The notes under the pieces are model-generated. The model was not told the DNA's origin and made no database searches. It saw only the letters and a program-made list of their open reading frames with translations. From positions 124,001-188,000 of the forward strand of contig CALAJQ010000020.1 in the NCBI GenBank assembly GCA_937922785.1: a stretch of 64,000 nucleotides of DNA, given 5' to 3'. Origin of the DNA: an uncultured Acidimicrobiales bacterium (GTDB taxonomy: Bacteria > Actinomycetota > Acidimicrobiia > Acidimicrobiales > SZUA-35). Positions 1 through 64,000 of the stretch are shown piece by piece; within the stretch, counting starts at the first letter, position 1, and each line of letters starts with the position of its first letter. Position numbers and translations under genes: made by a program.

Positions 1-729
1 ACCTGGCTGACGTTCTTTGAGACCTACGTTCTTCCGAGCGTCACCGACCAACTTCAGCTTGAAACCGAGATTGTGACTGTTGACTATTCGGGCCCTGAGG
101 TCGTGTTAACTGATCGCTCCGGTGGCGAACACAGGGGCGACGCTGTATTGGTCGCAGTTCCTCCAAAGATCATTAAGGACAAAGCAATCAAGTTCGTTCC
201 AGATCTCCCGGTCGGTCAACGGGAGGCGTTTGATGCAGCAAACATTTGGGGTGGAATGAAAGTGTTCATCGAATTCGCCGAACGGTTCTACCCAACCGCC
301 CTTGTGGTAGCCGACACCAATGACAACGATGGTCAGAAGCTTTACTACGACGCTGCCTATGGCCAGCGCACAGCAACCAACGTGCTGGGATTATTCACTG
401 TTGGTGACCAATCGATTCCCTACCAAGAACTGGATCCGGGTGAGGCCCTGCGGGACTACATCTTGGCCGAGCTCGATGAGATATTCGACGGCGCAGCCAC
501 TAGGAACTACGTCAAGCACATCTCACAGAACTGGAACGAAGAACGCTTCATCGGGCAGGCATACCTTGCTGACAGTGGTGACTGGCGGCTACCGCCTCGG
601 ATGAGAGAGGCCATCGACGGTCGAGTCCTCTTTGCCGGCGCCTCCTTTACAGGTGGTTCGGACTGGGGATCAGTTCACACCGCTGCGGCGTCAGCCCGGC
701 GTGCGGTTTCGGAGTTGTTGAGCCCGTGA
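1..729 (+). CDS. Flavin amine oxidase family protein, C-terminal part (5' end outside window)
   Basis: The frame is open from base 1 to the TGA at 727-729, so this is the C-terminal 242 codons of a longer gene; a GTG at 73 is internal, not the start. The last 40 residues carry the FAD-binding C-terminal signature of flavin monoamine oxidases: a 'GRVLFAGASFTGG' strand-turn followed by a small-residue helix ('VHTAAASARRAVSELL'), the position where the family has its FAGE...G...SG..AA motif. The family oxidises primary or secondary amines, or acts as protoporphyrinogen/phytoene-type oxidase; the substrate cannot be told because the N-terminal Rossmann motif is missing. It converges on the flavoprotein gene at 774. 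Confidence 0.72.
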   Translation, partial: TWLTFFETYVLPSVTDQLQLETEIVTVDYSGPEVVLTDRSGGEHRGDAVLVAVPPKIIKDKAIKFVPDLPVGQREAFDAANIWGGMKVFIEFAERFYPTALVVADTNDNDGQKLYYDAAYGQRTATNVLGLFTVGDQSIPYQELDPGEALRDYILAELDEIFDGAATRNYVKHISQNWNEERFIGQAYLADSGDWRLPPRMREAIDGRVLFAGASFTGGSDWGSVHTAAASARRAVSELLSP

Positions 730-741
730 CCTTTCACGGGC
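722..741 (+). terminator. Hairpin at a convergent gene end (terminator-like, no U-tract)
   Basis: A perfect 8 bp stem (GCCCGTGA / TCACGGGC) with a CCTT loop overlaps the stop codon of the amine oxidase gene and lies between two convergent genes. It lacks a run of T on either side, so it is not a classical intrinsic terminator. U-less hairpins are common at actinobacterial gene ends. Confidence 0.4.
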
Positions 742-773
742 GCCTGGCGCGCTTGCGACCTTCCAAGATGGAT

Positions 774-1718
774 CTACAGCGTGCCCCAGCGGTGAGCCGC
801 AATTTCATGGGCGATTTCGGCGGCACATGCAGCTCCTTCGGCTGCGCTCGCGATTAGGCCACCGAACCCGGTCCTGGCGTCGCCGATCACGTAGAGGCCA
901 GTAACTGCGGTAGCTCCGGTTTCACTGGCGTCTACCGCCAGCATGCCCCAATCGTTAGCCGAGCATGTGGCGCCTAGTTCTTCGGCGAAAGTGGTAGCAG
1001 GCGTCGAGTAGTCGGCGCTGATGAATCCGGCGTCTCTTTCGATGCGTTCGCCGGTCTCAAGTTCGATCGCGCTTAGCCGTCCATCGGTTGATTCGAGTTG
1101 ACGTACCGGTGCAGTGTGAACGGCTACACCTCGTCCTTCGAGCTGGGCTTTGTCATCGGCTGGCAGATCGTCGCCGTTTGTGAAGACTGCAAGATCCCGG
1201 CTCCACATGTGAACCATCGGGGCGTAGTGAACTACTGCGTCGGCACCGAACAGCGCAAGTCTTTCACCTCGATGTTCGAAGCCGTCGCAGAAAATGCATG
1301 GGTAAACGGTCTTCCCGTAGACGTGCTCGATTCCGTCCAGATTGAGCTTGCTTACGTCGTCGGTCTGGCCCGTTGCGATGATGAGCCGAGTAGTGGCCAA
1401 AAGCTCACCGTTGGCAAGGCTGACTTCGAAACCGTCGTCAGTCTTTGTTGTACCGGTGACGCTGTCGTTGACGTAGCGGACCGTGTCGTACCTGATGAGT
1501 TGTTGTTTGGAGATTGCCAGCAGTTCTGAGGGGTGAGCGCCGTCACGGGTAAGAAACCCGTGGGATGCGGTGGTGACAGCGTTGCGGGGGTTTTCTGCGT
1601 TCACGATCACGGTGTCCAGCAGGGCGCGGCCGGCTGTAAGTGCTGCGCTCATCCCCGCTGGGCCGCCACCGATGACGACTAGGTCATGCCTTGGCGGATC
1701 TGTTTGTTCGACAGCCAT
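774..1718 (-). CDS. Thioredoxin-reductase-like NAD(P)/FAD-dependent oxidoreductase
   Basis: A 314-residue flavoprotein of the class II (thioredoxin reductase-like) disulfide reductase superfamily. The N-terminus has the FAD dinucleotide motif 'VVIGGGPAGMSAAL'. The middle carries a redox-type CxxC in 'YPCIFCDGFE', which corresponds to the CATCDG motif of thioredoxin reductase. The C-terminus has the FAD-contacting 'GLYVIGDAR' followed by an Ala-rich helix. The expected second GxGxxA NAD(P)H motif is degenerate ('LFGADAVVHYA'), so the electron donor is uncertain. The start at 1718 is chosen because AGAGGAG sits 8-10 bases upstream and because the frame upstream runs through the palindromes at 1750-1786. 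It is divergent from a TetR regulator that probably controls it. Confidence 0.8.
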   Translation of the reverse strand: MAVEQTDPPRHDLVVIGGGPAGMSAALTAGRALLDTVIVNAENPRNAVTTASHGFLTRDGAHPSELLAISKQQLIRYDTVRYVNDSVTGTTKTDDGFEVSLANGELLATTRLIIATGQTDDVSKLNLDGIEHVYGKTVYPCIFCDGFEHRGERLALFGADAVVHYAPMVHMWSRDLAVFTNGDDLPADDKAQLEGRGVAVHTAPVRQLESTDGRLSAIELETGERIERDAGFISADYSTPATTFAEELGATCSANDWGMLAVDASETGATAVTGLYVIGDARTGFGGLIASAAEGAACAAEIAHEIAAHRWGTL

Positions 1719-1749
1719 ATGTTTGCTCCTCTGGGTTTGAAATCGAATC

Positions 1750-1786
1750 GAATGACCGGTGGTCATTCCAGTATGACCAATGGTCA
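1750..1786. promoter_or_regulatory. Two tandem TGACC-N3-GGTCA palindromes, probable TetR operator
   Basis: GAATGACCGGTGGTCATTC (1750-1768, 8 bp perfect arms) and TGACCAATGGTCA (1774-1786) share the core TGACC-N3-GGTCA. Their centres are 21 bases apart, two helical turns, so dimers would bind the same face of the DNA. They fill the divergent promoter region between the flavoprotein gene (minus) and the tetR-like gene (plus). This layout is typical of TetR-family autoregulation. Confidence 0.75.
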
Positions 1787-1807
1787 GTCGCTGCGCAACC
1801 CGATACG

Positions 1808-2407
1808 ATGTGCAATGTGGCACCACCAGACAACACATCATCAGAGGGTCGGTTTCAGAGCCCGGAGGTTCGCCGGCGCCAGATTCTCGATGCGGCGGCA
1901 AAGCTCGCGATGGACGGAGGATTGGAGAACACGTCGATCGCCAAGGTCGCAGAAGCTGCCGGCATAGCTAAAGGATCGATCTATCTGCACTTTGAATCTC
2001 GCCAGGACCTGCTGGCTGGTTTGCAGGCCGACCTTTGGTCTCAGATGTTGCATTACCCCGGCGAGATTGTTGAAAGTTCTGAACTGGACTGGGCCCAGAA
2101 ACTTGATGCCGTTGTGGAGCATTGGATGCGGTTCGAGTTCGAATTCCACGACCTCTACCACGCTGTCTTCCATGCGATCTCTACCGACACAGACGAACCC
2201 ATGCAAGCCGCCCGGCGGCTACTTGGCGGTGTGGTCATGGGAGGTGTTGATGTCGATGAGTTCGAACTCGGTGACCTCGATGTTGAGGTTGTCATCGAGT
2301 TCTTGTTGCACGGGTACATCGGGCCGTGTTTCCATCACAACGACAGCGACACCGCTATCACAAACGTTCAGCAACTCTTCCGCCGAGCGTTGGGAGTTGC
2401 AAAGTGA
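1808..2407 (+). CDS. TetR/AcrR family transcriptional regulator
   Basis: A 199-residue one-component repressor. The N-terminal 60 residues form the TetR helix-turn-helix: 'RRRQILDAAAKLAMDGG' leads into 'TSIAKVAEAAGIAKGSIYLHF', the canonical recognition helix ending in YxHF. The rest is a helical ligand-binding domain without recognisable specificity. The ATG at 1808 keeps the operator palindromes at 1750-1786 outside the coding region; no strong ribosome binding site is seen. It is translationally coupled to the next gene by a GTGA overlap, and is divergent from the thioredoxin-reductase-like gene. Both flanking genes are likely its targets. Confidence 0.85.
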   Translation: MCNVAPPDNTSSEGRFQSPEVRRRQILDAAAKLAMDGGLENTSIAKVAEAAGIAKGSIYLHFESRQDLLAGLQADLWSQMLHYPGEIVESSELDWAQKLDAVVEHWMRFEFEFHDLYHAVFHAISTDTDEPMQAARRLLGGVVMGGVDVDEFELGDLDVEVVIEFLLHGYIGPCFHHNDSDTAITNVQQLFRRALGVAK

Positions 2408-3027
2408 ATCCGAAGACGGCCGAACTGTGGGCAAAACAGGACCAGCATCAGGGTGATCGATTCCGGTTGTTCTCAGCCGTTGCTGCAGCGGTTGACGCAA
2501 AGACCGTTTTCTACCCCGGTTGCTACGTCGATATTGCCCCGTCCTTCGTGTTCGGCTCGGTCACCTATCTTGATCTCGATAAGCGCACTCCAAAGTTCTT
2601 CGCCGACGTCGATGGCGTGGCGGAGATCATTGCTAACCATGACGGTCCCGATGTTCACGAGGTCAAGTTCATTCACGGGGACTACGCCGCTGGAGTCGAT
2701 CTTCCTGATGAACACTTTGACCTGCTCGTCTCCTTGTATGCCGGATTCATATCCGAACACTGTGGACGGCACCTGAAAGTCGGCGGGGTGTTGCTGGTGA
2801 ATCCAAGTCATGGCGACGCGGCAATGGCCTCGATCGACCCACGTTTTGAGTTGTCAGGAGTGGTGAAGTCTTCCCAAGGCGGCTATGGCATGTCCGTAAA
2901 GGACCTAGACACCTATCTAGTGCCAAAGAAGCCGCAGGAAATCACGGTTGACTCGCTTCACAAATGGGGCCGGGGAATCGGCTACACCAAGTCGCCGTTC
3001 GCCTACCTATTCACCAGAGTTGTTTAA
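2404..3027 (+). CDS. Class I SAM-dependent methyltransferase-like protein
   Basis: A 207-residue protein starting at a GTG that overlaps the tetR stop (GTGA), with GGGAG about 8 bases upstream. A glycine-containing loop 'VFYPGCYVDIAPSF' followed by 'VTYLDLDKR' fits strand 1, the SAM loop and the acidic end of strand 2 in a Rossmann-like methyltransferase fold. 'DEHFDLLVSLYAGFISEHC' fits strand 4 and its following helix, and 'LKVGGVLLVNPSHGD' strand 5. The methyl acceptor is unknown. Coupling to the TetR regulator suggests joint induction. Assignment is from fold pattern only; catalysis is not proven. Confidence 0.6.
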   Translation: MNPKTAELWAKQDQHQGDRFRLFSAVAAAVDAKTVFYPGCYVDIAPSFVFGSVTYLDLDKRTPKFFADVDGVAEIIANHDGPDVHEVKFIHGDYAAGVDLPDEHFDLLVSLYAGFISEHCGRHLKVGGVLLVNPSHGDAAMASIDPRFELSGVVKSSQGGYGMSVKDLDTYLVPKKPQEITVDSLHKWGRGIGYTKSPFAYLFTRVV

Positions 3028-3043
3028 GGTTGCGATTTTCGAA

Positions 3044-4108
3044 CTAGGCGATCCACGCCGGCACGATTCCGCCAACGAACTTGAGATCAACTCGTTCGCC
3101 CGGTTCGAAATGTGCAGTGGAAGTGCGGACGCCAAGCTTTACTGACTCATGGGTGATCTCATAGCGAGCGTCATGGCCAAAGTATTCAAGGCTGTTTACC
3201 ACTGAAGAGTTGCCTGACACCATCGCTAGTTGCTCAGGTCGGATCACCACTCGAACACTGCTGCCGTCGGGGGCGTCAAGCGACACAGGAAGTTCGCCGA
3301 TGGGCGTCATGACGCGCCCGTTGGACATCTGCCCCACGAGTTCGTTGGCCTCACCAACAAATCCGGCCACCCAAGGGGTTGCCGGTCGTTCGTAGAGATC
3401 GGCCGGCGAGCCGACCTGAAGGAGGTGTCCCTTATTCATGACCCCGACCCGATCGCCAATAGCAAACGCTTCGTCCTGGTCATGGGTGACAACGATCGAA
3501 CTAATGCCGACCTCGTGCAGAATGTCCCGAACCTCTCTGCGCAACTGGACTCTCAGGCCTGCATCGAGCGCGGAAAACGGTTCGTCCAGAAGTAGGACTC
3601 GGGGCCTCGGGGCGAGTGCTCGTGCTAACGCAACCCGTTGTTGTTGCCCACCCGAGAGCGTTCCTGGAAGTCGGTCCTTTAGATCGCCAAGCGCGGTCAG
3701 TTCAAGAACATCGCTAAGCCGTGACTCACCGGACTCGTGATGACGAAGTCCAAAGAGAATGTTCTCTTGCACGGTGAGGTGGGGGAACAGCGCTCCGTCT
3801 TGAAACACCATTCCCACATGGCGACGCTCTGGTGCAAGGTGAACTCCGGGTCCGGACACGACCTTGCCGGATATCGAAACTGTGCCCGACGCAATTTGGG
3901 TGAGGCCAGCGATTGAGCGAAGCAGTGTTGTCTTGCCACACCCCGAAGGTCCCAAGAGCGAAACTGTTTCGCCCCGCTGTAGGTCAAGAGTGGCATCGGT
4001 CAGGACAGGAAGGCCTCCGTAGCCAGCAGTTACTGCGTCGATTTGCACAGCAGGCACATCAAGGCTGTCAGCCCCAGTGGGCCGCTGCGACCGGCGTCGG
4101 AGACTCAT
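3044..4108 (-). CDS. fbpC: Fe(III) ABC transporter, ATP-binding protein (FbpC type)
   Basis: ATPase subunit of the iron importer encoded with the two genes upstream (4160-6741). All nucleotide-binding motifs are present in order: Walker A 'GPSGCGKTT', signature 'LSGGQQQR', Walker B 'VLLLDEP' and H-loop 'VVTHDQDEA'. The roughly 110-residue C-terminal extension matches the TOBE regulatory domain of the FbpC/PotA/MalK group. The ATG at 4108 (354 residues) is preferred; a TTG at 4129 in the same frame is possible. It lies about 50 bases after the permease gene on the same strand and ends convergently with the methyltransferase gene. Confidence 0.85.
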   Translation of the reverse strand: MSLRRRSQRPTGADSLDVPAVQIDAVTAGYGGLPVLTDATLDLQRGETVSLLGPSGCGKTTLLRSIAGLTQIASGTVSISGKVVSGPGVHLAPERRHVGMVFQDGALFPHLTVQENILFGLRHHESGESRLSDVLELTALGDLKDRLPGTLSGGQQQRVALARALAPRPRVLLLDEPFSALDAGLRVQLRREVRDILHEVGISSIVVTHDQDEAFAIGDRVGVMNKGHLLQVGSPADLYERPATPWVAGFVGEANELVGQMSNGRVMTPIGELPVSLDAPDGSSVRVVIRPEQLAMVSGNSSVVNSLEYFGHDARYEITHESVKLGVRTSTAHFEPGERVDLKFVGGIVPAWIA

Positions 4109-4159
4109 AATGTAAAGGTACCTGAACAAAGGGTCGAAAGTCTACCTTTGGACCTGGGT

Positions 4160-5725
4160 TTAGGTCGCCCGTCGAAGAACCAATAGCCACGTCAGCAGCG
4201 TCGAAAGAGCTACCAGGAACAGGGCTGAGACTCCAACTTCGGCGTAGAAGCCGTCTTCGTAGCTACCCCAGATCTCGGTGGCCAGAGTGCTGAAACCAAT
4301 TGGAGCAAGAAGCAGTGTTGCTGGCAGCTCTTTCAAGGTTGACAGCAGCACCAGACCTCCACCCGATGCCAGCCCGGACCGCATAAGCGGGAAGTCAACT
4401 CGCAAGATCCGGCGCAACAAAGAAGGTTCGAGCAGTTGGCTTGACTCGCGCAACGTGGTGGGCACTGCTCGCACCGAGCCTTCGGCCGCTCCTAGGGCCT
4501 GGGATCCGAAGTGAATCACATAGGCCAAGATCAGCACGGGCCATGTTTGGTAAAGGCGACTTAGTAGGGGAGTGTTAAGCGTCCAAAAGACCAGCGAGAT
4601 GGCGATGACAAGTCCTGGTACAGCGAATCCACCTACTACCGCAATTGAGGCTGCCTTTCCGGTGCGTGATCGATGCCTCACCAACAACACCGCCAGTGGT
4701 AGAACCATGATGACCGCAAGTACGCTGGTAACAACTCCTGTGTAGGCAGTATTTACCGCTGGCCCCACGAGTGCAGCGAAGTTGATTCGGTTGTCTAGTA
4801 CCCCGCGGGTCGCCCAGATGATGAGGCTGACAATCGGGCCGACGAAGCCAAAGAACGCAACCGAGCCGACAAACGCTAGTGCCATTGGAGTCTTGGTTCC
4901 CAAGTGAACTAACTGTGTAGAACGGCTACGCGCCCGGTCATCTACCCGGTCGCCGCCGCGGGCCCGACGTTCGGCCGCGACGACGATCAGCGCTAGGACA
5001 ACCAGCAGCGTTGCCGAAGTAAACGAAGTGCCCCGGTCGGCAAGCCGTGTGGCAAAGATGACCCGGGTCAACGTGTCATAACCCAACAACTGAACTGCCC
5101 CAAATTCACTCACTGCGTACAGGAATACAAGCAGGGACGACGCAAGGATTGACGACCGCAGCTGGGGGAGTGTCACACGTCGGAACGTGTGGCCAGCGGA
5201 AGATCCGAGTAGTCGCGCGCTCTCTTCCAGCGTTGGGCGCAGAGTTTCCAGACGGGCGCTAACCGGGAGCAGCACGTATGGATAAGTGAACATCGTAAGA
5301 AGGGCCCAGGACGGCCAAAACCCTCGGGCCCGAGGAGAATCAATTCCGATCAGTCCTAGAAGGCCGTGCAGAAGACCGCCTGGCGCGAGTGATGCAAGGA
5401 AAGCCGCTGCTCCCACAAACGATGGCAGAACCAGCGGCAGCACCAGCACGATCTTCCACGTTCTGGCGGCCGGTAGGTCGGTTCGGGTAACCATCCAAGC
5501 CAACGCGGTGCCCAACACTGCAGCAGTCGCTGCCACTGAGCTGGCAAGTAATATCGTGCGACCTAGAGGTCCAACAGATTCCGAAAGCGTTTCGCCGATG
5601 TCGCCGCTCAGCTGGGCTGCGCGCACCACCACGAAGATTCCCGGCAAGGCAAAAACAACACCAAGTGCAACGCTGTAGAGATCTAGCCGCTTATGGGTGA
5701 CCAGCGGAGCCGGCTGGCCTGTCAA
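4160..5725 (-). CDS. fbpB: Fe(III) ABC transporter, permease (FbpB type, fused tandem permease)
   Basis: A 521-residue membrane protein with about twelve hydrophobic segments arranged as two homologous permease halves, as in FbpB/SfuB. Each half has the cytoplasmic EAA-type loop that docks on the ATPase: 'EESARLLGSSAGHTFRRVTLP' region in the first half, 'RESSQLLEPSLLRRILRVDFP' region in the second. The start codon overlaps the stop of the binding-protein gene by 4 bases (5722-5725), so translation is coupled. It moves ferric iron delivered by the lipoprotein across the membrane. Confidence 0.85.
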   Translation of the reverse strand: MTGQPAPLVTHKRLDLYSVALGVVFALPGIFVVVRAAQLSGDIGETLSESVGPLGRTILLASSVAATAAVLGTALAWMVTRTDLPAARTWKIVLVLPLVLPSFVGAAAFLASLAPGGLLHGLLGLIGIDSPRARGFWPSWALLTMFTYPYVLLPVSARLETLRPTLEESARLLGSSAGHTFRRVTLPQLRSSILASSLLVFLYAVSEFGAVQLLGYDTLTRVIFATRLADRGTSFTSATLLVVLALIVVAAERRARGGDRVDDRARSRSTQLVHLGTKTPMALAFVGSVAFFGFVGPIVSLIIWATRGVLDNRINFAALVGPAVNTAYTGVVTSVLAVIMVLPLAVLLVRHRSRTGKAASIAVVGGFAVPGLVIAISLVFWTLNTPLLSRLYQTWPVLILAYVIHFGSQALGAAEGSVRAVPTTLRESSQLLEPSLLRRILRVDFPLMRSGLASGGGLVLLSTLKELPATLLLAPIGFSTLATEIWGSYEDGFYAEVGVSALFLVALSTLLTWLLVLRRAT

Positions 5726-6741
5726 CCGTCTAGTCCCGCCTCTGTTATTAGTTGACGGGTGGTTGCGAGCTCATCACCGAGGTCTCCGTAATTCAAGCCA
5801 CCAACCGCAGCGAAGGAGGCAGGAGGTACAGCACCCGCTGGCTCGATGCCTGGGGCTAGTGGGTACTCGAAGGTCTCGTCGGCGAAGAAGCGCTGGGCTG
5901 ACTCTCCAAGTAGCCAAGTAATCAGTTCTTCAGCAGCTTCTGTGTTTTCGCTTCCCTCAATCAGCGCGGCGGCTGTGACAATCAGAATGTTTCCTGGATC
6001 ATCAATGCCAAACTGGTGATTAACGCCGGGGTGGTCTGGGTCCTCAGCCTGGAATCGAAAGTTGTAGTAGTGGTTGACCAGGCCAACTTGGATCTCTCCT
6101 CGACCCACTGCAGCGACGATCGAGTTGTTGTTGGGGTAGCTCTGAACGTCGTTGGCGGTTAGGTCGCTGAGCCATCCCGAAGTGTCTGCGTCACCGGCTA
6201 TGGCGCGCATGGCGGTCACAAAGTCCTGGAAGGATCCGTTCGCTGGTGCTATGCCTAGCTGTCCGGCCCATTTGTCATCGGTGAGATCAAAGACGCTGGC
6301 TGGCAGGTCGGCTGCATCGACCAGATCTTTGTTGTACACCAACACTCTTTGGCGACCCGAGAATCCAACCCAGTGCCCGTTGTCATCTCTTACTGCTGCC
6401 GGAACTAGATCGAGCACGTCATCTGGGAGCGTGGCAAGACGTCCGTCTGCGTCAAGGAAATCGACCGCGCCTGGCGATTGCGACAGGAATACGTCGGCAG
6501 GTGTGCGGTCACCTTCTTCCCGAAGTTGAAGCGCAAGATCGGCACTTTGCCCATACTTCACTACAACCTCGATGCCGGTCTCGGCAATGAACTCTTCAAG
6601 GATCGGGCCGATCAGATTCTCGGTCCGGCCGCTGTAGATAGTGACCGATTGGGATTCATCGTCGCCACCGCACGAGGCGGCAAAAACAGAGATGAATAGA
6701 GCGAGCGCAACAGTCTTCAGAGGACCAAGGTTTCTTTGCAT
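5722..6741 (-). CDS. fbpA: Fe(III) ABC transporter, substrate-binding lipoprotein (FbpA/FutA type)
   Basis: A 339-residue binding protein with a lipoprotein signal peptide: a short basic start, a hydrophobic stretch and lipobox 'FAASCGG' with the lipidated Cys at residue 24. The mature protein starts 'VTIYSGRTENLIGPILEEF', the hallmark of the ferric-binding family. A later 'NHYYNFR' contains the adjacent tyrosines that ligate Fe(III) in FbpA. It is the first gene of a three-gene operon with permease and ATPase. A palindrome resembling a DtxR-family box lies just upstream (6773-6787) and the DtxR-type gene is the next gene upstream, so iron-dependent repression is likely. Confidence 0.88.
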   Translation of the reverse strand: MQRNLGPLKTVALALFISVFAASCGGDDESQSVTIYSGRTENLIGPILEEFIAETGIEVVVKYGQSADLALQLREEGDRTPADVFLSQSPGAVDFLDADGRLATLPDDVLDLVPAAVRDDNGHWVGFSGRQRVLVYNKDLVDAADLPASVFDLTDDKWAGQLGIAPANGSFQDFVTAMRAIAGDADTSGWLSDLTANDVQSYPNNNSIVAAVGRGEIQVGLVNHYYNFRFQAEDPDHPGVNHQFGIDDPGNILIVTAAALIEGSENTEAAEELITWLLGESAQRFFADETFEYPLAPGIEPAGAVPPASFAAVGGLNYGDLGDELATTRQLITEAGLDG

Positions 6742-6772
6742 CAGGCGATGGTACCGTGGCCTAGCTGAAAAT

Positions 6773-6787
6773 GTAAGGCATGCTTAC
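6773..6787. promoter_or_regulatory. Inverted repeat upstream of the iron transporter, candidate DtxR-family box
   Basis: GTAAGGCATGCTTAC has perfect 5 bp arms (GTAAG/CTTAC) around GCATG, 31 bases before the start of the iron-binding lipoprotein gene. It resembles, but does not exactly match, the TTAGG...CCTAA pattern of DtxR/IdeR boxes. A related palindrome precedes the regulator gene itself (7502-7517). Confidence 0.5.
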
Positions 6788-6819
6788 CAAAAGTTATAAA
6801 CCTATGATTAGGGCACTCC

Positions 6820-7494
6820 CTAGTTTGCAGCAGCAACCATGATTCTCTCGGCTGTGAAGGCGCTTAGTCCGACGATCTGCCCGCCTATGTCAATTGTGGT
6901 GGTGCCATCGGGCGAGGACGCAATCACCTTGGCCTCGATGCCTGGAATCACGTTGTTCTCCTCAAGAAACTCAAGAAGGCCAGGTGCGAACTCGAGCTCT
7001 TCAGGAATTCGAGTGACAGTTGCGGATGAGCCTGGCGGCACGGTGCAAAGCGCATCCAGCTCTAGCTCAACATAACTCGAACCCGGGATCGGGTTGCCGT
7101 GAGGGCAAGTGGTCGGGTCATCTAGCTGGTCTGCGATCGCCTTTTCAACCGCTGGACTAATCACGTGTTCCCACTTGCCAGCCTCGTGGTGAGCTTCTGC
7201 CCAAGAGAGCCCGAGGATGTCGGTAAGAAATCGTTCTGCCAGTCTGTGCCTACGGACCATCGTTGTTGCCAGCGCCCGGCCTTGTTCCGTCAGGCCGATC
7301 TTCCCTTTGGTGACCGTCACTAGACCTTCTGTGGTCATTCGGCGAACCATCTCAGACACTGCGGGCCGTGATACGTCGATGCGTTCGGCGATTCGGGCCT
7401 GAATCACGTCCAGGCCATCTTCTTCAAGTTCGAAGATGGTCTCGCAATATTCTTCGAACGCGGGGTGATGCTCTGGTGATGTGTAGCTGCCCAT
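6820..7494 (-). CDS. DtxR-family metal-dependent transcriptional regulator (IdeR/MntR type)
   Basis: A 224-residue regulator in the three-domain arrangement of DtxR/IdeR. Residues 10-70 are a winged helix ('IQARIAERIDVSRPAVSEMVRRM'). The middle dimerisation domain holds the metal-ligand motif 'HHEAGKWEHVIS' and the conserved 'TTCPHGNPIPG', whose Cys corresponds to the DtxR ligand Cys102. The C-terminal roughly 75 residues fit the FeoA/SH3-like domain. Loaded with Fe(II) or Mn(II), such proteins repress uptake genes. The iron importer operon lies directly downstream on the same strand with candidate boxes before both units. Confidence 0.88.
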   Translation of the reverse strand: MGSYTSPEHHPAFEEYCETIFELEEDGLDVIQARIAERIDVSRPAVSEMVRRMTTEGLVTVTKGKIGLTEQGRALATTMVRRHRLAERFLTDILGLSWAEAHHEAGKWEHVISPAVEKAIADQLDDPTTCPHGNPIPGSSYVELELDALCTVPPGSSATVTRIPEELEFAPGLLEFLEENNVIPGIEAKVIASSPDGTTTIDIGGQIVGLSAFTAERIMVAAAN

Positions 7495-7501
7495 GCTGAC
7501 A

Positions 7502-7517
7502 GTTTAGCTTGCTTAAC
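7502..7517. promoter_or_regulatory. Palindrome before the DtxR-family gene, candidate autoregulatory box
   Basis: GTTTAGCTTGCTTAAC is an inverted repeat with one mismatched pair in its arms, 8 bases before the ATG of the DtxR-family gene on the minus strand. Its TTTAGC..GCTTAA core resembles MntR/DtxR-type operators. It also lies upstream of the Rieske oxygenase at 7600 on the plus strand. Confidence 0.45.
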
Positions 7518-7599
7518 AAACCAATGTCTGGTGGGCTAACTTCTGCGCTCGGGCGATGTCGGGTATCTTCGTGTCAACTGAAGGAAGGCGCCCGCCGAT

Positions 7600-8754
7600 A
7601 TGAACAGTTCTGTTTCCGCAGTAGATGCGGTTCAAGGCTCACAGCTGCTAGACGATCAGCAGGCGATCGAACGCATCTTCGAACATATCGACAATCGGAC
7701 CACAGATCTTGGCGACACGATTTGGCGTGAGCCTGTGGAGCACTACTACTCCCAGGAAAGGTTCGACGCAGAGATCGCACTATTGCGTCGTCTGCCGGTG
7801 CCGTTCTGCCCGTCGGCTGCGCTGCCCGATATCGGGAGCTTCATCGCTCGGACCGCCGCGGGTACACCGCTTCTGGTGGTCCGCGGAAACGATGGGAAGG
7901 TGCGAGCGTTCATCAATGCGTGTCGCCATAGAGGAATGCAAGTGGCCACCGGGGATGGATGCGCGCGGGCATTCTCTTGCCCGTATCACGCGTGGACCTA
8001 CAACCTTGAAGGCGAGCTCAAGGGAATTCCCGGACGAGTCGGGTTCGCCGATCTGGATCCCGGCCAGCATGGCTTGGTTGAAGTTGGCGCTGGCGAGAAG
8101 GGTGGCGTTGTCTATGTTTCACAAGAGGGCGAGGTTGACGAAACAACGTTGACCAACTCGCTTGACTACTTCACTCCAGAGCAGGAGCTGTTCGAGCAAC
8201 AAGAGTTGAACGACGAAGCGAACTGGAAGCTAATTAACGAGACCGCTCAAGAGGGTTATCACATCAAGTCGCTACACAAGGACTCGTTCTATCCCTATGG
8301 TCTCGACAACACCACGCTTGTCGAGACCTACGGTGCGAACTCGCGGATTATCTTTCCCTTCCGGCGAATCGAAAAGCTCAGAGACCTAGAAGCTGGCGAG
8401 CGCCGGCTAGCTGGGGTCGCGACCGCGGTGTACCACCTGTTTCCGAATGTAAGCGTGGCTGTGCTGTCTAAGCACACGAACTTCACCGTGCTAGAGCCAG
8501 TAAGCCCGACTCAAACCAAGTGGGTCATCTATCGCCTGTTCAACCGCCAGACCGGGGATTCTCCAATCACACTTGAAGAGGCCCAACGAGATGCCCGCTT
8601 TGTGAATGACTTCGGACAAGACGAAGATCGCGAAGCCGCAAGGGCAATTCAGGAAAGCATTACTTCTAGGGGTAACACCCACCTGACCTTCGGCTACTTC
8701 GAAAAGGCCATAGTCAACTTCCACCAGCACCTCTCGATACACCTAGACAACTAG
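7600..8754 (+). CDS. Rieske non-heme iron oxygenase, alpha-subunit type
   Basis: A 384-residue aromatic-ring-hydroxylating/N-demethylating oxygenase-type protein. The Rieske [2Fe-2S] motif is C108-x-H110 ('CRHRG') and C127-x2-H130 ('CPYHAW'). The mononuclear iron site is in 'NETAQEGYHIKSLH', with ligands H221 and H226. The residue three before the first iron His is Glu218, not the Asp that links the two metal centres in most family members; the carnitine oxygenase CntA also has Glu at this point. That hints at a quaternary-amine or aliphatic rather than aromatic substrate, but this is inference. GAAGGAAGGCG precedes the ATG. The RidA gene follows 90 bases downstream; no reductase is encoded nearby. 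Confidence 0.85.
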   Translation: MNSSVSAVDAVQGSQLLDDQQAIERIFEHIDNRTTDLGDTIWREPVEHYYSQERFDAEIALLRRLPVPFCPSAALPDIGSFIARTAAGTPLLVVRGNDGKVRAFINACRHRGMQVATGDGCARAFSCPYHAWTYNLEGELKGIPGRVGFADLDPGQHGLVEVGAGEKGGVVYVSQEGEVDETTLTNSLDYFTPEQELFEQQELNDEANWKLINETAQEGYHIKSLHKDSFYPYGLDNTTLVETYGANSRIIFPFRRIEKLRDLEAGERRLAGVATAVYHLFPNVSVAVLSKHTNFTVLEPVSPTQTKWVIYRLFNRQTGDSPITLEEAQRDARFVNDFGQDEDREAARAIQESITSRGNTHLTFGYFEKAIVNFHQHLSIHLDN

Positions 8755-8844
8755 GGGTCAAGTCTCAAAGGTAGCTAGGTCCAGTTTCTGTGGATAACTG
8801 CTGCTGATTTCGTGGCTCGCTAGCGCCAGAGTTAGGTTGAGGCC

Positions 8845-9219
8845 ATGACTGAACGAGGCCCCGTGATCCCAGAGGGATCGCAGAAATCTTATGACCGCTT
8901 CCATTTCGCCCCCGCCTACCAGGTGGGCGACACCGTGTATGTTTCGGGAATCATCGGTTCAGGTGACGAGCTTGATGCGGAACTCGAAAGCGCGTTCAGC
9001 AACCTTGCTGGCGTCCTCGAAGCAGCGGGACTGTCGCTTGCAGACGTTGTCGAGATGACCTCATTCCATGTTGACATGAAAGACTCGCTTGGTCCCTTTA
9101 TGGCAGCTCGCGACGCAGTCATGAGCGAGCCTTGGCCGGCCTGGACCGCCATCGGTTGCACCGAATTGGCAATCCCGACAGGTCGAGTCGAAGTGAAAGC
9201 AACCGCCGTCCGCCGCTGA
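8845..9219 (+). CDS. RidA (YjgF/YER057c/UK114) family protein
   Basis: A 124-residue protein of the usual RidA length. 'YQVGDTVYVSGIIG' in the N-terminal half and 'PTGRVEVKATAVRR' at the C-terminus fit the chorismate-mutase-like trimer fold and its substrate-binding C-terminal strand; however, the family's usual 'R' within 'RPAR.....L' before the last strands reads 'PWPAWTAIGCTELAIP', so the arginine that binds imine carboxylates appears to be replaced by Trp. It may therefore be a non-canonical Rid subgroup member acting on a different substrate. It follows a Rieske oxygenase, whose product might be an enamine or imine. Confidence 0.8.
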   Translation: MTERGPVIPEGSQKSYDRFHFAPAYQVGDTVYVSGIIGSGDELDAELESAFSNLAGVLEAAGLSLADVVEMTSFHVDMKDSLGPFMAARDAVMSEPWPAWTAIGCTELAIPTGRVEVKATAVRR

Positions 9220-9270
9220 ACCGGATCAGAGGGGCAAGACCCAAAGCTGTCTAGGCGTTGCGCTTACCCA

Positions 9271-9420
9271 TCATGAAATCGGAACGTGTTGGGTGAGGAA
9301 ATCATCCACTTCCTTTTGGGAGGTCAGGCGATGCACCGCGAGGTGATCCCACTCTTTCCCGAGCCTGTACATCCCAAGACGGCAATTCGCTTCACACAAG
9401 CTCCATAGGTCAGGGGCAGT
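9271..9420 (-). pseudogene. Short coding-like fragment of unknown family
   Basis: On the minus strand an open stretch of 50 codons between a TAG (9421-9423) and a TGA (9271-9273) reads like genuine protein ('LCEANCRLGMYRLGKEWDHL' then 'LTSQKEVDDFL'). There is no convincing start: the first ATG would leave only 33 residues. It lies directly downstream of the ArsC-like gene. It could be a small gene with an unusual start or the decayed end of a larger gene; no function is claimed. Confidence 0.25.
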
Positions 9421-9438
9421 CTAAGACCCCGAGATCGG

Positions 9439-9792
9439 CTAGCTCAGGAGTTCGCGGATGCGGTCTTTAGGTCGGCCGACGATTGCCTTGTCTTTGGTTA
9501 CCACGATCGGCCGTTGAAGTAGCTGCTTGTGCTTCACCAGGATGTCTACGATCTGGTCGACCGATTGCACGTCTTCGTCAGTGAGTTCTAGCTTCTTGAA
9601 CTTGGCGTCCCTGCGAACAAGCGCGGTGGGTTCGTCTTCCAAGTTCTTGATGATGCTCCGAATCTCATCGGCATCAGGCGGATCCTTGATGTAGTTCCGC
9701 TCTTCGAAGTCAACGCCTAGTTCTTCTGCAATGCGCACGGCATTGACCGAAGAGTTTCAATGGCGGTTGTGATAGATCTTTACGTCAGACAT
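9439..9792 (-). CDS. arsC: ArsC-family arsenate reductase, probable selenoprotein (in-frame TGA = Sec12)
   Basis: Read from ATG at 9792, the frame gives 'MSDVKIYHNRH', then TGA (9757-9759), then 'NSSVNAVRIAEELG' and on to a stop at 9439, 117 residues in all, the family's normal length. The start 'KIYHN' and the position of the TGA coincide with the 'IYHNPAC' active site of ArsC, so the TGA replaces catalytic Cys12. The three arginines that bind arsenate in the plasmid R773 enzyme (Arg60, Arg94, Arg107) fall at exactly residues 60 ('ALVRRD'), 94 ('LQRPIVV') and 107 ('VGRPKD'). A SECIS-like hairpin follows the TGA (9722-9753). The family reduces arsenate to arsenite with glutathione/glutaredoxin or a similar thiol. 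A standard-code reading would start at the GTG at 9738 and lose the active site. Confidence 0.85.
9722..9753 (-). promoter_or_regulatory. bSECIS-like hairpin in the ArsC-like gene
   Basis: In the coding-strand mRNA an outer stem TCTTC/GAAGA encloses an inner perfect 6 bp stem CAATGC/GCATTG with apical loop CGTGC. The loop begins 17 nt after the TGA and has G in its second position. This fits the published bacterial SECIS model (loop 16-37 nt after UGA, a G in the first two loop positions), which recruits SelB and Sec-tRNA. Confidence 0.75.
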
Positions 9793-9884
9793 AAAGACAA
9801 ACCTATCTTGGTGAGCCGCAGCCCGGTAACGAAAGCGCTAATTGCTCTCCCTGGGTTTCAGATGTGAGGTTGAATAGGTAGTCC

Positions 9885-11288
9885 ATGTTGTTATCAATCA
9901 CCTCTACAACGGCGGACGCGACGATCCTCGGCTACCTGCTCCACAAGCATCCCGACCGGGTTCGCTCGGTAGACGTTGGATTCGGTAGAGCACACGTGTT
10001 TTACCAGGAGGCGTCGCCGGAGCGGTGCACCGCAACACTTATGGTTGAAGTCGACCCAATCTCGCTTAGCCGCAAGCGGAACAGCCGTAACACCCAAAAC
10101 CTGGAGCCTTATGTAAACGATCGGCCCTATGCCGCATCGTCGATGTTAAGCGTGGCCATCGGACGCCTGTTCGGCACTGCAATGTCAGGAACATGTGACA
10201 CCCATCCGGAGTTGGTTGACCAGAAAATGGACCTCGAACTTGAGCTTCCGGTCGTGCCGGTGCGTGGTGGTGAAGATGTCTTGCGGCGCCTCTTTGAGCC
10301 ACTCGGATATAGCGTTGACTGCACACCGATCGCACTTGATCCGCAGTTTCAGTCATGGGGAGACAGCAACTACTTTGCGTTGACGTTGTCAGGAAGCCAC
10401 ACCGTCCAGCGCGCCCTTGCACACCTGTTTGTGCTGTTGCCGGTGCTAGATGATCGCAAGCATTACTGGATCGGCGAAGATGAGATCGACAAGTTGATGC
10501 GTCGCGGTGGCGATTGGTTGCCCAATCATCCCGAGAGTGAGTTTATTACTCGCCGCTACCTTCGCTTTGGTGCGTTAACGCGCGAAGCCCTCGCACGGCT
10601 GGCCGATGGAGCTGAAGACTCAGACCAGGCCGACGCTGAACTAGACGAAGCGGAGGCAAAAGTAGAGCGGCCTCTCAGCCTGAACCAACAACGGCTCGAC
10701 GCCGTCACTGATGCAGTCGTAGCGATGGGTGGTGGCAGGGTTGTTGACTTGGGGTGCGGAGAGGGTCGGCTGCTTGAACGTCTTGTAGCTGAATCTTCGG
10801 TGTCTTCAGTGCTAGGCGTAGACGTTTCGATCGCAGCGCTGGAGCGTGCCGAGCGGCGCTTGCGACTGGACGAAATGTCAGAGCGTCGTCGTGAAAGAGT
10901 GACCCTGGCTCAGGGAGCGCTTACCTACGTTGATGACCGGATTGTCGGACACGACGTTGCCACAGTTGTCGAAGTCATCGAGCACATCGATCTCGAGCGA
11001 CTCGACGTGTTCGCACGGGTACTGTTTGGTCACGCTGCACCCGCTGCAGTGATCGTCACCACCCCTAACTCTGAATACAACGTGCACTTCGAGAAGCTGG
11101 GACCCTCAGCCATGCGTCACGGCGATCACCGGTTCGAATGGACCCGCTCGGACTTCAAGCAGTGGGCATTGTCAGTGTCCGAAGATTATGGCTACGTGCC
11201 AGAGTTTTCATCTATTGGACCGGACGACCCGACCACCGGGCCGCCCACTCAAATGGCGGTATTCAGACGCGGTCAGGAGGCGGTCTGA
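9885..11288 (+). CDS. hen1: Bacterial Hen1, RNA 3'-terminal ribose 2'-O-methyltransferase
   Basis: A 467-residue protein matching bacterial Hen1 in length and layout. The N-terminal about 240 residues are the Hen1 N-domain ('MLLSITSTTADATILGYLLH' start), which stimulates the partner ligase. The C-terminal half is a SAM methyltransferase with 'VVDLGCGEGRLLERL' and the Mn-binding Hen1 motif 'EVIEHIDLERL', followed by 'VIVTTPNSEYN'. It methylates the 2'-OH at the 3' end of cleaved RNA before ligation, so the repaired RNA resists recutting by ribotoxins. It overlaps the Pnkp gene by one base (TGATG), the standard two-gene RNA-repair cassette. Confidence 0.92.
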   Translation: MLLSITSTTADATILGYLLHKHPDRVRSVDVGFGRAHVFYQEASPERCTATLMVEVDPISLSRKRNSRNTQNLEPYVNDRPYAASSMLSVAIGRLFGTAMSGTCDTHPELVDQKMDLELELPVVPVRGGEDVLRRLFEPLGYSVDCTPIALDPQFQSWGDSNYFALTLSGSHTVQRALAHLFVLLPVLDDRKHYWIGEDEIDKLMRRGGDWLPNHPESEFITRRYLRFGALTREALARLADGAEDSDQADAELDEAEAKVERPLSLNQQRLDAVTDAVVAMGGGRVVDLGCGEGRLLERLVAESSVSSVLGVDVSIAALERAERRLRLDEMSERRRERVTLAQGALTYVDDRIVGHDVATVVEVIEHIDLERLDVFARVLFGHAAPAAVIVTTPNSEYNVHFEKLGPSAMRHGDHRFEWTRSDFKQWALSVSEDYGYVPEFSSIGPDDPTTGPPTQMAVFRRGQEAV

Positions 11289-13825
11289 TGAGAGACGGGC
11301 TATCAACAATCCAGGTTCCCCAGCTCGGACTCATCGTGTTGTGCGGTGCCTCGGGTTCTGGCAAGTCAACCTTCGCCGCCAAGCACTTCGCCGCAACTGA
11401 GATTGTGTCAAGCGATCAATGTCGAGCCCTGGTCGGCGACGACGAAACCGACCAGTCCGTTACCGCCCAAGCGTTTGCGTTGTTGCACGACATTACTGAC
11501 AAGCGACTTGAAGTTGGCCGACTCACCGTTGTCGACGCCACCAACGTGAAGCCTGAAGACCGCAAGTCTCTTGTTGACCTTGCCCGGAAGTGGGACGTGC
11601 TGGCCTCGGCCATCGTTTTTGATCTACCACTCAAAGTTTGCCTGGAACGCAACCAGCAGCGAGCTGACCGCCAGACGCCCGAGCACTCAATAAAGCGCCA
11701 GCACAAGAGTATGCGTCGCAGCGCCAGGTGGTTGCGCAAGGAGCGCTTCAGTCGTGTCTACACACTTGGGTCTGTGGCTGAGCTAGACGCGGTTGAGGTT
11801 GAGCGAACCAAGCTTTGGACAGACCGGCGCGATGACTCGGGACCATTTGACATCATCGGTGACGTTCACGGGTGCGACGAAGAACTACGTAATCTGTTGA
11901 GCAAGCTTGGCTACGACGTATCCGCCAACCCGATCGCCCACCCTGACGGACGTCGTGTGGTGTTCCTTGGTGACCTGGTGGATCGAGGCCCCGGCACTCC
12001 CGAAGTGCTGGACATAGCAATGTCGATGGTAGAAGCGCGAACAGCGCTGTGCATTCTCGGTAATCATGAGAACAAGTTGGGCCGTGCGCTGGCCGGAAGG
12101 AAAGTACAGGTGACCCATGGGTTGGCTGAATCGCTAGAGCAGATTGACGCCCGTCCTGACGATTACCGCCAGCAGGTGGCGGACTTCATTGACAGCCTTG
12201 TCAGTCACTACGTTTTGGACGATGGCCGCTTGGTTGTTGCCCACGCTGGCTTGCCAGAGCGCTATCACGGTCGGGCGTCTGGCCGCGTGCGCAGCCTCGC
12301 TCTCTATGGCGACACCGATGGCGAGACCGATGAGTACGGGTTGCCTGTTCGCTACCCGTGGGCGGAGGAGTACCGGGGAACAGCTGCTGTGGTCTATGGG
12401 CACACGCCGGTCCCAACTGCGGGCTGGCTGAACAACACAATCTGTCTTGACACGGGCTCTGTTTTTGGGGGAGAGCTAACTGCCTTGCGCTGGCCCGAGA
12501 AGGAACTGGTATCGGTCCCGGCGCTGCAGGAACACTATGAACCAATTCGCCCGGTGGTTGAAGAGCAACCCGAGCGTCCGGCGTTACTGCTTGACGTTCA
12601 GGACGTGCTGGGCAAGCACTACGTCGAGACTGGCCTGGCGGGTCGCTTAACCATTGAGGCCGAGCGATCGAGCGCGGCGCTTGAGGTAATGAGCCGGTTC
12701 GCAACTGACCCTCGATGGCTTGTGTACCTGCCGCCAACAATGGCGCCAGTAGCTACTAGTAAGCGCCCTGACTACCTCGAACATCCTGACGAGGCGTTCG
12801 GCTATTACGCCCGCACCGGCGTAGGCGAAGTTGTATGTGAAGAGAAGCATATGGGTTCTCGGGCAGTGCTAATTCTCGCCCGTGACTCAGTCGCGGCTCA
12901 AGCAAGGTTCGGTATCACGAACGATGCGGCTGGCGTCATAGTCACCAGGACGGGCCGACCGTTCTTTAACGACAAGGCAATCACGGCGTCACTTCTGAAT
13001 GGAGTTCGTGCGGCGGTTGATGAGACAGAATTGTGGGCAACTCTGAACACAGACTGGTTGGTCATCGATGCCGAACTCCTGCCTTGGTCAACAAAAGCGA
13101 AGGAGCTTTTGAAGCGGCAATACGCAGCAACTGGGGCAGCTGCGACAGCGATGTTGCCTGCCGCAGCCCGGGCCCTCGAGGTTGCCCTTGACCGTGGCAT
13201 CGACGTGTCCGATCTCCATTCCCGGACCGCAAACAGACAGACTCACGCCGAGGCCTACGTGGAGGCCTATCGCCAATATTGCTGGGAAACGAACGGTGTT
13301 GAGGGCATTGAAATCGCGCCGTTTCAGATTCTCGCCGCCGAAGGCGAAGTCCTTGCCCGACGCCCTCATCGTTGGCACCTTGAAACCATCGACTCGATGA
13401 TCCCAGCACAGCCAACGCTTCTTCGTCGGACCGAGCGTCACTACGTGGATCTTGCCGACCAGAGTCAGATCGATCAGGCAACGAAGTGGTGGGAAGCGGC
13501 CACCGAAAACGGGGGCGAGGGCATGGTCATTAAGCCGGCGCAGCCAATCACGCTTGGGAAAAAGGGCCTGATTCTTCCGGGTGTAAAATGTCGAGGGCGA
13601 GAGTATCTGCGGATCATCTACGGACCGGAGTACCTCGAGCCCAAGAACCTTGAGCGTCTCCGCGAACGGTCCCTTGGGCGAAAGACTTCGTTAGCTCGTA
13701 GAGAGTTTGCGCTAGGAATCGAAGCACTTGATCGATTCGTGGCTCGGGAACACCTGTTCAGAACACACGAGTGCGTGTTCGGTGTGCTTGCCCTAGAGAG
13801 CGAGCCTGTAGATCCCCGCCTTTAG
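11288..13825 (+). CDS. pnkp: Polynucleotide kinase-phosphatase-ligase Pnkp (RNA repair)
   Basis: An 845-residue three-domain RNA-repair enzyme. Residues 1-170 are a 5'-OH polynucleotide kinase with P-loop 'GASGSGKST' (20-28). Residues about 178-450 are a binuclear metallophosphatase removing 2',3'-cyclic phosphate, with 'GDVHGCDEE', 'GDLVDRG', 'GNHENK' and 'VYGHTPV'. The rest is a ligase-like adenylyltransferase whose nucleotidyl lysine is Lys520 in 'EKHMGSR'. Known bacterial Pnkp can adenylylate but needs Hen1 to seal RNA, which agrees with the coupled hen1 gene (TGATG overlap at 11286-11290). The start at 11288 is set by that coupling and by the GGAGG shortly upstream; the frame is open further upstream inside hen1. 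Confidence 0.93.
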   Translation: MRDGLSTIQVPQLGLIVLCGASGSGKSTFAAKHFAATEIVSSDQCRALVGDDETDQSVTAQAFALLHDITDKRLEVGRLTVVDATNVKPEDRKSLVDLARKWDVLASAIVFDLPLKVCLERNQQRADRQTPEHSIKRQHKSMRRSARWLRKERFSRVYTLGSVAELDAVEVERTKLWTDRRDDSGPFDIIGDVHGCDEELRNLLSKLGYDVSANPIAHPDGRRVVFLGDLVDRGPGTPEVLDIAMSMVEARTALCILGNHENKLGRALAGRKVQVTHGLAESLEQIDARPDDYRQQVADFIDSLVSHYVLDDGRLVVAHAGLPERYHGRASGRVRSLALYGDTDGETDEYGLPVRYPWAEEYRGTAAVVYGHTPVPTAGWLNNTICLDTGSVFGGELTALRWPEKELVSVPALQEHYEPIRPVVEEQPERPALLLDVQDVLGKHYVETGLAGRLTIEAERSSAALEVMSRFATDPRWLVYLPPTMAPVATSKRPDYLEHPDEAFGYYARTGVGEVVCEEKHMGSRAVLILARDSVAAQARFGITNDAAGVIVTRTGRPFFNDKAITASLLNGVRAAVDETELWATLNTDWLVIDAELLPWSTKAKELLKRQYAATGAAATAMLPAAARALEVALDRGIDVSDLHSRTANRQTHAEAYVEAYRQYCWETNGVEGIEIAPFQILAAEGEVLARRPHRWHLETIDSMIPAQPTLLRRTERHYVDLADQSQIDQATKWWEAATENGGEGMVIKPAQPITLGKKGLILPGVKCRGREYLRIIYGPEYLEPKNLERLRERSLGRKTSLARREFALGIEALDRFVAREHLFRTHECVFGVLALESEPVDPRL

Positions 13826-13833
13826 ATGCACCT

Positions 13834-14712
13834 CTAGATCTCGACGCCAAATATTTGCTGGAAGCGCTTTGCGTACTCGCCTTCGTCGTCAATCTTGCCC
13901 AGTTCGATCCAGTCGTCGTAGGCGATGCGGTCGTGCAGTGCTGACATCTCCGGCGAACACCAGCTGACCGCGTACCGCAACTGAGGATCTGCGGTTGTGA
14001 TTGCGTGCTCGATCGTCTTGCCAACTTCTAGAGGGTCAGTGGCGTGAACCCGGCCGGCCATGTAGAAGCGGAACATGTGCCGATAAAGGGTTTCATAAGC
14101 GCCCGTCGAGTTGGGCACATCAGTGTTCTTGGCAAAGATGGAAGACTTCGTTACGCCCGGCTCGATGATGGCCACTCGGACACCAAACGCAGCTACTTCT
14201 TGGGCAAGCTCTTCGCTGACGCCTTCCAGCGCCCACTTCGAAGCCACGTAAGGAGCTTGAGCTAGCGATGCGATTCGGCCTGCAACGGAAGTGATGTTGA
14301 TGATCGTCCCGCTGCCTCGTTCCCGCATCGAGGGAAGCACCGCCTGAGTGCAGCGCGTTGCGCCGACGACGTTGATGTTGAACACGTCGAGGTAAACATC
14401 TGAGGGGCATTCCTCAACTACTGCGTTGCCACCGACTCCGGCGTTGTTGACCAGATTGTCGATTCGGCCGGTCATTTCCAAGATCTGTTCGAAGCCGGCC
14501 TTGACGGATGCGTCGTCACCGACATCCAGTTCAACCAACTCAATTGTCAGATCCGAGTCGGCCGCCAGAGCTAGCAGCTTTTCGGCCTTGCCTACTGCTC
14601 GAACTGTTCCCACAACCCGGTGACCGACCGACGCTAGGTGAAGCGCTGTAGCTCTGCCGATTCCGGAGTTTGCGCCTGTGACGACCGTGACTGGGACGTG
14701 GGTTTCTTCCAT
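13834..14712 (-). CDS. Short-chain dehydrogenase/reductase (SDR) family oxidoreductase
   Basis: A 292-residue classical SDR. The cofactor motif 'TGANSGIG' is near the N-terminus, with 'NNAGVGG' and the catalytic 'YVASK' (Tyr and Lys) with an upstream Ser in 'INITSVAGRIASL'. An arginine after the second strand ('GTVRAVGKAEKL') suggests NADP(H). The C-terminal extension varies between members and gives no substrate clue. The ATG at 14712 matches the usual start 'VPVTVVTGANSG'. It converges with Pnkp (8-base gap) and is divergent from the MDR reductase at 14787. Confidence 0.85.
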   Translation of the reverse strand: MEETHVPVTVVTGANSGIGRATALHLASVGHRVVGTVRAVGKAEKLLALAADSDLTIELVELDVGDDASVKAGFEQILEMTGRIDNLVNNAGVGGNAVVEECPSDVYLDVFNINVVGATRCTQAVLPSMRERGSGTIINITSVAGRIASLAQAPYVASKWALEGVSEELAQEVAAFGVRVAIIEPGVTKSSIFAKNTDVPNSTGAYETLYRHMFRFYMAGRVHATDPLEVGKTIEHAITTADPQLRYAVSWCSPEMSALHDRIAYDDWIELGKIDDEGEYAKRFQQIFGVEI

Positions 14713-14786
14713 GTGAGTGACGATATCGGTATGCCGCTGGCTGAGGCAATGAGGCTCGTGAGCAGGTGTTTGGTTATGGTCTAGCC

Positions 14787-15794
14787 ATGACTCGTACTGC
14801 ACTTCATGTCAACCTTGCTTCCCGCCCAAATGGCGCTCCTGTTCCTGAGAACTTCGAGGTTGTTGAGGCCGAAGTTCCCGATGCCCAAGATGGCGAGATC
14901 GTTGTGGCCAACCGGTTCATGTCGGTTGATCCCTACATGCGCGGGCGTATGAACGACGTGAAGTCCTATGTACCGCCGTTCCAGATTGGTCAACCGCTCG
15001 ATGGTGGCGCAGTCGGCGAAGTTATCGAATCAAACTCGCCCGATATTGCTGTTGGCGATCACGTCGTTCACGGTCTTGGCTGGCGAGAGGTCGCCGTCCT
15101 GCCAGCATCCCAAGCTCAACCGGCAGCGAATGTCGACGGAGTCTCGCTGTCGGCGAACCTGGGCGTCCTCGGTATGCCGGGTATGACCGCCTACGCAGGG
15201 CTGCTTGACGTTGCATCTTTCAAAGAAGGTGATGCTGTGTTTGTATCCGGGGCAGCCGGAGCCGTTGGTTCCTTGGTTGGTCAACTGGCGAAGCTGAAGG
15301 GAGCATCCCTTGTTGTCGGCTCAGCTGGCTCTGACGAGAAGATCGCCTGGCTAACTGAAGAGCTTGGTTATGACACTGCCTTTAACTACAAGTCCGGGTC
15401 AGTGGCCAAGCAACTGTTCGCTGCGGCGCCAAACGGGATCGACGTCTACTTTGACAACGTCGGTGGCGATCATCTTCAGGCAGCGCTTCACGCATTGAAC
15501 GTCGGCGGACGGGTAGCGATGTGTGGTGCGATCTCTGTGTACAACAACACCGAGCCGGCTCCGGGCCCGAACAACCTAACTCTGGTGATTGGTAAGCGGC
15601 TAAACCTCCGTGGATTCATCGTCAGCGATCACGCTGACATGCGTAGTGACTTCGTTCGGGAGGTCGGCGGTTGGCTAGCCGACGGAACGATCAAAGCTGA
15701 AGAGACCGTGATGCAGGGAATCGAGAGTGCTGGCGAGGCCTTCATCGGTCTACTCGCTGGTGTCAACACTGGCAAGATGGTCGTGGCGCTCTAA
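14787..15794 (+). CDS. NADP-dependent oxidoreductase, MDR superfamily (zinc-free, LTB4DH/CurA-like)
   Basis: A 335-residue medium-chain reductase of the leukotriene B4 dehydrogenase / 2-alkenal reductase type. Family marks are 'FMSVDPYMRGRM' near residue 50, where the zinc-MDR cysteines are absent, and the nucleotide motif 'SGAAGAVGSLVGQLAKLKG'. 'YFDNVGGDHLQAAL' and 'LRGFIVSDHAD' are characteristic of this subfamily. Such enzymes reduce the C=C bond of alpha,beta-unsaturated aldehydes or ketones. The ATG at 14787 is used; the frame is open a little further upstream. It is divergent from the SDR gene, with less than 80 bases between the starts. Confidence 0.87.
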   Translation: MTRTALHVNLASRPNGAPVPENFEVVEAEVPDAQDGEIVVANRFMSVDPYMRGRMNDVKSYVPPFQIGQPLDGGAVGEVIESNSPDIAVGDHVVHGLGWREVAVLPASQAQPAANVDGVSLSANLGVLGMPGMTAYAGLLDVASFKEGDAVFVSGAAGAVGSLVGQLAKLKGASLVVGSAGSDEKIAWLTEELGYDTAFNYKSGSVAKQLFAAAPNGIDVYFDNVGGDHLQAALHALNVGGRVAMCGAISVYNNTEPAPGPNNLTLVIGKRLNLRGFIVSDHADMRSDFVREVGGWLADGTIKAEETVMQGIESAGEAFIGLLAGVNTGKMVVAL

Positions 15795-15897
15795 ATCAGA
15801 GATCAGGTCGCACGAGGATCTTTGCTGACGATCAGGCTCGGCTGTCAATCAACGCGTTCGATTATGAAGCGCAGACGTCTGCTGCTAGACCGACTTC

Positions 15898-17310
15898 ATG
15901 GCCGACATGGATCTTGCATTTCTTCCCGCCGGCGAGATGGCTCGAAGAGTGGCGAAGCGAGAAGTGTCACCAGTCGAACTTGTTGACAACGCGCTGGAAC
16001 GCATCAGCGAAGTCAACGGTGAGCTGAATGCGTTCTGCTTCGTATGGGACGACGAAGCTCGCGAGCAGGCACGAGTTGCAGCAGGTGGCGTTGTTGATGG
16101 CGCAGCGTCGCTCGGGCCACTTCATGGCGTACCGATCGCGCTGAAAGACACAACACCAACTGCGGGTCATACAACAACGCTCGGGTCCCATGCGTTCAAG
16201 GACTGGGTGCCAACTGTTGACGGAGCGATTGCCCGAAAACTGCGTGAGGCTGGAGCGATCGTTGTGGGGAAGACAACAACTCCGGAGTTCGCCCACGCTC
16301 TCACAACGGAAAGCCCTTTGTGGGGCGTAACCCGAAACCCGTGGAGCCCGGACCGCACAACCGGAGGTTCATCAGGCGGCTCGGGTGCCGCCGTTGCCAC
16401 AGGTTGTGTGCCGTTGGCCGAAGGATCAGACATGGGTGGCTCAGTTCGGATTCCGGCAGCGTGGTGCGGAATCGTCGGACTGAAGCCCGGACTCGGTCGG
16501 ATCCCGATGGACGTCTTGCCGGGATTGTTTGACTCGATCAGTCATCACGGACCGTTGGCCCGTTGTGTTGATGATGCTCGCCTCTTTCTTCAGGCAACCC
16601 AAGGTCCCGATGAAGCCGACATTCTTAGCCAGCCCGCTGCCCTGGATCTTGGCAGCCCGTTGATGGCCGACGTCAAAGACCTGCGCATCGCCGTGAGTAT
16701 CGACCTCGACTGTTGGGCTGTTGAACCTGATGTCGAAGCCGCAATCAGGGCAACTGCGGACACCTTGGCAGATGCCGGAGCCAGAGTCACTGAGGTCAAT
16801 CCTGGATTTCTGGGCAACGAAGAGACCGAGTGGAACAAACTTTGGGAAGTATTCATGGCCGCCTATTACGGACAACACGTCGCAGAGTTCGGCGACATGA
16901 TGACCAACGACGTGCTCGGCTTGATCGAACGAGGCAACGCCATGAGCGCGGTTGACTACAAGCAGGTCGAGTTCACTCGAACGCGTATGTGGAATCAGAT
17001 CAGCCCAATCCTGCAAGACCACGACGTTCTGCTTTGCCCAACTATGGCAACTGCCCCAGTTACAGCCTCAATTGCCACGAGACGTAGCTTTAGCGGGATG
17101 CAAGACGGGCGACTGCACTCGCCAGACATGACCGCGATTTGGAACATGATTTCGCCATGCCCGGTCATGACAGTTCCTTGCGGCCCTGACAGCGACGGAC
17201 TTCCGATCGGGGCACAACTTATTGGCCAGCGATGGCGTTCTGATCACCTACTCTCGGTAGGCGCAGTGTTTGAGGCTCTGATCACCCCGATTGGTCGACC
17301 CCCGATTTAG
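15898..17310 (+). CDS. Amidase signature (AS) family amidase
   Basis: A 470-residue amidase with the complete Ser-cis-Ser-Lys triad: Lys83 in 'IALKDTTP', Ser158 in 'GGSSGGSGAAV' and Ser182 in 'SDMGGSVRIP'. The 24-residue spacing between the two serines is that of the family. It hydrolyses carboxylic amides to acid and ammonia; GatA is possible by fold but no gatB/gatC lie nearby, so a catabolic amidase is more likely. It stands alone, 43 bases before a GNAT-like gene on the same strand. Confidence 0.87.
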   Translation: MADMDLAFLPAGEMARRVAKREVSPVELVDNALERISEVNGELNAFCFVWDDEAREQARVAAGGVVDGAASLGPLHGVPIALKDTTPTAGHTTTLGSHAFKDWVPTVDGAIARKLREAGAIVVGKTTTPEFAHALTTESPLWGVTRNPWSPDRTTGGSSGGSGAAVATGCVPLAEGSDMGGSVRIPAAWCGIVGLKPGLGRIPMDVLPGLFDSISHHGPLARCVDDARLFLQATQGPDEADILSQPAALDLGSPLMADVKDLRIAVSIDLDCWAVEPDVEAAIRATADTLADAGARVTEVNPGFLGNEETEWNKLWEVFMAAYYGQHVAEFGDMMTNDVLGLIERGNAMSAVDYKQVEFTRTRMWNQISPILQDHDVLLCPTMATAPVTASIATRRSFSGMQDGRLHSPDMTAIWNMISPCPVMTVPCGPDSDGLPIGAQLIGQRWRSDHLLSVGAVFEALITPIGRPPI

Positions 17311-17353
17311 TTCGGCCTGAAGCGCGAATTGCAGAAAGAGAGCGAGGCGAAGC

Positions 17354-17950
17354 ATGAGTTTTAGAGACCAAGGCATAGAACCAGCCGAAGGGTTCAGCGG
17401 GGATGGCTTCATCGTCCGGCCGCTGCTGCTGTCGGATGTGGTGTTAGACCATGAGGCTGTCATGTCTAGTCGCGAGTTTCTGTACCACTGGGAGCAGGAT
17501 CCTCCATATCCCCCTGAGGACTTCTCGGTTGAAGACAACCTCGGAGATCTGGAACAGATGATCGGGGAACACACCAAAGGGACCCGCTACACCTACACCG
17601 TGATGAATGCGGACGAGACCCAGACTCTGGGCTGTATCTACATGCTCGGTAACAATGACCGCATGTACCGAAGCGCTGTAGTGTCATCGCACGACGGAAC
17701 GGACTTCTCGTCCATCGATGCCACTGTGTCATTTTGGGTTCGCGTCTCGACATGGGAAAACGGCTTTGAGCGTTCGTTGCTGGCGGCGGTTCTTGACTGG
17801 CTGAGAGACGAATGGTCTTTTGAGCGTCCAGCAATTATTACCAATGAGAAGCTCGATCATCAGATCGCAACGATCGAGTCGTTGGGCTTGACCCGCTGCT
17901 TCGACTATGACCGAGAGAGGGATATGTACACCTCACACGTGTACGTCTGA
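17354..17950 (+). CDS. GNAT-like N-acetyltransferase family protein
   Basis: A 198-residue protein beginning with a GNAT-style first strand ('FIVRPLLLSDVVLDHEAVM'). 'TLGCIYMLG' fits strand 4, 'ATVSFWVRVSTWENGFERSL' the strand and P-loop region and 'TNEKLDHQIATIESLGLTR' the C-terminal motif B helix. The acetyl-CoA pyrophosphate loop (R/QxxGxG/A) is not clearly present, so activity is uncertain. A short GAAAGAGAGCGAGG precedes the ATG. It may be transcribed with the amidase. The acceptor is unknown. Confidence 0.55.
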   Translation: MSFRDQGIEPAEGFSGDGFIVRPLLLSDVVLDHEAVMSSREFLYHWEQDPPYPPEDFSVEDNLGDLEQMIGEHTKGTRYTYTVMNADETQTLGCIYMLGNNDRMYRSAVVSSHDGTDFSSIDATVSFWVRVSTWENGFERSLLAAVLDWLRDEWSFERPAIITNEKLDHQIATIESLGLTRCFDYDRERDMYTSHVYV

Positions 17951-18109
17951 ACCTCATCTACGCGTCAGAGAACCTCAGCCTCGGTTACCCGGCAGCTCAA
18001 ATCCAGCAAGAGCCAATCGATAACGCTGTCTGGTGTTTCTTCCAAAGCTGTTTGCGCCCTTAACGGCGAGTCACAGATCGACCTGGCCAGACTGATACGG
18101 TCCGGGTAG

Positions 18110-18706
18110 ATGCTCGAGCCACCGAATCCTAAGACGATGAGTTCGCGTTTGGCGCGGGCCGCTCTGCGCTTATTGGGCGGGTGGGAGTTCGAGGGCGGCC
18201 TGCCGCCTGAGCCACGTGTGGTCACCCTCGCTGTGCCCCACACTCATAATCTCGATGGACTACTGCTGGTCTTGTTGGCCAAGTCGGTTGGCCTGAACGC
18301 CCATTGGATGGTGAAGGACACCTGGACTAAGGGGCCCATTGGTTGGATAACAAAACCAGTCGGAGCGGTTGCAGTTAACCGAAACACGCCAGGGGGTGTT
18401 GTTGGTCAAATGGTTGACGAGTTCGAAGAGCGTGAATCTTTCCACCTTCTTGTTCCGCCTGAAGGAACCCGCAGCCGCAGCGAGTACTGGAAGTCGGGCT
18501 TCTATCGGATCGCCCTGGAAGCCAGCGTTCCGGTGGTGCCCTCGTTTCTTGACTACGGGCGAAAGCGCGGCGGGTTTGGACCCGCGATCACGTTGACCGG
18601 AGACAAACAGAACGACATGGACAAGGTCCGGGCCTTCTACGCCCAAGCCTTGCCGGAGGCTCGGCTGCCCGCGCAGTTCGGCCCCATCAGGCTTAAAGAT
18701 GAGTAG
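18110..18706 (+). CDS. Lysophospholipid acyltransferase family protein (PlsC-like)
   Basis: A 198-residue acyltransferase-like protein. The catalytic HxxxxD motif is 'HTHNLD' in 'AVPHTHNLDGLLL'. Acceptor-binding motif III is 'VPPEGTRSR', and 'NRNTPGG' matches motif II. It probably transfers an acyl chain to lysophosphatidic acid or a related glycerolipid at the membrane. It is shorter than PlsC and resembles the 'PHTSNWDG' group of small acyltransferases. An ATG at 18137 is an alternative start. It is 5 bases from the luciferase-like gene and probably co-transcribed with it. Confidence 0.75.
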   Translation: MLEPPNPKTMSSRLARAALRLLGGWEFEGGLPPEPRVVTLAVPHTHNLDGLLLVLLAKSVGLNAHWMVKDTWTKGPIGWITKPVGAVAVNRNTPGGVVGQMVDEFEERESFHLLVPPEGTRSRSEYWKSGFYRIALEASVPVVPSFLDYGRKRGGFGPAITLTGDKQNDMDKVRAFYAQALPEARLPAQFGPIRLKDE

Positions 18707-18711
18707 ACGCT

Positions 18712-19686
18712 GTGCAGCTAAGCATTCTTGACCAGACGCCTGTGCCTGCAGGTTCAACACCAGCAGAGGCCATTGCGAACACTATTGATTTGGCCCAGCA
18801 AGCTGAGGCTTTCGGCTACCACCGGTACTGGGTGGCTGAGCACCACAACTCGACGGGTTACGCCGGCGCCGCACCCGAGATCCTCATCGGAGCTATTGCC
18901 GCCGCCACCGACACGATTCGAGTGGGTTCGGGTGGGGTCATGTTGTCTCACTACAGTCCGCTAAAGGTTGCCGAGGTGTTTCATCTGCTTAGCGCGCTTC
19001 ACCCCGGACGAATCGATCTTGGTATAGGGCGTGCGGCTGGCGGCGGGTCAGTAGCCGCGGACGCTTTGGCGCGAGGCGCAGCGGGTTTTGTGCGTGATGA
19101 CTATCCGGCCTTGGTTTCTGAACTTATTGATTTCTTGGCAGGACCGGTGGGGGAGGTTCACGCCTCGCCGCTGGAAACGACCAAACCTCCTGTGTGGGTG
19201 CTGGCGTCGAGCTCAACCAGCGCAACACTGGCCGGAGAGCTGGGCCTGCCCTTGGCTTGGGCTCACTTCATATCCTCCAGTGATGGTCCCGCTGCTGTTG
19301 ATGCCTACAGGGAAGCATTCGTCCCTTCTGCACAGCTAACTGTTCCCAGGGTCACTATCGCAGTGTCGGCGCTAGCTGCCGATTCGGATCGAGAGGCCAA
19401 TGTGTTGGCCACTAGCATCCAGCAATTTAAGCGAAACCGCTTTAACGGTGCAGTGCCGACGATCGAGGATGCCTTAAGCCAGGGAGCCTTAGTCGAAGGC
19501 CCGCACGAGCCGAGAGTTGGAGTGGCGCCCGCGGTGGTCGGATCCCCAGACACGGTTGCAGACGAACTGCGGTTGCTGTCGAAATCCTACGACACGGACG
19601 ACATCACGATTGTGGGAATCTGTCATGATCACTCGGCTCGGGTTCACTCTCATGCCTTGATTTCAAAGGCATTGCTCAACAACTGA
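18712..19686 (+). CDS. LLM-class flavin-dependent oxidoreductase (bacterial luciferase-like)
   Basis: A 324-residue TIM-barrel flavoprotein of the 'MsnO8' type of luciferase-like monooxygenase. Family marks are 'LSILDQTPVPAGST' at the N-terminus, 'FGYHRYWVAEHHN' and 'IRVGSGGVMLSHYSPLKVAE', with 'HPGRIDLGIGRAAGG' before the flavin phosphate site. It uses reduced FMN (or F420) to oxidise an unidentified substrate. The start is a GTG 5 bases after the acyltransferase stop, so the two genes form an operon; the GNAT gene at 19710 probably belongs to it too. Confidence 0.85.
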   Translation: MQLSILDQTPVPAGSTPAEAIANTIDLAQQAEAFGYHRYWVAEHHNSTGYAGAAPEILIGAIAAATDTIRVGSGGVMLSHYSPLKVAEVFHLLSALHPGRIDLGIGRAAGGGSVAADALARGAAGFVRDDYPALVSELIDFLAGPVGEVHASPLETTKPPVWVLASSSTSATLAGELGLPLAWAHFISSSDGPAAVDAYREAFVPSAQLTVPRVTIAVSALAADSDREANVLATSIQQFKRNRFNGAVPTIEDALSQGALVEGPHEPRVGVAPAVVGSPDTVADELRLLSKSYDTDDITIVGICHDHSARVHSHALISKALLNN

Positions 19687-19709
19687 TCAGTTAGTCTGGC
19701 TGCGTGCAG

Positions 19710-20462
19710 ATGACTGAAATTGAGAGTCGCTACCGCAAGGCAACGGCTGAAGATATGGGGCTCGACGTTGATGTTTTTGAAGCGTCCCAGACCCTGCTCT
19801 TACCTGAGAAAGAACGCGCTGGAAGCTCGATGGTGGTGGCCTATCACATTGGTCAATTGGTTGGTTTGCGCTGTGACCCTGCGCTGGAACAAGACTTGGC
19901 TGGGCTACTTGAGGCTAACGCCAGTGGCGATATCACCTTCAACAAAATTGGAGTTTGGGCCGAGGCTGCAGGCTGGGAATATGTTGATGGAGGCGACACG
20001 CATTTACTTCTTGACGGTCTGCGGCCAAGGGGATTGCCGTCGGATGCTGAACTGGTGATGCTTAGCCGTGACGTTGACGCCGATCGCTTAAAGATGGCGT
20101 CGTTGCTGGAATCATCGGATCCTGACGACGTTGATGCCAGCGAATTCGAGATGGACGAACTTGACCCGTTCCTGCTTGGTTTGCTTGATGCCGATGGCCA
20201 TCTGGGAGCCCTAGTCGGAGGCCGAGAGTGGGAAGAGGACCCAACCTTTGACGACATTGGAGTCTTGGTCAGAACTGATTTGCGAGGCAACGGATGGGGC
20301 GCTGCGGTCGTGTCGGCGTTGTGTCAGGCAAGTACCGAACGAGGCCGAATTCCCTTGTACCGCTGCAACTGGTCCCGCGGGCCATCCAAAGCCACTGCTT
20401 TGACTCTTGGCTTTAAACAAGTTGGCACGCTCTTGGCCTACCGAAGGCCAACCGCTACTTAG
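19710..20462 (+). CDS. GNAT family N-acetyltransferase, extended N-terminus
   Basis: A 250-residue protein. The C-terminal about 90 residues form a GNAT core: 'IGVLVRTDLRGNGWGAAVVSAL' has the strand and the RxxGxG acetyl-CoA loop (R..GNGWG), and 'YRCNWSRGPSKATALTLGF' is the motif B 'N..S...A..lGF' pattern. The N-terminal 150 residues are acidic and helical with no family I recognise. It follows the luciferase-like gene by about 20 bases and ends 4 bases into the convergent small basic gene. A GTG at 19704 is an alternative start. The acceptor is unknown. Confidence 0.75.
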   Translation: MTEIESRYRKATAEDMGLDVDVFEASQTLLLPEKERAGSSMVVAYHIGQLVGLRCDPALEQDLAGLLEANASGDITFNKIGVWAEAAGWEYVDGGDTHLLLDGLRPRGLPSDAELVMLSRDVDADRLKMASLLESSDPDDVDASEFEMDELDPFLLGLLDADGHLGALVGGREWEEDPTFDDIGVLVRTDLRGNGWGAAVVSALCQASTERGRIPLYRCNWSRGPSKATALTLGFKQVGTLLAYRRPTAT

Positions 20463-20776
20463 AAGCGGTCGTTCGACCTCTTCTTGGGCGGCGCCTTGAA
20501 CGGCGCTTCGATCAGTTGTTGGAAGCGGCCTTCATCAGGCTGCTTCGGGTCATTGAGGTTGCGCAGGAAGTCTTTCAGGGCGGCCCGCCCCGACGTTACG
20601 TGGTCGCCTTTCATTCCAACTGACCGTGAAAGGGCGTCTTTGGCTTTCTCAACACGTTCTTTGCGTAGCGCCTTCTCTTCGTCTGTTCGAACAACAACTT
20701 TCTTGTTCTTCTTGGCTTCCTCGGCAGCCTTTCGGCGAGCTTCGGATTCTTGAAGTGGGGTTAACTTTCGTGCCAC
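20459..20776 (-). CDS. Small highly charged protein of unknown function
   Basis: A 105-residue protein, extremely rich in Lys, Arg, Glu and Asp, with a long predicted helix ('EARRKAAEEAKKNKKV') and a basic tail ('PPKKRSNDRF'). It has no hydrophobic segment and no cysteine. It starts at GTG 20776 with AGGAGA about 9 bases upstream, a good ribosome binding site that supports it as a real gene. Its stop overlaps the stop of the convergent GNAT gene by 4 bases. I do not recognise the family; a nucleic-acid-associated role would be a guess. Confidence 0.6.
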   Translation of the reverse strand: MARKLTPLQESEARRKAAEEAKKNKKVVVRTDEEKALRKERVEKAKDALSRSVGMKGDHVTSGRAALKDFLRNLNDPKQPDEGRFQQLIEAPFKAPPKKRSNDRF

Positions 20777-20867
20777 GACGGCTGATCTCCTGAAAATTGT
20801 GGAACGGTTGCGCCACGGACTTTACCACCTAGCCCTCTAACCACAGCAGACTCTCCGAGTCGCAGTG

Positions 20868-21242
20868 CTAACCGGCGGAGGTGTCGTACTCCATTACAAG
20901 CACGGGGTGGCCGCCTGGGTCCTTGAACGCCAACAGGTGACCGACTCCGGGAATGGTTGATCTCTCCATCAGAATTGTGCCTCCGGCAGCTAGGACTTTC
21001 TCGCCGACCTCGTCTACGGCATCTACTCCGAAGGTGCACTCAAACCCGCGGGTCGGGTCATCCGGTAGCAGCTGACGTCGTTCTTGAATTGCCCCCATTG
21101 GCGATTGGCCCGACTCGTCCATTATCTGGACGAACCCAGCTCCGTAGTCGTTGAACTGCCACCCGAAAACAGATCCGTAGAACGCCTGGGTAGCCGCAAC
21201 GTCGTCTGTGTTGATCGCAAAGTGTGTCAGTCGTGGGGTCAT
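20868..21242 (-). CDS. VOC-family (glyoxalase/bleomycin resistance-like) protein
   Basis: A 124-residue single-domain vicinal oxygen chelate protein. It starts 'MTPRLTHFAINTDDVAATQAFY', the typical first beta-alpha motif, and ends 'LLAFKDPGGHPVLVMEY', the typical last strand with DPxGH. 'FGWQFNDYG' is the conserved F-GW element of the 27 kDa antigen/CFP30B-like subgroup. Metal-ligand positions are partly kept (His7 and the C-terminal Glu). The substrate is unknown. The ATG at 21242 gives the domain its natural start. Confidence 0.8.
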   Translation of the reverse strand: MTPRLTHFAINTDDVAATQAFYGSVFGWQFNDYGAGFVQIMDESGQSPMGAIQERRQLLPDDPTRGFECTFGVDAVDEVGEKVLAAGGTILMERSTIPGVGHLLAFKDPGGHPVLVMEYDTSAG

Positions 21243-21288
21243 TGCTTCATCATTGCAGACCAGGAGGAGGTGGCGCTGGTGGCTCGTT

Positions 21289-22305
21289 CTAGCTGGCAGC
21301 AGCCTCAACAGCTTCGAACACTCGAATGAAGTTACCGCCGAGGACAGCGTCAACCTCTGTGTGGGTCAATCCTCCGTCAGCTAGGAGCGAAGCGACTTCG
21401 GGGAACTGGGTGTAGTCAGTCAGAACAGGTTTATAGTTCGCATCGAGATCGGTCCCGATGGCTACATGTTCAACACCAACTGCTTCTATCAGCCGACAGA
21501 TTTCTTCTACGTAGTCACTCAACGTCGTTGATGAGATGCCACACGGCCACGCACCGATGATGCCGCCGGCGTCAGCCACAACGCGTGCGTGTTCTACGCT
21601 AAGCAATCGAGGATGATCGGCGCCCGGCGAAGCAAGATGACTGTGAGAGATCATGATTGGTGCTTTCGACACATTGAGGGCGTCGACGGTTACTTCGAAC
21701 GTGGCGTGAGCCAGGTCGACGATCATGCCGAGACGATTCATCTCTGGCACAACCTCTAGTCCAAACGGTGTTAGACCATTGTGAACTGGGTCTTCGGTTT
21801 GAATGTCTCCAAGCTCGTTGACTCTGTAGTGGACAAGCGTGATAGTCCGAACGCCTTCGGAATATGCACTGGCCAGGCCTGTGCCGTCACCATCAAGAAA
21901 GTCGGCGCCTTCGCATCCGAGGAAAGCGCCGGTCTGGCTAGCAGCTGCCGCTGCTCGAATATCTGCTGCACTGAGGATTGGGACCACGTTGGGCTGTTCC
22001 ATCGCTTTCGAAACGGCCTTCATCTGTCGGGCGTGATCTTTAGCGGCTTCACCAGGCAAGAACTCGCGCGTGGCCCCTGGACCGGTAGAGCTAATCCCCA
22101 TGACGGCGAGATCAGCAACAGTGGAAACGTTGACCGCCGCAACCTGGCCCGTTGCAGCAGTTGGGACTCGTTCAGCGGAACGATCGATGCCGAAGGTCAT
22201 CGAAAGCGGATCGCTCTTTGGAAGCCCACCAAGAAATCCGCACCCAGGGTGTGAATGGACGTCGACCCAAGGTCCGTGGACATGTGCGCTTGAGCTATCG
22301 GCCAT
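21289..22305 (-). CDS. Membrane dipeptidase-like hydrolase (peptidase family M19)
   Basis: A 338-residue amidohydrolase-fold dipeptidase. Zinc ligands fit 'WVDVHSHPG' at the N-terminus, a Glu in 'FLGCEGADFL', 'IVDLAHATFE' and 'MISHSHLAS', and 'HVAIGTDLDAN' matches the late Asp. It hydrolyses dipeptides, including those with D-residues, or related cyclic dehydropeptides. No signal peptide is seen, so it is likely cytoplasmic in spite of the family name. The ATG at 22305 is used; upstream frame runs into the promoter of the divergent SnoaL-like gene. Confidence 0.87.
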   Translation of the reverse strand: MADSSSAHVHGPWVDVHSHPGCGFLGGLPKSDPLSMTFGIDRSAERVPTAATGQVAAVNVSTVADLAVMGISSTGPGATREFLPGEAAKDHARQMKAVSKAMEQPNVVPILSAADIRAAAAASQTGAFLGCEGADFLDGDGTGLASAYSEGVRTITLVHYRVNELGDIQTEDPVHNGLTPFGLEVVPEMNRLGMIVDLAHATFEVTVDALNVSKAPIMISHSHLASPGADHPRLLSVEHARVVADAGGIIGAWPCGISSTTLSDYVEEICRLIEAVGVEHVAIGTDLDANYKPVLTDYTQFPEVASLLADGGLTHTEVDAVLGGNFIRVFEAVEAAAS

Positions 22306-22380
22306 AGCGGTGATAGTAGTCTTTGGTACCCGTGGGGCTGTTAGTTGTTTCCCGTGGGTGGTCGACTGACGGAGGACGTG

Positions 22381-22833
22381 ATGGCCCAAGCCAGTGCGCT
22401 GCAACTAATCGAGGAACTGTTCGAAGCTTTGGCTGAGCGCGATGTTGCCGCTGTCGGGGCGCTCTTCGCCGATGATGCTGTTCTAGTTGACCCGCACTAT
22501 CCGCAGATGGAAATGCGCGGGCGGGCTGCGATTGACCGGGGCCTTGCCTGGGGTTTCGGATCGATGGAGCAGTTTGGCTTCACGATCGTTCAGGCCTTCG
22601 AATCACCCGACGGTGACAAGGCAATGATCGAAGTAGACACACATCACATTCTTAAAGGTGGCAAGGCGCTGGACTTCCCGCAGGTGTTCGCAGTTGACGC
22701 CTCAGGTGGCGTCATCGTTGGTCTGCGAGCCTACGAGCCATATGGCCCCGGTGGCCTTCCCGGTTTCTTCATCGGTCTGCCTCACCTGGGCGAGCGCATT
22801 AGCCACCGCGTCCGGTCTGTCCGATCAGCTTGA
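22381..22833 (+). CDS. SnoaL/NTF2-like domain protein
   Basis: A 150-residue protein with the NTF2 cone fold pattern: an N-terminal helix 'IEELFEALAERDVAAVGALF', then 'ADDAVLVDPHYP' and an 'MRGRAAIDRGL' segment typical of SnoaL-like nuclear-transport-factor families. These act as isomerases, hydrolases or ligand-binding proteins; nothing fixes the role here. It is divergent from the M19 dipeptidase gene and ends inside a 15-base tandem repeat that supplies its TGA stop. Confidence 0.75.
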   Translation: MAQASALQLIEELFEALAERDVAAVGALFADDAVLVDPHYPQMEMRGRAAIDRGLAWGFGSMEQFGFTIVQAFESPDGDKAMIEVDTHHILKGGKALDFPQVFAVDASGGVIVGLRAYEPYGPGGLPGFFIGLPHLGERISHRVRSVRSA

Positions 22834-22893
22834 ACCCGATCAGCTTGAACCCGATCAGCTTGAACCCGATCAGCTTGAACGCGATCAGCTTGA
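22823..22893. repeat. 15-base tandem repeat, about 4.7 copies, across a convergent gene end
   Basis: The unit GATCAGCTTGAACCC starts at 22823, 22838, 22853, 22868 (last three bases GCG... variant follows) and 22883 (partial). The first copy holds the stop of the SnoaL-like gene and the last holds the stop of the convergent RidA gene. The copies are nearly identical, implying recent slippage. One frame would read as a (DQLEP)n peptide, but no gene uses it. Confidence 0.9.
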
Positions 22894-23382
22894 TATAGAA
22901 ACCTCAGCCTCGATCTCGATAGCGAAGTTCATAGGAAGACCAGCGACGCCGATTGCGGACCTCGCGTGTTTGCCAACTGACGGCCCGAAAACTTCGATGA
23001 TCAGGTCGCTAAACCCATTGATTGCGATGTGCTGGTCTGCATATCCGGGGGCGGAGTTGACCATGCCGAAGACTCGAAGCCAACCAGTGATTCGATCCAG
23101 CGAGCCAAGCTCGGCCTTCAGGTTGGCCAATACAGACAAGCCAATGTCACGGGCTGCTAGTTGAGCCTCCTCGGTAGTGAGGTCAGCGCCGACCTGTCCG
23201 TAAGGGCCAGCTATCGCTCCATCGAGGTCCTGTTTTGGGTGTCCGGAGATCATGACTCGGTTATCCCTGACGTTGATGAACGAGAACGGTAGATGAACTT
23301 GGGGCGGCACTACGGCCGGGGCGGGTAGCTGGAGTCCAAGCGCCTGTAATCGAGCTTCTGGGGAATCGGTTCGTTCAGTCAT
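22885..23382 (-). CDS. RidA (YjgF) family protein, long form
   Basis: A 165-residue RidA-like protein, longer than the canonical 125 because of an N-terminal extension ('PEARLQALGLQLP'). 'LPFSFINVRDNRVMISGHP' and 'VLANLKAELGSLDRITGWLRVFGMVN' are the recognisable RidA strands and helix, and 'ARSAIGVAGLPMNFAIEIEAEV' contains the conserved Arg and C-terminal strand. This group resembles the RutC/YoaB-like branch annotated as endoribonuclease or enamine deaminase. It lies 45 bases after a LysR gene on the same strand, so it may be in its operon. Its stop is inside the tandem repeat. Confidence 0.8.
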   Translation of the reverse strand: MTERTDSPEARLQALGLQLPAPAVVPPQVHLPFSFINVRDNRVMISGHPKQDLDGAIAGPYGQVGADLTTEEAQLAARDIGLSVLANLKAELGSLDRITGWLRVFGMVNSAPGYADQHIAINGFSDLIIEVFGPSVGKHARSAIGVAGLPMNFAIEIEAEVSISS

Positions 23383-23427
23383 TGTTGACCAACTTAGACC
23401 GAAACTGATTCTCGAATTAAGTGACTG

Positions 23428-24291
23428 CTATGGGTCGCCGAGTTCGCCTAGCTCGGTAGTGAGATTTTCCACAAGTGCAGTCACTACCTCACTAGATGGC
23501 CCCGCAGCGGCGCGAGCAACTTGTTGCACTATTGGCAGCTGGGGGAGTGATTCGCCTCGCGGCCATGGGATCACGTTTCCAGAAACTGATCGACTGCTCA
23601 CTAGGGCCACGCCGAATCCCGCCTCTACCGCAGCCAACAGGCTGCCAAGGCTGGGGCCAGAGAACGCCAGTCTGTGGTCAATCATGGCTTCGCTCAGCAT
23701 GCGTTCGGCAAGTGGCCGATAAAAGCCGTGCTCGCCAAAGGTCACAAGAGGAACGGTTCCTTCGCCATATGTCCATCCGGGTGAGCAGATCCAGACTTGG
23801 TCATCCTCCCAAAGTACCGTGTCGTTTGAGTGCAGGTCAGCTGGAAAGACCTGTATGAGGGCCACATCCAGCTTTCCCCGTTCCAGTAGCTCTTCTAGCT
23901 TGTGGCCGCGATCAACGACAATGTCGATGACTACGTCGGGGTGGATTCGATCGAATCGGCCTGCAGCCTCGCCTACGAGTTCTGCGCTGACCTCTTCAGT
24001 CACGCCGAGCCGGAGGCGGCCAGTTAGTGCGGAGCTGGACAGTTTGGCCACAGCCTCGTCATGCAGGTCGATGATGCTTCGTGCGTAGGTCAACAGCTCC
24101 TGTCCGTCCGGCGAAGGGCGAAGAGAGCGGCCGTCGCGAATGATCAGGTCTCGGCCGACCTGTTTTTCGAGCCGTTTGATCTTCCAGCTGACCGCCGACT
24201 GGCTGATATTGAGTTGCTGAGCAGCGCTTGTCATGCCCCCAGTGTCTAGGACCATCGCAAAAGTGCGCAAAGATTCGGTGTCGAGTTGCAC
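23428..24291 (-). CDS. LysR family transcriptional regulator
   Basis: A 287-residue LysR-type regulator. Residues 1-60 are the winged helix-turn-helix ('FAMVLDTGGMTSAAQQLNISQSAVSWKIKRLEKQVG'-type pattern, read in short segments 'TSAAQQLNISQSAVSWKI' and 'RLEKQVGRDLI'). Residues about 90-285 are the periplasmic-binding-protein-like effector domain ('GRLRLGVTEEVSAELV'). The gene directly downstream is RidA; the region upstream has a T-N11-A type inverted repeat at 24310-24328. The effector is unknown. Confidence 0.88.
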   Translation of the reverse strand: MQLDTESLRTFAMVLDTGGMTSAAQQLNISQSAVSWKIKRLEKQVGRDLIIRDGRSLRPSPDGQELLTYARSIIDLHDEAVAKLSSSALTGRLRLGVTEEVSAELVGEAAGRFDRIHPDVVIDIVVDRGHKLEELLERGKLDVALIQVFPADLHSNDTVLWEDDQVWICSPGWTYGEGTVPLVTFGEHGFYRPLAERMLSEAMIDHRLAFSGPSLGSLLAAVEAGFGVALVSSRSVSGNVIPWPRGESLPQLPIVQQVARAAAGPSSEVVTALVENLTTELGELGDP

Positions 24292-24309
24292 TACATCAAT
24301 CCAAGTGTG

Positions 24310-24328
24310 TTGTCTAAGGGTATGACAA
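24310..24328. promoter_or_regulatory. Inverted repeat upstream of the LysR gene, candidate LysR box
   Basis: TTGTC-N9-GACAA lies 19 bases before the start of the LysR gene. Its size and T-N11-A pattern fit a LysR recognition site, presumably for autoregulation. The rest of the 268-base stretch between 24292 and 24559 shows no gene I can support. Confidence 0.4.
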
Positions 24329-24559
24329 GAATAGGCACAATTCAGAAATAGCTATCACTTGTGTCATCGTTGGTTCGGCCTCAGTATGGGCCCATGGCAA
24401 TCGTTTCACCACTTTCTTCTCATTCGGCAAACCACACAGCAGCCGCACTCCGTTCAGCCCTCGGACCTGGCTACGGATTCGGCGGCCCTTCGGATCGTCT
24501 ATTCAACGTTGCAGTTGGCAACGCTCCTGTTGTGGGCCCAATCCGCCGACGGAGCTAGC

Positions 24560-25003
24560 TCAATCGAACAAGAACTCGACGATGTCCTCTGGTATGGCCA
24601 GGGCTGCGTCGTCAGGCAAATCAACAATGGCCTCCCTCCATTCGTCCGGCACTGGTGGTTCTAGGGCCTCGGGCGGCTCAGCTCCAGCAATTCCGAACCC
24701 GATGCTTAGTGCCACTGGGCCATCAAAAGAAGGTGCAGGGATTGTTCGCAAGCGTTCCAGTAGCGCCTCGTCTGGTTCGTCGAAGTAAGAGCTCATCAGC
24801 CACAACCTGGAACGGCCGCCGGACAGGATCGCCACGACTTCCAGAATTTCGGGCTCAGTGTTGGTTATCACCTGAGGCACAACAGTGGTGGTAACTGCCC
24901 GTATGAACTCCGCTAGCTGGTCGGCATCAACGTTGTAGTCGGCCAACACTTCCTCGGGTTGATAGAACGAAATTCCAAGCTGGCGAATTTGCGGGAGATC
25001 CAT
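24560..25003 (-). CDS. Acidic protein of unknown function
   Basis: A 147-residue acidic, soluble-looking protein with no signal peptide, no membrane segment and no cysteine. It has two alpha-beta-like stretches ('EFIRAVTTTVVPQVI' and 'ILEVVAILSGGRSRLWLM') and a proline/acid-rich C-terminal third ('PPEALEPPVPDEW'). I do not recognise the family. It is followed upstream by a dispersed repeat (25034-25083) and then by another unknown gene on the same strand. Confidence 0.5.
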   Translation of the reverse strand: MDLPQIRQLGISFYQPEEVLADYNVDADQLAEFIRAVTTTVVPQVITNTEPEILEVVAILSGGRSRLWLMSSYFDEPDEALLERLRTIPAPSFDGPVALSIGFGIAGAEPPEALEPPVPDEWREAIVDLPDDAALAIPEDIVEFLFD

Positions 25004-25033
25004 GAGGTCGTCAATCTACCGGGATAAAAACCT

Positions 25034-25083
25034 CGGTTCTGGCGGTGTAGGTAGTCAAACCCGGCTGTTAGCCAGGTCAGTTT
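25034..25083. repeat. Dispersed intergenic repeat, copy 1
   Basis: The stretch CGGTTCTGGCGGTGTAGGTA continuing to GCCAGGTCAG recurs, closely matched, at 53912-53953 and in a more diverged form at 50731-50778. Its core begins CTGGC and ends GCCAG, so it could fold as a hairpin. All copies are intergenic. Confidence 0.75.
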
Positions 25084-25098
25084 CGAGATTTTGACTCG

Positions 25099-26136
25099 CT
25101 AGTAGTCAGGGCGGGGTTCGAGGGGTTCGCGACCTTGAGTAACCGGCATCGCTGCTTTTACCCTGCGCTTGGCCATCTGTGCTCGCCACGATCGCACTTT
25201 GACTCCGTGGCGATAGCGGTCACCCACGGTCCGACTCGTCGCAGCTCGGAACATCTCAACAATCTTGCGGCCATCGGCTCGCGCATCGCTGATAAACATC
25301 GGCTGAAAGAACTCATACCTGATGTCTGCTGGCACAACACTTCCGCCCGGTCCAAAGGTGGGGCAGTCGATATAGACAGGCACGATCTTGGCCGCAGAGT
25401 TCACATATGGCTCAAGCGTTCGACGGTTTGGCTCGTGAATGTAGAGAGTGTGCCCTTTCTTCGAAGGTGCGTTGTGTCGTGCAACTAGTGACATCACAGT
25501 CATCGAACCTTCAGTGTTTTGAACCGCTTCCAAAACCTTTAAGGCGTAGGCATTCTTTCGATCCCGATAGGCGCGCACATCATCGGTCGGATGCCCGTCA
25601 AGCCGAGGCACGGTTTGAACCACTGAAGAAATATTGCGCAGCTTGTCGATAACGGCGAAGGCTCCTTCGCCTACGTCCAGTTCAATCTCAGAGATCATCT
25701 CGCTAACCACCTGAACGGTTGTCTCTCTGCGGCCCAGCCCGATCCGGCCTAACGTTTCGGCGAGTACAGGCACGTCAGTGAACTGTCCGTGATCGGTAAG
25801 GAACACGAGAGATTCGCCCGAATCGATCCAGCCGTCCAATCCGTGCTTGGCAATGTAGGTCTCAAGATCGTTGCGAAATCGGCCATGGCTTTCTGGCGTA
25901 TTGATGATGTCCAGTAACGTTTGGTCGATGCGATTGGTTTTGTCGTAGGTCTGCAACGTCTGCGCCATATCAAAGCGGGCATCTTCAAACGTTCGTGTCC
26001 CAAAGGCCGAAAAACGAGTCTCGATAGTGTGGGCATAGATGTCATAGAGAGCACGCTCAGGCAGCTCTTCCATCCATCGGTCTGGTGCGTCGTTAGAGGG
26101 GATTCGATTTGCGATTGCCCCAGAGTACGTGATCAA
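25099..26136 (-). CDS. Protein of unknown function with probable N-terminal membrane segment
   Basis: A 345-residue protein of a family I do not recognise. From the TTG at 26136 it begins 'MITYSGAIANRIPSN'. In the same frame upstream there are ten more hydrophobic codons ('LALTLATLGAL') before a TAG, with no ATG or GTG, so the real N-terminus may be a membrane anchor started at an unusual codon or cut by a mutation. The rest is mixed alpha/beta: 'SLVFLTDHGQFTDVPVLAETLGRIG', read in shorter segments, and a basic C-terminus ('RRVKAAMPVTQ'). An HDG motif alone is not enough to assign a function. It is 40 bases downstream of sufR on the same strand. Confidence 0.55.
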   Translation of the reverse strand: MITYSGAIANRIPSNDAPDRWMEELPERALYDIYAHTIETRFSAFGTRTFEDARFDMAQTLQTYDKTNRIDQTLLDIINTPESHGRFRNDLETYIAKHGLDGWIDSGESLVFLTDHGQFTDVPVLAETLGRIGLGRRETTVQVVSEMISEIELDVGEGAFAVIDKLRNISSVVQTVPRLDGHPTDDVRAYRDRKNAYALKVLEAVQNTEGSMTVMSLVARHNAPSKKGHTLYIHEPNRRTLEPYVNSAAKIVPVYIDCPTFGPGGSVVPADIRYEFFQPMFISDARADGRKIVEMFRAATSRTVGDRYRHGVKVRSWRAQMAKRRVKAAMPVTQGREPLEPRPDY

Positions 26137-26176
26137 GGCGCCGAGGGTAGCGAGCGTCAGGGCCAGCTAGATGCCG

Positions 26177-26815
26177 CTAGCTTTGGGCGCTTATTTCGTA
26201 GGCGCAGGTATGGGCGCCATCTGTCTTAAGTGTTACTCGCTCAACTTTTGCGTCAGGCACAAGGTCTCGGATGAAGTCCAGTTCGGCAGTGCAGGCCTGC
26301 TTGAAGCGATTGGCAACGGGCCAAATGGCGCAGCTGTGAAGATTGATTCGATAGGAAGTTTCGCTAATCGTGTCGGAGCTAGCCAGGTAGCCCTGGGCAT
26401 CAAGCAGCTCAGTGAGAACTGTGATTCGGTCGCTAAGTGGCTTACCTTCCACCCGGTGTTTGGCTTCGTTCACCAATCGTTGGCGGCGCCGCTCGAAAGC
26501 TCTCGAAACTAGTTCCGGATCTTCTTCCTCGATGTGTTCAAGCAGTTCTAGTGACATGCCACTGTCAGGGTTAGCGAAAAGGGGTTCAGCCAGTTCGGTG
26601 GCGTGGTATTTGTCTGCTGGTCGCCCTTGTTGGCCTCGTTCTTGACGAGCCTCGATGAACCCAGCCGATCGAAGTGCACTGAGATGTTGCCGGACTGCGC
26701 TTGACGAGATTTCGAGCGTCTCGGCCAACTCTTCAGCTGAGGCTTCACCACGTCTTTTTAGCGCTGCGAGTACGCGGCGTTGGGTTGCCGACGGGGCGAC
26801 GCTCGCAGTGGTCAT
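26177..26815 (-). CDS. sufR: SufR-like iron-sulfur transcriptional repressor of the suf operon
   Basis: A 212-residue regulator with an N-terminal winged helix of the ArsR/DeoR type ('EELAETLEISSSAVRQHLSAL'). The C-terminal Fe-S binding region has Cys162, Cys175 and Cys204; the C-x12-C spacing is the SufR signature. SufR carries a [4Fe-4S] cluster and represses suf genes while clusters are plentiful. It is divergent from the ferredoxin-sufBCDT operon, and interlocked inverted repeats lie in between (26846-26873). Confidence 0.87.
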   Translation of the reverse strand: MTTASVAPSATQRRVLAALKRRGEASAEELAETLEISSSAVRQHLSALRSAGFIEARQERGQQGRPADKYHATELAEPLFANPDSGMSLELLEHIEEEDPELVSRAFERRRQRLVNEAKHRVEGKPLSDRITVLTELLDAQGYLASSDTISETSYRINLHSCAIWPVANRFKQACTAELDFIRDLVPDAKVERVTLKTDGAHTCAYEISAQS

Positions 26816-26845
26816 TTCTCCAGCGTAGCAGTGCTGTTAGGTATA

Positions 26846-26873
26846 CGCAGTTTCGCAATGTGTAACTGCGAAA
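26846..26873. promoter_or_regulatory. Interlocking inverted repeats in the sufR-suf divergent promoter
   Basis: Two 7 bp inverted repeats overlap: CGCAGTT (26846-26852) with AACTGCG (26864-26870), and TTTCGCA (26851-26857) with TGCGAAA (26867-26873). They lie 31 bases from the sufR start. The place and symmetry suggest the SufR operator; the sequence differs from the cyanobacterial CAAC-N6-GTTG site. Confidence 0.5.
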
Positions 26874-26955
26874 AGTCCTTGATTCCGATACACTAGGAAG
26901 GCCACGACCAGGGTATCTTGTCCGCGTAAGCGGGCGATATCTGAGAAGGAGCAAG

Positions 26956-27219
26956 ATGAAGGTTTGGATCGATCAGGATCTGTGCACAGGCGACGGCATC
27001 TGCGCTGAAATCGCGCCTGATGTTTTCTTCGGGATGGACGATGGGCTTTATTACGTGAAGGAATCTGCAGACAACTTCGGCACTGAGAAGAAGTTTGACG
27101 GCGAGGCCAACCCAGCCAGTGCACACGGCATGGCGCGCATTCCAGATGGTGGCTTAGATCGAGTGATTGAGTCTGCTGAAGAGTGCCCTGGCGAGTGCAT
27201 CTTTATAGACGTCGAGTAG
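26956..27219 (+). CDS. Small [3Fe-4S]/[4Fe-4S] ferredoxin
   Basis: An 87-residue ferredoxin. Cluster ligands are Cys10 and Cys16 in 'CTGDGIC', with Asp13 in the exchangeable middle position, and Cys77/Cys81 in 'ECPGEC'. The CxxDxxC pattern is typical of single-cluster ferredoxins that hold a [3Fe-4S] or labile [4Fe-4S] centre and serve P450s or reductases. GAGAAGGAGC precedes the ATG. It opens the suf operon; sufB begins 88 bases downstream. It may supply electrons for, or act as acceptor of, newly built clusters. Confidence 0.87.
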   Translation: MKVWIDQDLCTGDGICAEIAPDVFFGMDDGLYYVKESADNFGTEKKFDGEANPASAHGMARIPDGGLDRVIESAEECPGECIFIDVE

Positions 27220-27307
27220 TCGGCATCTGGATAGAGGGCAGTCACTAGTGGGCAATCACTAATCAGCATTGAGTAAGTAGCAAACACGTTCCAGGAAGGA
27301 ACATTTG

Positions 27308-28750
27308 ATGAGCGAAACTATGAGAGGTATCGAGGAGTTAACCGAAGCCAGCTATGAATTTGGCTTCAGCACAGACCTCGACACCGATGTAGCGCCTCCA
27401 GGACTAAACGAAGACACAGTCCGCCTTATCTCGGCCAAGAAGGACGAACCCGAATGGCTTCTTGAGTGGCGACTAAAGGCATTTGCTGCGTGGCAAGAGA
27501 TGGAAGAGCCCGACTGGGCCAAGCTAAACATTGCGCCCATTGACTATCAGGCCATCAGCTATTGGGCAGCGCCCAAGCAGAAGCCCGTGCTGGAAAGCAT
27601 GGACGACGTCGATCCTGATATCCGGGAAATGTTCGACAAGCTCGGCATTCCACTGCACGAACAGAAGATGTTAAGCAACGTGGCGGTTGACGCCATCGTT
27701 GACTCGGTCTCGGTGACCACGACCTTCAAAGAGACTCTGCTTGAAGCCGGGGTGATCTTCTGCTCGTTCTCCGAAGCTGTGCAGGACTACCCCGAGCTGA
27801 TCAAAGAACACCTTGGCTCGGTTGTGCCAGTTCGAGACAACTTCTTCGCCGCTCTCAATTCTGCAGTGTTCTCCGACGGCTCGTTCTGCTACATCCCCAA
27901 GGGTGTTCGTTGCCCAATGGAGCTGTCCACCTATTTCCGCATCAACTCGATGAACACCGGTCAGTTCGAGCGCACGCTCATCGTGGCCGAGGATGACTCA
28001 CACGTCTCTTATCTCGAAGGTTGCACTGCTCCTCAGCGAGATGAGAATCAGCTGCACGCTGCTGTTGTTGAACTGGTCGCTAAGGACCGCGCCGAGATCA
28101 AGTACTCGACCGTCCAGAACTGGTACCCCGGTGACGAAAACGGTATTGGCGGCATCTACAACTTCGTGACCAAGCGAGGCCGTGCCCACACCGACGCCAA
28201 GATCTCTTGGACTCAGGTAGAGACCGGATCGGCCATCACCTGGAAGTACCCCAGCGTCATCCTCCAGGGAGACCGCTCAATTGGCGAGTTCTATTCTGTA
28301 GCGCTTACTTCGAAGCATCAGCAGGCTGACACCGGTACCAAGATGATTCACATCGGCGCTGACACCACCAGCACTGTTATATCAAAAGGCATCTCGGCGG
28401 CGAAGGGCCAAAACACGTACCGAGGTCTGGTGAAGATGATGCGTTCGGCTGAGAACGCTCGAAACTACACCCAGTGTGATTCGCTGCTGCTGGGAAAAAC
28501 CAGCGGCGCTCACACTGTTCCTTATATAGAGGTCAAGAACCCAACAGCCCAGGTCGAGCACGAAGCGTCAACCTCAACTGTTGGCGAAGACCAGCTGTAC
28601 TACTGCCGTCAACGCGGCATGAACGAAGAAGACGCCATGGCGATGATCGTCAACGGCTTCTGTCGTGAAGTTTTTAACGAGCTCCCGATGGAGTTCGCTG
28701 TTGAAGCCCAGCGGTTGCTGAGCGTAAGTTTGGAAGGAAGTGTCGGCTGA
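27308..28750 (+). CDS. sufB: Fe-S cluster assembly scaffold protein SufB
   Basis: A 480-residue SufB. Recognisable family blocks are '[16 protein letters not shown]', '[18 protein letters not shown]', '[16 protein letters not shown]', '[22 protein letters not shown]' (split by family variation) and the C-terminal '[15 protein letters not shown]', where the Cys matches the scaffold cysteine Cys405 of E. coli SufB. SufB forms the SufBC2D complex on which the cluster is built. The ATG at 27308 has AGGAAGGA about 8 bases upstream. It is followed by sufC with a TGATG overlap. Confidence 0.96.
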
Positions 28751-29526
28751 TGCTGCACGTAGAAAAATTGACCGCGTCAATCGGGGACACCCCGATCCTT
28801 AAGGGCCTTGACCTTGCAGTCGGTGCCGGAGAAGTGCACGCCATCATGGGTCCGAACGGATCAGGCAAAAGCACGTTCGCTCACGCCTTGGCCGGACGGG
28901 ATGGCTATGAGATCGGTGGCACCGTAACTCTTGACGGTGCTGATTTGCTTGAGATGGAGCCCGAAGCGCGAGCCGCGGCTGGGGTCTTCATGGGGTTCCA
29001 GTATCCGGTTGAAATTCCCGGCGTTAACAACATGTACTTCCTGCGAACCGCCGTTAACTCGGTGAGACGCACTCTGGGAGAAGACGAGATTGGCGCTCGC
29101 GACTTTCTGAAGGTTGCCGAGCAGGCAATGGAACTGGTCGAGATGAAGAAGGACTTCCTTTATCGTTCGGTCAATGCTGGTTTCAGTGGCGGCGAGAAGA
29201 AGCGCAACGAGATTCTCCAGATGGCAGTGATGCAGCCTCGCCTCGCCGTCCTTGACGAGACCGACTCTGGTCTTGACATTGACGCCCTGCGCGTTGTTGC
29301 CAAGGGTGTCAACTCACTACGTGGTCCAGAGCGTTCCATGATTGTGATCACTCACTACCAACGTCTTCTTGATTACATCAAGCCCGACTTCGTTCACGTG
29401 TTGGTTGAAGGCAAGATCGTCGAGTCCGGCGATCACACGCTTGCACTCCACTTGGAAGAGAACGGCTACGCAGGCTTCGTCAACCACGACCTGGACGATG
29501 CCCCACTTTCGGGAGCATCAGCGTGA
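28750..29526 (+). CDS. sufC: Fe-S cluster assembly ATPase SufC
   Basis: A 258-residue ABC-type ATPase. Walker A is 'GPNGSGKST', signature 'FSGGEKKRNEILQM', Walker B 'LAVLDETDSGLDID' and H-loop 'VITHYQRLL'. The 'DETDSGLD' sequence and the KKR in the signature are characteristic of SufC. Its ATP hydrolysis opens the SufB-SufD interface during cluster assembly. It starts on the last base of the sufB stop and its stop overlaps the sufD GTG, so sufBCD are translationally coupled. Confidence 0.96.
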   Translation: MLHVEKLTASIGDTPILKGLDLAVGAGEVHAIMGPNGSGKSTFAHALAGRDGYEIGGTVTLDGADLLEMEPEARAAAGVFMGFQYPVEIPGVNNMYFLRTAVNSVRRTLGEDEIGARDFLKVAEQAMELVEMKKDFLYRSVNAGFSGGEKKRNEILQMAVMQPRLAVLDETDSGLDIDALRVVAKGVNSLRGPERSMIVITHYQRLLDYIKPDFVHVLVEGKIVESGDHTLALHLEENGYAGFVNHDLDDAPLSGASA

Positions 29527-30737
29527 GCCTGGGAATCCTCCCCAGTCGCAGTGCTGCTCTAGAGCAGGTTGATTCGCTGAGCCTGCCGACCAAGCGCGAC
29601 GAGGCATGGCGCTATGCGCCCCACAAGACGCTAGGTCAACTCACGTTTGGCCCAGCGGCGTCAACCGATGCGGCGCTCGCCGACATCGATAGCCAGATCC
29701 CCCAGCTGGATGGGCCATTGCTAGTTGTAGTTAACGGCGTGGTGGACGCAGGCCGGTCAAGGCTTGGCGCCTTGCCCGACGGCGTCAGCTTGGTCAGCTT
29801 GGCCGACGCCGCTGATGAAGCCGCCGACGTGCTTGAACGAGTGCACGAGGAAGCTGATGATGCTTTCTCAGTTATCAACCGTGCCTATGGCACCGGTGGC
29901 GCAGTGATCCAGATCTCTGGGCAGCAAAGTGAGACCATTCACATAGTCGATGTAGCCGTTCCTGGTGCTGAACAGAATGCGTCGTCTAGCCGAGTCGTCA
30001 TTGATGTGGCGGCCGGTAGCTCAGCGGTGATCGTGGAGACTCGAATCGGAAGCGGTGACTCCTTTGGTGGTTCGAACGTTCGCACCGAGATCTCCTTGGC
30101 CGCTGACGCCAGCCTTGAACACATCATTCTCCAGGACCTTCCCGCCACTCAGATTCACCTCGGTCGGGTTGACGTAGTTCAGGCGGCTAACAGCACGCTT
30201 CGGGCCCGACTGTTCAACTTAGGTTCGGACTATGGGCGGGTCGCCTACTACGTTCATCTCACTGACGAAGGCGCCCACGCTGACTTGTCTGGGCTGTACT
30301 TTGGCTTCGGCGAACAAACCCTTGACCAACAGATAACCGTTGTGCATGGCGCCCCTAACTGCACTAGCCGCCAGTCCTATCGCGGCGTTCTCGATGACTC
30401 AAGCACAGGTGTTTGGAACGGGGGAGTTGACGTACGTGTTGGAGCCGACGGCACAGACTCCGAGCAGTCCAACGACAACCTGCTGCTGTCTCGCAAGGCC
30501 GAAATCAACACGATGCCTAGGCTTGAGATCTTGGCCGATGAAGTTTCATGCCAGCATGGTGCCACGGTCGGTCAGCTCGACGAAGAGGCCCTGTACTACA
30601 TGCGCTCTCGCGGCATTCCTGCCGAAGAAGCTAGCCGCCTGCTGATCAACGGCTTTGCCGATCAGATGATGGATGACTTGGAAAGTGACACGGTCCGAGC
30701 ATGGATCACCGAGCGGCTTGGGCACGCCAATGTCTGA
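29523..30737 (+). CDS. sufD: Fe-S cluster assembly protein SufD
   Basis: A 404-residue SufD. The N-terminus 'LPTKRDEAWRYAPHKTLG' and the C-terminal 'LEILADEVSCQHGATVGQLDEEALYYMRSRG' (in family-conserved blocks) are diagnostic; the His in 'CQHGATVG' is the iron-site histidine of SufD. It pairs with SufB in the scaffold complex and helps acquire iron. The GTG start at 29523 overlaps the sufC stop (GTGA), and the sufT start lies inside its end. Confidence 0.95.
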   Translation: MSLGILPSRSAALEQVDSLSLPTKRDEAWRYAPHKTLGQLTFGPAASTDAALADIDSQIPQLDGPLLVVVNGVVDAGRSRLGALPDGVSLVSLADAADEAADVLERVHEEADDAFSVINRAYGTGGAVIQISGQQSETIHIVDVAVPGAEQNASSSRVVIDVAAGSSAVIVETRIGSGDSFGGSNVRTEISLAADASLEHIILQDLPATQIHLGRVDVVQAANSTLRARLFNLGSDYGRVAYYVHLTDEGAHADLSGLYFGFGEQTLDQQITVVHGAPNCTSRQSYRGVLDDSSTGVWNGGVDVRVGADGTDSEQSNDNLLLSRKAEINTMPRLEILADEVSCQHGATVGQLDEEALYYMRSRGIPAEEASRLLINGFADQMMDDLESDTVRAWITERLGHANV

Positions 30738-31359
30738 CTCTGGGACTCCTCCGACTTCTGGATTCCCAATTCCTCCGGCGCCCGCGATGAAAGAGTCAGC
30801 GGTGAAGATTGGTGGGTCTCAGACCTTCAAGCTGCCTCGTGACATTAAGGGAACGGTCATTCCGGCCGGCCACCCGATTATATTGCCCGAGGGCGAGAAG
30901 GTCACTGTGATGCAGGCACTTGGCGGAACAGCGACGGTCACGCTTAGATCAGGCGAGATGGTTCGTCTGACTCCTGAAGACTCAGTCGACTTTGGCTTCG
31001 TGCGTCCCACCGAGAAGTCAGGAGCTGGCGAAGCGGCCGACGGCGAGTTCAGCCTCGAAGCTGTTTGGGAAGCAGCGGCCACGGTTTATGACCCTGAGAT
31101 CCCGGTAGACATTGTCGAACTGGGCCTGGTGTATCGAATCGAGCCGTCTGATCTGCCCAGCGGCAACAAGCGAGTCGACATCGACATGTCTGTAACTGCC
31201 CCATTCTGTGGCATGGGAGACATCCTCCGCCAAGACCTTCATGACGCTGTAGCGGCGTTGCCCGGTGTGGAAGTTGTGCACGTTGTGCTTGTGTTCGACC
31301 CGCCTTGGGACGCATCGCGCATGTCAGACGTAGCCCGCCTAGAGATGGGCATGATGTAA
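30730..31359 (+). CDS. sufT: Putative Fe-S cluster maturation protein SufT
   Basis: A 209-residue protein with the two-part layout of SufT. The N-terminal part 'GTVIPAGHPIILPEGEKVTV' with 'MQALGGTATVTL' is the SufT-specific beta domain. The C-terminal 100 residues are a MIP18/DUF59 domain: 'VYDPEIPVDIVELGLVY' and 'TAPFCGMGDIL', whose Cys is the conserved DUF59 cysteine. SufT helps load clusters onto target proteins. The ATG at 30730 overlaps the end of sufD by 8 bases. The Pro/Ser-rich first 25 residues are variable. No sufS or sufU follows. Confidence 0.88.
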   Translation: MSDSGTPPTSGFPIPPAPAMKESAVKIGGSQTFKLPRDIKGTVIPAGHPIILPEGEKVTVMQALGGTATVTLRSGEMVRLTPEDSVDFGFVRPTEKSGAGEAADGEFSLEAVWEAAATVYDPEIPVDIVELGLVYRIEPSDLPSGNKRVDIDMSVTAPFCGMGDILRQDLHDAVAALPGVEVVHVVLVFDPPWDASRMSDVARLEMGMM

Positions 31360-31389
31360 GACCCGGCCCTTGTGTCAAGCGAACGGCGC

Positions 31390-31515
31390 TGGCCAAAAGT
31401 CAGCTGTAGGTGACAATCCTCCCAAATTTCTGCTGGAGGTGACACATATTGTCACCTGGGGCTGACTTTTGGTGAAATTGTCACCTGGGGCTGACTTTTG
31501 GTGAAATTGTCACCT
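31390..31515. repeat. Modular inverted and tandem repeat downstream of sufT
   Basis: A left arm CCAAAAGTCAGC-tgt-AGGTGACAAT (from about 31392) is the inverse complement, apart from the middle three bases, of the right-hand unit ATTGTCACCT-ggg-GCTGACTTTTGG. The right unit, 29 bases long, is then tandemly repeated at 31448-31476 and 31477-31505, with a third partial copy to 31515. CCCAAATTTCTGCTGGAGGTG sits in the middle in a single copy. A related element occurs at 33784-33896. Confidence 0.85.
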
Positions 31516-31530
31516 CGCTATTGTCGGGTA

Positions 31531-32067
31531 ATGACCCAACCACCTGCTGGTCTCATTTTGACCCCCGGCGCAAGTGCTGATCGTGATCACTCGACCCTTG
31601 TGGCGCTTGACAAAGCGCTGCCGGAAATTGAAGTGGTGCGACTGACTCTTGCAACGACTGCGGTTAAGCGAGGTGTAGCGAAAATTCTCGAAGCCGCAGC
31701 CGAGCTAGCAGCGAGCCTCGACGTCGAACCATCGGATATCGCGCTGGGAGGTCGAAGTTTTGGCGGCCGGTGTTGCTCGCTGGCACACGCTGAAGGTTTG
31801 GCCGTTCATTCGCTAGCGCTGCTCAGCTACCCACTACATCCCCCCGGCAAGCCCGAGAAATTGCGCACCGAACACTTCGGAGACATCACTGCCCCAACGC
31901 TCTTCCTTTCCGGTGAGCGAGACCCATTCGGTTCGCCGGCAGAGTTTGCTGAACACACGCCGCTGATTCAGGGGCCTGTTACTACGGAATGGGTGCCGGG
32001 GAACCATTCCCCAAAGGGCGAAGAGGAAATTGTTGCCCGGGTGCGAGCATGGTTAGGCCTCAGCTAG
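31531..32067 (+). CDS. Alpha/beta hydrolase, small dienelactone-hydrolase/KANL3-Tex30-like
   Basis: A 178-residue alpha/beta hydrolase of the small single-domain type. The nucleophile elbow is 'GGRSFGGR', the acid is in 'FLSGERDPFGSP' and the histidine in 'VPGNHSPKG', giving a complete Ser-Asp-His set. It is close in design to the bacterial KANL3/Tex30-like hydrolases. The ATG at 31531 is used because it follows the tandem repeat; a GTG at 31498 would run through the repeat. It converges with the GMC gene, one base apart. The substrate is unknown. Confidence 0.8.
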   Translation: MTQPPAGLILTPGASADRDHSTLVALDKALPEIEVVRLTLATTAVKRGVAKILEAAAELAASLDVEPSDIALGGRSFGGRCCSLAHAEGLAVHSLALLSYPLHPPGKPEKLRTEHFGDITAPTLFLSGERDPFGSPAEFAEHTPLIQGPVTTEWVPGNHSPKGEEEIVARVRAWLGLS

Positions 32068-32068
32068 C

Positions 32069-33760
32069 TCAACTCCATTTGATTCCTGCCGGGGCGTCAC
32101 GGTGCACAGCTGGGTTGTCGGGCATCACCGGTTTGACTCGAACATAGGGAGAGCCCAATTGAGGTCTGGGATCAGGTTCGCCTTTATTCGGCCACATCGA
32201 CATTGCTCGTTCGGTTTGAGCTGTGATAGTGAGCGACGGGTTCACTCCCAAGTTCGCACTGATCGTTGACGCATCGGCGATGTGAATACCGGTATGCCCG
32301 TAGGCCCTTTGATAGGGGTCAACCACGCCAGTTTCGGCAGAATCACCAATGCACGCTCCGCCCAGAATGTGAGCAGTCGTGGGCACGTCAAGCAGCACTT
32401 CGTTTAAGGCGCTTCCGGGTTGGCCGCCCATGATGTCAGCCGCAATTCGGGCGGCTTCGTTTGCTTCAGGAATGTAAGTCGGGTTCGGCTCGCCTTCGCC
32501 CTGTTCACTAGTCATTTTCAGCTTGCCGTTTCGGCGTTGCTTCCATTTGAGATTCAGGCTGTTGTCAGCACTTTGCATTACCAACAGAATCACGGTCTTC
32601 TCAGACCAGCGGCGTACGGACAAGCTGCGCCCAAACGCAACAGGATGTCGAAGCGCCTGGCCGAGAAAACGAATTTGGCGGGGAACTCGGCCACCGCCGT
32701 CAACCAAAATTGTGGACAGTAAACCCATAGCGTTAGAGCCCTCGGGGTAGCGCACGGGCTCGATGTGGGTTCGATCGTCGGGGTAGATAGACGATGTGAT
32801 CGCCACCCCTTTCGAGTAATCGACATCGCCAGTCAGGGCCTGTGCTCCGATGATTGCCTCGGAGTTTGTCCTAACCCTCTGCCCAAGTCGGTCAGACAAG
32901 TTTGGCAGGCGACCGCGCTGCTTCAGATCAGCCAACAGCCGCATCGAACCCAACACACCCGCGCAGAACACAACATGTTCGGCTCGAGTTGTTGTACGGG
33001 CTTTAAGCAACCAGGACCCCGAGCGTTCGCTGGTGACCTCATAGCCTCCGTCAGCTAGCGGTTTGACGTCTACCACTTGGCGGCCAGCGTGAACCTCGGC
33101 GCCCTTACCTTCAGCCAAGTAGAGGTAGTTGCGGTCCAGGGTGTTCTTGGCGTTGTGGCTACAGCCGATCATGCAGCTCCCGCACTCGATACAGCCTGTT
33201 CGCTTTGGGCCGGCACCGCCGAAGTAAGGATCGGGCACTGTCTTGCCGGCTTCGCCAAGGTAGACGCCAACCTCAGTTGGCCGGTAGGTATCGGCAACGT
33301 CGAGCCTGTCGGCCAAGCTCCGCATTACGTCATCGGCTGCGGTCTGATCTGGAGCTGTGGCAGCGCCGAGCATCAGCTTTGCCTGGGCGTAGTGAGGCGC
33401 GAGTTCGTCTTTCCAGTCGGTGATGTGGGCCCATTGCGGATCCGACCAGCAGTTGTCGGGTGGCTCGTACAACGTGTTGGCATAGACGAGAGACCCGCCG
33501 CCGACGCCCGCCCCGGATAAGACCAGCACGTCTTTTAGCAGTGTCAGCCGTTGAATCCCGCGCAAACCCAGCTTGGGCATAAAGAGGAATTTGTTGATCG
33601 CCCAGTTCGTCTTCGGATAGTCGCCGGCCCCGAAACGCTCACCGGCCTCAAACACCGCAACCGAGTAACCCTTTTCAACCAGTCGAAGTGCGCTCACTGA
33701 ACCGCCAAAGCCACTGCCAACGATGGCGACGTCAACATCAAAGTCTGGCATGACGGCCAT
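32069..33760 (-). CDS. GMC-type FAD-dependent oxidoreductase (cholesterol oxidase-like)
   Basis: A 563-residue flavoprotein of the GMC family, nearest in layout to the ChoD-type cholesterol/3-hydroxysteroid oxidases. The FAD motif is 'VAIVGSGFGGSVSALRL', followed by 'VLSGAGVGGGSLVYAN'. A cysteine cluster 'CIECGSCMIGC' near residue 190 is a family feature of this ChoD-like branch. The C-terminus has 'GIHIADASTISANLGVNPSL', the flavin-contacting NPSLT motif. It oxidises an alcohol to a ketone with release of hydride to FAD; the true substrate, steroid or other, is not known. No Tat or Sec signal is seen. Confidence 0.87.
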   Translation of the reverse strand: MAVMPDFDVDVAIVGSGFGGSVSALRLVEKGYSVAVFEAGERFGAGDYPKTNWAINKFLFMPKLGLRGIQRLTLLKDVLVLSGAGVGGGSLVYANTLYEPPDNCWSDPQWAHITDWKDELAPHYAQAKLMLGAATAPDQTAADDVMRSLADRLDVADTYRPTEVGVYLGEAGKTVPDPYFGGAGPKRTGCIECGSCMIGCSHNAKNTLDRNYLYLAEGKGAEVHAGRQVVDVKPLADGGYEVTSERSGSWLLKARTTTRAEHVVFCAGVLGSMRLLADLKQRGRLPNLSDRLGQRVRTNSEAIIGAQALTGDVDYSKGVAITSSIYPDDRTHIEPVRYPEGSNAMGLLSTILVDGGGRVPRQIRFLGQALRHPVAFGRSLSVRRWSEKTVILLVMQSADNSLNLKWKQRRNGKLKMTSEQGEGEPNPTYIPEANEAARIAADIMGGQPGSALNEVLLDVPTTAHILGGACIGDSAETGVVDPYQRAYGHTGIHIADASTISANLGVNPSLTITAQTERAMSMWPNKGEPDPRPQLGSPYVRVKPVMPDNPAVHRDAPAGIKWS

Positions 33761-33783
33761 CCTACGGCGCTGCGAAATGGCTG

Positions 33784-33896
33784 AACCACCAAATTTCAGA
33801 CCCAGACAACATCTCCCCCAAATTTCAAACCCAGGCCATACAGGATGTGGTCGCCAGCTGAAATTTGAGGAAAATGTGGTTCCCAGCTGACAATTG
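33784..33896. repeat. Modular inverted repeat between the GMC and GH13 genes
   Basis: CCAAATTTCA occurs at about 33788 and again at about 33818, and its inverse TGAAATTTG at about 33859, with AGCTGACAATTGG near the right end. Read on the minus strand, the element aligns with the one at 31390-31515: a GTCAGCTG block, a CCTC block, then AAATTTCAGCTGG. The two therefore belong to one repeat family with variable short modules. Confidence 0.65.
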
Positions 33897-33913
33897 GGTC
33901 CGGGCAGGTTCGG

Positions 33914-35635
33914 CTAGGTGGTGAACCAGAGGGTGCTGTTCGGAGGGATCATATCGGGTGTGTCCACCTCGTCTGGCTCGCTTGCAAACACAAGTTGAGC
34001 ATCTGCCAATTCGGGATTGTTCATGTCGAGAGCCACAGCCTCCGTTGTTGTGTTCACGACCACCAGCAGACTTCCGCGGCGAACACCGACTAGGCCTGCG
34101 CCCAACTCCACCGGATCGGCGGTAAGTGGCTGGTTGGTGGCATAGGCCGTTCGAGCTTCGCCGAGTTTCCGATAGATGTGAAGTGTTGACAACGGAATGC
34201 CCTCCAGCGTTGCCACTGAATGAGCTCCCCACCCAGCAGGCTGGGGGAGCCACGGTTCTCCGACACTTCCGTTAGGGCGGGGAACCGAAAAGCCGTATGA
34301 CGAGGAAGCGTCGTCGTCCCATGGCAGCGGAACTCTGCAGCCGTCACGGCCGATCTCGGCGCCACCGGTTCGTTCGAATACTGGGTCCTCACGCCGGTCA
34401 TCTGGAATGTCGAAGACTTCGGGCAGACCTAGCTCTTCGCCTTGATAAAGATAGAGGCTGCCGGGCAAGGCGAAGATCAGCGACGCCATGGCTCGTGCTC
34501 TACGTTCGCCAAGGTCGGTGTCAACGCCGGCCCGCGACAATGCGAGGTTGTTGTTGGTCCAGGATTCAGGCCGGTGAGCATCTTCACGACCTAGCCGAGT
34601 CACTATGCGTTGAATGTCGTGATTGTTCAGTGTCCATGCTGGCGCAACTCCAGTTTCTTCAAGGATTGCCAACGGGTCTTGCATCGCTCGTTCGATTGAA
34701 GCTTTCTCCCACGGGGTCAACATCAGGTCGAACGAGAACATCTGATGAAACTGATCGGGCTCTGTGAACGCCTTGATGATTTCGGGGCGCCGGACGGCAT
34801 AGGCTTCGGCCACCATCATCAGCTCACGTTCTGGATGACGTTGCATGTATGAGTCGGCGGCTGTGCGGAAACGGCGCCAAGCTTCATGGCCTTCGGGGCG
34901 GAAAGCGATGTAGGGGTTCACCCAGGTGATATCCAACACGCCGACATCGGGGCCGACCGGAGGCTGGTCTGGAAGGTCAGGGTGCTTGCCGACTCCTGCT
35001 ACGGCGTCCACCCGGAAGCCTTCGACGCCGCGGTCGAACCAGAACTCGAAGATGTCAACGAACAGCTGCTGGACATCGACGTTGGTGTGGTCAAAATCTG
35101 GCTGCTCGCGAGCAAACGTGTGTAGGTACCACTGGCCGTCATCGGAATCTTCATTGATGCGAGTCCATGCCGGGCCTCCGAAAGCTGACTGCCAGTTGTT
35201 TGGTGGTTTACTACCGTCGGCACCCTTGCCGTCGCGGAAGTAGTAACGATCTCGCTCGGCACTGCCCGGACCCGCAGCCAATGCCGCCCTAAACCAACGG
35301 TGATCCTGGCTGCTGTGGCCGGGGACTAAGTCCATCAGAATCTTGATGTTGTGGTCACGGGCTTCGGCTACCAGCTGATCGAACTCATCTAGTGTTCCGT
35401 ACTCGTCATGAATATCGAAATAATTGGCGACGTCATAGCCGTGGTCATGCTGAGGTGAGGGATAGCACGGGTTCAGCCAGATAGCGTCTGCGCCCAAACT
35501 AGCGATGTGGCCCAGGCGTGACCGGATGCCTTCGATGTCGCCGATTCCGTCACCGTTGGAATCGGCGAAGGATCGGATGTAGAGCTGGTAGATGAGTGCA
35601 TCTTGCCACCAGGGTCGTTGAATCGGCTCAGTCAT
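33914..35635 (-). CDS. Alpha-glucosidase, glycoside hydrolase family 13
   Basis: A 573-residue GH13 enzyme of the alpha-glucosidase/oligo-1,6-glucosidase subfamily. It begins 'WWQDALIYQLYIRSFADSN', as family members do. Catalytic residues are the Asp nucleophile in 'GFRVDAVAG', the Glu in 'MMVAEAYA' and the Asp in 'LNNHDIQR', with the upstream 'DLVPGHSSQDH' region I motif. It releases glucose from alpha-glucosides such as maltose, isomaltose or glucosylglycerol. No signal peptide, so cytoplasmic. The ATG at 35635 leaves 'MTEPIQRPWWQD'. No sugar transporter lies beside it. Confidence 0.9.
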   Translation of the reverse strand: MTEPIQRPWWQDALIYQLYIRSFADSNGDGIGDIEGIRSRLGHIASLGADAIWLNPCYPSPQHDHGYDVANYFDIHDEYGTLDEFDQLVAEARDHNIKILMDLVPGHSSQDHRWFRAALAAGPGSAERDRYYFRDGKGADGSKPPNNWQSAFGGPAWTRINEDSDDGQWYLHTFAREQPDFDHTNVDVQQLFVDIFEFWFDRGVEGFRVDAVAGVGKHPDLPDQPPVGPDVGVLDITWVNPYIAFRPEGHEAWRRFRTAADSYMQRHPERELMMVAEAYAVRRPEIIKAFTEPDQFHQMFSFDLMLTPWEKASIERAMQDPLAILEETGVAPAWTLNNHDIQRIVTRLGREDAHRPESWTNNNLALSRAGVDTDLGERRARAMASLIFALPGSLYLYQGEELGLPEVFDIPDDRREDPVFERTGGAEIGRDGCRVPLPWDDDASSSYGFSVPRPNGSVGEPWLPQPAGWGAHSVATLEGIPLSTLHIYRKLGEARTAYATNQPLTADPVELGAGLVGVRRGSLLVVVNTTTEAVALDMNNPELADAQLVFASEPDEVDTPDMIPPNSTLWFTT

Positions 35636-35736
35636 AGAACGCCCCAATATAGAGCCCTTGACTGGCTTGCCTGACCAGCCGGGGAGGTGCGGTTACTGTG
35701 GGCCAAACCACTTGGTGCCCAAAGGAGCGAACGAAC

Positions 35737-36987
35737 ATGACAAATCACCGCACCACGCCGGCGCTCTTGCACCCGTTCAGCAAGCCGGCGTCCAATAGTT
35801 ACCACCGTTTAGTCAGGGCCGAAGGCGTTCGGGTTTGGGATGACAAGGGCAACGAGTACATCGATGCGCTCGGAAGCTTGTGGTATTGCCAGGTTGGCTA
35901 TGGTCGACGCGAGATCATCGATGCCATCAGCAAACAACTCGAACAGATGTCGGTCTACAACACGTTTGCGCCGTGGGCGAACGGGCCCGCCGAAACCGTA
36001 GCCGAGCGGATCTCGACGCTCTCGCCCCTAGACGGGTCGAGGGTGTTTCTGTGCTGTTCCGGTTCTGAATCGGTAGACAGCGCAATCAAGCTGGCACGAC
36101 TTGTCCACCAACTTCGTGGCGATCACGACCGCCAAATCATTGTTCGTCGAACACGCGGCTATCACGGTGTGAACATGGGCGGCACCTCAGTGCAGGGCAT
36201 CGCCGGGAACCGAGAGAACTGGGGCGATTTATTGCCTCATGTGGTTGAGATCGACCCCGATGACATCGAGTCTGCGGCGCGGCTCTTCGCCGAATCCGGC
36301 GATCGGATTGCGGCGGTTATCAGTGAACCGATGCAGGGCGCAGGCGGCGTGCACACTCCAGTGGACGGTTACCTCGAGCGGCTGCGCGAGCTCTGCACGG
36401 CCAATGGCGCCCTACTAATGTTTGACGAAGTCATTTCAGGGTTCGGGCGGACCGGAAGTTGGTTCGCCAGTCAGACATATGGCGTCACGCCCGATCTCAT
36501 AACCTTCGCTAAGGGAGTTACTAGCGGCTACCAACCAATGGGCGGCGTGATCATCTCTAGAGGAGTTTGTGACGTGCTCGAATCGGACCCAAACTTCTTG
36601 ATGCGTCACGGCTACACCTACAGCGGTCATCCTGCGGCCGCAGCCGCGGCGCTGGCCAACATCGACATCATCGAGAATGAAGGCCTGGTAGAGCGTGCGA
36701 ATCATGTCGGTGAACGACTCTCCGCAGGGCTCGATTCGATGGTTGGCGACGGCATTCTAAAGGAGGTACGTGGAGTCGGAGCGGTGTGGGCTGGCGAACT
36801 CCCTGAAACCTACTCTGACGCCCGAGCCTTGGAAGTCCGGGACCATATGACTTCCAATGGAGTCATCTGCCGTGCAGCGGGAAACAGCATGGTGTTCTGT
36901 CCGCCACTCGTAATTGATGACGCCGATATCGATTGCTGTATTGACACCTTGGCCCAAGCTCTAAGCGTCGTCGGTGGTGACCAGTAA
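35737..36987 (+). CDS. Class III PLP-dependent aminotransferase
   Basis: A 416-residue omega-type aminotransferase. PLP-site features are the 'CCSGSESVDSAIKLAR' segment, 'ISEPMQGAGGV', 'LLMFDEVISGFGRTG' (the Asp that pairs with the pyridine nitrogen) and the Schiff-base Lys in 'ITFAKGVTSGYQPMGG'. Such enzymes move amino groups between omega-amino acids or diamines and pyruvate or 2-oxoglutarate. AAAGGAGC lies 10 bases before the ATG at 35737. It is followed by a LysR gene on the other strand and then a dimethylglycine-dehydrogenase-like gene, suggesting amine or methylamine metabolism. Confidence 0.88.
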   Translation: MTNHRTTPALLHPFSKPASNSYHRLVRAEGVRVWDDKGNEYIDALGSLWYCQVGYGRREIIDAISKQLEQMSVYNTFAPWANGPAETVAERISTLSPLDGSRVFLCCSGSESVDSAIKLARLVHQLRGDHDRQIIVRRTRGYHGVNMGGTSVQGIAGNRENWGDLLPHVVEIDPDDIESAARLFAESGDRIAAVISEPMQGAGGVHTPVDGYLERLRELCTANGALLMFDEVISGFGRTGSWFASQTYGVTPDLITFAKGVTSGYQPMGGVIISRGVCDVLESDPNFLMRHGYTYSGHPAAAAAALANIDIIENEGLVERANHVGERLSAGLDSMVGDGILKEVRGVGAVWAGELPETYSDARALEVRDHMTSNGVICRAAGNSMVFCPPLVIDDADIDCCIDTLAQALSVVGGDQ

Positions 36988-37030
36988 CCCGCCCGTGCCC
37001 ATTGCCCATTACCTGCGCTGCTTCCATTGC

Positions 37031-37948
37031 TTATGACAGAAGCGTGTTTGTGGCTGCGATCTCGCTTTGGAGCAGGCTGAGAATCGCCCTGTGGCGATCA
37101 TCGCCTCGGGTCTCGGTCCAGCACAGGTGGTGACCGCTGTCAGTTCGCTCGACGCTAGGGCCGACCGGTACCAACAAACCACGATCCACGAGATCGCTAA
37201 GCAAATACTGCCACCCAAGCACGATGCCATTACCAGCAAGCGCCTCCTGAACAACGGTTGGGTATGTCGGGTAGAAGACTCGAGGCACGGGCAACGCGAT
37301 ATCGGCCCCCGCTTCGCTGAACCACTGTTGCCAGGTCATCGACGGCCGTTCGACATCGTCGATGTGTAGCAGCCGGGCGCCAACTAGGTCTGTGCACTCG
37401 CTTTCAGAATCAAGACCAAGCTCGGCAGCCAGCGCAGGAGACGCCAAAGGTCGGACCACTTCAGGGAACAGCAAAGTCACCTTCCAGTTTGGCCGCTCGG
37501 CCCGGCCGGGCACGATCGCTACATCCCAGTCGCTTGCGTCTAGCTCGGAGGCTCTATCGAATATGCGTAACCGGATGTCAGTTTCGGCCGCAGCCTCCAG
37601 TTGTTCCAGTAGCGGCACGACCCAAGAGGTAGCCATAGCGGGTTGCACGGCAAACACAAACGGTTCCCGTGTCTCAACCAGTTGATCGAGTGCCTGCTCC
37701 ACGGTGCTGAAGGCCGTGGCCAAAGCGTCTGCGAGGATGCGGCCGTGGGCAGTCAGAACGAATGTCCTGCCCGAGCGTTTGAACAGCGTTACGCCAAGCT
37801 CGCGCGATAGCGCAGTCATGTGTCTGGATACCGCTGGTTGGCTGATCTCAAGATCTCGGGCAGCGGCGGTGAATCCACCAGAGGTAGCTACGGCTTCGAA
37901 AATGGCAAGTCGTTGCAGCTGAGGCACTCGCCTAACTAATGGACGCAT
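37031..37948 (-). CDS. LysR family transcriptional regulator (GcvA-like)
   Basis: A 305-residue LysR regulator. The N-terminal winged helix is 'RLAIFEAVATSGGFTAAARD' followed by 'LEISQPAVSRHMTALSREL', and the effector domain fills the rest. The start 'VPQLQRLAIFEAV' resembles the GcvA/AmpR branch. It is divergent from the dimethylglycine-dehydrogenase-like gene at 38035 with TTATRCATA repeats between them, so that gene is its probable target. The class III aminotransferase converges with it. Confidence 0.88.
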   Translation of the reverse strand: MRPLVRRVPQLQRLAIFEAVATSGGFTAAARDLEISQPAVSRHMTALSRELGVTLFKRSGRTFVLTAHGRILADALATAFSTVEQALDQLVETREPFVFAVQPAMATSWVVPLLEQLEAAAETDIRLRIFDRASELDASDWDVAIVPGRAERPNWKVTLLFPEVVRPLASPALAAELGLDSESECTDLVGARLLHIDDVERPSMTWQQWFSEAGADIALPVPRVFYPTYPTVVQEALAGNGIVLGWQYLLSDLVDRGLLVPVGPSVERTDSGHHLCWTETRGDDRHRAILSLLQSEIAATNTLLS

Positions 37949-37957
37949 GTGCTCACG

Positions 37958-37983
37958 TTATACATAACGGTTAGTTATGCATA
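37958..37983. promoter_or_regulatory. Pair of TTATRCATA palindromes in the LysR/FAD-GcvT divergent promoter
   Basis: TTATACATAA (37958-37967) and TTATGCATA (37975-37983) are near-identical palindromic sites 17 bases apart, in the 86-base gap between the LysR gene and the dimethylglycine-dehydrogenase-like gene. They are the likely LysR binding sites and are AT-rich compared with the flanks. Confidence 0.5.
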
Positions 37984-38034
37984 GCGTTCAAAATTGGCTG
38001 TTGTAGCAAGCTTGGGATGCGGCGAGAGTTAGAC

Positions 38035-40470
38035 ATGGCTGTAAACGATCCCAATCCGCTTCCGAGTAGAGCCCGAGTTGTGGTGATTGGTGCCGGTGTT
38101 GGCGGCGCCAGCACCTTCTACCACCTAACCACCCACGGTTGGAGTGACGTCGTCCTGCTTGAGCGGGACGAGTTTGCGTCCGGGTCGACCTGGCACGCTG
38201 CTGGCCAGGTAACCCAGTTCGGCGCAGTGCAGACAATGGTCGGCCTCAAGAAGTATTCGGTCGAGCTGTATACGCGGCTGGCGGCAGATCCCGACAGGCC
38301 CATTACCTACAGGCGAGATGACGGCGGCATTCGCCTCGGTTATGACCAGCAGGATTTTGACGGCTACTCCCACTTCGTTGGAATGGCCAAAGGAATGGGC
38401 GTTGACTTCCAAGTGCTTAGCCCATCGGAGATGGCTGAAGCCCATCCGCTGCTCGACGTTACGGGCCTGACATGCGGTCTGTGGGATCCCGTCGATGGCG
38501 ATATCGACCCCACCGGTCTGGTTAACGGATTGGTGCACGCAGGCCGTAAGAACGGCGGCACCGCCCACAAGTTCACCGATGTGACCGGACTTACCCAGAC
38601 CGACGAGGGATGGATTGTTCACACCAACCGCGGCAACATTGAATGCGAAAGCATCGTCAACGCGGCGGGGTACCGGGTTCACCAGGTAGGCAATTTCTAC
38701 GGCCTTGAGTCTGCAGTGTCTTCAATGGAGCACCAGTTCTTCCTTACTGAGGAGCTACCCGAGCTGCAAGAACTTGGGCGCCGAGTTCCGCTCATCCGTG
38801 ACCCTGGTGATGACTTTTACAGCCGCCAGGAACACCATGGTCTGTTGATTGGCATCTACGAACAAGGCTGCAAGACGTGGGGCCGCGAGCACATCCCAGT
38901 TGACTTCGCTAACAAGCTGGAACCACCAGACCTGGATCGACTCGAAGACAACATGATGCGTATCTTCGACCGGCTACCAGTTCTGCAGACCGCCGGTATT
39001 TCATCAATCGTCAACGGCCCTATCACCTATTCCGGCGACGGTGTTCCGCTAGTTGGCCGGTTACCTGGCCGCCGCAACGCCTATTGCATGCTTGGCCTGC
39101 GAGCCGGTATTGGCGAAGGCGGTGGCCTCGGCAAGGTGCTGGCGGAGATCATTGTTGATGGCCAGTCCGAGTGGGACACCTGGGTGTTGGACCCGCGGCG
39201 TTTCACCCAGTACGCCGACGAATCTTACGCATCGGCAAAGGCGGTTGAGGAATATCAGCGGGAGTTCGTGTTCGATCATCCCGACGAGCATCGTCCTGCC
39301 GGACGTCAAGCAAAGACGACGCCGCTCTATGACATCCTTAAGGCCAAGGGCGCCGAGTTCGGAGCAATCAATGGTTGGGAGCGCACGCTCTACTTCCATC
39401 CAACAGAGAACGACTTTGAACACAAGCCAGCGTTCCGGTTCTCCACATACCACGACGAGGTCGGAGTCGAGGCCAACGCAGTTCGCTCAAACGTAGGTGT
39501 TGCCGAGATTAGTGGCTTCACTCGGTTCTTGGTTGAGGGCGGAGGTGCCGTCGCTTGGTTCGACACCTTGACCGCAGGTCGAATTCCGGCCGTCGGCCGC
39601 ACCTCACTGGCCTACGTCAGTGATGAAAAGGGCCGACTGCTGTCGGAGTTCACAATGACCCGCCTAGGTGAAGACAGCTTCTGGCTGCTCAGCGCAGCAG
39701 CTGCGGAGTGGCATGACCTCGATGTCTTGACTGACGCCAACCCTCCAGCAGCGGTGTCGATAACAAACCTGACCCATGACCACAACGCCCTGATGATTGC
39801 CGGACCAAACGCTCGTGAGGTTCTGGCTGCGATAACTGACCACCCGCTAGACAACAAGTCGTTCCCGTGGCTGGCCACCCGCCAGATTGAGATTGCCGGC
39901 TTCACTGTGACAGCGCTACGGCTGAGCTTCACTGGTGAACTGGGCTGGGAGCTGCACCTGCCGATGGAGGCGTCGGTGCCGATCTATGAGGCCATTCACG
40001 CCGCCGGAGCCGAGCTTGGAATCATCGACTTCGGACTGTTGGCCACCGAGTCAATGCGGTTCGAGAAGAACTATCGGGCATGGAAGACCGAACTGCACAC
40101 CGAGTTCACTGTGCTGGAAGCCGGTGTCGAGCGGTTTGTGAACATGGAAAAAGACTTCCAGGGCCGAGACGCAATAGCGGCCCAAGCTGAAGCCGGCCAC
40201 CGCCGCGTCCTAGTAGCGCTTGAGGTGGCCAACGATGAGGCCCCTGCCCATACCGGCGACCCGATCTTTGCCGGAGACCAATTAGTAGGCGTGGTGACCG
40301 GCGGCGCCTTCGGCCACAGCACCAACACCAACATCGCCATGGGTTATGTCGAACCGGGATATGCCGAAGTGGGCACAAGCCTTAACCTAGAAGTAATCGG
40401 CAAGCGGTGCGGCGCAACAGTACGAGCTGAGCCAATGTTTGATCCCAACCACGACCGCCCCCGGGCCTAG
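38035..40470 (+). CDS. Dimethylglycine/sarcosine dehydrogenase-like protein: FAD domain fused to GcvT domain
   Basis: An 811-residue two-domain enzyme. The N-terminal about 400 residues are a DAO-type FAD oxidoreductase: 'VVVIGAGVGGASTFYHL' and 'ASGSTWHAAGQV', where the His is the position of covalent FAD attachment in dimethylglycine and sarcosine dehydrogenases. The C-terminal about 380 residues are a GcvT/aminomethyltransferase domain ('LSFTGELGWELHLPME', 'NYRAWKTELHTEFTVLEAG'), which takes the one-carbon unit onto tetrahydrofolate. It oxidatively demethylates an N-methyl amine such as dimethylglycine, sarcosine or a relative. The divergent LysR protein probably controls it. Confidence 0.88.
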   Translation: MAVNDPNPLPSRARVVVIGAGVGGASTFYHLTTHGWSDVVLLERDEFASGSTWHAAGQVTQFGAVQTMVGLKKYSVELYTRLAADPDRPITYRRDDGGIRLGYDQQDFDGYSHFVGMAKGMGVDFQVLSPSEMAEAHPLLDVTGLTCGLWDPVDGDIDPTGLVNGLVHAGRKNGGTAHKFTDVTGLTQTDEGWIVHTNRGNIECESIVNAAGYRVHQVGNFYGLESAVSSMEHQFFLTEELPELQELGRRVPLIRDPGDDFYSRQEHHGLLIGIYEQGCKTWGREHIPVDFANKLEPPDLDRLEDNMMRIFDRLPVLQTAGISSIVNGPITYSGDGVPLVGRLPGRRNAYCMLGLRAGIGEGGGLGKVLAEIIVDGQSEWDTWVLDPRRFTQYADESYASAKAVEEYQREFVFDHPDEHRPAGRQAKTTPLYDILKAKGAEFGAINGWERTLYFHPTENDFEHKPAFRFSTYHDEVGVEANAVRSNVGVAEISGFTRFLVEGGGAVAWFDTLTAGRIPAVGRTSLAYVSDEKGRLLSEFTMTRLGEDSFWLLSAAAAEWHDLDVLTDANPPAAVSITNLTHDHNALMIAGPNAREVLAAITDHPLDNKSFPWLATRQIEIAGFTVTALRLSFTGELGWELHLPMEASVPIYEAIHAAGAELGIIDFGLLATESMRFEKNYRAWKTELHTEFTVLEAGVERFVNMEKDFQGRDAIAAQAEAGHRRVLVALEVANDEAPAHTGDPIFAGDQLVGVVTGGAFGHSTNTNIAMGYVEPGYAEVGTSLNLEVIGKRCGATVRAEPMFDPNHDRPRA

Positions 40471-40535
40471 GACAGAAACGGGTTTTTGGTGGGGGCGAGG
40501 GGGTTGTCGTAGTCAGTTCGTAGGGTGTCCTTAAG

Positions 40536-42659
40536 ATGACTGTCGAACTGATCGAGCCACCACGACCCACGCCTGAAGAGGTCGAAACAGAGCTGACCGC
40601 CCACGTGCAGCTGCTGGCTGGACCCGATGCTAAGCCCAGGCCTGAACAACTCGAAGCGGTTACCGCGGTGGTGTCAGATCGTAAGCGCACCCTGCTGGTG
40701 GCCCGCACCGGATTCGGCAAGTCGGCGGTCTATTTCTCGTCTACGAAGATGTTGCGTGACCGTGGTTGGGGTCCGAGCATTGTCATCTCGCCCTTGCTGG
40801 CACTCATGCGAGATCAGGTTGCAGCGGCAAGCAAACTTGGGCTGAGGGCCGAAACAATCAACTCGGCCAACACCGACAACTGGGGCGAGATCGAAGGGGC
40901 ACTTGTGGCCGACGAAATCGATCTGTTGCTAATTGCGCCCGAACGCCTGGCCAACCCAGGGTTTCGAGAGCGCGTGTTCACCATGATGCTGTCCAGGCCC
41001 TTTGCGCTTGTCTGTGACGAGGCGCATTGCATAAGCGACTGGGGTCACGACTTCCGGCCCGACTATCTCCGCCTTCGCAAGGTGATTGACGAATTGCCAG
41101 CGTGGGCACCGATTCTTGCGACCACGGCAACAGCCAACCAGCGAGTGACCGATGACGTGGCCAGCCAGCTAGGCCCTGACACGGTTGTGTTGCGAACCAG
41201 CCTCGACCGCGCCTCGTTGCATTGTTCTGTTGTTGAACTGGGTGACGACGCCGAACGTCTTGCTTGGGTCGCGGACAACCTGGGTGACATGGATGGCTCG
41301 GGCATCATCTATGCGCTAACTGTTGACCAAGCGTTGACGGCGGCCGAATGGTTGCGAGAACGAGGGCACAACGTTGCCGCGTACTCGGGCTCGACAACAC
41401 CGGAGGCACGCGAACACCTAGAAGATCGTCTTCGTAACAACGAGCTGAAGGCCCTGGTTGCCACCAGCGCATTGGGCATGGGGTTCGACAAGTCGGACAT
41501 GGCCTTTTGTATTCACCTCGGGCTGCCACCGACTCCGGTGGCCTACTACCAGCAGATCGGCCGTGCTGGCCGCGGCATCGACCATGCCGAGGTCATCGCC
41601 ATGCCTCGGGGCAAAGAGGACGAGAGGATCTGGGCGTGGTTTGAGTCGGTCTCAATGCCTAGTCAAGAAGTATGTGAGCGAGTTCTGATGCAACTGGACA
41701 CGTCGAGAGCCACCTCGATTCCAAAGCTTGAGGCGGCGGTGAACATGGGTCGATCGAGGCTAAGTACTTTGCTGAGCATCCTGGACGTTCAGGGCGCAGT
41801 TGGTCGAGCTAAGGGCGGCTATATGCGAACCCAGAACCAGTGGACCTATGACGGAGAGCTGGCTGAGCGACTGCGGGGCCTCCGGGCCGACGAAGCCAAT
41901 CAGATGCGGAGCTATCCGAGTCATCAGGGCTGTCGGTTGCGCTACCTTCGCGACTTGTTAGACGATGCTGAAGCTTCAGATTGTGGTCGGTGCGATTGGT
42001 GTGTGGCTCAGGCAGGCGAGGAACCGCGCTGGACCAACGAAGCATCGGGCGCAACGGCCGAGGCTCGCAAACACCTGCGGGGAAACGACGTAGCGATTGA
42101 GCCGCGGCGGCAATGGGCGCCGGGAGCCGGCGATCCAAAAGGCAAGATCAAGCCTGAACGTCAAGCCAGTCAGGGGAGAGCGCTCAGTCGACTGGGCGAT
42201 GGCGGGTGGGGCCCCGAAGTTGCGGCGCTGCTAGACGGGACCATCACTGATCTGTCACCGGAACTGATCCAAGGCGTCACGGGTATCTTGAAGCGATGGG
42301 ACTGGACAGAGCGGCCCGGTTGGATTTGCGTGGTGCCTTCTAGGCAAAAAGGTGAGCTCATAGCTGCGGTTGCGAATGAGATCGGAAGATTAGGAAAGCT
42401 CCCTGTGCATCACGCTTTGCTGCGGGACCCCAGCGCCGGGTGGCAGGCCGATCAATCCAACAGCGCATTCCAACTAGCCAACGTGTGGGGTTTGTTGTCA
42501 GTAGACAAATCCAATCTGCCCGATAGCTCAGTACGGTCCATGCCTGTGCTGTTGATCGACGACAACGCCGACAGTCGCTGGACCATCACGGTCGCGTCGT
42601 ACATTCTTCAAGACTCCGGCACGGGCCCCGTCCTACCATTCGTACTTCAAACCCGTTAA
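40536..42659 (+). CDS. RecQ-like superfamily 2 DNA helicase with C-terminal PRTase-like domain
   Basis: A 707-residue helicase. Motif I is 'VARTGFGKSAVYF', motif II 'VCDEAHCISDWGHDFRPDYL' (a RecQ-type DEAH with the aromatic loop), motif III 'ATTATAN' and motif VI 'QQIGRAGR'. A RecQ-type zinc site follows ('HQGCRLRYL' and 'CGRCDWC'). The C-terminal about 170 residues add a phosphoribosyltransferase-like domain ending 'VLLIDDNADSRWTITVA', which resembles the PRPP-binding loop. This extra domain is known from actinobacterial RecQ-like proteins; its job is not established. It unwinds DNA 3'-to-5' in repair. It stands alone between two catabolic units. Confidence 0.88.
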   Translation: MTVELIEPPRPTPEEVETELTAHVQLLAGPDAKPRPEQLEAVTAVVSDRKRTLLVARTGFGKSAVYFSSTKMLRDRGWGPSIVISPLLALMRDQVAAASKLGLRAETINSANTDNWGEIEGALVADEIDLLLIAPERLANPGFRERVFTMMLSRPFALVCDEAHCISDWGHDFRPDYLRLRKVIDELPAWAPILATTATANQRVTDDVASQLGPDTVVLRTSLDRASLHCSVVELGDDAERLAWVADNLGDMDGSGIIYALTVDQALTAAEWLRERGHNVAAYSGSTTPEAREHLEDRLRNNELKALVATSALGMGFDKSDMAFCIHLGLPPTPVAYYQQIGRAGRGIDHAEVIAMPRGKEDERIWAWFESVSMPSQEVCERVLMQLDTSRATSIPKLEAAVNMGRSRLSTLLSILDVQGAVGRAKGGYMRTQNQWTYDGELAERLRGLRADEANQMRSYPSHQGCRLRYLRDLLDDAEASDCGRCDWCVAQAGEEPRWTNEASGATAEARKHLRGNDVAIEPRRQWAPGAGDPKGKIKPERQASQGRALSRLGDGGWGPEVAALLDGTITDLSPELIQGVTGILKRWDWTERPGWICVVPSRQKGELIAAVANEIGRLGKLPVHHALLRDPSAGWQADQSNSAFQLANVWGLLSVDKSNLPDSSVRSMPVLLIDDNADSRWTITVASYILQDSGTGPVLPFVLQTR

Positions 42660-42758
42660 GTCTGACAGTTCTGACGAAGGCGCATAGCTGATTCATCGCA
42701 GCACTGACCCTGTTTAGAGGGTGAACGATTCTGAAAGCTGACGCGTTAGTGTCGGCAC

Positions 42759-43910
42759 ATGCCAGTTCATTTCAGTGACGAGGAGATGGCCGCTCGGGCC
42801 GAGGCCGCCACAGCTGCGGTCGACGCGGCCGGGCTGGACGCGATTCTGCTGTTCAAGCAGGAATCGATGTATTGGCTTTCGGGCTATGACACCTTTGGCT
42901 TCGCGATGTTCCAGTGCCTTGTGCTCGCCGCAGATGGCCGTCAGGTGTTGCTAACCCGAATGCCAGATCGTGGAACAGCCCAGTACACGTCAAACCTGAC
43001 AGACATCCGACTGTGGACCGACGTCGAAGGGATGAACCCGGCCCAAGACTTGGCGGCGATGCTGGGTGACATGGGACTTCGAGGCAAGCACGTCGGTATC
43101 GAGACCGATAGTTACGGACTAAAGGCTTCGAACTGGATCATGCTTGAAGCGGCACTAGACGGACTCTGCTCCTGGACTGACGCCTCGGCCCTAATCCAAG
43201 AGCTGCGACGCACTAAAAGCCCAGCCGAACTCAGCTTCATACGCCGGGCCGCCGAACTAGCCGACGACGCGTGGGACGCCGCGGTCGAGACTGCGGCTCC
43301 GGGTGTCTCAGAAGCTGAAGTGTTGGCCGATATGCAAGACGCCATCCTGCGCAAAGGCGGTGACTTTGGCGGAAACAACTTGATAATTGGCTCGGGCCCT
43401 GCCGCCTTGATGGTGCGATACACAAGCGGTCGACGAACTATGGACCCGGTCGATCAGCTGACGCTGGAATGGTGTGGTGTTGAGCGCCAATACCACGCAG
43501 CCATGATGCGCACTTTGCTTGTAGGCGAGGCCTCGACAGAGCATGTGGCCATGCACGCTGCATGTCGAGAAGCGTTGCTTGCCTGTGAGGCAGCGATCAA
43601 ACCGGGAAAAACGCTGGGTGAAGTGTTTGACGTTCACGCAGGCGTCCTTGACGATGCCGGATACAACAAGCACAGAATGAATGCGTGCGGCTACGGCATG
43701 GGTGCGGTGTACGCCCCGATCTGGGTGGATTGGCCGATGCTCTACAGCGGCAACCCACTCACGTTCGACGTGAACCAGGTTTACTTCCTGCACATGATCC
43801 TGCTGAATCTCGACGATGGCCGAGCGATGAACCTTGGTCATTCGGTGCTAGTGACCGAAGACGGCTGTGAAAGACTTAGTCGATCGAACCTAGATCTGGT
43901 GGTGAAATGA
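42759..43910 (+). CDS. M24-fold hydrolase, creatinase/ectoine hydrolase-like, metal ligands lost
   Basis: A 383-residue 'pita-bread' fold protein with the N-terminal creatinase domain ('[23 protein letters not shown]') and the C-terminal M24 domain. The first metal-site motif of true aminopeptidases (D...GY..D.TRT) reads '[17 protein letters not shown]', so the second Asp is Ala. The usual GHGIG histidine is also absent ('[11 protein letters not shown]'). This is the pattern of metal-free relatives such as creatinase and ectoine hydrolase DoeA. It hydrolyses a C-N bond in a small guanidino, amidino or cyclic compound. ATGA overlap couples it to the oxoprolinase-like gene. Confidence 0.8.
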
Positions 43911-46900
43911 CAGGTTGGCAGTTCTGGATCGACCGAGGTGGCACGTTTACCGACATCGTCGCTCGGCGTCCCGACGGGACCACAACAACAGCCAAACTCC
44001 TTTCGGAGAACCCGAAGCACTATGACGATGCGGCCATCGCGGGTATACGGTCGCTGCTTGATGTGGCTGCTGGCGACCCGCTACCCGCAGGCCAAATTGA
44101 TGCTGTTCGGATGGGCACGACGGTGGCCACCAACGCGCTGCTCGAACGGCAAGGGGCCCGCACAGCATTGGTGACCACAAAGGGATTCGCCGATGCGCTT
44201 CGGATTGGATACCAAGCCCGGCCGGAGCTGTTTGCTTTGGACATCGTGTTGCCTGAGATGCTCTATGAATCGGTCGTCGAGGTGGATGAAAGGGTGACCG
44301 CCCACGGGGAGGTGCAGGTGCCGGTGGACGAAGCTGTCGTACGAACACAGCTTCAGCAGTTACGGGACGACGGTGTCGAGTCTCTCGCCATTTCTTTTCT
44401 TCACGGCTACCGCTACATCGAACATGAGGCCCAAGTCGCAGCAATCGCCCGAGAGTTTGGCTTCGGTCAGGTTTCAGTAAGCCACGAGGTCAGCCCGTTG
44501 ATGAAGCTGGTATCGCGCGGCGACACAACAGTTGTTGACGCATACCTGTCACCCGTGCTTCGTCAGTATGTAAGCCAAGTGGAAGCCCAACTGCGGCCTC
44601 ATGGAACTAGCAGTTCTAATCCCGGGCATGGCAGTCCTCGGCTGATGTTCATGCAGTCCAACGGAGGCCTTACCGACGCCCACCACTTCCAAGGCAAGGA
44701 CGCTCTACTAAGCGGTCCAGCGGGGGGCGTAGTTGGCATGATAGAAACCGCTGGCGCCGCCGGGTTCGACCAACAAATCGGTTTCGATATGGGTGGAACC
44801 TCGACCGACGTGTCGCACTACGCAGGCGAGCTGGAGCGGGTCTATGAAACCGAGGTTGCTGGTATCCGAGTCCGAGCCCCGATGATTGCCATCCATACCG
44901 TCGCTGCTGGCGGCGGATCCATCGTCGGTTTCGACGGTGCACGAATGCGGGTGGGGCCAGAGTCAGCGGGCGCAAACCCTGGCCCGGCAAGTTACGGCAA
45001 TGGCGGACCACTTGCCGTTACTGATTGCAACGTTCTTCAGGGAAAGCTGCGTCCTGAGTACTTTCCGGCCGTGTTCGGTGCCGACGGGTCAGAGTTACTC
45101 GATGCTGTGGTCGTGCAGGACCACTTCTCGGCCTTGGCCGACGATGTCAAAACCGCCACCGGCACAGCCCAGACTCCGGAACAGCTGGCCGAAGGCTTCA
45201 TCGCAATCGCAGTTGAGAACATGGCCAACGCCATCAAGAAGATCTCAGTTCAGCGTGGATATGACATAACGGGTTACACCCTGGTGTGCTTCGGTGGAGC
45301 AGGCGGCCAGCATGCCTGCCTGGTTGCAGAACGAATCGGAATCGAACGCGTGCACATTCACCCGCTGGCCGGCGTGCTTTCGGCCGTTGGAATTGGGCTG
45401 GCCGATGTGCGCCACGTCGCAGACGAAGCGGTCGAGGTGCCGCTTACCGCAGCACTGCTTGAAGGGTTGGCTCAACGCTGGACAGAACTTGAAACAGCAG
45501 GCCGAGCAGCTGTTGAGTCTCAAGGTGTAGCGACAGAGAACATTTCAACGGTTCGCCGTTTCGGCATTCGCTATAAAGGCTCTGACAGCGCCCTAACGGT
45601 TGAGGCTGCTGAACATGCTGGTGTTGTCGCAGAATTCGAACAGGTGCATTCGGCCCGGTACGGATTTGTTGCTCCCGAGAAAGAGCTGATCGTCGAGTCG
45701 ATGCAACTGGAAACGATTGGAGCTTCCGAGGTCATCGGCGGGCTTGGCGCGGCCCACATGACAGGCTCTGCTTCCCCCGAACCGATTGCCACCCACCGGA
45801 CATGGATGAAGGGTGCCTTCCACGAAACCCCGTTCTTCAACCGATCCGATCTTGCCGAAGGATGTTCCATTACAGGACCTGCGGTCATCATCGAACAGAC
45901 GGCGACCACAGTCATTGAGCCTGGCTGGTCGGCTGGAATGAACTCGACTGGTGATCTAGTTCTCGACAGGGTGTCGGTAGATTCTGACGCCGCCGCTATC
46001 GGAACCAATGTCGATCCAATCCAGTTGGAGATCTTCAACAACCTGTTCATGAATATCGCAGAGCAGATGGGTGTGGTGCTTGAGAACACTGCCGCTTCGG
46101 TGAACATCAAAGAGCGTCTCGACTTTTCATGTGCAATCTTTGACCCCGACGGCGAGTTGATTGCAAACGCTCCGCACATGCCCGTACACCTCGGATCTAT
46201 GAGCGAGTCAATCAAGTCGATCATCCGTCAGAACCCGGTCATGCAAAACGGCGACGTCTACGTGATGAACGCTCCGTACAACGGCGGCACACACCTGCCC
46301 GATATCACCGTCATCAAACCGGTGTTCGGCGAACCGGTTGTAGGAGAGGAAAATTCGGTCATCTTCTATGTTGCGTCGCGCGGTCACCACGCTGACATCG
46401 GCGGAACTGTGCCTGGCTCGGCCCCGGCTGACTCCACCAGCGTGGACGACGAAGGAGTCTTGATCGACAACTTCCTGCTTGTCCGCGACGGCCGCTTCCA
46501 AGAGGCGGAACTTCATGAGTTGCTCACTACCGCGAAGTGGCCAGCCAGGAACCCGGCTAAGAACATTGCCGACCTCAAGGCTCAGGTAGCAGCTTGTGAG
46601 AAGGGGACGTCGGAGCTGCTTTCAGTCATTGACCACTACAGCCTTGAAGTAGTGCACGCATACATGGGGCATGTGAAAGATAACGCCGAAGAATCGGTTA
46701 GACGAGTTGTCGACGTGCTGAGCGATTGCTCATTCACATACGCCATGGACGACGGCTACCAGGTAAGCGTTGCCATCACGGTTAACCATGAGGACCGGTC
46801 TGCGGTCATTGACTTCACTGGCACCAGCGGCACCCACCCCGGAAACTTCAACGCGCCTTCAGCCATTGCTCACGCGGCTGTGTTGTACGTGTTCCGGTGT

Positions 46901-47548
46901 ATGGTCGATGATGACATTCCCCTAAACGCAGGCTGTATGGCTCCGCTGGAGCTGATCTTGCCCGATGAATCCATGATCAACCCGAGCTACCCGGCGGCGG
47001 TGATCTCGGGCAATGTCGAGACCAGCCAATTGATAGTGGACACCTTGTTTGGAGCGCTGGGTGTTCAGGCGGCGGCCCAGGGAACAATGAACAACTTCAT
47101 CTGGGGCAACGACGAGCATCAGTACTACGAGACCATTTGTGGGGGAGCGGGAGCGACCCCGAACGCTCCAGGTTGCTCCGCTGTCCACACCCACATGACA
47201 AACAGTCGCCTGACCGACCCCGAAGTTCTTGAGTGGCGGTTCCCAGTGCAGCTGGAAACGTTCTGCGTACGGGCCCACTCTGGTGGCTTCGGCCAGCATC
47301 GCGGGGGTGACGGGGTCGTGCGTCGCATGCTGTTCCACGAAGCTTTCGAAGTAAACGTGTTGTCGGGTCATCGAGCTGTTCCGCCCTACGGGTTGGAGGG
47401 CGGCGGCCACGGCTCTGTTGGCCACAACCGAGTGATTCGGTCTGACGGTTCGGTCGAAGAGCTGGCGGGAGTAGCCCAAACAACAGTGGCTCCTGGCGAT
47501 CGGTTCGAGATCGAAACTCCCGGTGGCGGAGGCTGGTCACCCGCCTGA
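43907..47548 (+). CDS. 5-oxoprolinase-like protein: fused HyuA-HyuB (hydantoinase A/B) subunits
   Basis: A 1213-residue ATP-dependent amidohydrolase. The first about 690 residues are hydantoinase A/oxoprolinase with the actin-like ATP site '[19 protein letters not shown]' and '[13 protein letters not shown]'. The remaining about 520 are hydantoinase B ('[18 protein letters not shown]', '[14 protein letters not shown]', '[15 protein letters not shown]'). Length and the N-terminal '[15 protein letters not shown]' agree with 5-oxoprolinase, which opens 5-oxoproline to glutamate, but hydantoin or N-methylhydantoin is also possible. Coupling to the creatinase-like gene favours a guanidino/hydantoin catabolic route. 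Confidence 0.87.
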
Positions 47549-47561
47549 CCCAAACCGTCGT

Positions 47562-47736
47562 TCAGTTAGGGGGTTGGGTCGAGAGGATGCCGCTCTCGTA
47601 ACCTCGCGCCACGGCCGACGCTCGATCCGAAACACCTAGCTTGTCGAAGATGTGAAGCAGATGAGTTTTGACAGGGGCTTGGCATCTGCAGGTCCATGAT
47701 TACAACCGAAGGCCGGTGGGCAAGGGCTTGTGACAC
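47562..47736 (-). pseudogene. Remnant of a LuxR/NarL-type response regulator
   Basis: On the minus strand, one frame gives 'VSQALAHRPSVVIMDLQMP', the phosphoacceptor strand of a receiver domain. A different frame, starting about 25 bases later, gives 'VKTHLLHIFDKLGVSDRASA' and 'GYESGIL', the DNA-recognition end of a LuxR helix-turn-helix. About 120 residues that should separate these parts are missing and the frame is shifted, so an internal deletion destroyed the gene. The N-terminal 45-50 residues are also absent; a large palindrome begins there. Confidence 0.7.
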
Positions 47737-47744
47737 TATTTGCT

Positions 47745-47792
47745 TTCTGTCAGAGGTTTATCGGTCTATAGCCCGATAAACCTCTGACAGAA
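47745..47792. repeat. 48 bp near-perfect palindrome
   Basis: Arms TTCTGTCAGAGGTTTATCGG and its exact inverse complement flank an 8-base centre that itself holds CTATAG. Only one pair in the whole 48 bases fails to match. It is at the broken 5' end of the response-regulator remnant. It could be the trace of a small transposable element or a strong hairpin; no second copy was noticed in the window. Confidence 0.85.
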
Positions 47793-48140
47793 GCGTTTGT
47801 GAGCGGTGGTGGCTACTCAGTCTTTAGTGTTGCTCACGATAAGACAGCCTTGACTTCGAACGCCACCGGAGTTCACATAATCCTGATGTAGATCAGCAAC
47901 ACTCGGGGCTCCACATATTTCTCCATGGCCGCTTTCGAAGTGAAGGGATACCCCTTCCTCGCTCGCAAGCCGATCGGGGCGGCCAGCTCAACCACGCAGT
48001 GAGCCCGGCACTGCTGAAACAGCCCGGACCCTGATCCCCAACTGAAAGGGTTGGCGATGGACTCGATGGTAGGGCGGGTTTGGTCGATCCCAACCAACCC
48101 AAAAAAGGCAACTACTCCAAACCGGCTAACCTGACCGGCT
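47793..48140. other. Non-coding stretch, no gene recognised
   Basis: About 350 bases between the palindrome and the Popeye-like gene. A minus-strand frame of 93 codons (47873-48154) exists but matches no family I know, overlaps the next gene's start and has unconvincing composition. With the pseudogene next to it, the region looks like decayed sequence plus the promoter of the 48141 gene. Confidence 0.5.
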
Positions 48141-48767
48141 GTGGACACCGCCATCTTGAACCTTGCCTACCTAGCGCTGGTCAGCTCGACACTAATCAGG
48201 CCGGTGCTTTGGCTCAGATCGTTGCTCACCGTTGGTGCGATCTGTTTTGTGATCTATGGGGTCTTGGCCGATATCCCGTCCATGTATATCTGGAACACAC
48301 TTATCGCGATTCTTCACATACGACAGTTGATCAAGCTAACTCGGGCCCGCAAGTCTGTTCAGCTGAACTCTGAACAAGAATCGTTCAGACTTAAGTGGTT
48401 CCCGGAACTAAGCGCGTATGACTTCTACTCAATTTGGTCGATGGGGACCTATGAGGAGTTGACTAATCCAATGCTTGCCTTGGAGGGTCAGCAACAACAG
48501 AATCTCTACTTATTGCTGGACGGTGAAGTTCGAATCCAGCACGGACAAACCCAGCGAGCGGTGTTGGGATCGGGGTCGCTCATTGGGGATGCCAGCTACT
48601 TGTCGGGCGATGGAGCGTTGGCTAACGCTGACGCATTTGGCAAGGGTGATATTCGGGTCCATCGGTGGGACCAGATGCAGCTAGCCACCCTCGACAACCT
48701 CAATCCAATTGCTGGGAAAGCAATGCATCAGTTCATCGGCCAGAACATCAGCCAGAAGATGCTCTAG
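48141..48767 (+). CDS. Popeye-domain (POPDC-like) membrane protein with cyclic-nucleotide-binding fold
   Basis: A 208-residue protein. Three hydrophobic segments fill the first 70 residues ('LAYLALVSSTLIRPVLWL', 'LLTVGAICFVIYGVLA' and 'SMYIWNTLIAILHIRQLI'). A roughly 110-residue jelly-roll of the CRP/cNMP-binding type follows ('YLLLDGEVRIQHG' and 'LGSGSLIGDASYLSGDG'). This is the architecture of Popeye-domain proteins. The GTG at 48141 is used; no clear ribosome binding site is seen. It probably acts as a membrane-bound sensor. The MerB-like gene follows 44 bases downstream. Confidence 0.75.
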   Translation: MDTAILNLAYLALVSSTLIRPVLWLRSLLTVGAICFVIYGVLADIPSMYIWNTLIAILHIRQLIKLTRARKSVQLNSEQESFRLKWFPELSAYDFYSIWSMGTYEELTNPMLALEGQQQQNLYLLLDGEVRIQHGQTQRAVLGSGSLIGDASYLSGDGALANADAFGKGDIRVHRWDQMQLATLDNLNPIAGKAMHQFIGQNISQKML

Positions 48768-48811
48768 CGGTTAGTTGAAGGCTTAGCTGGAGTCGTGGGA
48801 AGGTGGAAGAC

Positions 48812-49504
48812 ATGGCAGAACTTGAACTCCTTGACCGTGGCCACGCAGCGATTATGGCCAGCATCGTGGGAGATGGCCGGGCTCCTCACTACACCGGCCT
48901 TGCGGCTGAGCTTGGAATCGAGCTCGCCGAAGCGAAGGGGCTAGTCCATGAGTTGGTGGGAATAGTTCCGGGTTGGGTCCATCCAGGCACTGATCACCTA
49001 GCTTCTTTTCCTCCTTTTAATCTGCAGCCGACTCAATATCTGGTGAGTATCGATGGGGCGTCTGGTTGGTATGCCCAGTGTGGTTTCGAGGCTCTCGCCG
49101 TTCGCTGGTTAGTTCCGGGCAAAACTGTGAAGGTCGATTCGCCTTGCCTGTGCTGCGGTGAGCCGATCTCGATCACGATGAACGATCACGGGATCAGCGT
49201 CGTTGAGCCTGAGGAAGTAGTCGGCTATACCTCATCGGCTGTGGGCGGCGAAGCATCGAGTCGACCGTTTCGTTGATCGAACATGAACCTCTTCCGGTCG
49301 GAAGAACATGCTCGCAACTTTGATGGCTTTACCGAGACGATGGCAGCAAGTCTGATGCCAGTCAGCGAATGGGCCGACATCTTCTCCAACCCATTCTTCA
49401 AAGAGCGGGGACGCCCCGACTACATCTCCTGGATGCGAAGTGACGCTGGAGCTGCAGCCTTCACTAAGCTTCGAGGCCGCCTACCGAGAAGCAGCGAGAG
49501 TTAG
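48812..49504 (+). CDS. MerB (organomercurial lyase)-like protein, probable selenoprotein (in-frame TGA = Sec155)
   Basis: From ATG 48812 the frame runs to a TGA at 49274-49276, then on in the same frame for 75 codons to 49504, giving 230 residues. It aligns with MerB: 'LAAELGIELAEAKGLVHELV' fits the N-terminal helical domain, 'GWYAQCGFEAL' matches 'YAWCALDTL' (Cys90 = catalytic Cys96; Glu93 at the place of Asp99), 'KVDSPCLCCGEPI' matches 'RVSSHCAATGAPV' (Cys112 = Cys117). 'PFR-Sec-SNMNLFRSEEHA' matches 'FCCHVHFFAS', putting the TGA at Cys159, the second catalytic cysteine. Spacings differ by one residue at most. A SECIS-like hairpin follows (49290-49305). MerB breaks the carbon-mercury bond; whether this relative does is unknown. 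Extra cysteines 114 and 115 are unusual. Confidence 0.75.
49290..49305 (+). promoter_or_regulatory. bSECIS-like hairpin in the MerB-like gene
   Basis: A perfect 6 bp stem TCTTCC/GGAAGA with loop GGTC. The loop begins 19 nt after the TGA and its first two bases are G, as the bacterial SECIS model requires. A further CATG/CATG pair (49282-49285 with 49307-49310) can extend the stem. The 5' side, CTCTTCCGGTC, is almost the same as in the ArsC hairpin (CTCTTCGGTC). Confidence 0.75.
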
Positions 49505-50667
49505 TCGGGGTCACTTAGACGTTTGTATTTGCCCGGCTCGGCACTCTGCCAGGCAGCGGTCAGGAACTTGCCGAGGTGGGCTAGACCATCGGTGATTGTT
49601 TGCGTGTCGTTGGCATATCCGATCCGGAGGTATCCCTCCATGTCGAATGCGCTGCCCGGCGCTAACAGCACGCCGGTGTACCGGAGGATCTGCTCACACA
49701 AGTCTCGCGACTTGATGTCGGCGTCATAGCGCAACATGGCAGTGGTGCCCGATTGTGGCTTGACGTATTCGACTGCCGGTTGGGTTGTTACCCACTCATC
49801 AAGGATGGCCAGGTTACGCCGCACGATTCCACGGTTGCGCTCCAGGATCGCATCCTTGGCCTCAAGAGCAATGCTGGCGAAGAGGTCGTCGATCATCCCG
49901 ACGCTGATTGTGTTGTAGTCGCGGTGGTGAGATACGGCTTCCATGATCTTGGCGGGACCGGCCACCCACCCGAGTCTGAGCCCAGCCAGAGAGAACGCCT
50001 TTGACATGCTGGCGGTACTGATCCCTTTGTCATACAGCTCTGCGACTGAGACCGTTGTTCCGCTGCCCGTTTGGTCGGTGCCGCGGTAAACCTCATCACA
50101 TAGTACGAAGGCGTCGCTGATCGAGGCGATCTCGGCCACGGTGGCCAGCTCCTCTTTAGTCATCAGCGAACCGGTCGGATTGTTTGGGTTAGTGATTGCA
50201 ATGAGTTTGGTATTGGTACCTACCGCCGAACGTAGCTCATCAAGATCTAGTCGGAAATCTTGCTCTTCTCGAAGTGGCACCTTCGTCACATCAGCACCCA
50301 TGCTTTCAGGAATCGAAGTGTGCTGCTGGTAAGTAGGCACCACCGAGACGACCCGGTCGCCCGGTTCGACAAGGGCCTGGTAGACAAGCGCATTTGCACC
50401 GATCGCTCCGTGCGTAACCATGACGTTGTCGCGGCTAAGCCCGGTGTAGAGATTGGCGATGTTGTCACGCAGACGGACCGAACCGTTGATGGCGCCATAG
50501 GTCAGCTTCAGCGGAAGGAGATCTCCCAGGATTGACTCTGTGGCTCCTGCGATCTCTAAGAGTTCGTCAACAGTGAACGAGTGCACACAGGTCTCGGCGA
50601 GGTTGAACTCGCAGTGGTTCTCGAATTCGTTCATCCACATCTCGACACCAAACGGGCTGATCTTCAT
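49501..50667 (-). CDS. Class I/II PLP-dependent aminotransferase
   Basis: A 388-residue fold-type I aminotransferase. 'VTHGAIGANALVYQALVEPGD' fits the PLP phosphate region, 'ITNPNNPTG' is the conserved NPxNPTG turn, 'FVLCDEVYRG' gives the ring-nitrogen Asp and Tyr, and the Schiff-base Lys is in 'TASMSKAFSLAGLRLGW'. 'LRIGYA' at the C-terminus supplies the carboxylate-binding Arg. The amino donor and acceptor are not clear; the sequence starts with an unusual 'FNLAETCVHSFTVDELL' resembling the capreomycidine-synthase-like branch. It ends 4 bases into the convergent MerB-like gene. Confidence 0.85.
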   Translation of the reverse strand: MKISPFGVEMWMNEFENHCEFNLAETCVHSFTVDELLEIAGATESILGDLLPLKLTYGAINGSVRLRDNIANLYTGLSRDNVMVTHGAIGANALVYQALVEPGDRVVSVVPTYQQHTSIPESMGADVTKVPLREEQDFRLDLDELRSAVGTNTKLIAITNPNNPTGSLMTKEELATVAEIASISDAFVLCDEVYRGTDQTGSGTTVSVAELYDKGISTASMSKAFSLAGLRLGWVAGPAKIMEAVSHHRDYNTISVGMIDDLFASIALEAKDAILERNRGIVRRNLAILDEWVTTQPAVEYVKPQSGTTAMLRYDADIKSRDLCEQILRYTGVLLAPGSAFDMEGYLRIGYANDTQTITDGLAHLGKFLTAAWQSAEPGKYKRLSDPD

Positions 50668-50730
50668 GGCCGCAATATATCAAGCGGCGCCTAGTCGGTT
50701 CAGGGCCGAGAGCCTCGCTACTGGCACTCT

Positions 50731-50778
50731 CGGTTCTGGCGGTGTAGCCAGTCAATCCCGGCGGGTACAGCGGTCAGT
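50731..50778. repeat. Dispersed intergenic repeat, diverged copy 2
   Basis: CGGTTCTGGCGGTGTAG then CCAGTCAATCCCGGC and a final GGTCAGTT match the element at 25034-25083 with a handful of substitutions. It lies between the aminotransferase start and the PhyH-type gene, where it overlaps the likely promoter region. Confidence 0.65.
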
Positions 50779-50797
50779 TCGGATCTAGGATTGGCAC

Positions 50798-52015
50798 ATG
50801 CATGAAGTAGACACGAGGGGCATGCCTAGTCGCATCGCTGGGCTTGGATGGAAGTCATCAGTCCCGGCGAATGGGTTTCACAACAGGGGCGCAGCGCCAG
50901 AGGACTCCTATAACAATAATCCTCAAGGGCTAGATACTCCGGTCGGTGAAGTCGAAATCGAAACTACGCCAGAACACCGCAATCTCGTGTCGGGTGACCC
51001 TCGGTGTTCAACGTGGACGCGCTCCTACGACGATCCGGATGTGAGCGCACTACGGCAGAGAATGTGGGAAGCGAACGGAATCGCCGGTCTCGAAGTCTGT
51101 GACCCAGACGAAGTCGAGCGGGCCGCCATGTTGTTTCACCGTGACGGGTTCGTCGCAGTCGCTAACGCCGTGCCGCCGGAACAACTGGAACGCCTGCGGC
51201 TAGGCGCCACCGAAGTTATTGAGCAACTAGTGGCTGCGGACCCTGAAGGCGGTGTCGGCGGGGGAGCTGGCGGGCTTCCTCATCGTTACTCATTCGGTGG
51301 TACTTCAGCCTCGCGCCATATGTTCCACAGGCCTGAGTGGTGCGAGCTAATCGACATGCCCACCACCACCCCGATTCTTGAAGCGATCTTCGGCTCATCC
51401 AACTACATCCTCTACGGGGCAGGCGGGGACCTCGCCCTTCCCGGCGCAATTGAATATCAAGGGCTTCATTCTGACAACGTCTGGGCTGAGCTTCATGACC
51501 CGGTTGGAGGAGTTTCAATGCGGGATCTGCCAGTGCCTTCGGTACACATCAACTTTCCGCTGATCGACCTCACACCCGAGAACGGGCCAATCCGCCAGAT
51601 CCCGGGCACTCACAGATCACGAGCGCCGATTCCCCGGCTTGCAGATGAACCGGAATGGATGCGCTTCAGTACTGTTTGTCCGCTGCCTGCGGGCTCGGCC
51701 ATCATTCGAGACGCCAGGTCTTGGCACGGTGGCACTCCCAACCTTTCTCGAGATGTTCGGGCGATGCCAAACGTTGAGTACTTCGCACCTTGGTTTCGCA
51801 GTGAAGCGATTGTTCGATCGATGTCATTCGAGCGGTGGCAAACGCTATCTCCTCATGCCCAACGGATCTCCCGTTTCGTGGTGTGTGACAAAGACGAGCC
51901 AGTGATCGGCGAAGGGTTTAGTCATCCTCGCTCGGCTGATCGCGAGGCGTTCCGCAAAGCACAGCTAGCCCAACTAGGCGAACAAGCGGCGGGGGAATAT
52001 GAACGCCGCTCTTAA
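50798..52015 (+). CDS. Phytanoyl-CoA dioxygenase (PhyH) family protein
   Basis: A 405-residue Fe(II)/2-oxoglutarate oxygenase-like protein. The PhyH start of the domain is 'FHRDGFVAVANAVPPEQLERL'. The iron ligands are His and Asp in 'GLHSDNVW' and the distal His in 'RDARSWHGGTPNLS'; the Arg two turns on ('SRDVRAMPNVEYF') fits 2-oxoglutarate binding. It hydroxylates an unidentified aliphatic substrate. The first 90 residues lack known homology; a later start is possible. It converges with the DUF4214 gene (4-base overlap of stops). Confidence 0.82.
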   Translation: MHEVDTRGMPSRIAGLGWKSSVPANGFHNRGAAPEDSYNNNPQGLDTPVGEVEIETTPEHRNLVSGDPRCSTWTRSYDDPDVSALRQRMWEANGIAGLEVCDPDEVERAAMLFHRDGFVAVANAVPPEQLERLRLGATEVIEQLVAADPEGGVGGGAGGLPHRYSFGGTSASRHMFHRPEWCELIDMPTTTPILEAIFGSSNYILYGAGGDLALPGAIEYQGLHSDNVWAELHDPVGGVSMRDLPVPSVHINFPLIDLTPENGPIRQIPGTHRSRAPIPRLADEPEWMRFSTVCPLPAGSAIIRDARSWHGGTPNLSRDVRAMPNVEYFAPWFRSEAIVRSMSFERWQTLSPHAQRISRFVVCDKDEPVIGEGFSHPRSADREAFRKAQLAQLGEQAAGEYERRS

Positions 52016-53799
52016 CGCGGCGGTGTTGTGCCGGACATCCGCACCGCAGCTGACCCCTGGCTGATCGCTGTCATTAGTTGGGCTTCGGTGAGCTGCTTGG
52101 CCTCAAGCTCGGTAAGCCATGTGCGAACAAACAGCGCTCGACCCGACGTGTCTCCAACCACAGCGAGGCTGATCTGGTTGACCAGTTCGAACGATGTTGA
52201 GCCGCTGTCATAAAGCCGATCAAAGCGATCGGTGGCCAGGAGAACGTCGGCGATTTCTGAAAGAGTGGTTCCGGCCAACAGCTGAGTACGCCAGTGCTGG
52301 AGTGCCGCACTGTCTGGTTTCTGTTGCAGCAGCGTCAGGTACAGGCGGCATATTGCGCCGTCCTCACGAGTTTGCACGATGGTGGTTTGCGTTCGGTTGA
52401 TGTTTTCCTGGGAGTCGGCAAACTGCACGAGCAGCTGGGGGATCGTGATCTGTCCGGACTGCACAAGGCCTAGCCAATACGCCCGACCCTCTGGATCTGG
52501 TAGGCGGTCAAGAATGTTTGCATAAAAGCGATCCACAATCTGCTCGTTGGTAGGGCTATCGCCGAACCGGATATCCCACTCTGCGCTGACCGAGAACTCA
52601 GCGGCCACCGCTAGCTGAGTTGCCCCAGATGCCCGAGTGTCAATCCAATAGTTCTGGCCCCCGGAATCAGGCAGCCTGCCAAAGGCAGCGTTGTAGAGCC
52701 GAACTACCTCATCATCGAGCGGCCTGGCGAACGCCGGGTAGCGCAGATCGTCTCCGCCACAGCCGTCACTCAAACTATCTCGGTTGCCAATGGGGGTAAC
52801 GGGGTCAAGTGGCGGCTCATAGTCGGCCGTCTCTACGGCGTAACCCACGTCGGCATTCCAGGTATAGCTCTTGATGTCCTCGATAACTTCGGCGATCCTA
52901 AACTCGACAGTCCGGCCATCCGGCGAGACTTGCAGACTCAATACCTTGCCCGGGATCGGACCGTCGGGCCCGGTAGCGATCATTACTAGCTCTCCAGTGT
53001 CGACGTCCCTCCAATAGGGTCGCTCAAGGTTCGAGCCAGCGTTGCCAAAGAAGGCAACGTATCTTCCATCGTCACTTACCCTTGGCCACACCGAGGTGCC
53101 GGGCGAGTTGCCAATCTGATCTTGAGATACGAAGACCAGCTCGCCAGTTCTCATGTTCCGGCGGTAGACCTGGGAGCTTAGATCGTCGTCACGAAGCAAG
53201 TCACCCCGGATGTAGTAGACAACGTAAGTGCCGTCAGGCGTCACAGCGAAGCGAATCCCCGGCTCGACAGCGTCATCGTCATGATTGCCAAACTCATCGA
53301 GAGTGACAATCTCTGTAACGCCAGTCCAAAGATCGGCTTGATAGATGTGGCGGTGCGCAACCCCGCCGTGAACGACGTTGGAAGCCTCCGATGTGAAGGT
53401 CACGTATCGTCCGTCGTCTGAAGTGGTTGCGCTGAAGGAGTTTCCGTTGAACAACAGCCCGTCAGTCGAGGGTACGGTCCGCATCTCCTTGAGAACCGAA
53501 TCGAAAACCCGGATGCGGGTTCCCTTGGGATGGTTCCGGGTGTAGGGAAGCGGGCCTCTGTAAAAGTCGACGACGGTGCCGAAACGGAGATCCGAACTGG
53601 TTCTGACCTCCGAGCTTTCCTCGTACTCAAGCCCTTCAGTATCGGTGGCCTCTGGGACACTGAATACCCCTGGTTCAATGGGCGAGTCATCGATGACAGC
53701 GGAAGCTGGAGGGCCGACAGAAACTAGGCTGAGCGCGAGCAGCCCACACAAGATCGGCTTGAGCCTTGCGATTCGAGCAAACCTTGGTCGACCGGTCAT
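52012..53799 (-). CDS. Secreted protein with beta-propeller-like repeats and DUF4214 domains
   Basis: A 595-residue exported protein. Residues 1-35 are a Sec signal peptide (basic 'RPRFARIARLK', hydrophobic 'PILCGLLALSLVSVG', cleavage after 'PPASA'). The middle has WD40/TolB-like blades: repeated 'DDGRYVTFTSEASN', 'PDGTYVVYYI', 'DDGRYVAFFGNA' and 'PDGRTVEFRI'. The C-terminal 220 residues hold DUF4214 units ('LYNAAFGRLPDSGGQNYWI', 'FYANILDRLPDPEGRAYWL', 'LYLTLLQQKPDSAALQHW'). DUF4214 occurs in extracellular, often glycan-linked proteins. The ATG at 53799 is picked because the signal peptide begins there. Confidence 0.85.
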   Translation of the reverse strand: MTGRPRFARIARLKPILCGLLALSLVSVGPPASAVIDDSPIEPGVFSVPEATDTEGLEYEESSEVRTSSDLRFGTVVDFYRGPLPYTRNHPKGTRIRVFDSVLKEMRTVPSTDGLLFNGNSFSATTSDDGRYVTFTSEASNVVHGGVAHRHIYQADLWTGVTEIVTLDEFGNHDDDAVEPGIRFAVTPDGTYVVYYIRGDLLRDDDLSSQVYRRNMRTGELVFVSQDQIGNSPGTSVWPRVSDDGRYVAFFGNAGSNLERPYWRDVDTGELVMIATGPDGPIPGKVLSLQVSPDGRTVEFRIAEVIEDIKSYTWNADVGYAVETADYEPPLDPVTPIGNRDSLSDGCGGDDLRYPAFARPLDDEVVRLYNAAFGRLPDSGGQNYWIDTRASGATQLAVAAEFSVSAEWDIRFGDSPTNEQIVDRFYANILDRLPDPEGRAYWLGLVQSGQITIPQLLVQFADSQENINRTQTTIVQTREDGAICRLYLTLLQQKPDSAALQHWRTQLLAGTTLSEIADVLLATDRFDRLYDSGSTSFELVNQISLAVVGDTSGRALFVRTWLTELEAKQLTEAQLMTAISQGSAAVRMSGTTPPR

Positions 53800-53877
53800 G
53801 GGCACGAGAGTACGGTACGGCGACGCGGCCCGCATGTCGGAGCTTGCAGTTGCTCGTTCGCTAGGCCGTGCAGTGTC

Positions 53878-53953
53878 CGAACTGGCGGCGTACCCAGTCA
53901 CAAAATCTGAACTGGCGGTGTAGGTAGTCAAACCCGGCTGGTAGCCAGGTCAG
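53878..53953. repeat. Dispersed intergenic repeat, copy 3 (tandem with a partial copy)
   Basis: 53912-53953 repeats the copy at 25034-25083 almost exactly (CTGGCGGTGTAGGTAGTCAA through GCCAGGTCAG, one base changed). A partial copy, GAACTGGCGGCGTACCCAGTCA-like, precedes it at 53878-53900. Shortly after come two AACGGGAGAG repeats. The element is in the region upstream of both the secreted DUF4214 gene and the VOC gene. Confidence 0.75.
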
Positions 53954-54058
53954 AACGGGAGAGGTCGGAACGGGAGAGAGAAGAGGGGGAATCGTTCAGC
54001 TGGTAAGACCATCAGACCATGACTATTGTGTGCTTGCAAACTGCTTAAGGGAGACCCC

Positions 54059-54586
54059 GTGACCCAACCAAATGTTCTTGTCTTTGTTGACTTTCCTACC
54101 GACGATGTAAATGCCGCCCGTGCTTTTTACGCCGAGGTGTTTAACTGGGAGGTCGAAGACCGAATTGCTGACACATTTGCTCGGATTGTTCCCGGCGGGC
54201 ACTTCAAAAACGAAGACGGTTCAGACAGCGAAATTGGCAACCTCCACATGGGCATCTCGAATGCCGCCAACATGCGCCCTGCGAAGGATCAGAACCCAAC
54301 CGAACCTCGACACCTCAACCCAGGCGGTCGGGCCATTCGGGCCTGGATTTTGGTGAGCAAGGACGATTCGTTCGAACGCATCCTTGAGGCCGCAGTTCGT
54401 CTTGGGGCTACCGAACTTTGGCGAGATCACTTCTGGAAAGAGTTCGGTGGGGCCAACGCCTCGTTTATGGATCCGTGGGGTAACCAAATCATGTTGTGGA
54501 GCCACATCGACGGTGTTGAAGTGGACGAGGAGACTCACGAGGTCATCGGCGAGGCCCTTCTTCCCGACGGCTACACCATCGAGTAA
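54059..54586 (+). CDS. VOC-family (glyoxalase-like) protein
   Basis: A 175-residue single VOC protein starting at GTG 54059 with AAGGGAG 8 bases upstream. 'VLVFVDFPTDDVNAARAFYAEVFNWEVED' in two short blocks is the first beta-alpha-beta unit, and 'ASFMDPWGNQIMLWSHIDG' is the last strand with DPxGN. 'PGGRAIRAWILVSKDDSF' begins the second half. It is longer than usual because of insertions after the first unit and at the C-terminus ('HEVIGEALLPDGYTIE'). The substrate is unknown. Confidence 0.82.
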   Translation: MTQPNVLVFVDFPTDDVNAARAFYAEVFNWEVEDRIADTFARIVPGGHFKNEDGSDSEIGNLHMGISNAANMRPAKDQNPTEPRHLNPGGRAIRAWILVSKDDSFERILEAAVRLGATELWRDHFWKEFGGANASFMDPWGNQIMLWSHIDGVEVDEETHEVIGEALLPDGYTIE

Positions 54587-54614
54587 GACCGACCGAATAG
54601 GATCGACTTTTGGC

Positions 54615-55700
54615 TCAGTTGTTTCTTGGTTTGGTTGCCACGAAGGTTTGTTGAAAACCGATTGGTTCGATGAGGCGTTTGTTACCGAAGCCGGCCTCAT
54701 CGAGCCATTCGGAGAACTGCTTGTGAGTAAAGGTGAAACCCTTCTCGGTGCTCGCCATCATCGTGGTTCCCATGATCACCGCGTGCGGGTTGAATTTGCG
54801 TTCCATGTCTGGGAAGTAGTCGGCCAGTAGAAGTCGGCCCTCGGGTTTTAGGGCGGTGAAGGCTCGGGCGATCAATGCCTTCGCTCCCTCTTCGCCCTCG
54901 GTACGACACACGTGACCCAATACGACAATGTCATAGGACTCGGGTTCAATGTCGATTGAGTGGAAGTCTCCCGGGCGCAATTCACATCGGTGGGCGACGT
55001 CGTGTTCGCCAATCTTGCGAGCGGCGACGTCTATCACTACTGGTAGGTCATTGATGACCGCAGTTCCATCGGGGCACCCATTCAGAATGGCGATCGCCCA
55101 AGGTGCACCACCAGCTCCAAGGTCCAAAACCCGAGGGGCTGACAAGGCCGAGTATCGGATCTTCAGATCAGCCCTGGTAGCGCACCGGAACATCGTGGTG
55201 AAGGTGCCTTCGACGAGTGGAACATAAAACGCAGAGGGGTCGTCCTCGATTGGTGTTGCCGGCCGACCATTGCGGACTGTGTCAGCAAGGCGAGTCCAGT
55301 TGGCGTGAGGTCCAGGCGCCACCGCTATTAGGTCAGCCATAGTGGCCGGACCGTCGGATACTAGGTAACGCTTGGCCGTGTCGTTGAGTTCATAGATGTC
55401 GCGGAACTGATCAAGAAGTCCCTGGGCAACTACGCCATCCAAAAGCGAGCGCAAGTGATCAACCGGCACATCAAGCCGCTCGGCGAGCGGTTCGATGGTT
55501 GTGGGCCCGGTATTCTGAAGCTCGTCGAATACGTCAAGCTCGAGCGCCGCCAGCAAGATGTAATAACGACCCAGTCCCTCAACTGCCGCCCAGACTGGCG
55601 CCGATGACGGCGGTTTGTAGTCGGTCCACGGCCGGCCGACGTGGGCCATGGTGTGGGTCTTCTTGAGCTCCGGATACGGAGCGTCTCTTGGTTCGAACAT
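54615..55700 (-). CDS. O-methyltransferase-like class I SAM enzyme with N-terminal winged helix
   Basis: A 361-residue methyltransferase of the type with an N-terminal dimerisation/winged-helix domain ('IEPLAERLDVPVDHLRSLLD') and a C-terminal Rossmann domain. The SAM loop is 'VLDLGAGGAPWAIAIL', followed by 'AVINDLPVVIDVAARKI', 'DIVVLGHVCRTEGEEGAKAL' and 'ALKPEGRLLLADYF'. The pattern resembles small-molecule O-methyltransferases such as those acting on phenols. It is the last gene of the operon running from 64000 to 54615, 3 bases after the MDR gene, so it may modify a product or intermediate of that pathway. Confidence 0.82.
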   Translation of the reverse strand: MFEPRDAPYPELKKTHTMAHVGRPWTDYKPPSSAPVWAAVEGLGRYYILLAALELDVFDELQNTGPTTIEPLAERLDVPVDHLRSLLDGVVAQGLLDQFRDIYELNDTAKRYLVSDGPATMADLIAVAPGPHANWTRLADTVRNGRPATPIEDDPSAFYVPLVEGTFTTMFRCATRADLKIRYSALSAPRVLDLGAGGAPWAIAILNGCPDGTAVINDLPVVIDVAARKIGEHDVAHRCELRPGDFHSIDIEPESYDIVVLGHVCRTEGEEGAKALIARAFTALKPEGRLLLADYFPDMERKFNPHAVIMGTTMMASTEKGFTFTHKQFSEWLDEAGFGNKRLIEPIGFQQTFVATKPRNN

Positions 55701-55703
55701 TGG

Positions 55704-56738
55704 TTAGGGCTTGAGGATGATCTTGCCGAAGAAGTCGCTGGCAAGCATCTTCGCCTGGGCCTCGGCCGCATCTTCCAGCGCAAACTCAGAATCGATCACA
55801 ACTTCGAAGTCGCCGCCGCAGAACGTGTCCCAAACCGGACCGAACTCTTCTGGCCGGTATGGGTCGGATCCCAAGATTTTGATTCCCGAATGGAAGAGGT
55901 ATCCCAGCGAAGGAATGGTCGCTTCGTCGCCCGACGAGTTGCCACAGTTGACCAGTCGCCCGCCAACTCCAATGGCAAATAACGATGCCCCAAACAACGC
56001 AGTTCCTACGTGGTCAAAAACCATGTTTACTCCGGCGCCTTGCGTGTGTTGGCGAGCAAAAGCGGTTACGTCCTCAGTGCGGTTGTTGCAAGCTTGGGCG
56101 GCACCGAGCGCCAGCGCTCGTTCGCACTTGTCGTCGGTGCCGGCGGTGGCCAGCACAGTCGCCCCGGCGTTGGTGGCCAGCTGGATGGCCGCAGTTGAGA
56201 CGCCCGAACCAGCAGCATGAATCATGACGGTCTCGCCCTCGGTTAGTCCTCCCACGGTGAACAAAGCGTGGGCCGCTGTGAGATACGCGGTGGGGAAGGT
56301 GGCGGCGTGGGCGAATGACATGTTGTCGGGGATGGCATAAACGTGTGATCCGGGCACAAGGCATTTCTCCGCGTAGCCGCCGTTGACCGTGCCGCCGATT
56401 ATGCCCAGCTCGCCGAAGAGGTCTCCCCGGCCAGCAAGCTTGGACGACTCGGCCACCCCAGCCAAAGATGGGTCAACCACTACGCGATCGCCGATGGCCA
56501 CATCGGTTACTTCTGACCCAATTGCTGAAACTGTGCCGGCAACATCCATCCCAGCAATGTGGGGGTATTCGAACCCTGGCATTTGGAACCAGCCGTTGCG
56601 TTGAACAACATCAAGTCGATTTAGCGACGTGGCCCCCACGTCTACGATCACATCGGCCGCGCCCGGTTCAGGATCGGCAACGTCGGTGTATTGCAGGACC
56701 TCGGGTCCGCCAGGTTCGTTGTACAGCATTGCTTTCAT
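55704..56738 (-). CDS. Quinone oxidoreductase-like MDR enzyme
   Basis: A 344-residue zinc-free MDR protein. 'SLNRLDVVQRNGWFQMPG' and 'IAGMDVAGTVSAIGSEV' are the N-terminal GroES-like blocks, and the NADP(H) motif is 'IHAAGSGVSTAAIQLATNAGA'. 'VNMVFDHVGTALFGASL' and 'KMLASDFFGKIILKP' complete the quinone-oxidoreductase pattern. It reduces quinones or enone-type compounds with NADPH. It sits between the ABC permease (34 bases upstream) and the methyltransferase in the same operon. Confidence 0.87.
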   Translation of the reverse strand: MKAMLYNEPGGPEVLQYTDVADPEPGAADVIVDVGATSLNRLDVVQRNGWFQMPGFEYPHIAGMDVAGTVSAIGSEVTDVAIGDRVVVDPSLAGVAESSKLAGRGDLFGELGIIGGTVNGGYAEKCLVPGSHVYAIPDNMSFAHAATFPTAYLTAAHALFTVGGLTEGETVMIHAAGSGVSTAAIQLATNAGATVLATAGTDDKCERALALGAAQACNNRTEDVTAFARQHTQGAGVNMVFDHVGTALFGASLFAIGVGGRLVNCGNSSGDEATIPSLGYLFHSGIKILGSDPYRPEEFGPVWDTFCGGDFEVVIDSEFALEDAAEAQAKMLASDFFGKIILKP

Positions 56739-56772
56739 AACTGTCTCCTGATTCGCGTTCGTGTGTTCATGT

Positions 56773-57708
56773 CTACTTCAGTCCTCGAACAAATGGGCGG
56801 GCGAGTGCGGCGGGTGCTCGAACTCGGTGGGCAAAGAGGGCCATACCTGCGAGGGTCACAATAAAAGGCAGCGACTGAAGCAGCTCGCTGTTCACGTCGT
56901 AACCGAGGCCTTGAATTGAAAGCCGGAACGACAGGGCCCCAGCGAACACCAGACACCCGGCGAGTGTGCCTCGGAGCGTCCACCCGCCGAAGATGACAGC
57001 GGCGATTGCTATGAACCCCCGGCCGCCAACGACCGAGTCTTCAAATAGGCCGATCTGGCCAAAGATTAGGAACCAGCCACCCAACCCGGAGGTAAACCCG
57101 GCGTAGTAGATGCTCTGTCTGCGCCGTTTGTTGACGTCGATACCCGACACGTCAGCCGATTGGGGATTCTCGCCGACCGAACGCAACTCGAGGCCCCAGC
57201 GGGTCCGGAACACGATCCACCAGGTGGCGGGGACCAAAAGGAAAAGTAGGTAGAAGGGCCAACGCTGGCCAAAGAGCGCTTGGCCAATCAAGGGGATGTC
57301 GCTTAGAACCGGTATCTCAAACCGTGTAGCAAGTTTGGTTTCGGGTTCAACTTCGTTGTCTAGGAAGCCGGCCAATCCGAGTATCAAGATGTTGAGAGTT
57401 AGGCCAACCACAAACTGATCTGCGCTCAGCCGGTGGCTCATCTCGGCTTGCACAACTGCGACTACCAGCCCACCCAGCACACCGAAGAACATCGCCACGA
57501 TGACTGAGTCGGTGAGGTGATATCCGACCGCACTGGCGAACGCTCCGCTGAGAAGCATGCCTTCAACCGAGATGTTGAGGGTTCCCGCCTTTTCGGCAAC
57601 CCATTCACCAACGGCGGCATATGCCAAGAACGCGGCGAACAAAGCCCCATTGAGATAGGTCGAGTTGCTGGTGGCAATGTCCCACACAGCATTAAAGAAG
57701 GCGTCCAT
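56773..57708 (-). CDS. BMP-type ABC transporter, permease 2 (YufQ/NupQ-like)
   Basis: A 311-residue membrane protein with about eight hydrophobic segments. 'VGEWVAEKAGTLNISVEGMLL' is the signature of BPD_transp_2 permeases of the nucleoside/BMP type, and 'SVGENPQSADVSGIDV' is the cytoplasmic coupling loop. It works with the permease directly upstream (starts one base after its stop) and the ATPase and lipoprotein of the same operon. Confidence 0.88.
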   Translation of the reverse strand: MDAFFNAVWDIATSNSTYLNGALFAAFLAYAAVGEWVAEKAGTLNISVEGMLLSGAFASAVGYHLTDSVIVAMFFGVLGGLVVAVVQAEMSHRLSADQFVVGLTLNILILGLAGFLDNEVEPETKLATRFEIPVLSDIPLIGQALFGQRWPFYLLFLLVPATWWIVFRTRWGLELRSVGENPQSADVSGIDVNKRRRQSIYYAGFTSGLGGWFLIFGQIGLFEDSVVGGRGFIAIAAVIFGGWTLRGTLAGCLVFAGALSFRLSIQGLGYDVNSELLQSLPFIVTLAGMALFAHRVRAPAALARPFVRGLK

Positions 57709-58821
57709 CTAGACCCTTTCCGTTGCGGCGGCTCGGGCTCGACGCCGGTCCGACAAGAACATGACCGCAGGCGGAACCAACAGTGCCAGCACTAAGAAAC
57801 CTTGGATTACGTCGGTGATCCGTCCTTCAACTCCGGTTGAACCAACAAAGCTTGAACCGGTGCGTAGCCCGGCAAACACAAACGCCACCGGAATGGCGAC
57901 AAGGGCCTTTTCTCTGGCCACCAACGCCACTAACAATCCGGTCCAGCCGATGTTCGTGGCGAACCCCGGGACCAGCTGATAGTTACCGAAAGAGAAACCG
58001 CCACCGGCCAACATTGCCGCACCAGCCAGCCCGGCGAAAGCCCCACTGATCATCAGAGCCGCAGCCCCATAACTGGTTTGAGCAACACCCGAACGTTGCG
58101 CCGCTCTCGGGTTGCGCCCCAGCATCCGTAACCGGAATCCCCACACGCTGCGAGCCAACACCACGCTGACAACAACAGCAAGCACAATCGAGATGAGAAC
58201 CGCCAGTGGGATCTCGTTGCCGAAGATCTCGGGTCGAGGAAGACGGTTTCCTTCGGGGAGTTGTTCGCTGACCTGATTGCGATTCCCTCGGTCACCCAAC
58301 GGGGCCAGCAAGATGGACGGCTTCCTCAGGCCATAGGCAACCGCCTGGCCGGCCACAGTGACCAGCAGCAGTGTGGACAAAACCTCCGGGACGTTGCGCC
58401 AGTACTTGAGGACCGCAGCCACTCCAGCCCAGACTGCGCCGCCAATTGCACCGAAGATCAGAATCAAGGTGACGTTGATTGGGCCGGGTCCGCCGATGAG
58501 GAACCCGAAGTAGGTAGCAACCGCCGCTCCAAACAGCAGCTGGCCTTCTTGGCCGATGTTCACCAGCCCCGCCTTGGATGAGACGATCGTTCCGATAGCA
58601 ACAAGGAGTAGGGGAGCGGCGGTGCCCAGGGTCTGACCCCAGCGGCCTGGGTTGCGCAGACTTCCATCCAAAAGGGCGGTAACTACGGGCTGCCAGTCGC
58701 CGCCAGTTAACTCAACCAATATTGCCGACAGCGTCAACGCAGCCAGCACACTCAGGCCATACAACGCCAACCACTCACTAGCTCGTGAACCAGTTCTAAC
58801 CGTCGTAGTAGAGCTGGTCAT
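57709..58821 (-). CDS. BMP-type ABC transporter, permease 1 (YufP/NupP-like)
   Basis: A 370-residue BPD_transp_2 permease with about nine membrane segments. 'GTIVSSKAGLVNIGQEGQLLFG' holds the family's G-NIG-EGQ block and 'RMLGRNPRAAQRSGVAQ' is the coupling loop. Its start overlaps the ATPase stop by 4 bases. With the second permease it forms the heterodimeric channel of an importer for nucleosides or other aromatic or amide-type small molecules. Confidence 0.88.
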   Translation of the reverse strand: MTSSTTTVRTGSRASEWLALYGLSVLAALTLSAILVELTGGDWQPVVTALLDGSLRNPGRWGQTLGTAAPLLLVAIGTIVSSKAGLVNIGQEGQLLFGAAVATYFGFLIGGPGPINVTLILIFGAIGGAVWAGVAAVLKYWRNVPEVLSTLLLVTVAGQAVAYGLRKPSILLAPLGDRGNRNQVSEQLPEGNRLPRPEIFGNEIPLAVLISIVLAVVVSVVLARSVWGFRLRMLGRNPRAAQRSGVAQTSYGAAALMISGAFAGLAGAAMLAGGGFSFGNYQLVPGFATNIGWTGLLVALVAREKALVAIPVAFVFAGLRTGSSFVGSTGVEGRITDVIQGFLVLALLVPPAVMFLSDRRRARAAATERV

Positions 58822-60410
58822 TTCGCTGCGCCGCCCATCATCAGGCCAAGTTCTTCCAGGTCTACATCGGCCCTGTCCACCTCGCCGACGATTCGTCCTG
58901 CGTGCATCACAACAATGCGATGAGACATGTCCAGAATTTCTTCCAGTTCGCTGGAGACCAACAAGACGGCAACTCCGTCGGCGGCCGCTGCTTTGAGCTG
59001 ATCACCCATGTACTCGATCGCTCCGACGTCCAGACCACGAGTGGGTTGCGCGGCGACCAGCACCTTGGGGCGTTGTGAGAGTTCTCGAGCCAAGACAACT
59101 CGCTGCTGGTTGCCGCCCGATAGCGACCACAACGGAGCGTCGGGACCGCTGCAGTGAATACCGAACCGTTCGATCAACTCGTTGGCGTGAGCTTCGAGAG
59201 CACCCCGGTTCAACATTCCGTTTTGTGCAACAGACGATTGGTCGACCAGCACCATGTTTTCGGCCACGGTCATGTCAAGCACGACGCCGCTGTCATGACG
59301 GTCTTCGGGGATCACACCAATTCCGGCCCGGGCCATTGCCCCTGAGCGGCCAGTTGGGATCTCGGCACCTTCGACTAAAACCGTGCCTGCGTTAAGCGTG
59401 ATCAGACTCGAGAGGACGTCACCGAGTTCTCGTTGGCCGTTGCCTTCAACACCGGCAATCCCAACGATCTCACCGGGGTGCAGCGTCAGGTTCAGATCAT
59501 CAAGAAGGGTTGCGCCGCCGGCCTTCACTCGGGCGCCCCGGATTTCAAGAACGGCTGGCTGTTGGGTTTCGGGTTTGGGTGTCGGTTCTGGGGTGGAACC
59601 ATCGATTTCGGTGGTCAGAACACCAAGAGCAGCACGTTCTGAGCGGAGTGAAACATCACGGCCAACCATGCCTCGGGCCAGCGTTGGCGCGTCTGCGTCT
59701 TTGGCGCTTAGGCGGTCAACGACCTTGCCCTGACGCATGATGGTGATGTCATCGGTTGCGTGCAGCACTTCGTCCAGTTTGTGGCTGACCAGTACAACCG
59801 CCCGGCCTTCTTCGGCCACGACGTGGCGAAGTGACTCAAACAACTGAACTGATTCTTCGGGAGTCAGAACCGAGGTGGGTTCATCAAAGATCACGATGTT
59901 TGGGTCGCGCCGCAGGCATTTGATTATTTCGACCCGTTGGCGCAAACCAGCCGTGAGGTCGCCGACTCGAGCATCGGGTTCTATGACAAGTCCGTACTGG
60001 TCAGCGATGTCACCAATCCGGGTACGGATGGCTTTTGGGTCCAGGCGGCCCGCTTCGCCCAGCGCAACGTTCTCCCACACGGTCAGAGCGTCTACGAGGC
60101 TGAAGTGCTGATGCACCATTCCGATGCCAAGTGCTGCAGCGGCTATGGGACTGTGAATTTGTTGGGCACGGCCGTCTATCTTGATTGAACCTTCGTCGGG
60201 CAACACGAGCCCGATCAACATCTTCATCAACGTCGATTTTCCGGCACCGTTCTCACCGAGGATTCCGTGAATCCGACCACGCTGCAAAACAAGGTCGACA
60301 CCATCACAGGCTGTGACTGCGCCGTACCGCTTAGTTAGACCATCAAGGATGACCGCGGGGACGGGCTCAGTTGAACCCGTCCCAGAACGATCGGACAAAT
60401 CTGAATTCAT
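58818..60410 (-). CDS. BMP-type ABC transporter, tandem ATP-binding protein (NupO/RbsA-like)
   Basis: A 530-residue ATPase with two nucleotide-binding domains. The first is complete: 'GENGAGKST', 'LTAGLRQRVEII', 'IVIFDEPTSVLTPEE' and 'VLVSHKLDEV'. The second has a degenerate P-loop ('GVEGNGQRELG') but a good signature 'LSGGNQQRVVLARELS', as is normal for RbsA/YufO-type ATPases. It starts on the last base of the lipoprotein stop and overlaps the next permease by 4 bases. Confidence 0.9.
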   Translation of the reverse strand: MNSDLSDRSGTGSTEPVPAVILDGLTKRYGAVTACDGVDLVLQRGRIHGILGENGAGKSTLMKMLIGLVLPDEGSIKIDGRAQQIHSPIAAAALGIGMVHQHFSLVDALTVWENVALGEAGRLDPKAIRTRIGDIADQYGLVIEPDARVGDLTAGLRQRVEIIKCLRRDPNIVIFDEPTSVLTPEESVQLFESLRHVVAEEGRAVVLVSHKLDEVLHATDDITIMRQGKVVDRLSAKDADAPTLARGMVGRDVSLRSERAALGVLTTEIDGSTPEPTPKPETQQPAVLEIRGARVKAGGATLLDDLNLTLHPGEIVGIAGVEGNGQRELGDVLSSLITLNAGTVLVEGAEIPTGRSGAMARAGIGVIPEDRHDSGVVLDMTVAENMVLVDQSSVAQNGMLNRGALEAHANELIERFGIHCSGPDAPLWSLSGGNQQRVVLARELSQRPKVLVAAQPTRGLDVGAIEYMGDQLKAAAADGVAVLLVSSELEEILDMSHRIVVMHAGRIVGEVDRADVDLEELGLMMGGAAK

Positions 60411-61600
60411 CAGCCTCCGTAAGCTGCGCCTGAGATTTCTCCAAGATCGCCATACAGAGCGTCATCAAACGAAGCGAGCAAACCGAAAGCTTCGTCGATT
60501 GAAGCCTGAGCTTCTGGCGAGGCGTCGCAAAGCACTCCACCGTTAAGGCCGGACTCGGTTGGGAACTGATAGGTGGTCCCTTCCTGTAGTTCGCCGTCGA
60601 TGATCAGTCGCAGTGCCTGAGAGGCATAAACGCCACCGTCGAACACAACACCACCGGTCCATGGGATGTCACGCTCACAGATGTCAGCGGGACCGGCAGC
60701 GAATACGGCCATACCTTCGTCGACGCCGAGCTGGCCAACTGGATCAAGCGCACCACCAAGGTAGGCATAAACCAAGGTTGCCCCGTTGGCCTGAGCGTTG
60801 GTCAGGGCTGCGGTTGCATTGGCCGAGTTGTCGAAGTCGAAATCGAAATCTCCAGTGCCTACATATTCCATGGTCAGGCTCGGGTCAATCGACTGAAGAC
60901 CATAGACGGTTGCGTCGTAGGCTTCTTTTTCAAAGTTGATGTCACAGCAGCCTAGGAACACAGAGTTCGTGCTGCCCTGTTCCTGCATCACCGATGCCAT
61001 AGCAACACCAGCTGAGTAGTGAATGGCTGCGCCCCAGTCGGTGGCTTGGGCCAAACCATCTAGCTCAGCGAATCCGGCGCCACAGTTGCAGTACCAGAAG
61101 ATGTCCGGGAACTGCTCGGTGAGGTCAGCCAGTGGCTCGGCGATCTCACTTGCGCCCACCATCAGGATGTCTACACCCTGCTGGGCCAGGTCAGCCATAG
61201 CTTGGGCCGCTTCGGCGGAGCCAATGTTGTCGCTCACGATTGGTGGGGCGAAATTGTTTTCGGCTGAATACTCCTCGGCGAAGTTGACCAGCGACTGGTA
61301 GTAGCCGTTGTCATCTCGCGGTCCGGCGGCGGCAACACCGATTGTGATTGTTCCGTCGTCGTTGGCGTCGAAGGTGTCAAGAATGGCTTGGAGCGGAGCC
61401 GGCTCGGTTACCGGCGGATCGTCCTCGCCTGCGGGCTCGGTGTCATCAGGCTCGGTGTCGTCTTCCATAGCCTCGGTTGTGGCCGTTGTTTCGGCCCCCG
61501 TTTCTTCCGGATCATCGCTAGCTCCGTCGTCGCCGCACGCGGCAGCGATCATGGCAAACGCAAGTAACAGCGCTACCAACCTCATCAGATTTTTTGACAT
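60410..61600 (-). CDS. BMP family ABC transporter substrate-binding lipoprotein
   Basis: A 396-residue binding protein with a lipoprotein signal (lipobox 'MIAAACGD', Cys22) and a long Asp/Glu/Thr-rich linker ('TEAMEDDTEPDDTEPAGED') to reach from the membrane. The mature domain is of the BMP/PnrA type: 'ITIGVAAAGPRDDNGYYQSL', 'ADLAQQGVDILMVGASEIA' and 'ANGATLVYAYLGGALDP'. BMP proteins bind nucleosides or similar ring compounds. It is encoded between the Rieske oxygenase and the transporter genes, so its ligand is a fair candidate for the substrate or precursor of that oxygenase. Confidence 0.88.
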   Translation of the reverse strand: MSKNLMRLVALLLAFAMIAAACGDDGASDDPEETGAETTATTEAMEDDTEPDDTEPAGEDDPPVTEPAPLQAILDTFDANDDGTITIGVAAAGPRDDNGYYQSLVNFAEEYSAENNFAPPIVSDNIGSAEAAQAMADLAQQGVDILMVGASEIAEPLADLTEQFPDIFWYCNCGAGFAELDGLAQATDWGAAIHYSAGVAMASVMQEQGSTNSVFLGCCDINFEKEAYDATVYGLQSIDPSLTMEYVGTGDFDFDFDNSANATAALTNAQANGATLVYAYLGGALDPVGQLGVDEGMAVFAAGPADICERDIPWTGGVVFDGGVYASQALRLIIDGELQEGTTYQFPTESGLNGGVLCDASPEAQASIDEAFGLLASFDDALYGDLGEISGAAYGG

Positions 61601-61639
61601 CAGATTTCCCCTATTTTGTGTTTGGTTTGCTTGTACTGA

Positions 61640-62815
61640 TCAGCTGGCGGCGCTGCGATATCGCTTCGCGAGCCACCGGTTGAACTGCACATGACTTTCT
61701 TCTTGCCATGAGTAGCGACCCCGAGGGGCGTACCTAGAGCGAAGACCTTTTTGGACTTTCGTAGTTGCGTCTTGATCCTGCTCAACAAAGACTTGCACCC
61801 CTGCGTCTGACAGTGTGAGCTTTTGTTCAAAGAGCGGATCTTCAAGTGCTGACGGATGGAAGATGTATCCGATTTCCACGTCGATTGTTTCCGGCCCGGT
61901 TGGACGGATCAGGAAGAAGAAGCATTGGTCGGGCGCGGTACCGAGGCACAACACAGGTGGGATTAGAGCGAACGTCGAACGCATCCGCTCCTCTTCGGTG
62001 AGCTTGGGGAACACGTCCATAATGACTCGGTGGGTTGCGTTGAAGCCACCGTCGATGTGGGTGTAGCCCGCGGTCCGGAAAACCACGTTGGAGTCGTCGT
62101 CCCACGGCACTGGAAAGCCTGACATATCCGACGGGCAGAAGTCTTGGACAAACTGATGTAGTCGGTTGGCGTGGTATCCGTCGTTGAAGTTCTCGAACAT
62201 CACCTTCCAGTTCCACGGAAGGTTCTCGAGAGTGAAGGTGCCGGGGCACACGGCGTCGGCTAGATCGAAGTTTTCGAGGTAAGGCGTGTACCGCTCGAGT
62301 GTTGGAGCCAGTGGCTCGGCGTCAAGATTGAAGTTGACGAATATGAAACCTTGCCATTCTTCGACCGCGAGCGGTGGAAGACCAAAGTCGGCCTTGTTGA
62401 AGTCCTTCGTTTTCTCCATCGCTGGAGAACCCAGCAGGCGGCCGTCTTGGCCATAAATCCAATGGTGATACGGGCACTTAAAGGTGGATGAGTTGCCCTC
62501 GCCTTCACAGACTTGCATTGCCCGGTGCTGACAGACGGCCGACATCGACCGCACGACACCCGCCTTGTCTCGAACCACGATGATCGGTTCTTCCATGATG
62601 TCGACGGTGAACCAGTCGCCGGGGTTAGGAATGCGCTCGGCGCGCCCCACTGCAAGCCATTCCCGCATGAAGAGCAGCTCTTTTTCCGCAGCCAGTACAT
62701 CGGGCGAAACATAGAGGTCAGGGTGAAGGGTCTTGGCGTCGGCGACATCGGCGACTGACGAGTCAAGGCTGGCCAGAAGTTCGTCGTTGAGGATGCTCAC
62801 TGGTGTCGATTTCAC
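61640..62815 (-). CDS. Rieske non-heme iron oxygenase, alpha-subunit type
   Basis: A 391-residue ring-hydroxylating-type oxygenase. The Rieske ligands are Cys95, His97 ('VCQHRAM') and Cys114, His117 ('KCPYHHW'). The iron site is in 'ENFNDGYHANRLH' with His215 and His220; Asp212 bridges the two centres as in most members. 'YLYVSPDVLAAEKELLFMREW' type N-terminal sequence is shared with choline/carnitine and aromatic oxygenases. It is coupled in an operon with a BMP importer, CoA ligase, MDR reductase and methyltransferase, and has no reductase or ferredoxin beside it. Confidence 0.88.
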   Translation of the reverse strand: MKSTPVSILNDELLASLDSSVADVADAKTLHPDLYVSPDVLAAEKELLFMREWLAVGRAERIPNPGDWFTVDIMEEPIIVVRDKAGVVRSMSAVCQHRAMQVCEGEGNSSTFKCPYHHWIYGQDGRLLGSPAMEKTKDFNKADFGLPPLAVEEWQGFIFVNFNLDAEPLAPTLERYTPYLENFDLADAVCPGTFTLENLPWNWKVMFENFNDGYHANRLHQFVQDFCPSDMSGFPVPWDDDSNVVFRTAGYTHIDGGFNATHRVIMDVFPKLTEEERMRSTFALIPPVLCLGTAPDQCFFFLIRPTGPETIDVEIGYIFHPSALEDPLFEQKLTLSDAGVQVFVEQDQDATTKVQKGLRSRYAPRGRYSWQEESHVQFNRWLAKRYRSAAS

Positions 62816-62846
62816 TGGGATTGGGCCTCTGCTTTCGGTGCTTGGG

Positions 62847-64000
62847 TCAAGAGAAAACTTCTTTCAAGACGAACTTGCGAATCTTGCCGACGCTAGTACG
62901 GGGTAGCTCGTCGAGGAAGGTGAATTCTCGCGGGCGCTTGGCTTTGCCTAGGCGTTCCTCGCACCACAGCTTTAGTTCCTGTGTTAGTTCCTCGGGCGCG
63001 GGTGCGTCGTGCTGGTTGGCGGCAACGATAAACGCAACAGGCACCTCGTCTCGGACCGGGTCGGGCGCACCCACGACTGACGCTTCCAAAACCTTCGGGT
63101 GGGACGTGAGGACGGCTTCTACTTCCACGGTGGAAACGTTTTCGCCAGCGACCTTCAATACGTCGGATCGGCGGCCGTCAAAGTAGAACCGGCCATCGGT
63201 GTCATATGACGCTCGATCGCCAGTCAAGAACCAGCCGTCACGGAAACTGTTTGCCGTCGTTTGCCGATCATCGAGGTAGGCCGCAAACAGCGTCAAACCC
63301 GGTGTTCCACCAACCACAATCTCGCCAACTTCGCCGGATGCGGCCCGGCTGCCGTCGCTTCGGTGGATCTCTACCGCGCATCCTTCGGTTACGTACCCCA
63401 TCGAGTCGGGTCGGGGAGCGGCCGCCTCATCACTTAGGACCGCCGGAATGGTTTCGGTCATGCCGTAAAGCTGGCGGGGTTCACAACCGAACCAGTCAGA
63501 CAATGTTTCGTACTGATCGTCTGAAATATTCTGTGCGAACCAGCAATGACGCAGCTTCAGGCCATCCACTTTTGCCCCTCGGGCCAGAATCATGCGCAGC
63601 GGGGCGGCGAACAGGCTGGCGCACGTGGCTTCGTGTCGAGCCGCTTGCGGTAAGAACCCGCTTGCGGAAAAGGTAGGCATCAGAGCCACCGAAGCTCCGA
63701 CCGAGATGGCGGACGCAAACGAGTAGTACTGAGCGTTGGCATGGAACATCGGCAGGGCAACGATGTGGCGATCCGCAGCGGTCAGGTCTGCGGCCTCGGC
63801 CATTACCTGTCCGGCGAATGCGTAGTTGGCCTGGGTGATCTCAACCCCTTTGGGTTGCCCGGTGGTGCCGCTGGTAAACATCACCGCGGCCCGGTCGGTC
63901 AGAGCCGGAGTTGGCCAGTCGCTGAACCTTGTCTCGCCGAAGGTGGTCTCGCCGAAGGTGTCGAACGAAGCGTCGGCCTCGTCGACGGCCTTGGTCACCA
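62847..64000 (-). CDS. AMP-binding acyl-CoA ligase, C-terminal part (5' end outside window)
   Basis: The frame is open to the window edge, giving the last about 384 residues of an ANL-superfamily enzyme. The P-loop-like motif is 'MFTSGTTGQPKGVEIT', followed by 'YGMTETIPAV', 'FLTGDRASYDTDGRFYFDGR' (the Asp and Arg of motif A8) and the catalytic Lys near the end in 'LPRTSVGKIRK'. The enzyme joins a carboxylic acid to CoA with ATP. It is first seen of a long minus-strand operon and may activate an acid brought in by the BMP transporter or made by the Rieske enzyme. Confidence 0.88.
   Translation of the reverse strand, partial: VTKAVDEADASFDTFGETTFGETRFSDWPTPALTDRAAVMFTSGTTGQPKGVEITQANYAFAGQVMAEAADLTAADRHIVALPMFHANAQYYSFASAISVGASVALMPTFSASGFLPQAARHEATCASLFAAPLRMILARGAKVDGLKLRHCWFAQNISDDQYETLSDWFGCEPRQLYGMTETIPAVLSDEAAAPRPDSMGYVTEGCAVEIHRSDGSRAASGEVGEIVVGGTPGLTLFAAYLDDRQTTANSFRDGWFLTGDRASYDTDGRFYFDGRRSDVLKVAGENVSTVEVEAVLTSHPKVLEASVVGAPDPVRDEVPVAFIVAANQHDAPAPEELTQELKLWCEERLGKAKRPREFTFLDELPRTSVGKIRKFVLKEVFS

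Follow-up and report, generated by a model that had tools for sequence, protein, structure and literature searches.

Does a TGA codon at the active site of an ArsC-like reading frame specify selenocysteine (Sec), and is the protein that carries it an arsenate reductase? Both questions are raised by a gene in the window, the whole stretch of 64,000 nucleotides analysed here, which comes from the genome of an uncultured Acidimicrobiales bacterium. The original prediction described a 117-residue protein with an active site IYHN-RH-TGA and a frame that stays open past the TGA, and translation from 9792 to 9439 bears this out. The gene, for which no strand had been given, lies on the minus strand and reads MSDVKIYHNRH-U-NSSVNAVRIAEEL...GRPKDRIRELLS* when TGA is translated as Sec (Table 1). 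The only TGA in the frame is codon 12, at the position of the catalytic Cys12 of ArsC enzymes; since the protein contains no cysteine, Sec12 would be its sole redox residue. It had also been foreseen that standard annotation drops the first 18 codons together with the active site, and the standard ORF call indeed begins at GTG 9738 and gives 99 aa, so that the gene is missed through a start that falls past the active site.

Table 1. Features of the Sec-ArsC gene, in positions of the window.
Feature	Position	Strand	Evidence
Sec-ArsC coding sequence (ATG start, UGA = Sec at codon 12, TAG stop; 117 codons)	9439..9792	-	translation; Pfam ArsC 1.5e-14; 31 homologues; AlphaFold2 pLDDT 92
UGA codon 12, read as selenocysteine (catalytic Cys12 position)	9757..9759	-	TGA in 31/31 homologues
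Predicted bSECIS hairpin, whole	9722..9753	-	MFE structure; lower part TCTTC..GAAGA 80% paired, without comparative support
Apical SECIS stem-loop CAATGC-CGTGC-GCATTG	9729..9745	-	silent-site invariance in 21 type I genes; 100% paired in 19 distinct rows
Arg60 codon (arsenate-binding Arg in R773 ArsC)	9613..9615	-	invariant in 27/27
Arg94 codon (QRP motif)	9511..9513	-	invariant in 27/27
Arg107 codon (GRP motif)	9472..9474	-	invariant in 27/27

When the window protein was used to scan 84,980 species genomes, 31 homologues (53-90% identity) came up, whose hosts belong to the Acidimicrobiia and the Verrucomicrobiota (Akkermansiaceae and relatives), and TGA stands at codon 12 in every one of them. 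The protein is conserved on both sides of this codon and the codons upstream of it vary silently. Taken together, these observations exclude a pseudogene, a downstream start and a sequencing error at 9757-9759, the last of which had been named beforehand as something that could overturn the prediction. In the other ArsC homologues the same column holds cysteine, encoded by TGC or TGT.

The absence of sel genes had been named as a further way for the prediction to fail, and it is likewise excluded. The genome of the window (4.9 Mb, 95.7% complete) contains selA (384.6 bits, cut-off 267.9) and selB (275.2 bits, cut-off 242.25) as neighbours on contig C21, selD (368.1 bits, cut-off 125), and a tRNA-Sec (66.7 bits, gathering threshold 47), called by ARAGORN as tRNA-SeC with anticodon tca. 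The selenophosphate synthetase SelD (L050, contig C16) is a selenoprotein too, with its own in-frame UGA in the motif GAGUGCK. In a survey of the class, 296 genomes were scored for the TGA form of ArsC, the no-stop (Cys) form, selA and Acr3: selA is present in 37/37 genomes with a TGA form versus 33 of the 63 that have only a no-stop form (Fisher p = 4e-8). The latter 33 genomes (e.g. G096, G087 and G277) thus possess selA, yet have ArsC only as the Cys form.

The signal for Sec insertion would lie in the codons that follow the UGA, where the original prediction had seen a two-part hairpin fitting a bSECIS. This claim holds for the apical part; the lower one has no comparative support, 80% of its cells being paired, with no excess of covariation. 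The hairpin is the minimum free energy (MFE) structure of the 42 nt downstream of the UGA (-12.4 kcal/mol); its apical stem of 6 bp (CAATGC:GCATTG) and its loop of 5 nt (CGUGC, G at position 2), starting 17 nt past the UGA as predicted, fall within the published bSECIS constraints (loop 3-9 nt, upper stem 4-16 bp, G in the first two loop positions, loop 16-37 nt from the UGA, MFE <= -7.5; PMC13188914). Considered by itself, the hairpin of this single gene is not significant, a stem of that length arising in about 29% of synonymous recodings. When recoding was applied gene by gene, the median stem was 7 bp in Sec forms versus 5 bp in Cys forms; folding energy did not separate the two (mean z -1.0 vs -1.2) and is therefore not counted as evidence. 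An Rfam search of the region gave no meaningful match.

It is the comparison among genes with the same hairpin, here called type I, that points to a functional element. Each of codons 16-21 uses one codon for its shared residue across 21 such genes: Asn17 is AAT in 20/20, whereas 56 of the 65 Asn codons elsewhere in these genes are AAC, and Ile21 is ATT in 21/21, whereas ATC accounts for 149 of 166 Ile codons elsewhere. Columns with an invariant codon make up 6/6 within codons 16-21 against 6/46 outside (p = 5e-5). The apical stem, always paired, is nearly invariant and consequently offers no covariation signal. The comparative evidence for a putative SECIS in the window gene is thus strong, whereas the single-gene evidence is weak.

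A second type of hairpin is found in 36 genes, typically CCTTGGC-GGTC-GCCGAGG with its loop 23 nt past the UGA. Over 28 distinct rows 99.5% of its cells are paired, and here the covariation is real: three pairs changed on both sides, in 11 cells where shuffles gave 1.8. Neither the type I nor the type II motif was found in Cys orthologues. One selenoprotein family hence contains two SECIS hairpins, at 17 nt (L001-L007, L056-L076) and at 23 nt (L008-L031, L072, L078-L083) from the UGA, and to judge from the sequences the hairpin was apparently replaced within the family while the protein stayed conserved.

Selenocysteine at the catalytic position 12 of this ArsC appears well founded in the sequence data: the position is supported, and we consider it almost certain that UGA is decoded there as Sec. 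No observation spoke against Sec, apart from the lack of significance of the hairpin in a single sequence. The competing notion that TGA is a true stop, whether in a pseudogene, through a sequencing error or ahead of a start at GTG 9738, can appeal to the 99-aa ORF of the standard gene caller and to a hairpin that is not significant alone. But that ORF has no active site, the TGA forms are strictly linked to selA, and TGA recurs in all 31 independent homologues amid a conserved protein with silent variation upstream, so that a true stop is very improbable and in practice already refuted. Still less credible, to the point of being negligible, is a genome-wide reassignment of TGA to Trp, Gly or Cys, for which the in-frame TGA speaks and nothing further: among 19 long ORFs within the window's first 22 kb, 6 end in TGA, which argues against reassignment throughout the genome, Cys homologues have TGC or TGT at this position, and tRNA-Sec, SelA, SelB and SelD are all present.

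The second question, that of the substrate, is less easily answered. The protein belongs to the ArsC family (Pfam PF03960, 54.5 bits against a gathering threshold of 24, with U scored as Cys) and aligns with R773 ArsC (1jzw) over residues 1-116. In this alignment U12 falls on the catalytic position 12, and the three arginines that the original prediction had equated with those of R773 ArsC bear the same numbers (60, 94 and 107). In a Foldseek search with the AlphaFold2 model, ArsC structures come first (3rdw, 3f0i; also 1i9d) with TM about 0.85, and Spx structures follow closely with TM about 0.8. The NCBIfam arsC equivalog TIGR00014 (arsenate reductase, glutaredoxin) matches over its full length, but with 85.8 bits it stays below the cut-off of 106.05, as it does for all Sec proteins tested (85.8-105.8 bits; relatives 87.1-105.2). 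The score for TIGR01617 (Spx/MgsR) is also below its cut-off (66.2 vs 75.05).

Genomic context gives no support for a role in arsenic metabolism. Neither Acr3 nor ArsB nor ArsM scores above cut-off in the 95.7% complete genome, which shows none of the usual (if not strictly defining) context of R773 ArsC, an arsenite exporter or an ars operon. Across the 296 genomes, Acr3 is no commoner with Sec-ArsC (9/37) than where ArsC is missing (45/196). The neighbouring genes code for a RidA-like protein, a Rieske oxygenase and Hen1/Pnkp RNA repair and include no arsenic genes, and beyond close relatives no neighbourhood is conserved. The Hen1 (Hen1_L plus methyltransferase) and Pnkp (kinase, phosphatase, ligase) pair, at 9885-13825 on the plus strand and divergent from Sec-ArsC, constitutes a bacterial RNA-repair cassette. 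An ArsM-like match with TGA (L128, contig C12) was rejected as a selenoprotein: it sits where a glycosyltransferase gene adjoins a methyltransferase gene, in a sequence of about 22 codons (NSNA-TGA-ANHRxETSAASVAGERQ) that is repeated three times in tandem, each time with a TGA.

What had been proposed, an ArsC arsenate reductase with catalytic Sec, thus stands as far as the Sec is concerned (TGA in all homologues, Sec machinery, selA link, SECIS), whereas the name arsenate reductase is plausible on account of fold and Arg triad but less secure, given a missed TIGR00014 cut-off and an unsupportive context. On the basis of the modelled fold and of Arg60, Arg94 and Arg107, arsenate is probably the substrate, albeit with considerable room for doubt. 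Instead, the protein might be a Sec-containing oxidoreductase of ArsC fold that acts on something else, e.g. as a thiol/seleno-thiol redox switch or an Spx-like regulator. A gene that stands alone among non-conserved, non-arsenic neighbours, a genome with no detectable Acr3 or ArsB, the lack of co-occurrence with Acr3, the missed arsC cut-off and the good match of Spx structures all agree with such a function. The complete invariance of the three arginines, which a substrate other than an oxyanion does not obviously require, and the best matches of both sequence and fold, which bear the name arsenate reductase, are harder to accommodate; and an Spx-like role has against it that the UxxS site offers no CxxC switch of the kind typical of Spx. 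We regard a non-arsenate function as a genuine possibility, although one that falls short of even chances. Somewhat more doubtful, and offered tentatively, is a joint reading of all observations: a widespread Sec enzyme of ArsC fold in Acidimicrobiia and marine Verrucomicrobiota, whose function would not be arsenic detoxification, given that arsenite exporters are absent, that the gene stands alone and that Sec is largely kept where the selenium system is kept, and whose SECIS would have been rebuilt from a GGUC loop 23 nt from the UGA to a CGUGC/A loop at 17 nt.

If the protein does reduce arsenate, its mechanism might be as follows. The UGA at codon 12 would be decoded by tRNA-Sec and SelB, with the hairpin in the following codons as insertion signal, a step that is strongly supported. 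The selenolate of Sec12, near Arg60, Arg94 and Arg107, would then attack arsenate. An external thiol and a redoxin would resolve the intermediate, as they do for the R773 type with its one cysteine; with Sec12 as its sole Cys or Sec residue, the protein should depend on such a thiol. In this actinobacterial host mycothiol is a likelier thiol than glutathione: it is plausible in view of an MshC-like ligase, whose score is below the cut-off (434.6 vs 485.1) and better than that obtained when the protein is read as CysS. Arsenite would have to leave the cell by some route. That this account as a whole, a thioredoxin-fold ArsC selenoprotein attacking arsenate through Sec12 with external thiol resolution, is correct we judge fairly probable.

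The family of ArsC selenoproteins with a UxxS motif is already known. It was first reported from sea-water DNA, with 14 sequences from the Sargasso Sea in 2005 (PMC1088965) followed by 77 from the GOS data in 2008 (PMC2398784), which substantiates the marine-metagenome precedent cited in the original prediction, and it reappears in reviews of 2022 and 2026 (PMC9312934, PMC13188914; reference protein MBT3519430.1), the latter of which calls the functions of such selenoproteins largely uncharacterised. In the literature searched we found no biochemical test of the family, and in a search that was incomplete we found no paper that links Acidimicrobiia with selenoproteins. Compared by description, the window protein resembles selenoprotein ArsC form 1 in its family (COG1393/PF03960/TIGR00014), in Sec for the catalytic Cys, in UxxS and in a bacterial SECIS after the UGA; unlike that form, known mainly from metagenome reads, it comes from a genome of the Acidimicrobiia in which the Sec machinery is complete. 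With the glutaredoxin-linked ArsC of R773 and E. coli (1i9d, 1jzw; TIGR00014) it shares fold, length to residue 116, catalytic position, Arg triad and the lack of a second catalytic Cys, and it differs in Sec12 for Cys12, in having no Cys at all, in scoring below the TIGR00014 cut-off, in the missing ars operon and in a host that probably relies on mycothiol and not on glutathione. Spx and other ArsC-related regulators (1z3e, 7f75; TIGR01617) are similar in fold, length and match scores, but the window protein has UxxS and not CxxC, keeps the ArsC Arg triad and lies below the TIGR01617 cut-off. It adds a well-documented case, placed in a genome, to a selenoprotein family otherwise known mostly from ocean reads; new are the genome-resolved hosts, the occurrence of two SECIS layouts within the family, nested reversions from Sec to Cys, and a second Sec-ArsC paralogue elsewhere in the genome of the window.

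The paralogue (L053, contig C26, 1480-1839 on the minus strand) has the sequence FNPGUGKARG with a UxxA motif (GUGKA) and 41% identity to the window protein; with 105.8 bits it comes nearer to the arsC cut-off of 106.05 than the window protein does. The reversions emerge from a tree of 99 ArsC proteins over 121 columns (L111 and L116 left out), in which many forks are unresolved. Verrucomicrobiota Sec-ArsC (L009-L031) are placed in it among the Sec forms of Acidimicrobiia, and this position suggests that the gene may have passed horizontally between the two phyla. The Cys forms L070 and L084/L087/L094/L095 are nested within a clade of 25 Sec and 5 Cys proteins (support 98/95), which suggests that Sec was lost there by reversion to Cys. 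Among the genomes of the five nested Cys forms, G019, G095, G229 and G190 are without selA, and G087 has it. G019, with Cys-ArsC and no selA, carries the same genus code as G051, which has both Sec-ArsC and selA, and reversions of this kind, this same-genus pair included, constitute a natural experiment on what Sec contributes to ArsC.
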